This document shows positions 1 to 64,000 of a stretch of DNA of 64,000 bases, one piece after another; position 1 is the stretch's first letter, and every line of letters starts with the position of its first letter. Location: assembly GCF_000203815.1 (NCBI RefSeq), contig NW_004457737.1:62001-126000 (forward strand). Direction: 5' to 3'. The DNA is from Cavenderia fasciculata. Its lineage: Eukaryota; Evosea; Eumycetozoa; Acytosteliales; Cavenderiaceae. A model generated the notes under the pieces. The model saw only the letters and a program-made list of their open reading frames with translations, searched no databases and had not been told where the DNA came from. The position numbers and the translations under genes are program-made.

Positions 1-273
1 TAGAACTATCAAGGCTTGTATGTCGCTAACTACCAATAATCGTAGTAATAGATAGATAGATAGAATATATTAAACCAAATTAACATCATTTTGTTTTTTT
101 AGAATTGTCCTTATAATATTATGCCTGTTTCAGTTTTGAAAGAAACAAATCTCGATGAAACTATAAAATGGATACTAAAACAATTGGATGGTCATATACA
201 ACTAAGAAATAATAATAATAATAATAATACTAACAGTAATAATAATCAAAATAATAATAATAATACCAGCTAA
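1..273 (+). CDS. 3' end of an unidentified multi-exon gene (partial)
   Basis: This is the last part of a gene that enters from the left edge. A short exon (1-17) is followed by an intron with a GTATGT donor at 18 and a T-rich AG acceptor at 101-102. The last exon (103-273) continues in phase and reads NCPYNIMPVSVLKETNLD, then a short amphipathic stretch, then an Asn/Thr/Ser tail ending at TAA 271-273. The compact part looks like a genuine folded C-terminus, and the Asn tail is typical of dictyostelid proteins. I do not recognise the family. The evidence for coding is the in-phase splice and the non-repetitive residues before the tail. Confidence 0.6.
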
Positions 274-333
274 TATTAAATTTTTACGCTCGAAATATAT
301 TTCTTATTTATTAAAAAAAGATAATGGTTATTA

Positions 334-499
334 TTATTTTGTGGGATCTTTATCAATATTAGCAATAGTAGCAGTAGTAGATTGAGGAGATGGAATAGAG
401 AACCCTTCCCTTTGGACATTCAAATTCATCCTTTCTTCCAATGTTTTCATTGCCAATGCTCTTCTTCGATCATTATCAGCTGCTGTACTAGAATTTTGT

Positions 500-531
<32 letters not shown>

Positions 532-1468
532 TGGCAATGAATAGTATGTTGTTGATGAATTGTTTCCGGAACCCTCACTAGAGGTATAATGGGTTGGGAG
601 ATCATCACCCTCCATTCCCCTTCCAGCCATGTTGTTGCATATTTGAAGTTTGCATAGTATTTTGTATATAGTGTTTGAAATAGTTTTTATAAATGGCCTT
701 TTATATATTCAGGGAGAGAGAATTAATCTTTGATTATTATTATTACTTATTACTTTAAAGTACATACTGTAATGGTTCAGGAAAGAAAGTGGCAAAAGAA
801 AATGATTCATTTCTATCACCCCTAACATTTTCCCTTCCTTTTCGTTGGTAGAATCTTAGATAAATCCAAGATACAATGGTTCCAAATATGACAAAATGAG
901 AAGATCTTGAATAGAGACCAATAACCATAAAAACCAATGTAATCAAAACATAGATTGATGGCAAATGCTAAATACATTATTTAAACAATGATTAATAAAT
1001 CTAGATTGTGTGTTGTTGCCGTTGGTTAAATCCAAGTATAACTATACCTTTGCACGAATATTAACACCAAAAAAGATAGGAATTATTTGCTCTGGGAATA
1101 ATTGTTTAAGAACAACAGTAAATCCAGCAATAACTCCACTAAATCCACAACTATTGGCTTCATATCTATAGTAAATTGGGGATCAATATTGAGTTAGCTT
1201 TTCGGTTATTTAAAATTAAAGTTTCTACAATCATATTTTTCCTCCCAAGGTACTTACAAAACACTAGATTGACCAGTAATAGAGTAATAAAAGATAAAAT
1301 ATAAAAATACACATAGTCCAGAGAATATATTTACAATCGATATGAATTTCATAAACTCTGTACTTCCCCAAATAGGTTCAAATTGTTTACCAAATATCAT
1401 TAATAATATAATATTCAAAATACCCTAAAGTGTAACAACAATTTTTAGTGATTTGAAAATGTGTAGTA

Positions 1469-1517
<49 letters not shown>

Positions 1518-1959
1518 AAAACATACACCAATGATTGAATAGTCATAGAATCCAGCAGTAAATAGAGTCCAAAGCTTAAATTCTGGTGGTCCAACTCTAT
1601 TGGTGGTCAATATCAAACATATGGTTAGTAACAATAGTAACGATTAATAGATATATATATATCTTGCTTAATTTTTACCTAGCAGCATTTAATGCAAAGA
1701 ATGGTGAAGTATATTGATAAAAGAATACACCCAAAAATAAGAATACACCTAATATAGCTCCTATAGTTTTAGATAATCTTGGTACATCTTTAATCCATCC
1801 TCCATCCTGTAGGTGTAGAGGAGGGGTAGTATTGCAATGAATAATAATAATAATGACTACATTAATATTATAAACAATGATGATATAGTACTTTTGTATG
1901 AATTGATTACTTACAATAGAAGGATAAGTTCTTGTTGACTGGGATGATTGTTCTGACAT
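334..1959 (-). CDS. tmem115: TMEM115-like rhomboid-related Golgi membrane protein
   Basis: Transmembrane protein of the TMEM115 (DUF1751) family, which has a rhomboid-like fold without protease activity and works in the Golgi. Exons read on the minus strand: 1959-1915, 1806-1679, 1596 to about 1527, about 1424-1258, about 1167 to 1050, about 970-768 and 697-334. Several hydrophobic segments fill the middle exons. The landmark FATFFPEPLQ is followed across the intron 767-698 by PFIKTISNTIY and KLQICNN, matching the family's FATFFPE...VKICR region. The last exon ends with the family's C-terminal signature DRRRALAMKTLEERM, after a Gln run. The first ATG (1959) gives MSEQSSQS. The final exon could be mistaken for a separate 98-residue gene, but splice phase and family order join it here. 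The third intron holds a long CT repeat. Confidence 0.85.
1471..1516. repeat. (CT)23 microsatellite inside an intron
   Basis: An uninterrupted CT dinucleotide run of about 23 units. On the minus strand it reads as (AG)n and lies inside an intron of the TMEM115-like gene, shortly downstream of the GTATGT donor. Confidence 0.95.
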
Positions 1960-2118
1960 GTTGTAACACTTTAAACAATGAATTCTCTATCTATCTATTA
2001 ATTTCTTCTCTCTCTGAAGTAATAAATTAAAATTAATTTAATTTCGGTGAGTCATTTTGCTTGTTCATTAAAAACAAAAGATCAATAATTATTCTATATA
2101 CTTTATTATTCTTGTCAA

Positions 2119-5100
2119 ATGTTACATTTAAATAAAAGATTACCTTTGTTGTCTAGATATTCTTCTAGTTTCTTCAAAGGTAGTAACAATAACAACAACG
2201 TTAATATCATTAGCAACAACAATCATTTCACTTTCAAACCAACATCATCATCAACATCTATTTCACTGGTCAACGCAATCAGTAGTAACAATATTGGATT
2301 ATCATCAAATCAACATCTTTGTTATTTTTCTAGCAACAATAACAATAACAACAATAATAACAATAACAATAACAATAACAATAATAATAATAATAACAAA
2401 AAGAATGATAAGAAAATTGATGAAATAACATCATTAGATAATGAATCTGTAGAAGCATTAATTAAATTTGACAAGACAACAAAAAAAAGTAAGAGACTAT
2501 TAAATGTAGTTAGTTATATTCATTGCAATGATTTTATAACTTTGCAAACTAATCAATTTTCTATTGTTATTATCTTATAGATCCATTATTTCCAGCAAAT
2601 AGTGAAGTATTAATTTATCCAACTGTTGGAGTATATTTTACTGGAACTGTTGGTAGCATTTCATTATCAAACAAATTCATAGATAGATTGGTACCAAACA
2701 CAAGTGGACACTTATTCATTGGTTTATTCTTGATAAAAGATGAATTCAAATCTCTCATCACTCCAGTGAGTGGGCCATTGACACAAGGCAACAGAAAATA
2801 CGTTCACAATGTTGGTGTACTCGCTCAAATATCGATCACTTCTCAAATGGGTGCTCAATTTATCGTACGTCAAAGAATAGAAATTGATCAACAAGACCTG
2901 AAATCGGGAGCACCATTCTTTTTCAAGATTAAGGAATTTGGTGATCAAGAACCACTCCTCCTCTCAAATCATCAACTGTCACCATCTCATTTGCCACAAA
3001 AATTGGGTTCCCCATCATCGTCGTCATCGGCATCCATTTTCGATCAAATCACCTCTGATATTAAAGAAGAGGAGGAAGAAGAAGCTAATTCTACTGAAAA
3101 AGAGGCAAAGGAGACAGACGAAGATTCAGAGAAAAGAGTAGAAAAAGAAAAAAAAGTCTCTGAATTGATTAAACAAATCTCAAAGCAAGCTCAAAACTAT
3201 ACTAAAGACTATCCTGGTGTATTTACTAGCAATGGAATGGAGTATCCATCACTACAGGCATTGGAAAGTCAACCAGAACTCTTCCTCTCTTCAATAATCA
3301 ACATGTTTGTCCTCAACTACCCAGATAAATGCCAAAGGATACTTGAAACACTCGGTATCGTTGACCGTTTGCAGTTGGTATTCGATCTTTTAATCGATGA
3401 GGAGGCTTTATTGTCCGAGCAAAGTAAAATCTATCAGAAATTTGAAGATGAAATGGTAAAGAATGAAGGAAAGCTTTTCCTCAACGAACAACTAAAATTA
3501 ATTAAAAACAATTGGGCGTTGAATATGATGAAAAGGAACAGACTGTACAAAAATATTGGAAAAAGTTGGCTCTTTTAAAAATACCAGATGGTCCAAAAAA
3601 GATTATTGAAGATGAAATTGTATGTTTAAACATAAAATATAAAATATATAATATATATCTTCTAACAATCCTTTTTTTTTTTTTTAGAATAAATTATCAA
3701 CAATTGATCCTTCATCATTAGAATATAACTCTTCACGAAATTACTTGGATTGGTTAACAAATTTACCATGGTTGACCTATACACCAGAGTTTTTTGATCT
3801 CCAATATTCAAAACAAGTACTCGATCAAGATCACTATGGTTTAACAGATATCAAACAAAGAATATTGGAATTTATTTCAATTGGTCATATTAAAGGATCG
3901 GTACAAGGAAAGATTATTTGTTTTGTTGGTCCACCAGGAACAGGTAAAACATCGATTGCCAAATCAATTGCCAATTGTTTAAAGAGAGAATTTTACAGAT
4001 TCTCTGTTGGTGGTCTCTTTGATGAGGGAGAAATTAAAGGACACCGAAGAACCTACATAGGATCAATGCCAGGTAAATTGATTCAATGTATGAAGTTGGT
4101 CAAAAGTTCAAACCCTGTCATCCTTATCGATGAAATTGACAAGATTGGCAAGAGAAACTTGGGTGATCCATCATCGGCATTGTTGGAGGTATTGGATCCA
4201 GAACAAAACGTTTCATTTATCGACAACTATCTAGATGTACCATACGATCTATCTAGGGTTTTGTTTATCTGCACTGCCAACAGTGATCAAACAATCCCAG
4301 GTCCATTGTTTGATCGTATGGAAGTAATCTATCTTTCTGGTTATGTAGAAGAGGAACAAATTCAAATTGTCACCAATTTTATCATCCCAAAGACACTTGT
4401 AGAGTGTGGTATCAAACAGGAACAACTCAAGATCGATGCAGACGTTGTCAAGATGCTTGTCAAGTTTTATAGCAGAGAAGTTGGAATTCGTGAGCTCGAG
4501 CGATTGATTGAGCGTATTATGAGAAAGGCTGCACTCAAAATCGTCAATGGAGCTGAATCAATTCACGTCACAAATGACAACATCGAAGAGTATCTAGGTA
4601 TTCCAACTTACTCATCGGATCGATACTATGATGTCACACCAGTAGGTGTAGTTAATGGTTTGGCTTGGTCTGCACGTGGTGGTTCAACTCTATACATTGA
4701 AACTATTGTAGAGAAATCAAAACAACAAGAAACTATTCAAGATGATGTGGAAGAGGCAACTATTATCGATAATAATAATAATAATAATAGTGGCGATAAA
4801 CCAACTGTTGTACAACCATCCTCTCCGTCATCGCAACCATCTGGATTCGTACCAAGACTACGTACAACAGGTAAATTGGGAGATGTAATGACAGAGAGTA
4901 CAAACATTGCCTACACTTTTGCCAAAAACTTTTTAGCCCAAATAGATCCGACCAATCAATTCTTTGAAAATCATTCTTTACATATGCATGCACCTCAAGG
5001 TGGTATTCCCAAGGATGGTCCATCAGCAGGTGTAACCATGGTAACATCACTCATATCTCTTGCATTGAATGAACCCGTACTCAATAATCTTGGAATGACA

Positions 5101-5331
5101 GGTGAGATTACAATCACAGGAAAGGTACTCACCATTGGTGGTGTCAAAGAGAAAACAATCGCTGCAAAGAGATCTGGTCTCACATCTATCGTTGTACCTT
5201 CAAATAACAAAATAGATTATGCAGAACTACCGGCTTATATTAAACAAGATATCAATGTTTTCTTTGCCTCTGATTATAGCGACGTTTTTGCAATCGCTTT
5301 CCCAAACAAGTTACATTTTTTAAATAAATAA
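2119..5331 (+). CDS. lonp1: Mitochondrial Lon protease (AAA+ Ser/Lys protease)
   Basis: ATP-dependent protease that degrades damaged proteins in the mitochondrial matrix. Exons: 2119-2488, 2581-3619 and 3688-5331. The N-terminus is basic and Ser-rich, fitting an import signal, then an Asn run. The Lon substrate-binding domain begins at PLFPANSEVLIYPTVGV. The AAA+ module has Walker A GPPGTGKT (3928-3951) and Walker B VILIDEIDK (about 4114-4140). The protease domain has the catalytic Ser in KDGPSAG (codon 5023-5025) and the catalytic Lys in GGVKEK (5146-5148). A short Asn/Ser insert sits before the protease domain. Near 3504-3508 the frame breaks inside an A5 tract. The upstream frame leaves the family sequence while the other frame resumes it (LGVEYDEKEQ), so one extra A would give a continuous Lon protein. 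A homopolymer error is likely, though a real mutation or frameshifting cannot be excluded. Confidence 0.93.
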
Positions 5332-5552
5332 AAAAACTCAAACTGCCTTCCTCGAGTCCATAAATCTTCAACAATCAATCTCATCTAATTTCAAAACGGG
5401 AGAAATTTCGATGAAAATAATTATAAAAAGGAATAGGACAAAACAAAACTATAGTGTGTGTTCATTTTTTCATTAATTTATAAACAAAAAAATTAACAAA
5501 AGAGATAAACAAAGAGAGAGAGAGATAATACTACAAGATAATATTTAACATC

Positions 5553-7096
5553 ATGTCAGACAAGGATGAAAAAGTTATTACATTTTTAGAGTTGACAAAC
5601 TCTTCAGACCCAGAGGAAGCATTGTTGTTGTTAGAGGTAACTAGATGTCCTTGTTGTTGTTATTGTTGTTATTGTTATTGTTGCATAAAGAGTCCTATCA
5701 TCATATTCACATTCCCTTTTCTTTTTTATGATCATAATAGCAAAATGATTGGAACCTAGAGAATAGTGTAAACAATTACTTTTTGATTCATGAAGATGAT
5801 AACAAGCAAGCAGCATCTTCTTCATCTCCATCGAAATCATCACCCATCAACAGTGGTGAGGGAGGAAACGTTTACTATGATGACCAAGATAATGTCAGAG
5901 CACCAATGACAGCATATACAGATACAATGATAGATTCCAACGATGTGTATGACCAATTTACAGGAAGAGCTATCCCTGCCAATAGAAGAAGACCACAACA
6001 CCAACAAAGAAACAATCCTTTTGAAACCTTTAGAAACTTTCAAGCAGAGGTCAAAGTCCCATCTCCAACTGCCCCAACTCGCAAACAAACACAGTTGGCT
6101 GAATTGTTCAAGCCTCCTCTTGACATTCTGAGCTTTGGTTCTTTTGACACTGTCAAAAAGATGGCCGAGCAGAAAAAGGCGTTCCTATTGGTCAACATTC
6201 AAGACGTAACAGAATTTGACTGCCAAAAGTTAAACAGAGATACTTGGTCGCACACTGGTCTCAAATCTTACATTTCAAATCACTTTGTATTCTGGCAAGT
6301 CAGTAAAGACAGTAATGAAGGTGCCTACTTTGTAAAGATTTATCCTGTACAACAATACCCATACATTGGAATCATAGACCCAAGAACCGGAAGAAATATG
6401 ATAAATACGCAAGGCAAATTTATCGACTCTGATCAAGCATACAGTTTTCTACAAAAGTTTGTCACCTCCAAGGAACAACCTTTAGATGAAACTGACTCAA
6501 AGGACGTAAAGAGACAAAAGAGACATACCACCGAAGAAGAAGAACTAGAAAAAGCTATTCAATTGTCTTTACAAGGCGCAACAAATCAAAACAAACAAGA
6601 TGATCAAGATGAACAGGACGAACAAGATCAACAGGACGAACAAGATGAACAAGAAGAGCAAGAAGAGCAAGATGAACAGGAAGAACTACAAGAAGATGAG
6701 GATTTGTCAATGTATGAAAAAGAAATAGTAGTTCCACCACCTAATGCGACACCCATTGTCGATGAAACAATTGGAAAGGTTGGTGACTGTGTTATTCAGG
6801 TATGTAAAAAGAAAAGAAATGGAATGAATAGAATGAATGAATTTGAAAACTAATGTTTCTCGTCATTAATATTATAGGTGAGACTACCAAGTGGTGAAGT
6901 ATTAAAAGGTAATTTCCAATCCACTGATACTGTCCAAAAGATTTATTACTTTGTCACTGTCAAGAGTGGAATCAAGAACTTTGTTCTAATGACACCATTC
7001 CCAAGGGTTGAACTAACAGGAGAATTAATTTCTAAAACTTTACAACAAAATGATCTTGTTCCTCGTGCAATTTTAACAGTAAAAGATACTCCATAA
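5553..7096 (+). CDS. UBXN7-like UBA-UAS-UIM-UBX adaptor of Cdc48/p97
   Basis: Predicted ubiquitin-binding cofactor that links ubiquitylated substrates to Cdc48/p97. Exons 5553-5636, 5741-6799 and 6878-7096 join in phase to give about 453 residues. A UBA domain spans the first intron (residues about 1-45, with NDWNLENSVNNYF). A thioredoxin-like UAS domain runs from about 150 to 250 (LDILSFGSF...KAFLLVNIQD...YPYIGIIDPRTG). A ubiquitin-interacting motif near 294 reads EEELEKAIQLSLQ. After an Asp/Glu/Gln repeat, the UBX domain fills the last exon from about 375. This domain order is that of UBXN7. The first residue of exon 3 is Val from GTG, so it is not a separate start. Confidence 0.92.
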
Positions 7097-7244
7097 CGCT
7101 AAAATAAAACATACAAAAAAGTTATACTACTACCACTAAACTGCTCAACAAGTGAACAAAATCGATTATTGTGTTTCCTCTAATAATTTCTTAACAAAAG
7201 AAATGCTATAGGGCAAAACATGGTTGTTTATTAAATTCTATTAC

Positions 7245-7275
<31 letters not shown>

Positions 7276-7337
7276 TATATCATTCATCAAATTAGTGTCA
7301 TGGTATTGATGGATTGGTTGAAATTAAATTAAATTGA

Positions 7338-7364
<27 letters not shown>

Positions 7365-7369
<5 letters not shown>

Positions 7370-10300
7370 TATCTGGGTTGGAGGGGTATGGAGTTGTTGT
7401 TGTTGATTGTTGTTGTTTTGGTCCGATAATAGTTGTTGTTGTTGAAGTTGAAGTTGTTGTTGCAGTTGTTGTTGTTGTTGTTGTTGTAATTGTTGCTGTT
7501 GTTGAAAATGATATTGTTGTTGTTGTTGTTGTTGCTGTTGTTGTTGTTGTTGTAGTTGTTGCTTGTTGTTGTTGGAAATGATATTGTTGTTGTTGACCAG
7601 GAGGCAACGGCATTGGATTGTGAGGTACCAGTGGTTGATGTGCTGGATGATAAATATTTGGTTGTAATAGTTGAGGCTGTTGAGAGGGTGGACCTACATG
7701 AGGGGGGTTACCGCTTTTCTTTTCCACTTGAAACTCTGAAATCATGTGATCCAAGAGAGGGAGAATTTCTGGAAATGAAGGGCGATGAGATGGATCCGTA
7801 TCCCAACACTTATTAATGAGAGAAGAATATGAAGCAGGACACCATTCTGGGATTGGCAATCGTTCTCCACGATCGATTGATCTAACAACCTGCATGGTGT
7901 TCTTTCCGGCGTATGGAATTTGGCGAGTGAGCAACTCCCAGAGGACGATGGCAAAAGAATAAACGTCTGCCTTTTCGGTATAACCTTCCTCTGCCAAAAC
8001 TTCAGGAGCAACCCAACCGGTGGTACCGCACATTGTCTTGGCAAAAGTGTGCGACTTGACAGTGGCCAAACCAAAATCAGCAACCTTTACTTGCCAACTG
8101 TCATCGACTAGCAAGTTGTCGGTTTTGAGATCGCGGTGAATGATAACTGGATTACGAGAGTGCAAGTAGGTCATGCCACGAGCGCAATCGTATCCGAGTT
8201 GCAATCTGAGACCCCAATCCATTTGAACATTATCGTCTTGCAAGATGCTGCTGAGCGCTCCTTTTTGAAGATATTCTGTGACTATACAAGGTGAGCCAGG
8301 TTCTGTACATGCTCCCATAAAAAGGACAATGTTTGGGTGCCGAAGCTTGCACAAGAGATCTACTTCTTTTCTGAGATCGCTGAGCAATTTTTGATTGAGG
8401 TTGTCATTGAACAACATCTTGACAGCAACTTCGGTTCCTCTCCAGCTTCCCCTAAATACTTGACCATACCCTCCTCTACCTATTCTCATGCCCAATGTAA
8501 TTTCTGAAAGTGGCACCTCCCATTCAAAGACTTCTTTGATGGGGGCAGGGGGTGGTGTAGAAAGAATCATCTGTCTCGGCGCAGAAGGCATGGCAAAGTT
8601 ATGTTGTTGATTTTGTAACATTTGTTGTTGAATAGAGGATTGGATGATTTGTTCATTTAACCCTTGGAGGGTGGGTTGGTTGTTGGTCGGTGTTGAAGGT
8701 TGAGATGCGTTGTTATTGTTGTTGTGCGGTGATAAAAGGGTGATTTGTGATATTGCTTGTGTGACATTTTGACTGCTGCTTGTAATGGTGGGTGAGACAT
8801 TCATTGGTGGCGTATTAATGTGAGGAGGTGAAGCCATTGGATTCTCCCAGAGCTGTGGTTGATTAGTTAAAAGTATTTGAGGCAAACTTGCAACTGTATG
8901 TTGTTGCAATTGTTGTTGTTGTTGATGATGCAGTTGATGAAGGACGGCAGCCTCTTCTTCAAACTTGGTTGCCTTTGCATTGGCAAGAACCAACTCTTCC
9001 TCGAGTTGTTTGAGCTTTGCTTCCGTCTCGAGATGTTGTTTTTTGATTTCGTTTAGGTTTTCCTTTTTCCTCTTTTTAATGTCAATCTCCTTTTGGGCAA
9101 AGGCTTGAGCTACAGCAATGGTCGAAGCCACATTGATTGATGGTGGCTGAGCGTGGTTTTGTCGGTCTGTTTGTTGTTGTTGTTGTTTGTTGTGTTTGGT
9201 GGCAGGTGGCTTGTATTGCTTGAGAAATGAAAGAATCTCAATGGGTGATTTTTTGAGCATACTCTTTTGGAGGGGCAATCGGTTACCCTCTAGCCATAGG
9301 ACTTGAAGTTGTGTGCATTCGAGCATGTTGGAAGGAAGACTAGATAGTTGGTTGTATCTGAGTCTAAGCTCTACCAATGAAGACATTTGGTTAAAGTTGG
9401 TTGAAGATGGAATATCGGTGATTTGATTAAACGAGAGATCCAATACCTTTAAACTTGTTAGATTTCTAATATCCTTTGGTATCGCCTTGATGTTGTTGTT
9501 GTTGAGGTAGAGTGTGGTCAATTTTGTCAATGAATACAACTCTTTTGGTAAAACAGTCAATTGATTATGATTTAATCTTAATCTTTTTAAATGAATTAAA
9601 GTTCCAATCGATTTTGATACCTAACAAAAAAAATTAAAAAAAAGGAGGTTAATAAACAAATATATATATATAGAGAGAGAAGGATGAAATTATTCTATAT
9701 CAAAATTACCTTTTTCAATTGGTTTGCTGATAAATCCAAATCTCTAATTTCCATGAGCGAATAGACATCGACCGGGATTGATTTTAACCAACAATTTGAC
9801 AATGATAGCTTGAGTGATTTGTTGTTGGAAGCCGATTGAATTCTAATATTGATATCGTCCTCTTCATCTTCTTCGTCGTCGTCTGCGTGATGATAGGATG
9901 GCGTAGTAACAGTTTGATCACCACTGTTGGGCTTGGAAGGTGTGTCAACTGATTCACTTGGGTCCTTGGCTAGTGAATCATCTCTGTCGTCTGCAATGTC
10001 ATCAAGATGTTTGGTTGGACTATTTGCACGAGAGTCGTCCAACATGTAACCACTGTCATCATCTGTGTTGTTGTGGCTATCACCTCCCAAATCATCATGA
10101 TTGACATGTGATTGGTTGCCATGATCATCATGATCATTGTCGTTGTCGTGGTGTGTGTGAGAATCCATATCCTCTAATATCATGGAATCACCACCGTCGT
10201 GATTATTGTCAATGGTTGTTGTTGACGATCCAGCTGTTGATTGATCATCGTCGTCTACATGGCCACGACTATGAATACGGCTCTTTCTTTTAGATCCAAT

Positions 10301-10870
10301 CATAATGTTTCCACTTGAATCCAAAGCTTGTTGTTGTTGTTGTGTGATTGTCTCACCTTCTTCTCCATCGCCGTACTTAAAGATGACCAATTGATCATAA
10401 CTTTGGTCGTCATGCAACATTTTATCTCTCTCTAATCTCTCTCTTTGGATCTCTTCAATCTCTTCTATGCTGCTTTGTTGTTGATTTATTACATCGATAC
10501 TGTTACTTGGATTATTATTATTATTTATATCATTAATAGTATTGATTTGTGATGGCGGTGGCAGTGATTGTTGACTATTAAAATTATTATTATTGTTATT
10601 ATTATTATCATTGTTGTTATGATCAGTATTATTATTATTATTATTATGTTCATTATTATTGTTATTAAGAATACTAATTTTTCCTATTCTCCAATCTTTA
10701 TAAAAGGTTGGTGATCTGTCTTTGCCTAAAAAAAAGTAGAAGTAAATGTTTGATAAGTCTTTTAGATTGATTAAAATATTATATATTATATTTTATATAT
10801 ATAACATACCATATGACGCCCTCTTTAAAGGATGAGGTGAAGATGCATCGTCATCATTGAGATAATTGTT

Positions 10871-10907
<37 letters not shown>

Positions 10908-11257
10908 TTGTCGTTACTGTTTTCATCATTTAAATTTTGTTCTTGTTGCTTTAATTGTTGGAGTTGTTGTTGTTGTTGTAGTTTTAATTGTTGTTGTTTT
11001 TGTAGTAGTTGTTGTAGTTGTTCTTGTTGTTGTTCTTGTTGATCTTCTATATCATGACCATTAAATTTTCTTTTGTTATCTTTTGTCACAGAAGTATCCA
11101 TTTCTGTAGTTCTATTCCCATGCGCATCAGTATCATGAGAGAGGCTATTCCCATTTGTCTCTTCTTGATTGTTGATATGGTTATTATTGGTATTTGTGGT
11201 AGTTGTTGTTGTTGTTGTAGTTGTTGCCTGATGATTATTAATTAAAGTACCTTCCAT
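7365..11257 (-). CDS. Leucine-rich-repeat tyrosine-kinase-like (TKL) protein kinase
   Basis: Exons 11257-10810, 10725-9710 and 9620-7365 join in phase to about 1,239 residues. The N-terminal half is Thr/Asn/Gln/Asp-rich. It is followed by five or six leucine-rich repeats (LTTLYLNNNNIKAIPKDI, SLKVLDLSFNQITDIP, LVELRLRYNQLSSLP), a Lys/Glu coiled-coil stretch and the kinase domain. That domain has Gly loop GRGGYGQVF, VAVKM lysine, HRDLKTDN catalytic loop, DFGLA and GTTGWVAPE, so it looks active and TKL-type. This LRR-plus-TKL design is common in dictyostelids and suggests signalling, but no substrate is evident. ATG 11257 is the first in-frame Met, yet the frame stays open and protein-like for about 27 codons upstream, so a 5' exon is probably missing. 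The extreme C-terminus changes from Gln to Thr runs in a way that suggests a frame slip (see findings). Confidence 0.85.
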
Positions 11258-12263
11258 CAAGGTATTAACAAATTTGTTTTGGGTTTCAAGATAACTAGTA
11301 AAAGATAGGATGAGACCTTCTTTTAAACTTGTTCACACTATACTACTATAACCTGTTGTTGCAACCTCAACTGCTACAATATGTGAGGTGAATAATTATG
11401 TTTGAAGGGGTGTACTAAAGAAGACGAAAAGAGTAAGTTTTTAACGAAATTGTAGAATAGTTATTATTATTATTATTATTATTATTTATGTAAAGCAATA
11501 AAGAAGAAGAACAACAAGTAGGAATGTGTTGTGATGTTTGTCCCTTTTTCTCTTGTGACGTTTTGTTGTATATATTATTATTATTACTATTATTTTATAA
11601 TACTCGAGATATTCTTTTCTTCTCTTCGTTGTTGGTGATTCTTTTTTTTTTTTTTTAAAAAAGAGAAATAATAATAAACATCCTTTCAAACTGACTCTCT
11701 TTCTATTGTCTGAGCCAGTGTGGTGTGTGGTGTGTGTGGTTCGAAGGGTTGTAGTTTAGGGGTGGGGTATGATTTTTCTGCTAGGTTGGTGCTCAAAGAA
11801 TCTAACAAACAAAATAATAAAAGGATGGTAGTATAAAACATGATACAAACATATATATATATATATATATATTGGTGTGCATCTACAATGAAATATGATG
11901 ATGATGATGATGATGAGATGGAGGATAACAGATGAGGAGGGGAGGAACAGGATGAGGAGAGAGAGATGAGTTTACTTACTTGTTGTATCTGCGAGATCTC
12001 AAGCTCTAATCAAAATAATAACTATAGTAGTTGTAATAATATAAGGGAATCTAGTTAATGGATGGTGAATCTCTGAAAGAGCATCAACTTGTTCTCTTGT
12101 TTTATATTATGATTATAGGTAGACAGTATATTATAAATATAGACACTTTCGCTGAGAAGAAGAAAGGGAGAATTTGGGTTGAAAAAAAAAAAAAAAAAAT
12201 TAAGGAACAAAAAAGCGGCACCCCTTTGTTCAACAATCATTTTTAATAAGATTTTTCTATTAT
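11258..12263. other. About 1 kb between the LRR kinase and the makorin gene
   Basis: No complete gene is visible. It holds the probable 5' region of the LRR kinase: an in-frame coding-like stretch up to 11294 after a ctag acceptor, and a possible small exon before a GTAAGT donor at 11979 (minus strand). The rest is ATT/AAT repeats (11461-11485), a TA run near 11853-11871, GATGAT repeats near 11900, and a poly-A tract near 12183. Confidence 0.5.
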
Positions 12264-14584
12264 TTATTGTTGATTAATATTTCCTTCATCTTGGTCGGCA
12301 ACGGTGGCTATTGGTTGTTTATGTTTTTGTTTTTCCAACAAAGGAGCTAAAAATGAACCAAAAGATATATGCGATCGTGTGTTGCTCGAAGATGGTGGCA
12401 CTGATGTGGAGGACGACAAAGATAATCCAACACTACCACTGGAGGAATGGCCCAATGGACTATTGGACTGTGTAGTATTGTTGGTGTTATTGTTGTTGTT
12501 GTTGTTGGAGACTGGGTGTTTATAGGTGGATCCGTCTGAATTGAGATGGGCATACATACAACTACTTCCAAACTTGCAGGCACCTTTACCGTGATTAAAG
12601 TACTTGCAGGGAATGGCTCCCAATTTGTTTTTATAAATCTCAATAATATCCTTTTTCTGTTGTCCTGCCACATAAATATCACTTGGAATGATAAAGAAAC
12701 TGTTTACTTTGCAAACGGGACAGAGTCTAACCGATTGCTGTTGTTGCGATGTGCCAATGGCTGATTGTAAATTCCCTCTCCATTCTCTGATACAGTCCAA
12801 ACAAAATACATGACTGCAGTGACTCAACAGTCCAAATCTTTGGTTCTTGTCAACAATCGAATCTCCACATATTCCACATTCCAAATGTCTAATCTCTTCA
12901 CGTTTAATTCTTTTTTCTTTGGCAATGAAGCATTCTGTCATATGTTCGTGGTTTTGCAGAGCATGGTTAGGAATCAAGTAGGGTTTATCACAAACCTCAC
13001 ATACATTTCCATGGATATATTTACAACTATCACCATTTCTACATCCTCCTTGAATATAAAAATGACATAGTATCTAAAATGAAATGAAATGATTATTTTA
13101 GCAAATTTTGTTGGTTCTATTTAAATATATGTAGAGGATACATACATCTGATTTTTGGGAACTATTATTAGTATTGAGTGGTCCTGTTGTTGATGTTTGA
13201 TATAAATAACTATTATTACCATTATTATTATTATTATTATTGTTATTATTATTTTGGTCATAGGAGATATAATAATCTGGAGGGATATTTGACTTTAATA
13301 CTTCTAAATAGGACATTGGTTTTTTTTCTACGTCTTTTTGTTGGTTATCTTGTTGTTGTTGATTATATAATTGTTGTTGTTCTTGTTCCATTTTCAATTT
13401 ATTATTTACAATATTAATTAAATTATTCTCGTCTATATTTATATTCTTTTTTATGTACATCTTGAGATTGTTATCGGTTGGGCTATTATGCATGTTTGGG
13501 GAGGATTTTTGTTGTTGTTGTTGTAAAACAACGATTTCATCGTAGCTATCATCAATAACAGCAGACAATGACGCAGAGGTTTCATTTTCAAAATCCATTT
13601 GAAAATCAAAGTCATCGTCTTCGTCGTCATCATCTTGGCCGATTTCTAAATCCTCAATATCCTCCACTGGTAAAAGGTGATGACTATTGTTTCCAGGAGC
13701 AATGAGTAATGGAAGAGATGAATTACGACCATTATTATTATTATTATTATTAGTTGATGTCGAGGTGGGGTTTAGTTGATTGTTGATGTGATGATGAATG
13801 AGATATTGGTCTTCAAAGGAAGATGGCGAAAATATATTGGCCATTGATACCCCATTGAGTGTTGTTGGCAAGAAGGAAGGAGATGATGAGTAGTGGTGGT
13901 TGGAATGGGAATTGAAACGTGGACTAAATGGCGGAACATTTCCAGAAGGAGAAGTACTCATCATTCCAATGATACTAGTTGAAGGAGAGGAACTGGGGTA
14001 GAAAGAGAGTGCGTTGGTATGTCTATTTGGCGAAAGAGACAACAATGGCGATTTTGGTAGACTACTAAATAAATTGTTGGATGGTATGACAGTATTGCTA
14101 TTATGATTACCAGTAGAGCTGCTATTGGTTGTCACTGACATTAGATTAGAGGAGGAGGAGGAGGAGGAGGTTAATGGAGAGGCAGAAGGTTCGGTTGATT
14201 TAAATATATCGAAAAAGCTACCACCACCGCCACTAAAGAGATTTGGACTGAGCGTCGTCAAGGCGGAGTTGTCGACGGAGCCTACATGAGGAGAGATAGC
14301 AGCGGCAGCAGCGGCGGCAGCAGCAATCGAAGTACTTGTGCTACTGGTAGTTGTTGTGATCGAGGAAGATGACAATGAAGACACTTCAATGGTTGTTGTA
14401 GTTGTTGTAGTTGTTGTAGTTGTTGTTGTTTTATCGGTTGTTGGGTCAATTGGTGTACCAGTGGTTTTGGTAGATGGTGACAATGTTGTTGGATTGGAAT
14501 GAAGGAATGTACATTTAGATCCACTCTTGCAATAACCAGCCATATGATATTTACAAAGCTGTTGTTGTTGTTGTTGTGATGGAA

Positions 14585-14638
<54 letters not shown>

Positions 14639-14828
14639 TGTCATCCTCATAGTAATAATGATGATCATTTAAAGAAGAAGAAGAAGAAGAAGGATATTGG
14701 TGAGAGAATTTACAAGCTTTTCCTTGAAGACATCTTCCTCCTTTAAAGAATTTACAAATAATTGACTTTTGATATGTTGATGTTGATACTGCTGCTGCAG
14801 TACTCTGATAGTGATTTGATGATGCCAT
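12264..14828 (-). CDS. Makorin-type E3 ubiquitin ligase (CCCH fingers plus RING)
   Basis: Exons 14828-13146 and 13073-12264 join in phase to about 830 residues. Two CCCH fingers lie at the N-terminus (ICKFFKGGRCLQGKACKFSH and LCKYHMAGYCKSGSKCTFLH), a third at the start of exon 2 (LCHFYIQGGCRNGDSCKYIH). These are followed by the makorin-specific Cys/His motif (VCEVCDKPYLIPNH), a RING finger (CGICGDSIVDKNQRFGLL ... SHCSHVFCLDCIREW ... CPVC) and a final CCCH (CKYFNHGKGACKFGSSCMYAH without the last residues). That order defines makorins, which bind RNA and ubiquitylate proteins. About 420 residues of Asn/Ser/Thr-rich linker separate fingers 2 and 3. The start is the ATG at 14828, since the upstream in-frame TTG at 14870 is not a plausible start. 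Confidence 0.92.
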
Positions 14829-15231
14829 GATCACTACTATCTTGGTGTAGAGTGATTGATAAAGTGACAATTTGTATAAATTATATTAATCACTTTAATC
14901 CTCACTCTGTTAAGAACAATACAACTGAAAGCAGCACAAACAAACAAACAAACAAACAAACAAACAAACAAACAAACAAACAAACAAACAAACAGACAGT
15001 GGGGTAAAATAAATGAATAAATAGACAAATGTAATAAAGTAACTATAGATATATTTAATAAAGCAAATTTGAGGAAAAAAAGTTTATAATGAAGCAAATC
15101 GGATTTTTTTTAATTTAATTTAATTTCAAGAAGTGGGTGTATGGTCATTCTGCGCAGAATTTGGAGGTACTGCATAAAGTAGTATTAGAAGTAGTTGTAG
15201 TAGTAGTAAGGGATCAATGTTTATTTATTGT
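14829..15231. other. Intergenic, with a (CAAA)n array
   Basis: 5' flank of the makorin gene and 3' flank of the Myb gene. It contains the tetranucleotide array described separately, AT-rich DNA, and TAG/TAC trinucleotide runs near 15186-15210. No gene seen. Confidence 0.6.
14937..14991. repeat. (CAAA)n tetranucleotide array
   Basis: About 13 near-perfect copies of CAAA, roughly 110 bp upstream of the makorin start codon. It lies in the likely promoter or 5' UTR of that gene. Confidence 0.95.
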
Positions 15232-16902
15232 TTAATAGTAAGTATTTGAATAACCCAATAATAACCATCTTGTTTTACATTCTAAAGCAGTTCTTGGTAT
15301 CTTTGTTTGTCTACCTCGGGCCATTCCTTTTGAAACTTCCATCCAATTAATCTCTTTTAAATCACCATTATTACCACTACTACTACTACTACTACTACTA
15401 CCATTATTGTTTAAATTTGCAACTTGTTGATCTCCATTTGTTATTGCTTTGATTGTTGTGCTACCACCACCAGAATTGTTCAACATATTGGTTGGTTCCA
15501 ATTCCATCACTCTTTTGTGTAACATTTCATCTTCTTTTTGTGACCATAATACTTCTCTTGACATGCAAGATTTAAAATATTGATATCTACATTGAATGTC
15601 GGTACGAGTTCTCAACTCTGATGCTACATTCTTCCAACTTTGACCATGTTTCTCTACGAGTGAAAACAATTTACTCTCTTCTTCTTCGTCCCAAGATCCC
15701 TTGCGGATGGCTGGACACAATACTCGTTTCCAATGTTGAGCACACTGTGCACCTGTCTTTCCTCCACCAATTTGATGTGCAATCTTTTTCCATTGTTTGT
15801 CACCGTGTTCGTGTACCAACTGTATCAGTTTCTGTGATTCTTCCTTTGTCCATTTATTTGGTGGATTTCTTAAACCTCTACTCACACTCTTTCTTACTCT
15901 TTCTCTCTTTTTCTTTGATAGTCCAATATTAAAGAGTGGATTACCATGGTGGTCTTGTTGCTGACTCTGGTGGTGTTGGTCTAGTAACGCCTTTTGAAGA
16001 TCCATGTTGATTTCATTCTCTTCGACGCCATTGTCCTTTAGGAATGATACCATCTTTTGGCTTTGCTCAACATAGAGAAATAGATCGACTAGGTATTGAA
16101 AAATGGTTTTGTAGTTCATGTCCATGATGGGAATGACTCGAAGTTCAAGAAGAAAGTTTCTAAACGATAGCTCTTCATTCAAATAGTCGGTAATCGTGTT
16201 GAATAGATGGTCTCTAGAGTATTGATCCATCATTCCAAAGAGGACCGGTGTTAGATAATCTCGGAGTTGCTCATCGAAATCATCTTCCTCTAGGTCCATC
16301 TCTGGAGGTGACTCTATGTCTCCCCCCAATAATGATGGTGAAAGAATCGATAGAGCTGGTGGACTCATTAATACTTGGTCTTGGTGATTACCATTATACG
16401 AAGAAGAAGAGGAGGAGGAGGAGGAGGAGGAAGGATTTACGTTGGTTGTAGTTTGGGGTACTACAATGTCTGACGATGAAGAATTGGATGGGAAATATGG
16501 TGAATTGTTGGACAAGACAATAGGTGTTGTTGGCATTGCAATTGACATGCCAAATGGTCTCTTTTTAGGTGAAGGAGAACTAATACTCATATTTACCATT
16601 GAGGAAATATGTGGTGAAGTAAGAGAATTATGTAAAACCTTGGCAACTTCTACATTGTTGGAATTGGTTGAATAATTTTGGTATGTATTGGCACTGTATA
16701 CTTGTTGATGTTGTTGTTTTAGTTGGGTGGATATTAAAGATTGTTGTTGTTCTATTGGATTATTATTATTGTTGTTGTTGGAAAAAGTTGAAGAATTAAA
16801 GGAAAGATTAGCCGATTGTTGTGGTGATCCATATGAAGAATATGTATTCATATTTTGTGGAGAAGTAGAGGAATATAATGATGGATTAATAATGGTCATC
16901 AT
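15232..16902 (-). CDS. Three-repeat Myb/SANT transcription factor
   Basis: Single-exon gene of 556 residues. The first half is Asn/Ser/Gln-rich with short Pro/Ser motifs and an acidic patch. The DNA-binding part holds three tandem Myb/SANT repeats with spaced tryptophans: PNKWTKEESQKLIQLV...KQWKKIAHQI, RKGSWDEEEESKLFSLV...QSWKNVASEL, and a third beginning VLWSQKEDEML that is interrupted by a Gly/Ser/Asn loop before INWMEVSKGM and ECKTRWLLLGY. A basic stretch (KKKRERVRKSVSRG) precedes repeat 1. The interrupted third repeat is the unusual point. Start chosen at the first of two adjacent ATGs (16902). No specific family member is assigned. Confidence 0.9.
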   Translation of the reverse strand: MMTIINPSLYSSTSPQNMNTYSSYGSPQQSANLSFNSSTFSNNNNNNNPIEQQQSLISTQLKQQHQQVYSANTYQNYSTNSNNVEVAKVLHNSLTSPHISSMVNMSISSPSPKKRPFGMSIAMPTTPIVLSNNSPYFPSNSSSSDIVVPQTTTNVNPSSSSSSSSSSSYNGNHQDQVLMSPPALSILSPSLLGGDIESPPEMDLEEDDFDEQLRDYLTPVLFGMMDQYSRDHLFNTITDYLNEELSFRNFLLELRVIPIMDMNYKTIFQYLVDLFLYVEQSQKMVSFLKDNGVEENEINMDLQKALLDQHHQSQQQDHHGNPLFNIGLSKKKRERVRKSVSRGLRNPPNKWTKEESQKLIQLVHEHGDKQWKKIAHQIGGGKTGAQCAQHWKRVLCPAIRKGSWDEEEESKLFSLVEKHGQSWKNVASELRTRTDIQCRYQYFKSCMSREVLWSQKEDEMLHKRVMELEPTNMLNNSGGGSTTIKAITNGDQQVANLNNNGSSSSSSSSGNNGDLKEINWMEVSKGMARGRQTKIPRTALECKTRWLLLGYSNTYY

Positions 16903-18193
16903 TTTTTAAAAAAGAGATTGATTAAAAAAAAAACAAAAAAAAGGATTCTATTTTTAGATAATAATAAAAAAAAAAATGAAGGAATTAATTAAATTATTTT
17001 GTGCCAAGACTGTTGGTAATTAAATAGAAAACAAAAAGAAGAGAACAAGATTGGATTGAATTTAAATATTGAAAAGATGAGGCAAGAGGAGGAGGATAGA
17101 TAAATGCGTATTTTCATAACACAATAAGAGTACAGACAACAACAACAACCATTAAATCCAATCAATTAATTAATCCAGTACCATGTATTTTAGATCAACA
17201 ACGCTGCGTTCCACAAATTTTGATATCATCAAATTTTATACTTTAGAAAATATTGGTGGTGGTGTTGGATGGCACTACACACAGGTAACCTTTCTCTCTG
17301 TCTTTGTTGTTGGATATTGGTTTAAAGGACAAAAGGGTGGAGAGTAGGGGTGTAAAGAAATAGAATCGTAGGATCATCATATGGGATGGGATAAAGGATT
17401 ATTTGTTTTCAATTTTGAACAGCATTATCGGGTGGTAAACAACAAGATTAATCGCATATTTTTATCTATCCCATCGTCTTTATTTTATTGTACATGATTA
17501 TGGCAAACCAGTGAGAGAGATAGACAATCAAAAATTTTTATCAACTCCAACATGATTGGATCGGAGTTGTGTGTAAGTGTGGTAATGAGTGATGATAAAC
17601 TTATATTATACGAATACTTGGGGTGGTCACTGTTTGATCATTGTTTTTTAACAGTTTAACCAATCAATCAACAACAGTTTTTGATTATATCTGATTGCAA
17701 CCAAACGACTTTTTGTAATTTTAATTGGGGAATATATTAATTTATATTTTATAATCCACACGTATAGTATCATGTATGTTGATATCTTCTTTTTGGCAAA
17801 ACAATTGTCTACCAACAACACACCAAGTCAATAATTTTCTACCCGATGATTGGTGGTAGATTTTTTAGAGGAGATATATCATTAATGATTCAACACACCA
17901 CCACTATTTTTGAGTGGATTTTCGTATCGAAAATACTAATAATAATGCGAATGTGTAAATGGTAAATATTGAGGAGGATATGGGATTACCACACCACCAC
18001 CACTTTCAAATAATAATATTCTATCTCTTCAAGATTTCTTTTCCGCCCACTTGAGAAAAAAAATAATATTATTAGTTGTAGTTTACAACAAGGCAGAATT
18101 TTTTGTTATATATGGTTAAATAGTTAGAATTGTTTAAAAAAGAATCCAAAGTTTTATTATACAGACTAATCAGCATGGTATATATATATAGTA
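16903..18193. other. 1.3 kb AT-rich intergenic region with one small ORF candidate
   Basis: Upstream of the Myb gene there is a poly-A/T tract (16905-16980). The candidate peptide at 17183-17347 is listed separately. The remainder (17350-18193) has no ORF that looks coding. It holds scattered CCACCACC motifs at about 17905 and 17990, possible binding sites for a G-box type factor, but this is not testable here. Confidence 0.5.
17183..17347 (+). CDS. Possible 54-residue single-span membrane peptide
   Basis: ATG 17183 opens a 54-codon frame ending at TAG 17345. The peptide has a basic Ser/Thr/Arg N-terminus (MYFRSTTLRSTNF), a Gly-rich turn (ENIGGGVGWHY), a hydrophobic segment (VTFLSVFVVGYWF) and a Lys/Gly end. 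It has none of the homopolymer bias of this genome's non-coding DNA. The layout resembles small accessory subunits of mitochondrial inner-membrane complexes, but I cannot name one. It lies divergently from the Myb gene behind a CAACAACAACAA leader. A GTAACC at 17285 could instead be a splice donor, giving a different C-terminus. Moderate to low certainty. Confidence 0.4.
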   Translation: MYFRSTTLRSTNFDIIKFYTLENIGGGVGWHYTQVTFLSVFVVGYWFKGQKGGE

Positions 18194-19527
18194 CTAAGAT
18201 GACGTAGGATGGTATATGGGTCTCATTATTGGACCCAATCTTTGAAGTAATTGTAATAGTGCATTAAATGTTAATTTAGGACTCTATAATAAATTATTAA
18301 TTAATAATAATTATCAATTGTTAAGTTTCTCTTTTTTTTTAAATACTTACATCTTCTTGAATTATATGACCACAAGATGGAAGAAGAATTAATTGAAACT
18401 TTCCTTGCATTTGGGCAATTGTCAATTCTTTATCTAATCTATCTGATCCAGCAAGAATTAACATTTTGACAGCTTTTGATGCCAAAAACTCTTTGGAAAG
18501 ATTCGAAAACCAATCCTTCCAATATGGTTCTGTCAACATCAAGTCTGTGATCCAAGTGAATTTGTTGTTTTCTGTTGGTTTGATTTGAGATGGTACACTG
18601 ACTTGAGCAGACTCTAGGTTTTGAAGAGTGTTGCTATCGACACTCCATTTGATTGCATCGCTGACACTGTTAAAGAATTTTGGTGTTTTGGCAATGATAG
18701 ATCTCATCGATGATAGAGCAGACATGGCACTACCTTCTACCACATCAACAACCACCAATGCATTAATATTATTAATTCTATTTGCACTCTTTACAGCAAT
18801 TGCTCCACCTAAACTATGTCCAACCAATATTACTTTGAATGATGATGATGATGATGACGACGTTGATTCAACCAATTGTTGTTGATAAGTGTTGGCTACA
18901 TTGACAGTATCATTGACTAGAGTTTCTATTGAAAAGTCTTTATCATTGGTTGTTTTTGTTGATCCATGACCTCTTAGGTCATATGCCATCACTCTACAAT
19001 TTCTATTTGTGATATTGGATGTTTTGATTTGTTGCTTTGGTAAAAAACATTATAGATTAGATTAGATTAAAGTGATCATTTGTTTAACAGTACTAGCAAG
19101 AGATATGAGATAAATTACATACAATTAATAATGACCATGTTAATGATGTATAACCTCCACCATGTAAGAGTACAAACAAGAATGGTTGATCATCATTATT
19201 TATCTTGTTACCAACAATCTTGTGATTATTGATTATATTTGTTTGTTGTTCCTCTTCAGCTTGATTCGTTGATGCTGTTGTTGGTATAACAAATGTATTT
19301 GCTTCATATAATTGGAATTGATTGTCTTGAATATTTAATGTTAACCTATTGTCCCAATATTGATTCCATTCAACTTGTTTAATGATTTCACCTTTATCAA
19401 TATTACTTTCTTCTTCTTCCTCTCCTTCCTCTTCTTCATCACGATCCTGTTTTATTTTATTATCATTACTACTACTATTAAAAGGTGGAAGAGGGGGTTT
19501 AGTACCTTTATAAATCTCTCTAAACAT
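18194..19527 (-). CDS. ppme1: Protein phosphatase methylesterase 1 (PPME1)
   Basis: Alpha/beta hydrolase that removes the methyl ester from the C-terminal leucine of the PP2A catalytic subunit. Exons 19527-19123, 19034-18351 and 18283-18194 all join in phase 0 to 392 residues, close to the usual family length. The oxyanion-hole motif LLHGGGYTSLTW ends exon 1. Exon 2 has AYDLRGHG and the nucleophile elbow GHSLGGAIA with the catalytic Ser, followed by the VVDVVEGSAM segment. The catalytic His lies in CGHIIQED. The last exon is only 30 codons (SPKLTFNALLQLLQRLG) and is easily missed. A Glu-rich insert sits near the N-terminus. The start is ATG 19527, since upstream in-frame codons lack a Met. 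Confidence 0.95.
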
Positions 19528-19810
19528 GATGATCTTCAAAGGCAAAAGGTAAATAAATGAGGTTTTAAAAAATCAAAGTACTTGGTTGGAATCTTTGTCC
19601 AAGTAATTTACAATTTATATTTATATATCCTCTATCCTATGTCAATAGGTAGGGCAGGGTAGGTTGATTCGACTTTTATATTTTTTAAATATTTAAATAA
19701 ATAATATTTACATTATGGTGGGGGGAGGGGAGGGGAGGTGTTTACATAATTATTATGGGTTGCATTCTATTTTCTTCTTTTTCTTGTTATTGTTCATATA
19801 TTATTTTGAT

Positions 19811-19842
<32 letters not shown>

Positions 19843-19856
19843 ATTATTATTATTAA

Positions 19857-21215
19857 TTATTCTCTCATTGAAGAGTATTTTGAAATAGTTTTAGACATGA
19901 ACAATAAAGGTAATAAATCCAACATTTCAGATTTAGTGGCAGCTGTTGAAATAAATGGGTGGCACAAAAGTTCAGTGGCATTTGGTCTTTTCTTTGGATC
20001 CATTTGAAGACAACAATCGAGAAATTCAAACAATTCGTTGGACCAATGAGAAGAGTACTTTTTCTCTTTTGAGAACTTTAGTCCTCCAGAGGCATTTAAA
20101 AACATGGCTCTAATCTTTGATCGATGATGAGGAACAACTCCTTTCATCATCTCTGCAGTGATCATACCAACACTCCAAATATCAACTGAAGTATCATGAG
20201 GTTTTTCTTGAATTTGTTCTGGTGACATCCAAAATGGTGATCCACACATATGAATATCTGCTTTTAATAATGTTAAATCAATTGAGAATCCAAAGTCAAC
20301 TATTAAATAAAATGTATTTGTCAATAACTCTTTTTGTTTCTTTCTCTTTCTCTCTCTCTTTTTTTTTTTTTACTTACTTAATTTTACTTCAGCTTTACTG
20401 TTTAACATAACATTTTCACTTTTTAAATCTCTATGAGCAATTGAATGGGAATGAATATACTCTAGAGCATGTAGAATATTCTTGATGATATAGGCAACAT
20501 ATTTTTCGGTAAAAGAAAAGTTTGATATTGCTTCCTTTATAGTACCACCATCCATAAACTCTGTCACCAACCAAATCTCTTCATCATTCTTTTCATAGGA
20601 ATTGACAAATGTAACTATATTTGGATGCTTTAGATAACGCATCACAGATATTTCGTTTAGGTTATTTCTTCTGTTTCTCTCTGATTTGTGATCCATCTTT
20701 TTGAGTGCCAATTCATTGTGGTGATATTGATTGTTGCTATAGTATACTTGATAGACTGTTCCAAATGCTCCTTTGATCTCATTATTGTCGGCAACTCGGA
20801 ATAGTTTGGTTGGATCTTCTTCCTCTGCCACTAATCTTGCCATTGCCAAACTCTCTTGCTCTGGATGTAAATAGTACTTTCCAGGTTCAATAAATACTCT
20901 GTTATAGTCTCCTCGGTGTCTTACAACGGGTGGAGGAGGTGGTGGTGTTGGTATATTTGATGATGATTGTGATGAAGATAATGATTTTGGGTGTAGTTGT
21001 AGATTTAATGAAATATTATTATTATTATTATTTGTTGTGGTGGTGGCAGCAGCGGCAGTGTTGTTTGTGTGTTCAGAAGAAATGATTGTTGGACTATTTG
21101 TAGTGTTATTGACAGGTGGAGATACAGATGTTGATATTTCAAAGGTAGCTGCAACAGTATTACTACCATCGGTTATTACTTTTAATAGCTCTTGCTCATC
21201 TGTTTGTTGTTGTAG

Positions 21216-21252
<37 letters not shown>

Positions 21253-21959
21253 GATTGCTGTATAATTGTTGGTGATGTGATGTTAGTATTATTTGATGTT
21301 ATTAGTTCATTATTATTATGAATATTATTATTATTATTATGTTCAATTGGTGTTGTAATAGTACTGGTACTTGTAGTAGTTAGTGGTGGTTGTTGTTCTT
21401 GTTGTTGATGATGATGATGATGATGATGATCAGAATTAGTTGAAGATGATGATATTGTCTCTGCAGTTGGAGCAGGCAACGACGATGTTGAAGATGATAA
21501 CTTTGAAGATTTTGAAATAGATGCTTTACGATGAGACAATATCGATGTTTGTGGTGCCTGTGGAACTGCGTATCGATAGTAAACACCTTCCTTTCTCGAC
21601 AAAAAGTTTAGGATATTCAAGAGTATGGGAAGATGTTGATCGATGAGTTCAGGTGAAAGATTTAAATTGGTAAGCCATTTCCTCTCTCCTTTGGTAAAAT
21701 CTATTGTCTTTGATATAGTTCTAACCTCTTCTGGAATCATTTCATCAGAGTCATCATCGGAATCAAATTTAGGTGGTTGTTGTTTCTTTTTTTGCTTTTT
21801 GCTACTACCAGAATGATGATTACCATATGCTCCATCGTGATGATGGTGATGGTGATGGTGATGTTTATTCTTTCCATCATGATCCTCTCTATCTAAATAT
21901 GCCCATGATGATGTTGTAGGATCTTTCTTTTTCTTTAAAAATGTGACTAATTTATGCAT
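19857..21959 (-). CDS. PAK-type STE20 family protein kinase
   Basis: Exons 21959-20378 and 20299-19857 join at phase 1 to give 674 residues. The kinase domain is at the C-terminus: Gly loop GAFGTVYQVY, LALKKM, HRDLKSEN, then across the intron IDFGFS and the STE20-like activation segment GSPFWMSPE. It ends about 40 residues after the last kinase motif. Upstream, KTIDFTKGERKWLTNLNLSP plus a helix resembles the C-terminal half of the p21-binding/autoinhibitory region of PAKs. A clear CRIB core (ISxPxxFxHxxH) is not visible. A poly-His run lies near residue 35 and long Gln/Asn/Thr runs separate the two parts. Likely role: cytoskeleton or polarity signalling, by family only. Confidence 0.88.
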
Positions 21960-22721
21960 GATTATAAAATGACAGAGTTGTTATATATATATATTAATAT
22001 AAACAACACTGACAATGTTAACTTTCTTTTGGTTGGTACTGTAGTATAATAATTATATATATATATATATTTATATTTATATGTAGTATGATAAATTGTG
22101 ATGTGACTACAGTGTATCTATCTATCTTAAAATCTATCCTATCTATCTTTTTTGAATCATCCTTTAAAATATATAAAAAGTATACTTTGGTGGGTACTTA
22201 CATCATTTTCTTTTTTTTTCTTTTTTTTTTTTTTTTTTAATTATTTTTTTTTTTCTCATCCCCAACACCATACAATGGGTAACAATAACTTTCCTTTTTA
22301 AGTCCTATCGACAGCTAACCTGACATATCCAATTTTATGTATGGGTGTCAGACCTCCTTCCTCCTTTACAAGATATTATATATGAGTGACGCCATGGCTT
22401 TACAAAAAAAAATATCTGATTTTTTATTCTTTGTTCTCACAAGAAGACTTTGAGCGCTCAACCAAAAAGTAATCGGATTGAAAGATGGGCTGCTCCAGTT
22501 CGATCTGCTTTTTGTTTTTTTTTTTTAATAAAATTTGTTTTTTTTCTCTTCACCATCACCTTTCCTTCCTCTCTTCACGCAAACCACCACAAAGATAATT
22601 TTTTAATCAAAACAAAAAGAGAGAAAGAGAAATAGAAAGAGCGTACATAGAGAGAGATAGAGAGATAGAGAGAGATAGACATCATAATCATCATTAAATA
22701 CTACGCACATTCACATTCAAA
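21960..22721. other. Divergent promoter region of the STE20 kinase and the GATA gene
   Basis: Very AT-rich, with TA dinucleotide runs near 21982 and 22055 and long T tracts (about 22210-22253 and 22507-22525), typical of dictyostelid core promoters. A GAGA-rich leader (22616-22680) precedes the GATA gene's ATG. No gene seen. Confidence 0.6.
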
Positions 22722-24270
22722 ATGACAGATATTTATAAACACTGTGAATGCAAGAACTCAAAGGAGCTCATTCAATTGATTAGATCAAATGGCATAGAAA
22801 CCATTGAACTATCATGGCCAGATGATATGGGACTTTGGTATACTACTACTATCAAATCTCATGAAGTTAGTCTTCAAAACCTTGTCGAGGGTATCAAGTT
22901 TGCAACACAATCACTTTTAGTTGACTCCTCATCTGCTAGATTCGATACATCAAAGGCTTGTAAATCAATCGTTGTAAAGTGTTCAATTCAAACTACTATC
23001 AATAACAACAATAGTAATAATAATAATAATAATAATAATAGTACACCTACATCAAATAATAATAATAATAGTAAACAAAAAAAGACATCGTCAACAACAA
23101 GATTAAAAAAGAAATCAAAAAAGAATAATAATCATCATAATATAGAAGATATAGAAACATCAGTAGCAGTACCACCTGATCTTTTATTATCACCACTCAC
23201 TCCATACTATAGTAGCAGTAGTTCAGATACCTCTGAAACTGATGAAATAGATAGTAGCAGTAATCATCATCATCATAAAAAGAATAAAAAGATTAAGAAT
23301 CATAATAATAATAATAATCATAATAATCACCATCATCATTTAATAGTCGATGAGAGTCCATTATCATTTTTGATTGATCAAGTTGAAAATGAAAGATCAA
23401 GAGTAGGTACTCTTCTCCTTGTTCAACAACAACAACAACAACACGATCAATATTTATCAAGTGATGATGAAACCAATAGTTCCTCCCCTTCATCACCATC
23501 ACCTCGAAATGACTATTGTAATGATCCAAACTCTCCACCTTTGCACCAACAATGCCCTGGTTCACCCTCAACTCCTTCATTGTCCTCATCAGCATCCTCT
23601 ACACCAATAGTATCAGGACTTTCTTATCCCTCTGTCAACAATAACAAGAGAAAAGAAAGAGATCAAGATTGGTTAGAGCTACCAAAGAATAAAGTAGATT
23701 TGGTTCCGGATCTATCCAACGCCTTGGCAGTAGCAATACAAGTTGTAGCACCCTCTCTTGCTACCACTGCTGCTGCTGGTGAAGCTAGTGGAATGAGTGA
23801 CTGTGTTGCATCATCCCCTTCTGTTGGAACTGTTCCCAATACAACAGAGTTCTCATTAGATAATACTGAAAGACTTATCATGTATGTATCATTCACACAA
23901 GTTTTAAAACAAACCTAAACACATTATTTAGATGATTAACAATTCTCTTTTTTTTTTTTTCTATCTCTCTAGTGAAGGACAAATACAACTTCCACCTTTA
24001 CTTAGACCAAGACAATACCATGCATGCAAGGTAAACAAAGAAGAAAAGCTAAAGGACAAGGAATCAAAGAGAAAAAAGAATCACACGATGCTTTGTCGTC
24101 ACTGTGGTACCAACTCGACACCAGAATGGAGACGGGGTCCAGATGGAAGAAAGTCATTATGCAATGCATGTGGCCTCCACTACTCGAAAACTATCAAACG
24201 TGAAACTATCAACAAACAACAAGAGAATAGAACATTCAATATCATTGATTTGCTCAATCCAGTTCTCTAA
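22722..24270 (+). CDS. GATA zinc-finger transcription factor
   Basis: Exons 22722-23881 and 23973-24270 join at phase 2 (ERLII then [10 protein letters not shown]) to about 485 residues. A folded-looking N-terminal segment (residues 1-90, [33 protein letters not shown]) is followed by 280 residues of Asn/His/Ser-rich sequence. The DNA-binding finger is in exon 2: [18 protein letters not shown] then [14 protein letters not shown]. Spacing is CX2CX18CX2C, the form common in plants and amoebae. A basic segment ([17 protein letters not shown]) precedes it. Only a short tail follows the finger. I cannot match it to a named dictyostelid GATA factor. Confidence 0.92.
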
Positions 24271-24751
24271 CAACAACAACTACAACAACAAACTATTTCC
24301 AACACTTCACCCATACAACAACCATCGTTTTTATTACATAATTATCACCCAAAGGTTGTTTTGTTTTATCCCTGCCTACCCATCACCATCTATTTTATTC
24401 ACCCATACATTAGTCTTTTGTGAAACTTTTACTATTTCCAAAGTTACTAATTAGTTTAAATATGGACAAGCATTTTACCAATTCATTTTAAATAAACACG
24501 TTTTTATTTTTCTCTCTCTATACTCTTTAGGACTTTCAGTAGCCTCGTATCCTTGTGCGTCTCTCTACACAATCTGGATTCTGGTTGTGTCCCAACTTTC
24601 CATTGAGTTTTACGACTCGAAACATTTTCGATATCGAGATATTTCTATTTTTTTTGTTTTTTGTTCAATTTTGAAAGGTTTTGGAGCTTGGTCTCACCTC
24701 TTTGCGAAAGAGATATGTACACAATTGTTCAAGATTGAATCTTTGTATAAA
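24271..24751. other. Intergenic between GATA factor and AprA-like gene
   Basis: 3' UTR of the GATA gene (CAA repeats at 24271-24290), then a mixed-composition promoter ending in a TATAAAATG context directly at the next start. Nothing else recognised. Confidence 0.55.
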
Positions 24752-26638
24752 ATGAAACTATTATTATTTGTTGCCTTGTGCTTGTATTTTGGTGCCGTCG
24801 CATCTCAAACAGACACACCATTAGATATATATGTAAATACTCCAGATCCAACGTATGTACAGAAAGAAAATACACAACTACTATTTTAGAACCACCACCA
24901 CCACACACACACACACACACACACAGCTTTCACAAACAGAGTTTGAAAACTATTGTTATGATAATTATCAACAATCAAGATATTAATAACTTATTTTTAT
25001 CATCACCACTACTTTAAATTAAATGTTTATTATAGATACCAATGGACTCTCAATGGTACAGTTCACGGTGAAACCTACACTGGTTATGTTTTGGAATTGA
25101 GTATGTTATTTGTCATACAAATATCCCCTCTCCTTTTATTTCAAACTGACATCTATTTCTTTTCTTTTCTTTTCTTTTCTTTTCTTTTCTTTTCTTTTCT
25201 TTTCTTTTCTTTTCTTTTCTTTTCTTTTCTTTTCTTTTCTTTTCTTTTCTTTTCTTTTCTTTTAGCATCACAAACATGGATGACAGAAGCCAATTCAAGT
25301 AGACCAGTATGGAAGCATTGGCTTTCAATGTATGTAAACCTCTTTAACACCAAACAACATTCAAAAAAAACATTTAATAATTAATATGTTGTTGTTTTGT
25401 TTTTTATTTAAATTTGTAGTTGCGTTCCAAATCAAGTAAATTCAGACAAAGCATTTATTTATATTGATGGTGGTAGCAATGAAAACTGGAAGACTCCATC
25501 TGAAATTGATTCAACCATTTTGATTGCATGTGTTTCTTCACAATCGATTACTGCCGGTTTGAACCAAATTCCAAATCAACCAATTATGTTTGCCGACGGT
25601 GTCAACAGAGTAGAAGATGCATTGATTGCCTACACATGGAGACATTTCATCAACAACACTGATGAACCAATCTGGTTGGCTCGTCTTCCAATGACCAAGG
25701 CCGTCGTCAGAGCTATGGATGCCATCCAAGAGTTTGGTAAGCAAGTACCATTCCAAGTCGATGGTTTTATTATTGCTGGTGCCTCAAAGAGAGGTTGGAC
25801 CACTTGGACTACCGCAGCTGTTGACCCACGTGTCGTTGCCTGTGTACCAATCGTTATGCCAATTCTCAATATGATTCCAAACATGTTGAACCAATGGAGA
25901 GCCTATGGAAACTGGAGTTTTGCTCTCAATGATTACACCAACGAAGGTGTCATGTCATTTATTGACTCTCCACAAATGGAGGCACTCGCTGGTGTAGTCG
26001 ATCCATACACCTACTTGGATCGTCTTACCATGCCAAAGTACTTGATCACCTCTGCTGGTGATGAGTTCTTCCTCCCAGACTCTCCACAATTCTTCTTTAA
26101 CCAACTCAAGGGTGAGAAGCATCTCCGTATCGTTCCAAATGCCGAACACTCTCTCGTCGGTCATCAAACCGATATTATCCTCTCGATTGTCACCTTCCTC
26201 AAGATGTTTTCAAACAACCAAACTCGTCCAGACTTTTCATACCAAGTTGTCTACAACACCAACACCACTGCCACCATCACATTGACCCCAACTCCAGGTA
26301 CACCATTACCAACCAAGGTCAAGGTATGGGATGCTAGAACCGAGTCAACCACTCGTCGTGACTTCCGTCTCATCACCTGTCAAGATCCAACCAAGTGTAT
26401 CCAATTCGTCATCTGGGTGCCAACCGATGTCCAACCAAACTCTCAAGGTACCTACAGTGTCACATTGAGTGCACCACCAACTGGATGGAGAGGTTTCTTC
26501 TTGGAAGCATCCTATGAAACCCAAAATGGTATCGATGATGAATACACATTAAAGTTCACATCAGAAGTAGCTATTGTTCCAAATACCTTGCCATATCCAT
26601 CATGTGCCCCTGATTGTCCAAATACTATCGGTCAATAG
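24752..26638 (+). CDS. AprA-like secreted protein (PhoPQ-activated pathogenicity-related family)
   Basis: Homologue of Dictyostelium autocrine proliferation repressor AprA, whose fold is the alpha/beta-hydrolase-like PhoPQ-activated pathogenicity-related family. Exons 24752-24852, 25036-25100, 25266-25329 and 25420-26638 join in phase to about 482 residues. The N-terminus is a clear signal peptide (MKLLLFVALCLYFGAVAS). Hydrolase-like features include AFIYIDGGSNENW, IIAGASKRGWTTW (nucleophile-elbow position), TSAGDEFFLPDS and NAEHSL. These give candidate Ser, Asp and His residues. A beta-rich C-terminal domain follows. The second intron is almost entirely a TTTTC repeat and the first holds a CA repeat. 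Likely secreted, perhaps a growth or chemorepellent signal by analogy, though it could be a paralogue with another role. Confidence 0.9.
24899..24924. repeat. (CA)n microsatellite in intron 1 of the AprA-like gene
   Basis: CCACCACCACC followed by about eleven CA units, within the intron between exons 24752-24852 and 25036-25100. Confidence 0.9.
25158..25264. repeat. (TTTTC)n pentanucleotide array filling an intron
   Basis: About 21 uninterrupted copies of the 5-bp unit make up two-thirds of the 165-bp intron and run right up to the AG acceptor at 25264-25265. The array doubles as the polypyrimidine tract. Confidence 0.95.
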
Positions 26639-27301
26639 ACATTCCGTTTTTCACTCCTTTATCTCTTTTTTTTTTTTAATAGTTACCCCCATATCTCTTT
26701 CCCAAGAAAGAAAAAGAAAAATAAATATAGCAACAAATAAATCATTTGAAACTTTATAGGGTTTGAATTTTAATTTTTGGTTCCTTGCTTGTCTCTGATC
26801 GATTTATTAATCAACGAGAGTATATTGATCGCTACAAAGTGAAAGAGAGTCACCCAGTGAACTTTTGGATTTTTTGTTTTTTTTTTTTGTGTCAGAAGTC
26901 CAACGACTAAACGGGTCGGTTGGTGCATGGAGGGAATGAGGGTTTCACACAGTGTAGGGTTTGGGAATTTGTCTTTGTTGTTGTTTGATCTTTACAAAGT
27001 TTCTATCTATCTATTTATTTATTTATTTTAATTTGGTTGTTGTTTTTTTTTTTAATCACTACACACCCACACATCTCCTCTTCATCACCATCGTGTTTTA
27101 TTTATATATTTATATTTATTTTATTGTTGTATCACTACATTTACAGTATCACTATACACATTTTTGAAGAGATCATAATCATTTAGAGAGATTTTAGCTT
27201 GTTTATTAAACGAGTAAAGAGAGAGAGAGATATATATATATTTCAACTTTATTTTTTACTTTATATATTACAAATCATTCATTACATAAACATCAACAAA
27301 G
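26639..27301. other. Intergenic upstream of the LMBD2 gene
   Basis: 3' end of the AprA-like gene, then AT-rich sequence with T tracts (about 26877-26889, 27043-27052), a GAGAGA stretch and TATATATA at 27231-27240, just upstream of the LMBD2 start. No gene seen. Confidence 0.55.
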
Positions 27302-29641
27302 ATGTTGGCAGGTAATATAGCAGTATTGGTTATTGAACTAGCACTCATAGGAGTGGTAGTAGTATTTGGTATGAAACAATACATATCATTTAGAAAGACA
27401 CCATTCTATGCATCTTCAACTGCATGGCTTGGTTGGTTCCTTTGTTTCTCGATTGTTTTCTTGGTACCTGTTGATATTTTAGCTGTATGTATTTTATTAA
27501 TAATAATTATTTAATATTATTGGTCCTATACTAAACACTACCCGTTGCTCTTTATATTATTATTTAGACTGATCATAATCAATGTTTAGAAAAACATGTA
27601 AATCAAACAGGTGATTTCTGTCACGAACCAATTACATATGTACCAGAGAGTTTAATGTTGGCTCAATGGAAAGTATTGTATTGGGGTACATTTATATTTT
27701 CATGGGCAATATTTCCAGTACTTCAAACCTTTTCAGTGACTGGTGATTTTAGATTCCAAGAGAGATTGTGGCGTGCAATCAAAGACAATATCATTCTTTA
27801 TATCTTTATGGGTATCGCTGGTCTTATTTTCGTAATCGTATTATTTGCCCTCAAAAATATGACATTGGATGGTCTGATATCGTTGGTCATGTCTCTGGCC
27901 AATGCTTATGGTCTGGTACTTGTTGTCATTACAATGGGCTTTGGTTTGGTCGATCTTCCTCGTAATCTATTGCGTCAGTCTGACAAGTACAAGACACTCA
28001 GACACTATCGTGTCGACGCCGTTGTCCTTAGAAATGACTTGGAGCAATCACAGTCTGCTCTCAACGATCACCTTCGTTTGATCAAAGCAACATCTGATGC
28101 TGCTGGTGAATACGATCCATACAGACCCTATCTCGATATTATCATCTCAAAATGTCCATTAGAGTTTGCAATGAATGACAATACACCATCGTCTGTTTCT
28201 GTCGATTCTGAACTGTCCTATGACAAGTTGGTATCAATGCATTCAACTCTTATGGATCTGGTTCACCAAAATCAAAGAGCAACCGTCATGTACGATCGTT
28301 TATTGGGCAAGGGTTTCGCCACTGAAGATATCATTGACACTATCGAGGTGCCTGCCAAGACTAGAGAGAAAAAAATTAAATGGAGTTTTAAACATTATTC
28401 TAAAAATCCAAACAAAGTTTTATTTGGTAAGTAATAGAATAGTCGGTTGAAACTGTTGGAATACTTACCTTTTATTTTTATTTTTAGAATACTATTGGAT
28501 AGTTTATATTCACCCAGCATTATATAAATTCTTGGGAGTTGTTTGCTCAATCATGTCATTATTAATTGTATGGAGTGAACTTTCATTGGCATTCAAAGGA
28601 GAGACTAAAAACTATAGTCCCTTTGCTTTGGTCATTAATAATTCAGGTGATTCACTCAATGGTATTGGATTACAGATATTCTGTTTTATTCCTTTACTCT
28701 ACATGACCATTTGTGCCTATACTACATTGTTTAAATTTAGAATATTCAATTACTATAGATTGGTACCTCAACAACAAACAAATGCTATGAGTATTATGTT
28801 TAGTGCAAAGTAGGTTAAATGTAAAAAAAAAAAAAAAAAACAAAAGATGATTAATTCTTATTTTAATCATCTTATTTTCTCCTATAGTTATTTATGTAGA
28901 TTGGCAGCTCCATTATCATTCAATTTTATTCAAATTTGTGCATTGTCTGACGCATCATTCAATGCTGTAATGGGAGAGATGGACGCATTTTCGTTGGGCA
29001 AAAACTTTATATTCTTCTTTCCCATATTTGTTGCAGTCGTTTGCCTTGTATCACTATTCAATGTTCACAAACGTGTTGCCAGTTGTTGTTGTATTCCTCA
29101 ACTGCGCATTGTCACAGATACTTCAGATGCTGCCGTCGAAAAGGGTATGAGAATTCTCAAAGAAGAACGTGAAGCACGAACTGGTGACGGTGGTGTCCTT
29201 CCTCCAAAGCCTAGAGTCATGATTCTCAAGGAATTTTTCACAGGCAAAAAGGATAAATCCAAAGATACTTCACCAACAACAAAGGATGGTGCAAATTCTA
29301 ACCATGTCGCAAATCCATCGAGTTCATTCTACAAACCAGAACCAAAATCAACAAGAATCATTCAAGGTCTTTCAAGGGATTATAGTAGTAAATCAGGAAA
29401 TACCTATAAATCAAGTGGAGCAAGTAGCACCAACAACAACAACAATATCAGTATTAATGGTGGCGGTGGAAATAATAATATAATTTTAAATAACGCAAAT
29501 ACCTCATCCTCTTCAAGTGGAAACGATAGAAAGAGCTTACTATCAAACTATTGGGATAAATTAAACAAAAATTCAAAACCATTCTACGAAGACGATGATG
29601 ACGACGATTACGATGTGGAAATGGGATCACTAAAAAAATAG
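27302..29641 (+). CDS. LMBR1 domain-containing protein 2 (LMBD2) homologue
   Basis: Multi-pass membrane protein of the LMBR1/LMBD2 family, implicated in receptor trafficking or regulation. Exons 27302-27484, 27568-28426, 28488-28809 and 28888-29641 join in phase to about 705 residues. There are about nine hydrophobic segments: two near the N-terminus (VLVIELALIGVVVVFGM, WFLCFSIVFLVPVDILA), three around VLYWGTFIFSWAIFPVLQ and the following 100 residues, and more in exons 3 and 4. The conserved family motif GFGLVDLPRNL is present, followed by a cytosolic coiled-coil loop. The C-terminal 150 residues are Ser/Asn-rich with an acidic end. D. discoideum has two such genes; which one this matches is unclear. 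Confidence 0.92.
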
Positions 29642-29888
29642 AATCTAATAAATCTTAAAACAAGAGTCATCTTGTGAATATACACTACTCAAACATAACT
29701 TGATTCAATATCATATACTAGAGTAACTACTCCATAGTCGTTCCCAACAATGACTAATCATACATATTTCTATTTGCTTACAAATGCGAAGGCCTGACTG
29801 GACATCACTCAATGGTTTGGGTGTAGATCAGGTTTGTTTTGCAGAATTTTTGATATAAATTTATTATATTCCTTATTACTGTTGGTAT

Positions 29889-32800
29889 TTAAAACCATGA
29901 TTTATTATTAGCTGCCAGCTGCTTAGTCATTGAGGCAAAATCTCTTGAGGCGGATTCCATCTGCTGAGTCTTTAGACTCAATTCGTCAATCTTTTCGCCT
30001 CTTTCATTGAGCTTTTGCATTGTTTCATTGAGACTTCCAGCAATATCTTCAACAAACACCTTTTGATTATTTGATTGTTGGGAACGACCATGGTTTGATT
30101 GTTGTTGGGGTAGTTTGATACCCTCTGAAAATACAGTATCTAAATTCACAGGTGCTTTGGCAAAAAAGAACGAACTAATACCACTTGATACAGCAGATTT
30201 TGGCTCTGGAGGAATATTTATACCATCAACAAAGAATTGGTATCTCGTTCTAAAGATGGCGGGTTGGAGACAGACAGAGAACATACTATTCTGTGATACA
30301 ACCATAACACCACCAATGACAGACACAAGAGCTTGGAGACACTTGATGTTATGATTGGGTAATTGGTAATGTCCTCTCTTTTCCAATCCGTGCTTACTGT
30401 GATTGGCACAATCAAAGAGCGTCAATTGGCCAGATTGGTCAATCACTGAAAGATATTGCTTATCAGAGGAAGTGTCTCTTAGGAATGATGTTGAAATGAC
30501 TTGATGATTCTTAAACTCCTCACATCTTTCCTTTGGGTGATTAAAATTATTATTATTTGTAGTGGTGGTGGTGGTAGTAGGAGTAGTTGGTGCTTCTGTG
30601 GTAGAGGGAGATTTTGGAGTTGGAGTGTATTGTGATAGCGATTGAGAGGGGATGGTATATTTGATTATTTGGTTACCAGAAGAAACTATTAAATGAATGT
30701 CATCCAATTTTATATTTAATTTTGATACAACATTGGTTAAAGGTGCTATTTCGGTTGTACTATTGTTGTTGTTATTATTTTCATCATTTGACTGTACAGG
30801 TGGTTGGATTGTATTTGGTAATGATGAAATAAAATTATCAAGCATATCGAGGAAAAGATATCTGAGTTGGTTTCCATTTTTATCAGCATAATGTACTGAT
30901 TTAATGGGGTGGGATGATGCCTTGAATGAGGTAATGATAGACATTGATGGAACATCAATGACCAAGATGGATCCATTTTGAGTTCCTGCGTGTACCAAAG
31001 AAATGTCATCATTTTCACGTAGTGAATAGAAACATAATTCCATCGTAGTAATATCATTTCCTTGACTAGCACCCTCATAGGATGGTGCAGAGACTGATCC
31101 CCGATAATCAATGGCAGCTCTATATACAGTTCTAGATGTTGATACACCATCACACGAGTTGTCACTGACGACAATCATAAAGTGATGGACATTACCTTGT
31201 GATCCACCCATTACCAAGCGAGTTGTGGTCTTTTTTTTCCATGGATTAAGACATATTACATTCATATTACAATCCAATTTAATCTCTCCCATCAATTGAA
31301 GTCCCGACCAAGATGGATCTGGCAAGTTATTATTATTATTATCTTGTTGGGGTGGTGGTGAGGAAGAAGAGGGGGAGGATTGTTGCTCTGTTGGTTGAGG
31401 AGTAGGAGATGGTAGTTGTTCTGGTGCTTGTTCAACACTGGTTGGTGACTGTTGTTGTGGTGCTTGTTCAACACTGGTTGGTGATTGTTGTTTTGGTATC
31501 TCTGCTTCCTTTTGAATTTTGAAAAATGATTTTTCAATTCTTCTTGACCCGTTGTCCAATTGGTAGACGTGAACCAAACCTGCACTATAAGAGGCAGCCA
31601 GAATAAAGGTTGTGACGCAAAACGAAAAGGTGATGAGATTTGGGAGGATATCTGTTGATTTGCCCAAGAATTGATAATTTCTGGCATCGGTATAGTCCCA
31701 AAATCTTAATGATTGATCTTTGTGGTATGTAATCATTAATTGCATGGTGGATCTATTATCTTTGATCAAACCTCCAGAGACTGGGGATTCCAAGTATCCA
31801 ATAGATGTTGTTGGTTTTTGATAGATCTTTAGTGCTTCTATAATCTTTTGTTTTGTTGATTGATCACATTCATATGTTTTCATTAATATTAAATCAATAT
31901 TTGGATTATTATCACTATTATTGTTATTTTGATTATTATTATTATTTTCAATCCATTTTTTTAAACAAATATCATCAATTTGTTTTAATTGTTGTAATGG
32001 ACTTGTATCAAGTTTACAATACAATAATTGATTGGTAGAAGTTAAAGCAATGACAGATGATAAGTCACGACTGCTTGGATATGGAGTGGTAGAGATGGAA
32101 GTAAAGTTGAAAACCGATGGGGCAAGAAGAGTGACACCAAGTTTAGATACATCCTTGTAGTTGTCTCCTCTAATGATAACCAAAGAATTTGATCCTTGAT
32201 AATAACCTCTAAACATAATTATCTTTTTATCCTTGGTATATAACAACTCTAATTGATCAATTGATACTCTTTCCTGTTGTTGTTGTTGTTGTTGAAGGAA
32301 TTGTGGTTTGAATACAAGAGAAGGAGATTGTTTTTGATAATCGACAAAGAGTATTTGTCCATCAAAAAAGCCACAAATGAATTTGTTGCCTTTTCTACTC
32401 CAACAAACCTTGGTAACATAGGTTTTAAAAGATAATTTCTTTTCCAAACGACGACTCTCCAAATTCCATGATACAAGTGTACCATTATTACATCCAATCA
32501 ATAATAAATTATGATCAGATGGACAAATATCAATTGCACTTGAAAATATTTGTTGTTGATCATCTGTACTTGGTACATTAAATGCTTTAATAATTTCTCT
32601 ATCATTATAGATTAATAGAGAGAGAGAGAGAGAGTGAGTGATGATATTTTTAAAAGGATAAGACATTAAACATACTCTTTAACAAATATTTTATAAGAAG
32701 ATAAGAAATGAGAGAATACATTGTAGGTACTAATATAACCAGATTCATCACCAATGTACATAAAATTACAACCATAAAGAAAGGCAATAGAGGTAATTCT

Positions 32801-33277
32801 ATTCTTATAGTTGAGTTGAGTGATTTGAACACCATCATTATAATCCCACTTTTCAATAGAATGAGGAGTGATAACCATAATATGTGGTGTATTGTACAAA
32901 AAGATTATCTTTAGAATAGGTGATGACTCTAATTGAAATTGTGTCTCCATTCCATCTTGTCCAAAGCTAAGATAAAAATAAATAGATAAAAGAGTAAGTA
33001 AAGTATTGATATATAGATAGATTGATCTATTTAATCAAACCAACATTTTAACTTGACCATTATTAAATGCTACAGCAACCAACTTTTGTATTGGATCATA
33101 GTGAATACAAGTAGAATGATTATATATTCCTGCATGATATGATTCTGTTGATAGTTTAGGCATATTGTTTGATGTAGTTGAAGTGGTAGAAGGAGAAGAA
33201 GAAGATGAAGAAGAAGGTGAGGAGGATGAGGGAGAATCCTCCTTCTTTCCCACCAATTTCTTCAAAGTATTAAACAT
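29889..33277 (-). CDS. Tomosyn/Lgl-like WD40 protein with C-terminal R-SNARE
   Basis: Regulator of syntaxin-dependent membrane fusion. Exon 1 (33277-33045) ends at an unusual GTTGGT donor and joins exon 2 (from 32966) to give VKIFGQDGMETQF, the first WD40 blade. Exon 2 runs to about 32716. A large final exon (about 32610-29889) carries further WD40-like repeats (LLLIGCNNGTLVSWNLESRR, KVCWSRKGNKFICGFFDGQI). The C-terminus (VEDIAGSLNETMQKLNERGE onward) is an R-SNARE coiled coil with the zero-layer Arg in LNERGEKI. No membrane anchor follows, as in tomosyns. The exact splice between exons 2 and 3 is uncertain because the most family-like donor (GTATTC) does not match the phase of the acceptor. 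Gln/Ser/Pro repeats interrupt the propeller. About 1,080 residues. Confidence 0.88.
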
Positions 33278-33483
33278 GACTCTTTTTTAATTAACTATAT
33301 ATATAGGTAGGCAAAGATTACTATGAATCAGGAAGGGATGAAAGATCAATGATGGTGTGTATCTCATCAGTGAGTGAATTTAATTAAATTGATTTTTTTT
33401 TCTATTTTTGTGCGTCAAAGAGTGGTTCAAGCCCACTCACTCTATGGTTAATATTATTTATTATTTATTTATTTATTTATTAT

Positions 33484-36400
33484 TTATTTTTGAATTTGAG
33501 TAAGGATAGTAGATTTTTGATCAACAGGAAGTTGAGAGATGATTTGTTCCATTTGAGGACCAAACTTTTCACCCAATTGTTTAATGAATCCAACGATCTT
33601 TTCACGAACATCGTCTTCTAACTTTTGAGCAAGGTCATGTGCAAAGATAGAGACGATTCTAGCGGTATGTGGTGATACAATATCAAAATGCTTTGAATAG
33701 AGTAGGAAGATGGCATCGAAAACAGATGATATCTCTTGTAAATCCTTTTGGATTGGTAGTTTGGCAAGGAACATTGGGAGTACTTCTACGAGTGGTACAT
33801 TTTGTGATCCAGCATAGATCATACGTGCTACACAACCCATAACATTGTCAACTACCTCCTTTTCGTTGGATACTGTTGCACTTTGTAACATTGGAAGGAT
33901 GGCTTGGAGCACTGAAACATAGTGTTCCTTGGTGGCACAAACACTACACTTGATCAAAATACCCAACATAAAGCATGATACTCTACGTACTTGTGGTGAT
34001 TCATCTTTCAATGCCTTCATGCAAACTGTATATAATCTTTCAAAATAGGGACTACAATCAACTTCGATCACTCTTAATATTTCTGCCAATGTACCAATTA
34101 CACATGCAACAATTGAATGATGATTTTTTGGATTCTAAATAAAAAAAATAAGTAAATTGATTATTATTATTAATTATATTTTTACTTCTTCTTTTACTTA
34201 CAGTTAATTTTAATAAATGTTGAAGTGAATGTTCAAAATAAGTTTTAAAAGCATGACCAGATGCGGTGGCAATTTCAATCATACATTCAGATGCATAGTG
34301 TAATAGATTGTAATCTGATTCCTCTTCATCTTCATCTTCGGTTGGTTCATCTTGATCTTCTTCGTCGTCATCTTCGACTTCAGCGTCACGATTGACTGTT
34401 TGACAATAGGCATGTCCCTTGACTACGTTCATGACATGATTACCAATATCGTTCATGAATGGAGCTATGGCAGCTGGACCAACCTCCTTGACGGTATCTG
34501 CAATGGCCAAAAAGGCCTTTGATACAACACTCTTTTTAACCTCGAATGTGAGAATGTGATTGTAGATTTGGAAGGAGAATTGAAGGAGCACCTTAACTGG
34601 TTCTGGAACGGCAGTGGTAAAATCTCCCTTTTTGTATTCGATTGGATAGCATGCAACAACAGATGTGATGATAGATGAGAGACATCCCAAAGCTTCGAAT
34701 CTAATGTCTTCGTGAAAGTATTGACAAAGTGACTCTAAAGCAGTGATGAGTTCTTGAACGTATGGGAAGAATGACTTGGGGAGACAATGTGCGAGTGTGG
34801 CAAGACAGTGAATGGCAGCACTCTTTTCGTCGAGGAAGTTGGTACGAACAGAGAGTCCAGAGTAATTTTCTTCTTCCTCTTCGTTGGCGCCAGATTCGCT
34901 TTCATCATTGTCGATACCTTGAATGTTGAATGCGCTTTGTGTTTGATTTTTGGTGAGACCGTCGTCAGAGAGTGCACTCTTGAGCAAGAGTTGGAAGACA
35001 TCCTTGAGATAGGGTGCCATGTCTTCGCCAAAGTGCTCAAATATAATAGAGTAAAAGGAAAAGGTGAGTTCGGTCAACTCGGGTACACCAAGGTTGAGAC
35101 CGGCCAGCGAGATGGACATCAAGTTTGGAATAAAGGGGATAATACGTTCCTTGGGGACAGTCTTGGCGATGGCACCCATACAATCCATAGCGTTGGCACG
35201 CAATGTAATATGCTTTTGATCGGTGATGGACAAGAGTCCATTCAAGAATGTAAAGACCTTGTCAAAGTATGGTGCAAAGTGTTCTTCGGCGCTCAAAGCA
35301 ATAGCAGTGATGGCAGAGAGTGCAAACTCCTTGACTTGGACATTATCACGTTCCAAGAGTTGACCAACCTTTTCCATGATCGATGGGAGTACTGGCAACA
35401 ACTCTTCAGTCTCCAAATTAGAGAGGAAAGCTTCCAAAGCATAACAACAACGGAGTACAAAAGCATTGTCTGGGTCATCCAACGATTTGAAGATGGCTGG
35501 GAAAATAATATTGCTGAAACGGTAGATTTCAGGTTCAATGTGTTCAGAGAGACGTGCAATGCAGATGAATGCGTTTTGACGAGCAGTCTTGTTTGGATCG
35601 GCCAAACCCTTCATGGTCATGTGGACGATGGCTTCGACTTGATCTCTCATCTCTTCAGCACAACCATATGACAATTGTTGAATGATCAATGGCAAAGAGA
35701 TACGATGAGCAAGATCTTGTGATTCAGAGAATTGCTTCATCAAACCCAACAATGGATGGAATACCAACTTTGCAGAAAACTCTTCACCAATATGTTTCAA
35801 CGATACACCAGCAGCAATAAATAATTCATTCTCTTCCAAATCCTCTTCAATTGCTCCTGTTGTAATTAATCCTAATATTAATTTTAATAAATCTTCTAAT
35901 AAATTTGAATCTCTAATAATCTTTGGTTTGCTATAAAATTAAATAATAAATAAAATGTAAATATATAAGTCTATAAAAGAGAAAGAGCCATATATATAGA
36001 TTTACATACTTTTGAATGACAACATCAATAAATTCAACAGCAGATATTCTAACAGATGGATCAAGATCTTGAGCAGCAGCAACTTGATATGAAAATTTAA
36101 TAATCTCTGGTAATACTCTTACAATGGTTGGTAATTGCTAAAGGATCAATGAAAAAAGGGAAGGAAGGAAGGAAAAAAGGGAAGAAAGGTCAATTTAAAT
36201 TCAATGGATTTAGAGGTATTTTGAGTTTTACAGAGTTTAGAACATACACTTTCAACCAATTCATCAAACATTACAAATGATGATTGTACTTCTTCATCTA
36301 AATGATTTTGAATACAAATCTTGATATTTTCAATGATGAGTGGCATCAATTCCAAAAACTTCTCAACAACCTTTTTGTCATGTGAAAAGGTTACGATGGC

Positions 36401-37142
36401 AGATCCAACAGCCTTTAGAGTGTTTGTACGAACTTTGAGTACTGGATCATTTAATCCATTCTTGAATAATTGAGCCAATTCTGTAGAGTGTTCAGCAACA
36501 ACTGTAATATGTTCCAATAATATTTCAAACATATACATTTGTAACTAATAAATAAAATCAATCAAATTAATATATGATGATGATTTAATATATTTGTTAT
36601 TTAACATTGTACAATATATATCACTTACTTCTCTGAAAACTGAATTTTGTTGTTGAGAGAGTTGGTACAAGAATGGGAGGAATTCATTCCAGTCACCAAT
36701 TGGTAGAGAGATACGACAGATGATAATGATAACTTCTGCTACAGCTTTTTTGATTGCATTTTCTGGTTCTTGCATGAATTGTTGTAAAAGTGTTGACTTT
36801 AAACCAACCCTTTGTTCTTCTGTAATGTGTAACCAATGTACTGAAATCTTCTTTCTCATCAATACTGCTGATAATTGTCTAATCTATATTATTCATTTAA
36901 TCAATCAATGATAAGTATACAATAGATCCACTACTACTACTACTACGACTACTTTGACTAATCTGTTGATGTATTACCTCTTTAAATTGAGAAGATTGAA
37001 TTTGATTCATCAAGATGAGAGATGAAATAGGTCTCTTTAGGAGAGAGTTCAACTTTTGAGTGGCCTCTGTTACAGTCTCTGGCTGCAACATACCTCTGAG
37101 ACATATTAAAATATCATCTATATCTTTTTGTTGAATTGACAT
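33484..37142 (-). CDS. Importin-beta family karyopherin, importin-4/Kap123 type
   Basis: Nuclear import receptor made of HEAT repeats. Six exons (37142-36978, 36883-36629, 36544-36248, 36137-36010, 35930-34202, 34134-33484) join in phase to 1,074 residues, the expected size for importin-4. The N-terminal repeats include IRQLSAVLMRKKISVHW and QEPENAIKKAVAEVI. Mid-protein repeats include NELFIAAGVSLKHIGEEF and VKEFALSAITAIALSAEEHF. An acidic loop (EVEDDDEEDQDEPTEDEDEE) lies in the C-terminal third and could mimic RanGTP-sensitive acidic loops of the family. No breaks seen. Coding density and codon use are even throughout. Confidence 0.93.
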
Positions 37143-37361
37143 GATTATCTATACCTTATATGTATATATATAGTAAAACTTCTCAAACAGAGACAAAGAG
37201 AGAAAAGAGAGAACTACATTAAACGAAAGACTCCCCTCCCCAACAATCCCTCGCAAAAAGAAAAAAAAAAACGACCGAAAATGAATCACTTTGAAAAAAA
37301 GGCAATCTAATAAATATAAATATAAATGTGTTGTTAACCTTAAGAACTCGACACATCATCA

Positions 37362-37396
<35 letters not shown>

Positions 37397-37561
37397 GTTA
37401 ACCTTTTTAATAGTTGACTTCCTTCCACTTTGGGGGTTAATAGGTTCTTTGGAACCAATATTTAATTTAATTTAATTTAATTTTTTTATTTTTTTTTATA
37501 ATTTAATTTTTACGATAATGCAAAGCTTCTCATTTATTATTATTATTATTCAAACAAAGAA
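37143..37561. other. Divergent promoter between importin and a small gene
   Basis: Contains A tracts (37259-37270), an ATC trinucleotide run (about 37357-37396), AATTT repeats and T tracts (37459-37497), and an ATT run just before the next start codon. No coding sequence seen. Confidence 0.6.
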
Positions 37562-37916
37562 ATGTCTCAAAACAAAGGTACTAATAGCCAAGGCAACGTA
37601 TGTTTTATATAACCAACTTTATTGTTAGGAACTCCTATACTTACCCCTTTTCCTTTAAATTTGCTCTTTTTAGAGCTACAGTCACATGGGTGACTCTCCT
37701 TCAGATCGTGGAGGAAATTACCGTTATTCTAACAATGATGGTTCTTATTTCTACCAAAACTCAAATGGTTCTAGGTAAGTTTAGTCTATTACTATTTTAT
37801 TTTATTGTTGATTAATCTAATAGCAAATTAATTTTAATAGATACTATAACGATGGAACTGGTAGTGGTGGATACTACAAAGGATCTGACTCTTCAAGCTA
37901 CAGCTACAGAAAGTAG
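37562..37916 (+). CDS. Small Tyr/Gly/Ser/Asn-rich conserved protein, three exons
   Basis: A 70-residue protein split over three small exons, 37562-37597, 37674-37774 and 37841-37916, with standard GTATGT/GTAAGT donors and TAG acceptors, all in phase. The sequence opens MSQNKGTNSQGNSYSHMGD, continues NNDGSYFYQNSNGSRYYNDG, and ends SYSYRK. The pattern GTNSQGNxY followed by repeated (D/N)GSxYYxNxNGSxYY resembles a family of short, widely distributed fungal and protist proteins of unknown function. That similarity is from memory and needs a search. It lies divergently from the importin gene. The precise splicing of a short, non-homopolymeric peptide is strong evidence for a real gene. Confidence 0.78.
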
Positions 37917-38081
37917 AAGAAGAGGAGGAGATAGATTCAAATTATTAATATCATGATGGATTTAATAAACAACCAAGTCAGTTTCCCAAAGCAATATTGC
38001 TATTGAAATTAAATGTATATTATTATTATCATTATTCACTCATTTGAATGTTGTGTATTTATTATTATTATAGCAGCTTAA

Positions 38082-39374
38082 TTAATCAAGATTCAATGTA
38101 ACGGTATTACCAATGACATCCATGTAATCATATGGAGCGTAATAAATACCATTCTTGTCATAGGTATCTGGGATGTTGCCTGTAATGATAAATTCAGCTG
38201 TTACATTGAATTGACCGGTACATCTCTCTGGGCACTCAATAACCCATTGCATCGTTCCCGATTGTCCTTGACTTTGTGGTCCCATACTGTATGCTTGTTG
38301 TCCATTATTCATGAATTTAGTTGGTTGTGGAGTTTCCAAACTAATAAGTGATGACAATACTGGTGGCATACTATAGTGATGGCAAATTATAAATAATATA
38401 TTTTAATTAATATATAAGATATATTTGTTGGTCTGGTCTATTCTATTATACTTTTGTTGTTGGATTTATACATACGTCATAATACCTTGTAATTCTGGAA
38501 TTGGTAAACCATATTGGAATTTAGCAGATACAGTTGTTTGGTTACCTGTGCTAATTGTGGTGGCATCCAAATAGATTGGCCAATAGATGGCACCATAGAA
38601 TGGTGTACCACGTGGACTATCATTCTCTGTGTAATTCCAAAGGAATGTAAAGTTGCTGTATGACATTACAAATACATGAGGTTGATTATCTCTTCCCCAT
38701 GGGTCAAGTGTTGTAAATGTTTCATTATTATCATTGTATCCAACAACCACTCTAAAGTGACCTCCCAAGTCATTTGGAAGATAATGTTGTAACACAATCA
38801 CTGGGATATCGTTGGCAATGCAAGCTTTCAATTGTTCACTCCATTCAGTATCACTACTATATGCAGCAGCATTCATACCTAGTGGATATCCAGTGAATCC
38901 ATTGACAGATTCTGCGTGTTTCTTTCTTGTTCCAATTGAATTGGAGAGAACAGAGAATTGTCCGGCTCTAACGATATCATATGATGAAGTACCTTCTGAT
39001 TTACTGGTTCTTGCTACATCATCAAGTTCGCTTTGACTGATGTTCTTTCCCCAATAGCTAAAAAAAGGTGATTGATTGTATTAGATCTGATCTATCGGAA
39101 CAACCACTAGTACAATACATACTTGAATACCATATGCATGGATGCATCACCACAATTATATTTTGTTCTATTAATAGTAACAGTAATATAACAATGTTAA
39201 TATATATCTATCTATTGTACAGGCTTTATTGATCTTTTGATGTACATACGATTGTCTTTGATATACATCGAAAATATTTGGGATGACATATTGTGATGGT
39301 ATAGAAGAGTATGCATAACTTCCCACCAATGCAAAGGTTGATATAATCAACAACGTTGAAATGTATTTAAACAT
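38082..39374 (-). CDS. Secreted C39-like cysteine peptidase
   Basis: Exons 39374-39250, 39167-39123, 39057-38476 and 38370-38082 join in phase to 346 residues. The N-terminus is a signal peptide (MFKYISTLLIISTFALVGSYA). A papain-like C39 (peptidase C39-like 2) fold is suggested by Cys47 in KYNCGDASM, the catalytic His in GGHFRVVVGY and the Asp in TTLDPWG. The 14-codon second exon carries the catalytic Cys. The C-terminal 95 residues (after MPPVLSSLI) look like a separate beta domain. Several NxS/T sites fit secretion. Family members cleave peptides or act in bacterial killing and digestion, but the substrate here is unknown. Confidence 0.82.
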
Positions 39375-39610
39375 TGTATTACTTTTCTTTTTAAATAAAT
39401 AAATACTACAATTGTTTTCGAAAGGGTTTCATAAGATCGTCGAAACCCGAAGGTCCCAAAAATGGTTCAAATTCAATAAAACCCCCAGGGGCAATAGTTT
39501 TTAAAAATAAAAGAGTTGAAGGTTTAACCTGTACGGGATGTTTTATTTACATGGAATTTAGGGTGGAGGAGGAGGATGTTTAAAAATCGGATCGTTTTTC
39601 TTTGTGTTTT

Positions 39611-42424
39611 TTACAAAGATTTCTTTTCTGCATAGGTATCAAATTTATCGGTCATCAAATAGTTTCGAAGATAGGATATTACATTGAGATAGTCAAAGTA
39701 ATAGGCATCATAAGAGGTCTCTGTGAGCGTCGCATCAGGAACAAATAATCTTGGGGAAGCTGATGTTGGTGTAGTGGTGGTGGTAGTGGTGGTTGGATTT
39801 GGTTCATCTTGTTTTTCTGTTGATTGAGTATCGTTATCAGTTGGTTTAATAGTTGCCTCTGTTGTTGTTGTTGTAGTGGTGGTAGTGATGGTGGGCGCTG
39901 GTGATAAAGGTGGTGTAGGATTTTTTGGATGATAAGGTTGAATTAGGATTGATTCCAAATGTTTTAAAAATGTCTTTGCGTCCTTTCTATGCTTTTTAAT
40001 GTATTTGATAAGAGTTCTTTCAAATTCTTGTGGTTTCATCTTGTCTTGTGTAATGAATGTTTCCCTGAATATTTCATTGAAATCGTTATTGTCTGATGCT
40101 GTTCTTCCCTTTGCCAACTCATGGCAGTACCTAAAGATACCTCTTCTGATTTGTTTTGGTTCTACGGTAACAAGCAAATTATTTTCCAAGTCTGTCTTTG
40201 CCTTGTGGAAATTTCCATAAATACTAAATACTTGAATCAAAAAATCTCTTTGTCCTTTTTGGTTTGAATTATTATTTGTTTTCTTTGATAAATTATTATT
40301 ATTATTATTATTTGAAGGTTTTTGATTGAGTGGATTATGTTGTGATGATGTCTTGCTTAGAACCAATGGATGATGGAAACTAGGTGGAAGAGGAAGAGGA
40401 GCTGGTGGTGAAGGGATTAGATGATTACTTTGTGTTAAAGAAGAAGAAGAAGAGTCTTCAACAACAGTTGAAATGATGCTTGGTGGAGGTGGGCTGTATT
40501 TTTCAATGATTGGATGATTCCATGAAGATGACAATGATTGTTTGTTGGGGCTGTCATCAACACCATTACTACTCTGCAGCTGTGGTGTGTCACTGCTAAC
40601 AGTTTGAGGATTAAAAATCAAAGGTAAAGGAATAGAAGGTGTTGGAGAAATGATAAGAGGTCTTTCCTTTTGATGACAAGTTGAACTTGGTGGAATCAAT
40701 GGAGTTAATAAAGGAGGGAATTCATCTCTAGGAACCTTCTTTTTGTTGTTGTTGTTGTTGTTGTAATTAGATCTATTCTTGTTGTTGCCGTTGGTAGTAT
40801 GATCAACAGTCTCTGTCAAGGGAGGTGGTGATGGACTAGATGATGGTGTATCATTCTCATTGATAAGTAACAATGTTGGTGGGAATCCAATTGGGTTTGG
40901 TGAGGAGATGGACGACGGTTGTTGGATGTTGTTGGTCAGAGAAGAAGAAGAAGAATCCAAGAGGTTGGGTGAAAATTGGAAAAGTGCAGAGTTGGAAAAC
41001 GATAGAGGTGACGATGACGATGATGAAGCACCCGAGCCAGAAGAAGCAATGGTTGTATAACTAGTTCCTGCCATTGACAATGCCTCTGAAGAAGTACTAC
41101 TTAGGCCGCTGGTAATTGCTGAATTGGTAGAGGGAGAAAAGGTAATGGGTGATTCTAAAAAATATTGGTTGGATGAAGTGGTTGAAGGAGTTGATAAAAA
41201 GTTGGATTCATCTTCAATTATTTTGGCAGCTGTGGCATTATCAATGACATTGACCAAAGAAGGTGACGATGATGGTGATATGGTTGTCGTAGACGATGAT
41301 GATGATGATGTTGTAGATGGTTGGTGATCATTATTATTTTCAGAATTCTTACAAGAAGTTGATAAAGACGTTAACGTTTCATTGCTGCTTGGTGGTGGTG
41401 GAGATGGTAAAAGAGGAAGTGGTATACCTATAGATCTATCTTGTGGCAATAAATCTTTATAATTTTCTACAATTGGATCGAGGATGATTTGAAAAGAGTC
41501 TATCGAAAAGGCATATGGACGATGAATTCTCTTTACAAATTTAATATCGATACTTCTAGAGTTCTCATGTCCCATCGATATAAGTGACCAATCATCACCT
41601 CCAGTACCATATTGTCCGTATGGAATATTTGAAAAGGAAGTAGAGGGTGATGGTGGAGTAGCCGTAGTCGATGGTGACGGCGACGAAGAGGAAGATGGAG
41701 ATGGTGGAGTAACCGTGGTCGACAATGGTGGAGTTGGAGGTGGCTCTTCTCTCTTTGTAACTTTTACTCGCTCCCTAAAAAAGGTATCAAATACCTCTTT
41801 TTTAGAAATGATCTTGCCAGTTTGTCTTAATACCTCTCTGACAATAACAGTTTCTTCAACGTCCAACAACGCTGAAAATGATGTCTTGTTGAGAATATAA
41901 AATGACAAATCGATATCACTAAATTCTTGTGATTTTTCCTTTGGATTTGCAATGATCATCGATGCTGTACTTCCAACCAATCTAATACCAAACTTCGAAA
42001 GAGTTATATTTCTCTGTGACAGTTCATCCAAAATGAGTGCAAGTATTTCCTCGATTGACAATACAATAGTGATGGACTTGTCAATCGATGAGATTTGATT
42101 CTTTTCTCTTAGAATCTTTAACAACAATGTGATACGATCACGAGAAAGCATTCCAAATGCTAAATTCTTGCAACCAACTCCTTTTGCTTTTGTTTTTGGC
42201 TTTTTCTTTTTGGCATCAATATTACTATTATTATTATTATTATTATTATTTAAAGTATTGGGGATTAAAGTACTTGAATCAACTCCAAGTGGAGGTATCA
42301 ATGGTGATAAAATTGGTAAAGGTGGTGGAATTGAATTGGTGCGTGGAGATGAATTCAATGAAAATGAACTTGGACTATTCATAATTGGTGAATTTGGAAT
42401 ATTATTATTATTATAGTTTCTATG

Positions 42425-42456
<32 letters not shown>

Positions 42457-43105
42457 TTTTGTTGTTATTATTATTATTATTATAGTTATTAAAATATTTT
42501 GGTGATAAAGATATATTATTATTATTATTATTGTTGCTAATGTTTGGACTATGACTCAGTCGATGATTAAAATGGTGTTGAGATGGTGAAAGGTTATTAT
42601 TATTATTATTATGTTGATGATGATAATTGTTATGATTGTTATGATTATTATTATTATTATGATAATTAATTAATAATGGCGATGTGGTAGGTGAAGCTCT
42701 ACCATTATTATTAATGTTGTTGTTGTTTAAATTTGTTTTTTTGTAATTTTGACCATAATGATTATGACCATTATTAACGTGATTATTATTAATACAACTA
42801 TTATAGTTTACAACAATATTGTTTCCATTGGCATTGGTGGTGGTGGTGGTGGTGGAATTGTCCTTTGGCAAACAATTGGAATCATTGTTTAACGAGGATG
42901 ATGGACGGTCATCATTATTGCATATTACAGTGGTTGAGGGATTATTATTATTACTATTGACAGTAGATATGGTTGTGGCAGTGTCAGAAGAAGATGTAAT
43001 TATATTGTTGGGTGGAGTGACATTATTATGATTATTGTTATTATTATTATTATTATTATTATATTGACCAAGTTGCATGGCAATTGAACAGTCATCCACA
43101 TCCAT
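39611..43105 (-). CDS. TENT5/FAM46-like non-canonical poly(A) polymerase
   Basis: Single-exon gene of 1,164 residues. Core motifs match the TENT5 (FAM46) nucleotidyltransferases that extend mRNA poly(A) tails. The catalytic GSTAS...FSDIDLSFYI (DxD near 41908-41919) is followed by DDWSLISMGHENSRSIDIKF, then FSIDSFQIILDPIVENY and SIYGNFHKAKTDLENNL, then IRRGIFRYCHELAKG and KTFLKHLESILIQP. Animal members are about 400 residues. This one has a 300-residue Asn-rich N-terminus, a Pro/Ser insert between the catalytic half and DDWSLIS, and a roughly 380-residue Ser/Asn/Pro insert inside the core. The start is the first ATG (43105). Confidence 0.88.
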
Positions 43106-46100
43106 TATACAAAGTAGTATCTATTGAATCAATAATATATATATATTGTGGTATTGTTTCCAAATAGATAAATATAAATATATTTACTTTTTGAAATCAC
43201 AAAAAATATATTTTAAAAAAAAAAAAAAAGATATTAGAATTATATTTATGTTTCAGCTGACATGTTTCTTCCAACTTACCAACAACAACAATTATAATAA
43301 TAGCAAAAATATTAATCTCAGAGGAGAATATATATATATATAAATTGTGTAGCTATCTTTTGCTCTTCTCTACCACTTTTGTTTTTTGTTTGTCAATATC
43401 TATCTATATTATCTAATAAAATTAATCTTTTCAAAATATATTGCAATTGGTGTCAATAAATAAATAAATAAATAAATAATAAATAAATAAATAAATTAAA
43501 CAAGTATTATTCTCGTGTGGTGGTATTGGATTGTATGTATGTTTGTTTGTTTGGACAAGAAGAAGAAAAAGAATGAATCTATTAATAAAGATGAAACAAA
43601 AATAAAAAAAGACTGGTTAGTTATTAATATACAATTGGAATATCAATGTTTGATTGGGAATTGAATTGAATTGTGAATTGAATGGGATCAATATTTCTCG
43701 TAAAACAGCAACAACAAGAAAGAAGAAAAAACAAGATGATTAATAATAGCTATTGGTGCAAAGTGGTACAACAACAACAACAACAACAACAACACTGTAG
43801 CAGTATTATTATTAATAGTAATAATAATAATAATAATAATAATTAATGATTTTCGAAATAATGATAATAATATTAAATTATAAATTTATCCTGCCTTGTC
43901 GTGGTGGTAATGGTGGTGGTGCTGCTGTGTTGTTGGGAAACAGGTAAGGCGGGTACGTAACGAAGCGAGTAATGAATAATAGATCCAGTTTGAGTTTGTT
44001 GTGTTTTGTTTTGTTTCTAACCCTTTGTATTACAATAACAAAATAAAACAAATATTATCAATATAAACAAGAAGAAGAGGAGGAGTGGGAGGAGGAAGAG
44101 TAGTAAGAAGCTAAAAAAAAGTACTTTCAACAACTATCTAATCTAAATTATTATGATAAATGACTACTATATATCTTTGTCACCATCAGGTTGTTTGTGA
44201 TTGGTCACCAACATTTATAAGTGTAAACCCATCTATCAATCAATTGATAGGATGATTGTGGCGTTGTTGTTGTTGTGTTCTATTATAATAGGGTATCCAC
44301 CAACCTTGAAGGATCTCTTAAATAATAATAATAATAATCACAATCAATTGATTGATAATCATAATGATCGTCAAGTATAATTTGGGATTGTGACACAAAA
44401 CAAAAAAATCAGTCCATCTAAATGATGAAACAACTAGTCAGTCAAACACTGAACATGTGAGGTGGGTGTAGAGAATACAGCAAGAAGATGGAAAATGGGG
44501 TGATTATATTATGTCTGTCTTGACTGTCTACACTTCAATAGTTGGAACTATTACTATTACTATTACAATTCTCCGCAATCAGAGGATTGATCAATATTCT
44601 CTATCTCTGTAATATACTATTCAACATTTAAATAAATCCCAATAATATGTGGTTTTACAACAGTTGGCACTGTCACTACAATTAATTTAAACTACTACAA
44701 ATTTGATTGGCCAATGGTTTGTTGTTGATTTGATTGATTAATTGATTGATAATTGATAATAGTTGGTACCTACCACTGATAAATAATAATAATAATAATA
44801 ATAATAATCTAAAAGTTTCAATTGTTTAATTAGGTTCAAAAAAAAAGGTGTATATGATAATAGATCTAATAGAATTTAAAGATTAGTTTTAATTTCATAA
44901 GGGTTGTAATTATTATTATTATTCCAACGACAACAACAAATATAGAAAAAAAAAAAACTAATAAAATAATTATAAATTGATTGATTGATTGATTATTTGT
45001 GGAATGTGTGTTTGTGTGTAGTAAAGTAAAATAAAAAAGAAAGAGAGATGGAAGCAATTTAAAAGAAATATTTAAAATTGGAATATTTCTTTCTTTGCTT
45101 TGTTTTGCTTTAAGAAATATATATATATATATAAGTGGGTGGTCAGTCTTGCTCTTATATAATTCTTGAATTTCAATGTTGCTCAAAACGGATGTCGTCC
45201 AAGCCCAACCAAAACAAAACACACACCAAATCGACACCCACTACCTACATCCAATCCACCCCACCACCACCGATGTCAGCGTTTTATGGGAGCCCTGAAA
45301 TCGATCGGTCGGGTGATGGTTGGTTGGGTAAGTTTTTGTCGACCGGTCACCACATATAATAATGGCAATATTAAATATTAATATTAAATATTATTGATCG
45401 ATTATTATTCTTGGCAAATTTGAATTCATCATCATCATTAAAGTGTTAGACATGTTCTTTTTTGTACACTTTTGTCCATCGCCAATGTCGATCATTTAAA
45501 TCCTCTTCCCATTTATTTGTCGCGTAGCGAACAAAAGAGAAGTGGAGTAATTAGAACTACCTATTGGATTGTTGTTGTTGTTGTTGTGGTGAATGATGTT
45601 TGTCGACCAGAAAAAAAAAACAACGAACCTGCTGACCAGTTTTGTTATGGTTGGATTGTGTGACACCTCTCTATCTATCTATCCAACAATAAATAAATAC
45701 CCCCTCGCACCTCTCACTTCCCAATCAATCAAACTCGATCAAACTCGATGAAATGATGATGATTGTTGCTATAAATTTTAAAAAGGTTTGGATTGGTGGG
45801 ATGTAGGGTTGGGGGGTTGTGTGATCTCGTCTCGATTCTGTTAAAGTCAATAGATATTTCGTCTCTTATATATATTTGTTTGTCCTTCTCTGTCTGTCTT
45901 CTATTGTTTAAGAATTGTCTATAGGTAGGTAGGTGGGAATGTAGTGTTTGTTTGTTTGTGTCCTCTTTGCGTGAACCTTGGTGGATGGATATATAAATGT
46001 GTGTAACAACAATAGTGTGAAGGTTTACACTATTTGATGACAACCATTCAATTGGAAAAGAGAAATGATGCCGATTGAATTGTTGATTGGTTTGATTGGT

Positions 46101-46215
46101 TTGATTGGTTTGATTGGTTTGATTGATTCTACAAGTGGTTCTCTACATATTTTGATCTTGATGTTTAATGTTTACCTGTGTCTAATGTTGTTCTTGTTCA
46201 CTTTATTCGCTCTAC

Positions 46216-46262
<47 letters not shown>

Positions 46263-46510
46263 ATGCTCTGATGATATTATTGTTAAAAGTTATATAAATT
46301 TGATTGTTAATGACACATTTCATATGCACTCTATCTTTGATGATGTATGTTGGTGGGTGTTAATATATATATTATCTCTGCTGCTGCTTGTTGATTATAT
46401 GAATACTACGATTAGTTGAATGATAAATAAAGAGAGAGAGTGAGAGATAGATAGATAGAAGACACTAATGTGTAAAAAAAAGATATTCAGAAACGGGTGT
46501 GTGATTGGCA
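43106..46510. other. 3.4 kb gene-free, repeat-rich region upstream of the TENT5 gene
   Basis: I see no supported gene. It contains AAAT tandem repeats (about 43457-43496), CAA repeats (43769-43794), AAT runs (43816-43843, 44320-44338, 44781-44808), TA runs (45118-45132), a tandem TTTGATTGG array (about 46086-46126) and a TTTC array (46217-46262). The patch 45130-45360 is less AT-rich than its surroundings, with CCACCACC and GGTGGT motifs. It is probably an extended regulatory region for the TENT5 gene to its left. Confidence 0.5.
46217..46262. repeat. (TTTC)n tetranucleotide array
   Basis: About eleven perfect TTTC units in the gene-free region. Confidence 0.95.
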
Positions 46511-47220
46511 ATGAACCTGCTGCTTTTTTTATTAAAGACATACATTAAATTGGGTCAGTCGACTTTGCACCTTCTTAAGATGCTTTTTCCCAAAAGCCAA
46601 TTTGAACTTTCAGCTGAAGTTTTCAAGACCTTTGTTTTCGACCTTTACAAATGGCCCTCATTAATTAGGGGCAAAGTATAAGAGTACTCATCTCTCTCTC
46701 TTTGACCTCATTCAATACAATAAATAAATAAATTGAATATTTATTTTCTTTGGGGTTTTGAAAATTTTTGGTTGGGAGTGCCGCCTCAGAATCTATTTAT
46801 TGGTAAAACTTATTTCTCTCTATGGTCTTCTTTATTTTTAATTATTCTTTTACCAATCGATAGATCTTTTCATTATCTATCAAATGGTTGCCAAAAAAAT
46901 TTGCGAGAGGTTCACCCTGCTAAAAAGTACTTTCCGTAAGGTCGCCTTTAGCCATGGGCTAAGATGAGGTCTAGAAAGCATTGTTTGGAAAAATAAATGA
47001 TATAAACAGAAAGAGCACAAAAAGTTGTATCTATTGGTGATATTGGATCGTCGTTTCAAAGATTATTCAAATAAAAAAAATGCTATTCTTCAAAGCCTAT
47101 CTCATAGTACTATTGTGCGGGCTAACCATATAAAACTACGTGCTACATGGATCGATACCTTTTGGATCACGATTAATCAAATAAAAAGACAAGCACCAAC
47201 ACAAGAGGTGTAGGTGCCTT
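46511..47220 (+). pseudogene. Possible decayed coding remnant, family unknown
   Basis: Three short non-repetitive frames follow one another on the plus strand. The first is 46511-46681 (56 codons from ATG, with GQSTLHLLKMLFPKSQFE and VFDLYKWPS). The second is about 46733-46939 (LWGFENFWLGVPPQNLF, no ATG at its start). The third is about 47025-47213 (MYLLVILDRRFKDYSN, RATWIDTFWITINQIK). None of the three is homopolymeric, and local composition is richer in C and G than the surrounding desert. No introns link them convincingly. They could be a degraded gene or DNA transposon beside the Fanzor gene, or chance. I recognise no domain. Confidence 0.3.
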
Positions 47221-47849
47221 GAATCTTCAACATTATATGCACTGGTGTCGGCAGTGTTCAATGCATGCCACATCCAGCAACGCTAGACAAGATGGTTAGT
47301 ATATTTGGAATGGATCAATAATCAAATAATTCAGAAGTGGTCAATCTCAAAACAATTGTGAACGCTCAAGAGTAATGGTAGCTTAATCTCATATATCGAT
47401 ATCATGGTTATTTATTTGGTACATACTAGTATTATTGTAATTGGCTCTTTTAAAACCCATCAAGGCTAGTGGTCATGGACAATTTCGCATTCGGTCTATC
47501 AAAACCATCCATTCTAAAAGATAATAAATAATAATTAGTAAACAGTATTTATGACAGTAATTTTACAAGATACATATCTTTACAGTTTTTAAAAATGGAC
47601 CAACTCGTCTCTAATCAATTGATTCTATATTTAAAGTACCAATATATACAGACTTGTTATAGATTTAAAATAAAAAACCCATCATCAAGAAAGAAAACAC
47701 ATACAATCTTTATGAAAGAAGAAATTGACGACCAATCAACTTTGCCCTCACGCGGTAAACAAATGGCCTTGTTTGGAAACTTATGAATATACCTACCGAA
47801 ACAAACCCTACAAGCAGAGGTTCTAAGAAGTTTGAGCATGTCTAAACAT

Positions 47850-48610
47850 GGAAGAACCCACACATCACTATCATTACTCCTCTTTTACACCATTTCTTTT
47901 TGATTATCTTTTGTTTTCATTGGTTTACCAATCAATGCACCACCCATCTCTTTCCTTTTAACTACTCATTGTTGGCCAAGTTCATCTTTACATATCATTG
48001 ACCTCTTGTGTTCACTCATAAATTATATAATCCTTTTTGATCCAAATCAAGTACCAATCTACACTACCACTCTTTATCGCTCTGCATCCTTTTTGTTGTT
48101 CGTTTGATCCACTCTCCTATCCGACAAACTTTCTTTACCACTTAACTTTCCATCAGATACTGCAATCAATCACTACCATTGCTCCTCTTTTACCCTTTCT
48201 TGTTTTGATTATATTTGTTTTTATTATCGAGATGCACCACCCATCTAACCACTCGCCTCATTGTTGGTCCCAGTCTATTTCATTCTCTTCCTAATTGTGC
48301 ACCAACCAAACACATCGCCCAACTTTTATCATTTGTTTTGTTTGGTCAATGATAAGTGTAATCATCAACACCTTTTTCAAATACCATGCATGGTCTGTTC
48401 ACCAAGCTATACACTACTTGGCCATCTCTTATTTTTTATTTGCTCTTTGTTCAAAATAACCACACCCTTTTGTTTGTTAGTTTGATTCACGGTAACTTTC
48501 TTTATCACTTATCTTTCCATCAGATCGATAATGCAAAACATCACAATCATTGCTTTTACACCATTTCTTTTTTGTTTTCATTATCCAATCAACGCATCCC
48601 TATCTCTTTT
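47850..48610. repeat. Three diverged direct repeats just upstream of the Fanzor gene
   Basis: Related blocks start near 47857, 48168 and 48541. Each has ATCAC then ATTGCT/ACTCC then CTTTTACACC, TTTCTTTTTGATTAT, TTTTCATTATC and CACCCATCT-like segments. Two of the units end with the same phrase, ACTTTCTTTA(C/T)CACTTA then CTTTCCATCAGAT (about 48127-48158 and 48492-48524). Unit spacing is about 310-370 bp. The copies are clearly diverged. They may be the promoter side or left end of the Fanzor locus. Confidence 0.6.
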
Positions 48611-48699
48611 GCCTGCTCTCTCTATGCAGTGACAGACCTGTCAAACCTTTTTTTTTTAATTTTAAACCTCTCTAACATTTATTACATTTATCATTATAG

Positions 48700-51600
48700 A
48701 TCATAATTTGGAATGTGAAAAGAAAAGGTTAAAATTAAAAGAGGAAAGAGAGGCCAAGCAAAATCAAGAGCCAGCCATTCCCAAGGAAAAAAAAAAGAAG
48801 AAACAGTTTTTGGGTGACAAAAGGCCTGAAAACTTTGATGAAATCAATTTTGATGGATCTGTTTATTCAATATCAAATTTGGCCACAGATTTAGAGATTG
48901 ATAGCAAAAATGTAAAGAAATTAAAGGTTGAAGAACATATATCTGGTGATTATTTACAATCTGAACTCTCATCAAAGTTGGAAGCGTTGATCCAATCATC
49001 AACATCAATAAGTGCCTGGAGTGGGTTAAATACCCTCCAATTGAATAGATTGAAAATGCTAAATTTGGAAAATATAATTAATCCGTAACTATTATTATTA
49101 TTATTTCTTTTGTTATTTTTTATTATTATTATCATTAAATTAACTAATCAAATGCTTTTTTTGTAATCTTATTTTTTTTTCTATAGAGAGGACAATTCAA
49201 TCGATTTTTCAAAGTTGACAAAAGATCAATATCCATCTTTAATGGATTTTTGTGAATCAAATGGATACAAGTTTCCAAAAGGATATGACCCTACAGGATT
49301 GAAATCCCTCATGACGTCCGATTTGGAGACGATAAAAACTACTCCTTTCGCATTGAATAGCTTTGCACCACAAGCAAAGTATGTATAAAACAATTGACCA
49401 ATATCTTTTTTTTTATATTTTTAAAACTAATCCTCTTTTTTATCTATAGATTCAACAGTACTTTTATCCCATTCTCGATAGAGTTGTTTGTCAGTATAAT
49501 CGTCAACTCTGGAATAGATATGTCCCTTGGTTTGACCGACAAACACAAAATATTAAGGTATATTTCAAAAATATTACCTAATTTGGAAAAAGAAATTGGT
49601 CATCCATTGGAAAGTGGCTATCCATTGGATAGATTTAAGTTTTTCGACAAGGAAATTGAGATCCTCAAAGCTTCGCACTTGGCTTCTTTTCCTTCATCGT
49701 CAGATGTAACAATATCACCATCCTCTTCGTCTGATGTAACAACATCACCATCCTCTTTGTCTGATGTAACAATATCACCATCCTCTTCGTCTGATACAAC
49801 AACATCACCATCCTCTTCGTCTGATACAACTACATCTCCATCCTCATCATCAAAAAAAAAAAGAGGTAGAACTCGTAGTGAGATTGTGGATATAAAGTTA
49901 GAAAAATTCCCTGATTTTAAAGATTTTAAATTGGAGGATCTTAATCGACAATTGGAACTTAGAGATATCGAATCCCCAAACATTGATACACAAGTCCAAG
50001 AAGAGGAAAATATTAAAAGATTGAAATTGGTTTTATGGCAAGACATGGTAAAACGCTTGCAAATAGATTTTATAGAAGACTTTGACTACAGCAAATCCAG
50101 TCAAGTTAGCATTTTAAAATGGTTATCTTTACCTACTAGCACTATTAAAATCGAATATGATTGGTACTGCTGTTCATTGCCAACACTGAAAGCAACTCTC
50201 AAGAAACTATTCAATGACAGCCCAAAGGTGAAGAGAAATGGGCCAAGGAAATGGATGCCAAAGTCTCTTGCTTCAACAAAAAAATCGTTTCTTTTTCGTT
50301 ACTATACGATTGGATTTGTTGGAAAATCAGTCCTCTGCGATTATTTGCAATCACCGTATGTAAAAGACAACCCATTCGATTTCAACGGGTCAACAAAAAC
50401 AATTCACCCCAACTTTAATGATTACGAAAGAGACAATATTGGTTACATTTATAACCAAAAAATGTCGGTCCTAATCAATCAAAGGGCGATGATGGTGACA
50501 ACCAACGTTCCCAGCCATATCTGGTTCCAAACAAAAAGTAAATGTCATTGTTTTAAAGCATTATTATCTTTTACGACCCATTCATTTTACTAATATTTAA
50601 TTTTAATCTTTATATAGGTGCAAATGAAAAAGTAGTTTCTGATGTGCAAATATCCATGAATTGCCGTCTCTTGCCATACCATTTGAAAAAGAGACAAAAA
50701 CTAGAAGAATCTTTTCCAGAGCAAAGTTTGGTCTCTCAAAAAAACGGTCAAGATGGCACACCCATGGATGATTCCGATGATGATGATTATGAATCATGGA
50801 AATGTAAACAAGTAGAAGAAATGGAAAAGAACCATTCATATTCATACAACCATCCCCACTATGCTTGTTTTGTGGCAAAACAAGTTGGGTTGAAACCAAA
50901 CATTCCCAAAGTCAAGGATAGAGATATTATCTGTGCCAATTGTTTGTCATCCCACTCACTTAAAGATTTGCCTATGGTGTGCGAACAATGTGATACGACC
51001 ATTCCTATTCTATCGGAACATGAAAAAAGATTGGATTTATGTGGTGACCTGATGGATCTGTACTCGGTTGATATTCAACTAAAAAGGAATGCATTTGAAA
51101 AAATGCCACCCTTTGATTCAAAGGATGATCAATTCCCTCCACCAGTACCATTAATTGCCGAAATCAATCATCGACTCGTCAAATTTGACCAACCTGAGTC
51201 ACCCCACGTGGAGATTTTTCTACACGAGGCTCTCAACACCACCTCGATAGCACTCAACAGTAACAGGTCAGGAATTGCACCCTCCATGCGGAACCTATTC
51301 AATCTTATTAAAACTACATCCGATCCCTCGATGCAATTTAGAATTCGTGATGCATATCCCTTTGTCCACGACTCGTCTACTGGCGGATTTGAAAATGAAA
51401 TCAAACATGAAATCATGGTGAAGGAATTAATGAACCATTTTTCAATGACAACGTCCAAGCTCATTATTGTTTGTGGACAATTCCCTTGCAAGGCAGCCAA
51501 AGAGGCTTTTAATGCCAATCCTTTGGATTACGAAATGGTTGACTATAGTCAAGAATCTTATCACACCATTTTAGATAAAGCCAAAGGCACAACCGAGGAC

Positions 51601-54474
51601 AAAGAGGTGGATGTAAGTAGGATAGTTCCTAAAAGGCTCATTGCTATCGCTCCGCATCCATCAGTCATGTTTGCGTTGCACATAACAGCAGCCTATATTT
51701 TGATTGCTCATGATATCTACAAAATGGCTCCAAAGGTATCTCAATTTGACCCAGTTCAAACATTTAAATCGAATTCCCCCTCGTCTGCCTCGTCCTCCTT
51801 CTCCTCCACGTCCTTATCATCCACGTCATCTTCATCATCTGCCTCGTCTTCCTCGTCTGCCTTGCCCCCGTCCTCCTCGTCCTCCTCCACGTCCTTATCA
51901 TCCACGTCATCCTCATCATCTGCCTCGTCTTCCTCGTCGTCCTTATCATCCACCTCATCTTCATCATCCTCCTCTTCGTCCTCCAATCAAAAGACCACCA
52001 AACGCCCAAATCTAAGTAACAAAACAAAAGATTTTCCTTCACTTAAACAATGGACGTTGGAACATCTAGTTGAAGAGGCCACATCCCGCAAAATCGACGT
52101 AGAGAATATCAAAGAAGATCGTCTTCAAGTTGAATGTGTTTTGTTGAAATCGGTCCTTGGGTTTCAAATATGGTCAGAACAAAAAATTGAACAGTTTGAT
52201 CTAGAGGAATCAAAATCGAAAAAAGATATACTGGCCTATGCGAGAGAAAAAAAAATCCCTTTGACAGACTATTGGTTCTTCATGACGTTGGAAACCCTCA
52301 AAAAAGCCGTGCAAAGGTGTCTCGCTTCCACCTCGTCCCCATCTCCGTCCTCCTACTTGCCCACCTCTTCCTCACCCTTGACCGATATCTCACTCCCCTC
52401 TTCCCCATCCTTGACCGATGCCCCACCCACTTCATCCTCATCCGATACCTCAACTCCACCCTCTTCCACCGATACCTCATCCTTGACCGATACCTCAACC
52501 ACCCCGTCCTCATCCGATACCCCACCCTCTTCCACCGATACCTCATCCTTGACCTATACCTCACTCCCCTCACACTCATTCTCCTACTCCTCCTACTCTA
52601 AACCTTTTGTAAAAAATGAAAAGTGCGTTTACAAAGATGAAGAGAAACATATAAGAGCAAAGAGAGATTTTTATCACTCTGGAATGTGTAGAAGGCGCCG
52701 AAGCAAATGGAAAGTTATGAGGGAAAACAACCGTGGCAATTATCTTTATATCGGAATTGATCCTGGAAGGTCAAAATGCACGATTGTAGACTCTATGAAT
52801 CGTGCTCGAGTGGTTTCAGTGGCATCTTATTACAACCTCATGGGCACTGACCGTCTTCTGGCAAGACAACAAAACTACAAAAAGAACCCGGTCCTGTCCA
52901 AATTTGAAAGTGGATTGCCAACCTATAATACCTTTGGTAAGTGTTATTTTAAATATTCATTGTCTATACCACCTATATATTATAATATTAATATTTATAA
53001 ACTAACTTTTTTTTTAATTCCTAGATACTTTATTCAATGTAGAATCTGTATTGAGACGAATAGAGTATGAAAGAATTACCCATAGGGATCAATGTCGTCT
53101 TTATTCCCATGTAGTGACGTCCTATACGTTTCAGACCATGGACAAGAACAGGAACATTGACAAGAAGCGCGCCCAATATGCCTATGCAAAGAGCTTTGTA
53201 CCACCAACAACAATCCCGAAAAATAGAATAGTGATTTGTATGTTTTTTTTATTTCTTCAAACCATTTATTATTATTTGTTATTAATCTTCTTTCTTTTTA
53301 TAGATATTGGAGGGTCTGATTTTTTCCGTGGATCCCGAGGTGGTGGTAGAACTGGTTGTACATCAAAGACACTACTCAGACTGTTTTTGAATATGGGTTA
53401 CAAGGCACGTCTTGTCAATGAATTTAATACCTCCAAAGTATGTGTGTTTTAATAATTGAATTTTTAGATCAACCCTCGAAATGGCCATTCATTAATATTT
53501 TTTTTTCCAAGATTCATAATGCATGTGCCTCCAAAATTCATTCTACCAACAACAACAAGTTCCTAGAAAAAGCTAAACACCAAAAGGTTAAAAATGTGTT
53601 GCCAGAATCTTTTGAAAAGACCCATGTTGTTGGTGCACCCATATCCTCCACGTTTTCAGACAATGGTGTTCGTTGGCAAGGAAAGGATTCCAAGTTATGT
53701 GATGGTTGCAAATTGACTGATTACAATTGTCAATGCTCCAAGGCTCAATTGGCGGACAAAGAGAATGATTCAACTCTGAAAGTGTCTCAATTGGCAGATG
53801 ATATGAATGAAACTCTAAAAGTATTCATATCACTTGAAAATACTTCACCCTCTCCAACTATGCTATTGGAATCCCTTTTCTCTTTAAGCAAAAAGACTGT
53901 CAAGGAGTTGATAGAGTTTTGCAATCTAAACTCTATCAAATACTATCAACAAGAAGAGCCAACCAAAGGGAAAAACAAAAGAGGTTCTCACAAGGATAGT
54001 AAGGGTGGTGCTACCAACAGCAAAAAGGACCAACTTATCAACGCTATCATCAAGTTTAATTTTGAAAAACAAAAAAGGGATGCTAGCAAAAATAAGAAAA
54101 AGAGGTCAAAATCGTCATCAACTACTAATGATCGTTGTAAGGACCTAGATCAAAGCAATAGTCAAAAGGATGGGAACAAGTCTACAAGCAACTCTGTTTC
54201 GACCCACGATTATGGTTTTGGTAAGTCTCTTTGTGATAGTCAGATCAAAGATCTCTGGAAGTCAAAGAACCCAAATGCGACAGAAATGCCATTTAAAACT
54301 AAATGGCAATGGCTATATTGTCCAGTTTGTGATCATTTCTTCAACAGAGACTCGAGCGCTGCAAAGAATATTCTCTTATTGGGAATCTTACACCAAACCG
54401 CAGATTACAGGCCATGGATTTATCGTCCTTTACCTGCCGATATCGTGCATATTGGGAGGGTAGACACGACCTAG
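48700..54474 (+). CDS. Fanzor: eukaryotic TnpB-like RNA-guided nuclease, giant form
   Basis: Homologue of Fanzor, the eukaryotic relative of TnpB/Cas12 nucleases that cut DNA under RNA guidance. Seven exons join in phase: 48700-49084, 49187-49378, 49450-50537, 50618-52936, 53025-53237, 53304-53437, 53512-54474, about 1,764 residues. The first ATG exon lies upstream of 48700 and is not identified. The split RuvC has all acidic residues: Asp1270 in YIGIDPGR (52759), Glu1439 in VNEFNTSK (53420) and Asp1724 in CPVCDHFFNRDSSAAKNI (54349). N-terminal to RuvC lie a CANC...CEQC zinc-ribbon-like motif (50937-50990), Ser-rich arrays, and SAP-like segments such as SKKDILAYAREKKIPLTD. Between RuvC-II and RuvC-III is an insert with CDGC and another SAP-like segment. 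Usual Fanzors are roughly 600-700 residues. No recombinase gene or clear terminal repeats are seen. It could be a domesticated host gene or an old mobile element. Confidence 0.85.
49690..49850 (+). repeat. 30-bp coding tandem repeat in the Fanzor gene
   Basis: About five copies of a 30-bp unit encode the decapeptide SSSSDVTTSP and variants (Ile, Leu and Thr substitutions). Copies are nearly identical at the DNA level, which suggests recent expansion or homogenisation. Confidence 0.85.
51770..51990 (+). repeat. Pyrimidine-rich Ser-coding repeat in the Fanzor gene
   Basis: Imperfect repeats of a TCC/TCG/TCA/TCT phrase encode long Ser runs broken by Ala, Thr, Leu and Phe. The plus strand is almost pure pyrimidine apart from scattered A and G. 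The block TCCACGTCCTTATCATCCACGTC-like phrase recurs at about 51806 and 51887. It lies just before the SAP-like region. Confidence 0.8.
52320..52585 (+). repeat. Ser/Thr/Pro-coding repeat array in the Fanzor gene
   Basis: Tandem phrases encode SSTDTSSLTDTS and PSSSDTPP variants, repeated three to five times, ending just before the RuvC-I half of the protein (KPFVKNEKCVYKDEEKH). The plus strand is C-rich, unlike the rest of the window. Confidence 0.8.
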
Positions 54475-54823
54475 TTAACCTTAACAGGGCCTTCCTGCAT
54501 AAATATGAAAGTCCCCCCCCCCCAGCTGTAAGTTATTAGATAGAAAATATAATGTTGATCTCAATTTACTGATTTTCCCCTTTTTTTCTGTACTTTGTCT
54601 TTTTTTTTTACTTTGTCTGTTTTTTTTTTCTTTCCTCAATTCAAAATAAAAGTTCAAATTTAGATCTTTCGTAACACACAATATATTGATGGGGTCAATC
54701 AAACGGCCTGCTGCTTTGCCCAGATCTCTTTTTAGATATTTATGTTTTTTTAGTAATATTATTATAATTATTTGGAAACACATGTACATGTACATACACC
54801 AAGCCGCCAATCGATTATTTTAA
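54475..54823. other. 3' flank of the Fanzor gene, convergent with the MYND gene
   Basis: Directly at the stop codon there is a 12-bp inverted repeat, GTTAACCTTAAC (54474-54485). A run of 11 C residues follows at 54513-54523, then AT-rich DNA with two phrases of ACTTTGTCT followed by T tracts (about 54593-54630). In other Fanzor loci the guide RNA comes from the 3' end of the gene and its flank, so this is where to look. The sequence alone does not prove an RNA. Confidence 0.35.
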
Positions 54824-56992
54824 TTATAATTGAGATTGTTGAGGTTGTTTATTATTTAGATAATAAGTTTGTAGTGATGGAGCCATGGAACTTATAGTAA
54901 TGGGTGGAGAACATTTATCGCGATGACCATCGTGAAACCATGATTCTTTTTGACAAGCCTTGGAACAATAGACAACTGCTTTGCAACCAGAACACAACAG
55001 TGGTTTCATGAGTGTCTGTTTGCACTGATGACACCTGTACAATTGAAGACCTACATAACAATCTCCTTCACCTCTTCCTATCTTTTCACCTGATGGATTG
55101 TAATTGGATGGAGTCTTGTTGTTGTTGCCAGATAAATCATCCATGATCAATTTGTTGAGTAGTTCTTGTTGTTGTTTACTACTTTGTTGTGTATCTTTGA
55201 TGGCATGGGGTATCTGTTGAACAGTCTTTAGATTGTTGATGTGATAGCCAATCATTTTCAATGATTTTGTGAATTGGGTCGATTGGTCCTTTTGGTCGAG
55301 TACTCGCTTCCAATCGATCGGTTCAGAGTTTTTAGGAGTCAGTGTGATGAGATAGATATTGTAGTGTCCAATCAACAGACGGTGGTATCTTCCCAATTGA
55401 ATATAGTTGGAACATGTTGTCATGTCGTCCACACCACCATTTGTAAATATGACACCTGTCGACGATGATACAATCTCGTGTATTCCAACTCCTCGGTGTA
55501 AAATACTCGGAACAAATCCATTACCAAAAAACAGCGACTCTGTCCACTTTGCAACTAATCCTTCGAGTGATTCAAGTTGTTTGGTAGACATTAATTGACT
55601 CCATGGTAGTGTAGCTAGTTGTTGCTGTTGAGAAGAATCGGTGGCTGATGCTGTTGGTTGTTGTTGCTCTGTACTCGTTGCAATATACGATGATATCGTT
55701 TGTACACCTATACCATTCAACATTTGATTTTGTTGATCTGGAAACTCCTTCCTAACAACCGTCATGATACTATCACCCTTGGGAGAAAAGATCATATCAA
55801 TAATCCAACTCTGTGGTGTACTCTCCCAATATATTTGAGTTGTACTTGTAGTCGTCACAGATCGATCATTTCCACCAGTATTGTGGTGATGGGAGGATGA
55901 AGAAGGATGTTTACTGATGGTCGTTGTAGTGGTAGTGGTTGTACTACCTCCATTGGAAGTTGTAGTAGTGGTTGTTGTAGTGGTTGTGGTAGTGGTGGAT
56001 GGGTCACCAGAGAGGTAGCCATTGCTAGTAGTTTGTCTACTCTTGTTGTTGATTGATCTAGTCGACCATTCATACTTTAGCAGAGGATACTGTCTCTGTG
56101 GAGAACTCTCCTTTTGCAATCCCCAAAAACAATATTCACCCAATGCATCATCGTTCCAAGTCACATATTCAAAGCATTCAATACGGTCTGCTTTGTTTGG
56201 ACATGGTTGAGGATTAGAAGCTATATGAGTATGATTATATGGTGCTCCAGTTAAACTCTTGGCAGGTCCAACAATTGCCAATGGTCCAAATTTTCTTGGT
56301 TCAAAACATACTAAACTATTATTATTATTACTATTATTATTTGAATGGTTCTTGTTTTTGTCAGTAGTAGAAGTAGAAGAGGTCGCAGTAGCAGGAGCAG
56401 GTGTTGTACTAGTAGCTGAAGGTGTAGTAGTAGTAGTAGTACTAGGAGAAGATGAAGTTGAAGGGGATGTAGCAGCAGTAGTAGTATTATCCGAAGTAGA
56501 AGAAGCACCAGCAAAATGAAAAGTATGATTCACATGATGATTAAAAGTCATCTGAGAAAGATAAGATCCCATCATTTGTTCTTGTTGTTGTTGCTGTTGT
56601 TGTCTTTGTTGTTGTTGTTGGAAATACTTTATAGCATCTTGTGATAGCTTTTTAGTTGGTGATAGGTATGGCAATTGCAACATAAAGAGATAATTGGAGA
56701 ATCTTGACAAGATACATGCCAACATTTGTGAATCTGATGAAAAACAAGCATCTACAAATGCCAAACTAGCATCATAATAGATTAATTCAAAATAATCTGG
56801 TCCTTCATCTTTGATACGATATCTACAACAAAAAAAAAGAGAATAAACATTAATTTTATGACAAAATGAGTAGGATGATGAGATTTACATACACTGTTAG
56901 ACATTTTAAACCTTTATGATAACAACCAATCAATAGTAATAGTCTCTTGTCATGACTTAGTAATACCTTTTTGGTCTTTTAAAATACTTTGG

Positions 56993-57030
<38 letters not shown>

Positions 57031-57673
57031 GATCATTACCATTAAAGTTGAAATGATATACTTTATGTTCATTTGTTAAACTTAATGAAATGTTGTACTT
57101 TGAGTACTTGTTTTTGGGATCACCTCCTGCTGTGGTAGCTGATGATGTTGACGATGGAGATGTTGGTGGAGGTGATTGTTGTTGTTGTTGTTGCTGTTGC
57201 TGTTGTTGTTGTTGTTGCTGCTGTTGATGTAGATGATCTCTTGCAGATAGTTTTGATGGCAACTGATTCAATTCATTTGAATCTATTGGATAGAATGATA
57301 CATCACCGCTGAGCATCAATATCATTAATACACCCTTTGGTCTATCAGCTTGATTTCCTTCTTGATGATGATGATGGTGGTGATGATGATGATGATGTTG
57401 ATGGTTTTGGTTATTATTACTATTGTTATTATTATTATTATTATTATGAGGAGACGTTGAATAATAGACATAGGGTAGATACTCGAATAGCAGTGTCTCT
57501 CGTTGAGGGTGATCATATTCCTCTTGTATCATTGCTTCTGTGTTGTTGTTTGTTGTAACTGATGGCATACTAGTTGTAGTTGTAGTATCATTTACTTTGG
57601 TTGTAGAGGATGGAGACGACTTTGATTTGTTGTTGTTGTTGTTGTTGTTGTTGTTACTATGATGATCATTCAT
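54824..57673 (-). CDS. MYND-type zinc-finger protein with beta-propeller-like N-terminal half
   Basis: Exons 57673-56893 and 56822-54824. The C-terminus carries a MYND finger, CHQCKQTLMKPLLCSGCKAV then YCSKACQKESWFHDGHRDKC, a protein-protein interaction module. The N-terminal half alternates Gln/Asn/His/Thr runs with compact segments (LLFEYLPYVYYS, GVLMILMLSGDVSFYPID, LLLLIGCYHKGLKCL, FVDACFSSDSQMLACILSRF) that look like propeller blades. Near 56968-56972 (T5 on the plus strand, A5 in the gene) the frame breaks between PKYFKRPK and KVLLSHDKRLLLL. One extra A would join them. The second segment connects in phase to exon 2 through a GTATGT donor at 56892, so both halves belong to one gene. Start at ATG 57673. 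Function unknown. Confidence 0.82.
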
Positions 57674-58304
57674 TTCTTTGAGTCTCACACTCTGTGGGGG
57701 TTGTAGCTACGACTATATTGTAGATGAGACTAACCTATCTACAATGTGTTGTTGCAACAAACTCGAGTCGATCGATCTTTATATATATATTGTTCCCTCC
57801 TTGCTGTGATTGACTGATTGCGGCTGAAGGTTGGTTGTTTCATAAAACTTTAAAAAAAATCAAAAAAAATACATAAAACGAGGTTATGCAAATCACCTAT
57901 TTAATAATACAATATAATATAATATAATAATTATTATTTAAAATAGGTTACTATATTTATTTATTTATTTATTTATTTATTATTACTAATATTAATATTT
58001 GTTTTATTCACTTTTAATAATATCTCTTTGGAGAAAATATATAAATTAAAAAAAGAATATTCTGGGAAAGAGAAGAAATAGATGACAATAAATATTTACC
58101 GAAGTTCAAACAAACAAAAATGAGTTGCCGGCTCTTGTCCTGCACCTCGTTCAATTTCACAAAGAATTTCGCGTGCTAACATGTTTTACATACCCCCTCA
58201 CTGATTCATATAAATAATAATAATAATATTAGTAGTGATAATTATATCTTATTTATTTAAATATTTTGTTTGATTATGAATAGTAGTAGTAGTAGTAAAA
58301 CAAC
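57674..58304. other. Divergent promoter of the MYND and SLC26 genes
   Basis: Contains TATATATATA at 57780-57790, A tracts near 57852, TTAT tandem repeats (57957-57980) and AAT/TAG trinucleotide runs just upstream of the SLC26 start. No gene seen. Confidence 0.6.
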
Positions 58305-61300
58305 ATGTCAAATAGTAGAAAATATACTAGTCTAAGCGACAATGACGAGGACGACCCTTTACAGCAGCAAGTCGCAAATAATAATAATAATAATGAAAGT
58401 ACTTTACAACAACAACAACAACAAACAGAAATACAAATAAATGATCAACCATCATCACCTAAACTACTTTATCAACAACAACAACAAGATAATGGATTTA
58501 TTAGATTAGAAGAGGACGACATTCAAGATGAAATGGATGACGACGATTTAAAGAGTTCATTTACCAATTCAACTATTGGAGACGATGAACATTTACTTAT
58601 ACACACATCATCTGTCAATGATATAAGAGTTTCCTCCAAACTTTACTATGTTCCTCCAAATAGAAGTTCTCCATCTATCAAACCTGTCGTAGCTACGACA
58701 CAACAACAACAACAACAACAACAAACATCGGCTTCTGTTGCAACTGCTAAAAAACAACAACAACAAGACCAACTATCAATTACTATACCTTCACCTACCA
58801 TTTCTGGACTTGTGGGTAATAATAATAAAAATAATACACAAGTTAAAACACCAAATGGAGCGTCTATACCAACAACAGATGGTATCTTTCCAGAAAGTCC
58901 AACAAACAAGGCTATCTCATTTCCATCTCCATCAACCTTTTCAATACCAACTCCAACTAGCCTTTCACCAAATGCATCGGGTATTATTTTACCTCCACCT
59001 CTTAGTCTTGTTGACCAACCAGCGTCATCGTCATCTACATCGGCCACTACATCATCTCGAACGACCAACAATGCAAAAGGAGAAACAATTAATAATATTG
59101 GTGCCATTTTACATGCATCAAATGAAGAGGAACATCATCATAATAATATACTTCTTTCACCACTGTCATCTGATCATTCAAAACTATTAAAATCACCAAA
59201 CATTAATGATGAATCATTTGGTAGCAAGGATCCACCAGTACAAGACTTTGTACACGGAAACAAGATTGAAGATGAGGACATTCTCCAACGAATCTTACAA
59301 ATCAAAGATTTCAAGTTTCAAAAGAAACATAAAAAGAAAGCGATACATTACCTCTTGAATCTTGTACCTATTGTTTCTTGGATCAAGGGTTATAAATGGA
59401 CAAGTGATATTAAAGGTGATTTGGTAGCTGGACTGACAGTCGGAGTAATGTTAATTCCCCAAGGTATGGCGTATGCCATGGTAGCTGGTTTACCACCCAT
59501 TTACGGACTCTATTCATCTATAGCACCGGTTATTGCCTATTCTATATTTGGAACGAGTAGAGAATTGTCAGTTGGCCCATTTGCTATCATCTCTCTACTT
59601 TGTCTAGAGACTGTTAATGGAGAGGTGGGTGCAACCTCTACAAATATGCAACATCGTGTCTCTGTATCGATTCTACTGGCATTTGTATGTGGTATATTAC
59701 AGCTTATACTGGGTCTGTTACGATTTGGGTTTGTTGCCAATTTCCTCTCGGATCCAGTAAAGACTGGTTTTATTAGTGGATGTGCACTCATTATTGGATC
59801 AAGTCAAATCAAACATATACTTGGATACAGTGTTGACAATACAAACTTTTTGCCACTCCTCATTGGACGATACTTGGCACACATTACAAAGACTAATTGG
59901 TGGGCAGTGTTTATTGGAGTACTTGGTATTGTAATGTTGGTTGGCATTAAAAAGATAAATGCTCGGTTCAAGATAAAGATACCAGGACCGTTGGTTGTAG
60001 TCATCCTCTTTACACTACTCTCTTTTCTCATTGATTTTGAAAACCGAGGACATATTCCAGTGGTAGGACACGTTCCCTCTGGTATCCCATCTCCTCGATT
60101 CCCAACCATTCAATCGGATCCTGGAATAGATGTAGATACCAATTGGTTTGGTGTCACTGCTCGTATTCTCCCAGGTGCATTGGTTCTCGTTTTGGTTGGA
60201 TTCATTTCAAGTGTTAGTGTCAGTTCTAAATTTGCCGAAAAGAATAATTACACGATCGATGCCAATCAGGAACTCATTGCATTGGGTGCATCAGACTTTG
60301 TCGGATCATTCTTTTTGGCATTCCCAGTTGGTGCCAGTCTTTCTCGAACGGCGGTAAACGCACAGAGTGGTGCCGTCTCACAATTGGCAGGCATTGTATG
60401 TGCATTGATCATAGTCATCGCCATTCTCCTTCTCACACCGGTAGTCTATTTCCTACCAAAAGCCATTCTAGCATCGATTGTCGTCGTTGCCATTGTCGAT
60501 CTCATCGAATACAAAATAGCATTCCAACTGTGGAAGGTACACAGAAAGGATCTTGTTCTCTACTGTGTCTCTCTCTTTTCAACCATCACCTTGGGTATCC
60601 TCCAAGGTATCTTGATTGGAATCGTCGCATCTCTACTTCTCATCATCTATCGTAGTGCTTATCCACCATTTGCCGTCCTGGGTAGACTCCCTGGTACCGA
60701 AATTTATAAAAATATTAAACGTGTTCCTCAAGCTGAAACTTTTAAAGTAACTAGAAATAGAAAAAATTAATTTGTTAGAATACTTTATAAACTAACATTA
60801 TAAATTTATAGGGAATTCAAATTGTAAGAATTGATGGAAGTATTTATTTTGCAAATACACAATTTATTAAAAAGAAATTAAGAGGATACGAACCTTTTAG
60901 AAAAAGAGGTGTGGATTTGGATGACATGGATTCTAGTAGTGATCAGAGCGATGACTCTGACTATGACGATAGTTCTATTGTCGAGATGGCAACAGTAGAT
61001 ATCGATGGTAATCCAACCAAAGGTGCAATCATCATTGATTGTAGTAGTATGAATGATATCGATTCGACAGGTATTAGAATGCTTAAAGAGTTGGTTATGG
61101 AATTTAGAGCCAAACAATTAGTACTTTATTTTGCTTCTGTCAAGGGATATATTAGAGATTTGCTTAAAAAAGGAGGTGTAGTCGAACACTATGGTGCAGA
61201 TCATTTCTTTTGGACTATCAATGATGCCGTAGAACACCATCTCTACCTTATTAAACATTCTAGAAGAAATCAATTAAAAAAGTCAAGAGCTTTAAACAAT

Positions 61301-61447
61301 AATAATAATAATAATCAAAATAATAACACCAACACCACCAGTTCAAATACTTTTAGCAAGGATAATTCTCAAGAAGAATATAATAATGATCCCATGTACA
61401 AAGGAATGATTCCACTCCAAAATCTAGATCACACATTCCTTAAATAA
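58305..61447 (+). CDS. SLC26/SulP-family anion transporter with STAS domain
   Basis: Plasma-membrane or organelle transporter for sulfate or other anions. Exons 58305-60746 and 60812-61447 join in phase 0 to 1,025 residues. A 330-residue Gln/Ser/Thr-rich cytosolic N-terminus precedes the membrane domain. That begins YKWTSDIKGDLVAGLTVGVM and includes the SulP signature LIPQGMAYAMVAGLPPIYGL and ELSVGPFAIISLL, with about 12-14 hydrophobic spans. The C-terminal STAS domain spans the intron (IQIVRIDGSIYFANTQFI) and has the conserved DCSSMNDIDSTGIRML loop. The variable loop of STAS carries an acidic insert (DLDDMDSSSDQSDDSD). A short Asn tail ends the protein. Substrate cannot be told from sequence. 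Confidence 0.94.
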
Positions 61448-62972
61448 ACTTTTGGAGGAAAGGCTCTATAACCTTTCGTCTGCGCTCTATCATAGACGAA
61501 ACCTAAAAACTGAGATCTCAGATCGCACTTCGCTGGGAATTTTCATCGTGATCAAACAGATTTTGTAAATCCCGATAAGTGTATGTCAGATGATGACGAT
61601 TTCACCACATATATAAACATGATCACCGTTTCATACTACTGATATCATCATCATCACCACCATGTGGGGTTGTCAACGAACTCTGTGTTGTCGTGATCCA
61701 TTAAGAAGTTATTGTCATAAATAGGAGCAATAAAGTCAAGGTTCTTCTCAGTCTTTGACCAGGTCAACAGAACTGGCTCTATAGTTGACAATAATAGATT
61801 AATTATATATGTAGTCAAGCACGAATATGTTTTGTATCCAAAGCATACAAGATTGAATGTATAAATAGATTGGATAGAATCAGATTAAAAAAAAGTAATA
61901 AACAAATTCAATAAATTAAAGATTCAATATTGTGTGTGGAAGCAAGGAAGAGACATAACCCAATCTATTCTATTCCTACGACCGGCGCCGCTTGTCTTTT
62001 GAGAAAAGAAGGAGATGATGTCGTGATGACAAAGAATCTTTGCATCATTGTACTTATTTTTATCCGTTTCATGTCCTAGATTATTTAATAGATGCTTCTG
62101 AGCCCGTTGACCCATTAATTTTTTCGAGCGATCTATACAACAGTTTGGGGCGGGTTGATACCAAGGTTGTCTTCGAAAGTTTTATTTGAAAGTGAGAGCA
62201 CTAAACCATGCGAGTGCCCTATAAGACTTTGAAAAAGAGGTGTAACTCTGTTGGGGCATGATCAGCCAATGAAAATTGATCAAAGGCCAAAAACGAAAAT
62301 ATCCTCTGGCATGGTGGTTTGAGACTTAACGGTTTGGGGGGAGTTCGCAGCATACAGTGGCCCATTTTCACTCGTTATTTGCTTTTAAATGAAGGGTTTG
62401 TATCTGGCCACTCATCTCGACCACATCATTCCAATTATTCTTATTCCTTTCCTTTCGCGAATATAGAGACACACTAAAGCATTGAAAAGATATTATACCA
62501 TCTGTCTTTTGTCATTGTTATTAGAAGGGATCCTCCAAAACATTTATTTAAAATAATATTTATTCAATCAAAAAAAAAAAGTTATCTCCTTGTTGCCCTA
62601 TCGCGTAGTAGTTTGATCATCACCAACAACCTTTCAACAAAAGTTTCTTAATTAAACATCAATCAACTCACTCACTCTTAAATTTAGCAACATTAGAACA
62701 ATCACAAAAACCAGTCTTCTGTTTTATTTTTACAACTTTACAACAATAGTGTACCACTACTTATCTCTCCACCAGATATATCTGTATATTAATAGTAATA
62801 TTACTTTCCCTCCATAATATCAACAAACACCATTACTACCACCCAACCAACCATTTTTCATCATTGTAAAATCAACACAACAAATCTTATCATTCATCGC
62901 AACCAATAATAATAATAATATAATATATATTTATATTTATATACGTATAATAATAGTAATAATACAATCACA
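61448..62972. other. 1.5 kb intergenic region with palindromes and a GC-richer block
   Basis: Just after the SLC26 stop lie a perfect 8-bp hairpin (TTTCGTCT 61474-61481 with AGACGAAA 61494-61501, 12-nt loop) and a 12-bp palindrome CTGAGATCTCAG (61510-61521). From about 61960 to 62420 base composition is more balanced than in other intergenic DNA here, but no ORF over 60 codons looks coding. 62480-62972 is AT- and CAA-rich promoter for the Rap-like gene. Confidence 0.5.
61474..61521. other. Hairpin plus palindrome downstream of the SLC26 gene
   Basis: TTTCGTCT...AGACGAAA forms an 8-bp perfect stem. Nine bases later CTGAGATCTCAG is a perfect 12-bp palindrome. Both lie within 80 bp of the stop codon and could be a 3'-end processing signal or part of a structured RNA. 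Confidence 0.6.
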
Positions 62973-63649
62973 ATGAATAATATTAAACTAGTAGTATTAG
63001 GTACAGGGTCAGTTGGTAAATCTTCTATCACCATCCGTTTTGTTCACAAGGAATTTGTTGACAAGGTAAATATATCACATGGTCACACCAAAAAAAGAGA
63101 ACATCATATTTGGTTTGATTGATTAATTAATTATTTCTTTTTTTTTTTCTTTTTCTTTTTTATTTAAAGTATGATCCAACAATTGAAGATTTATATAGAA
63201 CACCAATTGAATATAATGGACAAATATGGTGTCTAGAGATTATGGATACCTCTGGTACTGAAATTCTACGTATGAGAGATCTCTATATTCGTAATGGACT
63301 CGGTTTCCTCTTGGTCTATGGTATCAATAGCATGGGTAGTTTCCTAGAGTTGCAACAAATCAAAGAACAAATTGTCCGTGTCAAGGAAATGAAAGCATCC
63401 GACATGCCAATCCTAGTCATTGGAAACAAGGCCGATCTAGAAAGTGACCGTCAAGTATCATCTGACGAGGCTCAACAACTTTGTGCTAAATGGGGTGTCG
63501 AATTTATGGAGGCTTCCGCAAAGACTGGAATGAATATTGATTCCGTCTTTGAGAGTGTAGTCAAACAAGTTCAAGATAAACTATTGGCAAAGAAACCAAA
63601 GAAACAATCTATACTTAAAAAGTTGGATGCCAATTGTATTATTCTTTAA
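62973..63649 (+). CDS. Rap/Ras-family small GTPase
   Basis: Exons 62973-63065 and 63170-63649 join in phase 0 to 190 residues, the normal size. P-loop GTGSVGKSS, effector region YDPTIEDLY, switch II MDTSGTEILRMRDLYI, NKAD and SAK nucleotide-binding motifs are all present. The effector region and the Thr after Gly in switch II (SGTE instead of the Ras AGQE) point to the Rap subgroup, which controls adhesion and the cytoskeleton. The usual Ala before Gly is Ser here. The C-terminus is Lys-rich and ends in the prenylation box CIIL, predicted to be geranylgeranylated at the plasma membrane. The leader upstream is AT- and CAA-rich. Confidence 0.93.
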
Positions 63650-64000
63650 AGAAAGAATCACACATATATATGTGTCATGTGACAAATTTTAAAAAAGAGG
63701 CAAACAACCAAACAACCAAACAACCAAACAACAACAACAACCCTATTTATTTATATATATATATACATCACCAACCACAAAACAAAACCAACCGTACTAA
63801 TCAAAGAATCAACATCATCATTCACCTAAATTTGAATGATATGAATCATTATGTAGAACCAATAATAATATTTTTCCCCACCCACCCAAACCAACCATAG
63901 GCAACACCAACAATAATTTAATTCACAAACATATTCTAATATCAATAGTAATAATAATATAATATAATAATAATAATATATATGTAAAATATATGTAATG
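63650..64000. other. 3' flank of the Rap-like gene
   Basis: Contains AACC/AAAC tandem repeats (about 63702-63742), TA runs and AAT runs. No gene seen up to the window edge. Confidence 0.6.

Follow-up and report, generated by a model that had tools for sequence, protein, structure and literature searches.

The window, the whole stretch of 64,000 nucleotides of the Cavenderia fasciculata genome that was analysed, contains a copy of a transposon that carries a Fanzor-type gene. The copy has inverted ends and near-identical relatives dispersed through the genome, in which a transposase remnant persists and of which one keeps an unbroken frame of 2,015 aa; exons 1-3 of the gene are lost here. The features are listed below, with position 1 as the first letter of the window.

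46735..54655, no strand assigned: whole transposon copy of ~7.9 kb (full-length relatives ~10.8-12 kb), set by homology limits and aligned ends
46735..46747, plus strand: left terminal inverted repeat GAATATTTATTTT, from the end alignment, preceded by AATT at 46731-46734
46748..47808, no strand assigned: left 1 kb, common to several element families of the genome according to the homology search
47808..47855, minus strand: deletion junction, containing 43-48 bp of filler in inverted orientation whose sequence matches the transposase remnant that is missing here
48700..49084, plus strand: Fanzor exon, read from the sequence as exon 4 of the ten-exon model based on the copy on contig C10, coding for DHNLEC...
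49187..49378, plus strand: Fanzor exon
49450..50537, plus strand: Fanzor exon of the N-terminal region, with a ~100-aa module that is apparently repeated at 52030-52320
50618..52936, plus strand: long Fanzor exon with a C4 zinc-finger-like motif (from 50923), the conserved domain, Ser-rich linkers and RuvC-I
51136..51765, plus strand: conserved domain of 210 aa within the N-terminal region, 61% against the diverged family
53025..53237, plus strand: Fanzor exon
53304..53437, plus strand: Fanzor exon with the alternative RuvC-II Glu (VNEFNTSK, 53420-53422)
53512..54474, plus strand: last Fanzor exon, with an insertion containing an extra CxxC (CDGC), CPVC...NRD, the RuvC-III Asp (54349-54351) and TAG
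54643..54655, minus strand: right terminal inverted repeat, inward GAACTTTTATTTT, identical to the left end at 11/13 positions and followed by AAAT at 54656-54659

A preliminary description of this DNA had proposed that seven exons splice in phase into about 1,764 residues, and this model was confirmed. GT-AG introns of 66-102 bp, with splice sites taken from the sequence, join the exons from 48700 to 54474, and the frame is free of stops from 48700 up to the TAG at 54472-54474. Extended back to the preceding stop at 48666 it would comprise 1,775 residues, and there is no Met near its start. The description had also reported an ordered signature with Asp, Glu and Asp kept, which we recovered both in the window and in a diverged family on contigs C18 and C4. 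In the window protein, the motifs follow each other as IDPG, VNEFNTS and CPVC...NRD, with the catalytic codons at 52759-52761 (Asp), 53420-53422 (Glu) and 54349-54351 (Asp). This order exceeds chance, because the exons recur in nine more copies and the diverged family keeps both exon order and motifs. A Ser/Thr/Pro-rich stretch lies immediately N-terminal of RuvC-I.

The protein was further held against the published definitions of Fanzors. According to PMC10711439, the fingerprint consists of DPG and an alternative Glu near a zinc finger; both DPG and this Glu are present in the window, and the Glu does not stand six residues before a zinc finger. The pattern given in PMC3627910 is D-X(125,275)-[TS][TS]-XX-[C4 zinc finger]-X(5,50)-RD. 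Here, the spacing from D to TS is 171, inside the range of the pattern, and CPVC...RD is present, whereas CxxC does not immediately follow the TS motif, CDGC being found ~65 residues further. The C18/C4 and DFa-2-like families also have no CxxC right after TS, as far as their exon ends are readable. The last 502 residues of the window protein reached 16.2 bits with PF07282 (last exon alone 13.3), below the cut-off of 26.3, and a match over this cut-off is not demanded by the Fanzor papers. The homologous copy L001 of the same genome scored 26.1 bits and, together with its neighbours, 26.4, which passes the cut-off; as a 100-aa piece it just missed it with 25.7. The window protein was linked by search to L001 (E 2.2e-4) and to DFa-2-like copies (E about 8e-6). 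No match was obtained in a PDB search with pieces of the RuvC core (best E 1), and no REC/WED part of an ordinary Fanzor1 was recognised in the window protein. The label Fanzor1, as opposed to Fanzor2, follows the naming of the DFa families in PMC3627910.

The earlier view of an unusually large Fanzor-type RuvC protein was thus supported, the relative with all exons having 2,015 aa compared with the 600-700 aa of the majority of Fanzor1 proteins (PMC11423790). By description, the Asp-Glu-Asp RuvC core is like that of SpuFz1, GtFz1 and PpFz1, which have 600-700 aa (PMC10432273, PMC11423790). Also by description, the family differs from these three in the size of the C10 copy, in which ~1,500 residues precede the RuvC-I Asp, in the distance of ~275 residues from the Glu to the last CxxC (CPVC), and in the REC/WED part, which was not recognised. 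PpFz1 itself has an insertion of ~100 aa in RuvC, so such insertions occur (PMC10432273, PMC11423790).

Flank searches showed that homology to the dispersed copies begins at about 46735 and ends at about 54655. The left 1 kb is 92-97% identical to most of its longer matches and 85% to one, and this region is also found beside DFa-2-like Fanzors on contigs C2, C3 and C14. The anchor motif was present in 17 of 22 left ends examined, and AAAT precedes all 16 of those other than the window's. AAAT also follows 12 of 12 right ends examined, the window's among them, and each of the nine other copies examined at both ends has it on either side. The window copy itself has unequal 4-bp flanks, with AATT on the left and AAAT on the right. 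In the C18/C4 family, AAAT follows both right ends, and one base of the repeat is changed.

A search of the 31-Mb genome with the 210-aa domain returned 13 matches, namely ten copies at 99-100%, located on seven contigs, two matches at 60% and one weak fragment of 43 residues. The RuvC search returned at least 72 matches, which included the same ten near-identical copies (the window's among them), several partial ones and diverged families. When scored exon by exon, the nine further copies reached 92-96%, on a scale on which the window's own copy has 94-96%. In nine of these ten, the long exon stays open for 837-847 residues; in the remaining one it is shorter (633).

Relative to the reference copy L038 on contig C14, the window lacks 3,552 bp (1430-4981 of the reference) between positions 47808 and 47849. 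The filler at this junction matches C1:109808-109855 on the minus strand with 100% identity over 48 bp, its 43-bp core being 47809-47851. The deleted stretch contains a transposase remnant on the minus strand and three Fanzor exons with the start codon on the plus strand; the 5'-exon stretch is retained in nine of ten copies, and the window copy is the only one to have lost it. Thus, the window gene has no start codon because the 3.55-kb deletion took the first three exons, and no transposase lies beside it because little is left here of a remnant that was defective already. With the 5' exons and the start lost, the window copy most likely makes no functional protein. The C10 copy, one of the other nine, was modelled with ten exons and 2,015 residues without an internal stop; residues 240-2015 of this model align with the window protein at 98.5%. 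In the C14 reference copy (L038/L039), the frame itself is broken.

The transposase is present as a remnant exon in L038 and as a long ORF in the related element L060. In L060 (C14:1964600-1972210), a DFa-2-like element, a frame of 478 residues is open on the minus strand at 1700-3133, at the position where the window family has its transposase remnant. This ORF probably represents a portion of the 888-aa Sola2 transposase described in print, and 3213-3638 is likely to be an N-terminal exon of it; a Pfam search of the ORF gave no match, and the Sola2 identity is taken from PMC3627910. On contig C3 (1823762-1834489), the left part of the giant-Fanzor family is represented by ~4.5 kb, and a DFa-2-like Fanzor tail follows 6 kb downstream. 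This is possibly a chimera, as if the families exchange Fanzor parts.

The group to which the element belongs has been known since 2013, when Bao & Jurka described three Sola2-type Fanzor1 families, DFa-1, DFa-2 and DFa-3, in Dictyostelium (Cavenderia) fasciculatum (PMC3627910). According to this source, they have ends of 12-13 bp, AWWT duplications and a common 5' part of 2.5-3 kb with differing Fanzor parts, and in DFa-1 and DFa-3 the Sola2 transposase is mostly deleted. By description, the window element agrees with them in species, ends, target site duplication and common 5' part, and apparently in its deleted transposase: it has 13-bp terminal inverted repeats matching at 11 of 13 positions, other copies are flanked by AAAT, and its 5' part is common to families with different Fanzor parts. 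It would correspond to DFa-1 or DFa-3, and it differs from the DFa elements in the additional deletion of 3.55 kb. PPa-1, 4 and 5, Sola2-Fanzor elements of the related slime mould Polysphondylium pallidum, have the same chimeric plan and a 4-bp AT-rich target site duplication; they differ by description in their imperfect ends of 21 bp (PMC3627910), compared with 13 bp in the window element. The main-text parts of PMC3627910 give neither size nor domain description for the DFa Fanzors. Within the collection of papers searched, this was the only one found on Fanzor together with Dictyostelium or Sola2, and the main text of three later Fanzor papers contains no word beginning with Dictyostel-. 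It is the size of the protein and its long conserved front part that are unusual.

The sequence comparison with the C18 element indicates that this front part is genuine coding sequence, because the second family keeps the exon order and replacement changes are fewer than silent ones. Identity between C18 and the window family is 31-74% by piece. Of the 5' exons of C18, exons 1 and 2 were picked out by visual inspection of the ORF list, and exon 3 was aligned (47%). In the comparisons of the window family with C18, pN was below pS, with silent changes saturated in several pieces. In the front part, pS and pN were 0.764 and 0.348 for 5' exon 3 of the C10 copy, 0.812 and 0.445 for the exon at 48700, 0.744 and 0.342 for exon 49450-50537, 0.723 and 0.334 for 50860-51135, and 0.704 and 0.253 for the 210-aa domain (51136-51765). 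The module at 52030-52320 was the least constrained (0.708 and 0.454). The corresponding values were 0.537 and 0.242 for the RuvC-I part, 0.574 and 0.128 for the exon at 53025, and 0.479 and 0.243 for the last exon. The ~100-residue module is apparently duplicated, with cross matches at E 1e-8 to 3e-9 that were obtained with the low-complexity filter off and are in part attributable to Ser-rich stretches. By eye, the front part also has a SAP-like character.

Profile searches of the N-terminal part gave no family above cut-off. For the 210-aa domain, carbonic anhydrase was a weak lead: PF00484 reached 20.5 bits in the C18 domain only, below the cut-off of 25.7, and a carbonic anhydrase chain was found in the PDB at E 0.58. 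Nothing better was obtained for this domain or the N-terminal part in NCBIfam, PHROGs and PDB. PF21827 matched a low-complexity N-terminal stretch with 19.5 bits (cut-off 31). A uracil-DNA glycosylase had been suspected by eye in 51136-51765, from GIAPSMRNL, IIVCGQFPCKAA and IAPHPSVM compared with E. coli Ung, and was not supported. In local hhalign, Ung scored 15.3 over 12 columns, compared with a median of 13.4 and a top score of 21.7 in 200 column shuffles and 14.7 for the reversed alignment; in global mode, 26 unrelated columns gave 6.4, a score that 5 of 120 shuffles attained as well. Hmmsearch gave 0.1 and -1.4 bits. Of 1000 shuffles made for each, 715 and 699 received a score, and 51 and 201 of these did at least as well. 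The profiles compared were small (two sequences for the query, eight for Ung), and these scores are still compatible with a distant kinship. In the host genome, L069 (C12, around 1072996-1073451) contains a diverged uracil-glycosylase-like frame with 24.9 bits to PF03167, and three loci match this profile more strongly (L066, L067 and L068).

No relatives of the 210-aa domain were found in viral contigs (tblastn, 166 pattern matches). Among public proteins, only DFA_06309 and DFA_09740 were found, both hypothetical proteins of C. fasciculata, in a search narrowed by length limits and Ser-rich words. The DFA_06309 gene model seems to fuse two pieces, namely the left part of an element copy with a deletion on contig C2 and the Fanzor tail, and that of DFA_09740 omits the first exons. 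At L064 (C1:1676000-1680500, minus strand, 1998-2492), a fragment that includes VEIWVNEPLNTSSIAMNEDRS is 48% identical to the 210-aa domain over 43 residues; this part of C1 had no match in the RuvC search of the genome.

TnpB helps its transposon persist. Other Fanzors are known to cut DNA under RNA guidance, and aid to transposon persistence has been proposed for Fanzors (PMC10432273). We read the feature, with a rough probability of 0.82, as an internally deleted, 5'-truncated, non-autonomous copy of a Sola2-type DNA transposon with a giant Fanzor1 as cargo, a reading that includes the following steps. Related DFa-2-like elements would supply the transposase that mobilises the non-autonomous element in trans, and giant Fanzors with all exons would act as RNA-guided nucleases like other Fanzors and TnpBs. 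After excision, the Fanzor would cut the empty donor site beside AWWT, and repair would copy the element back. The deletion with its inverted filler in the window copy may then be the scar of an interrupted gap repair. Several observations weigh against this reading: a guide RNA signal was looked for at the right end and not found, PF07282 stays under its cut-off in the window protein, the REC/WED part was not recognised and a Ser/Thr/Pro-rich stretch precedes RuvC-I, and the two 4-bp flanks of this copy are unequal.

The preliminary description had taken the open frame as a sign of selection, which applies to the family, where pN is below pS, but not to the window copy, in which the 5' exons are missing and 7 synonymous and 16 replacement changes separate it from the C10 copy over 1,763 codons. 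It had also noted that no transposase is adjacent and had seen in this a hint of domestication; the first part stands, and the hint does not, the remnant having been mostly deleted here. A Fanzor that left transposition and now serves the amoeba would fit the open frame of 1,764 codons and the lack of an adjoining transposase ORF. However, the gene sits in a transposon copy that has inverted ends and is nearly identical to nine others dispersed in the genome, it has neither start codon nor first three exons, and its changes relative to the C10 copy are mostly replacements, which makes a host role extremely improbable. It is very unlikely, too, that the N-terminal exons form a separate gene and that the Fanzor consists of the last four exons only. 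This division would agree with the N-terminal part having no family above cut-off and with the shortened public model DFA_09740, but the C10 copy reads through all ten exons, the C18/C4 family keeps their order, the long exon covers both N-terminal sequence and RuvC-I with no intron between them, and pN is below pS in the N-terminal part as well as in the Fanzor part.

The right end of the element bears on a further alternative, namely that the Fanzor is the transposon's RuvC nuclease or binding protein and is no longer RNA-guided. The right end folded no better than shuffled sequences (z +1.1 for 54475-54660 and z -0.1 for 54400-54530), and an Rfam search of it gave no match. The unrecognised REC/WED region and the displaced first CxxC of the zinc ribbon point in the same direction as this lack of a structured RNA. 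Against it, the three catalytic residues and the fingerprint of DPG and alternative Glu are kept in two families, and the fold test is weak because the length of Fanzor guide RNAs varies considerably between species (PMC11423790). We consider the loss of RNA guidance rather unlikely.

Under the preferred reading of a transposon with a giant Fanzor1 as cargo, the front part and the Fanzor core might, as a tentative proposal that we hold to be possible rather than probable, form a new architecture in copies with all exons. The front part would add either DNA binding or another enzyme activity to the RNA-guided RuvC core and could do some of the transposition work of the lost transposase. If so, a Fanzor of 2,015 aa would combine ~1,500 residues under purifying selection in two families with a split zinc ribbon, a 210-aa orphan domain and a 100-residue module present in duplicate. 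A Fanzor family of three times the usual size, with a conserved front part and copies that dispersed recently, is a natural system for testing extra domains in a eukaryotic RNA-guided nuclease, and its location on a transposon with a broken transposase allows its role in element retention to be asked directly. Beyond the right end of the element, an adjoining frame on the minus strand (54824-56884 of the window) contains a MYND-like zinc finger, named by eye (CHQCKQTLMKPLLCSGCKAVVYCSKAC).
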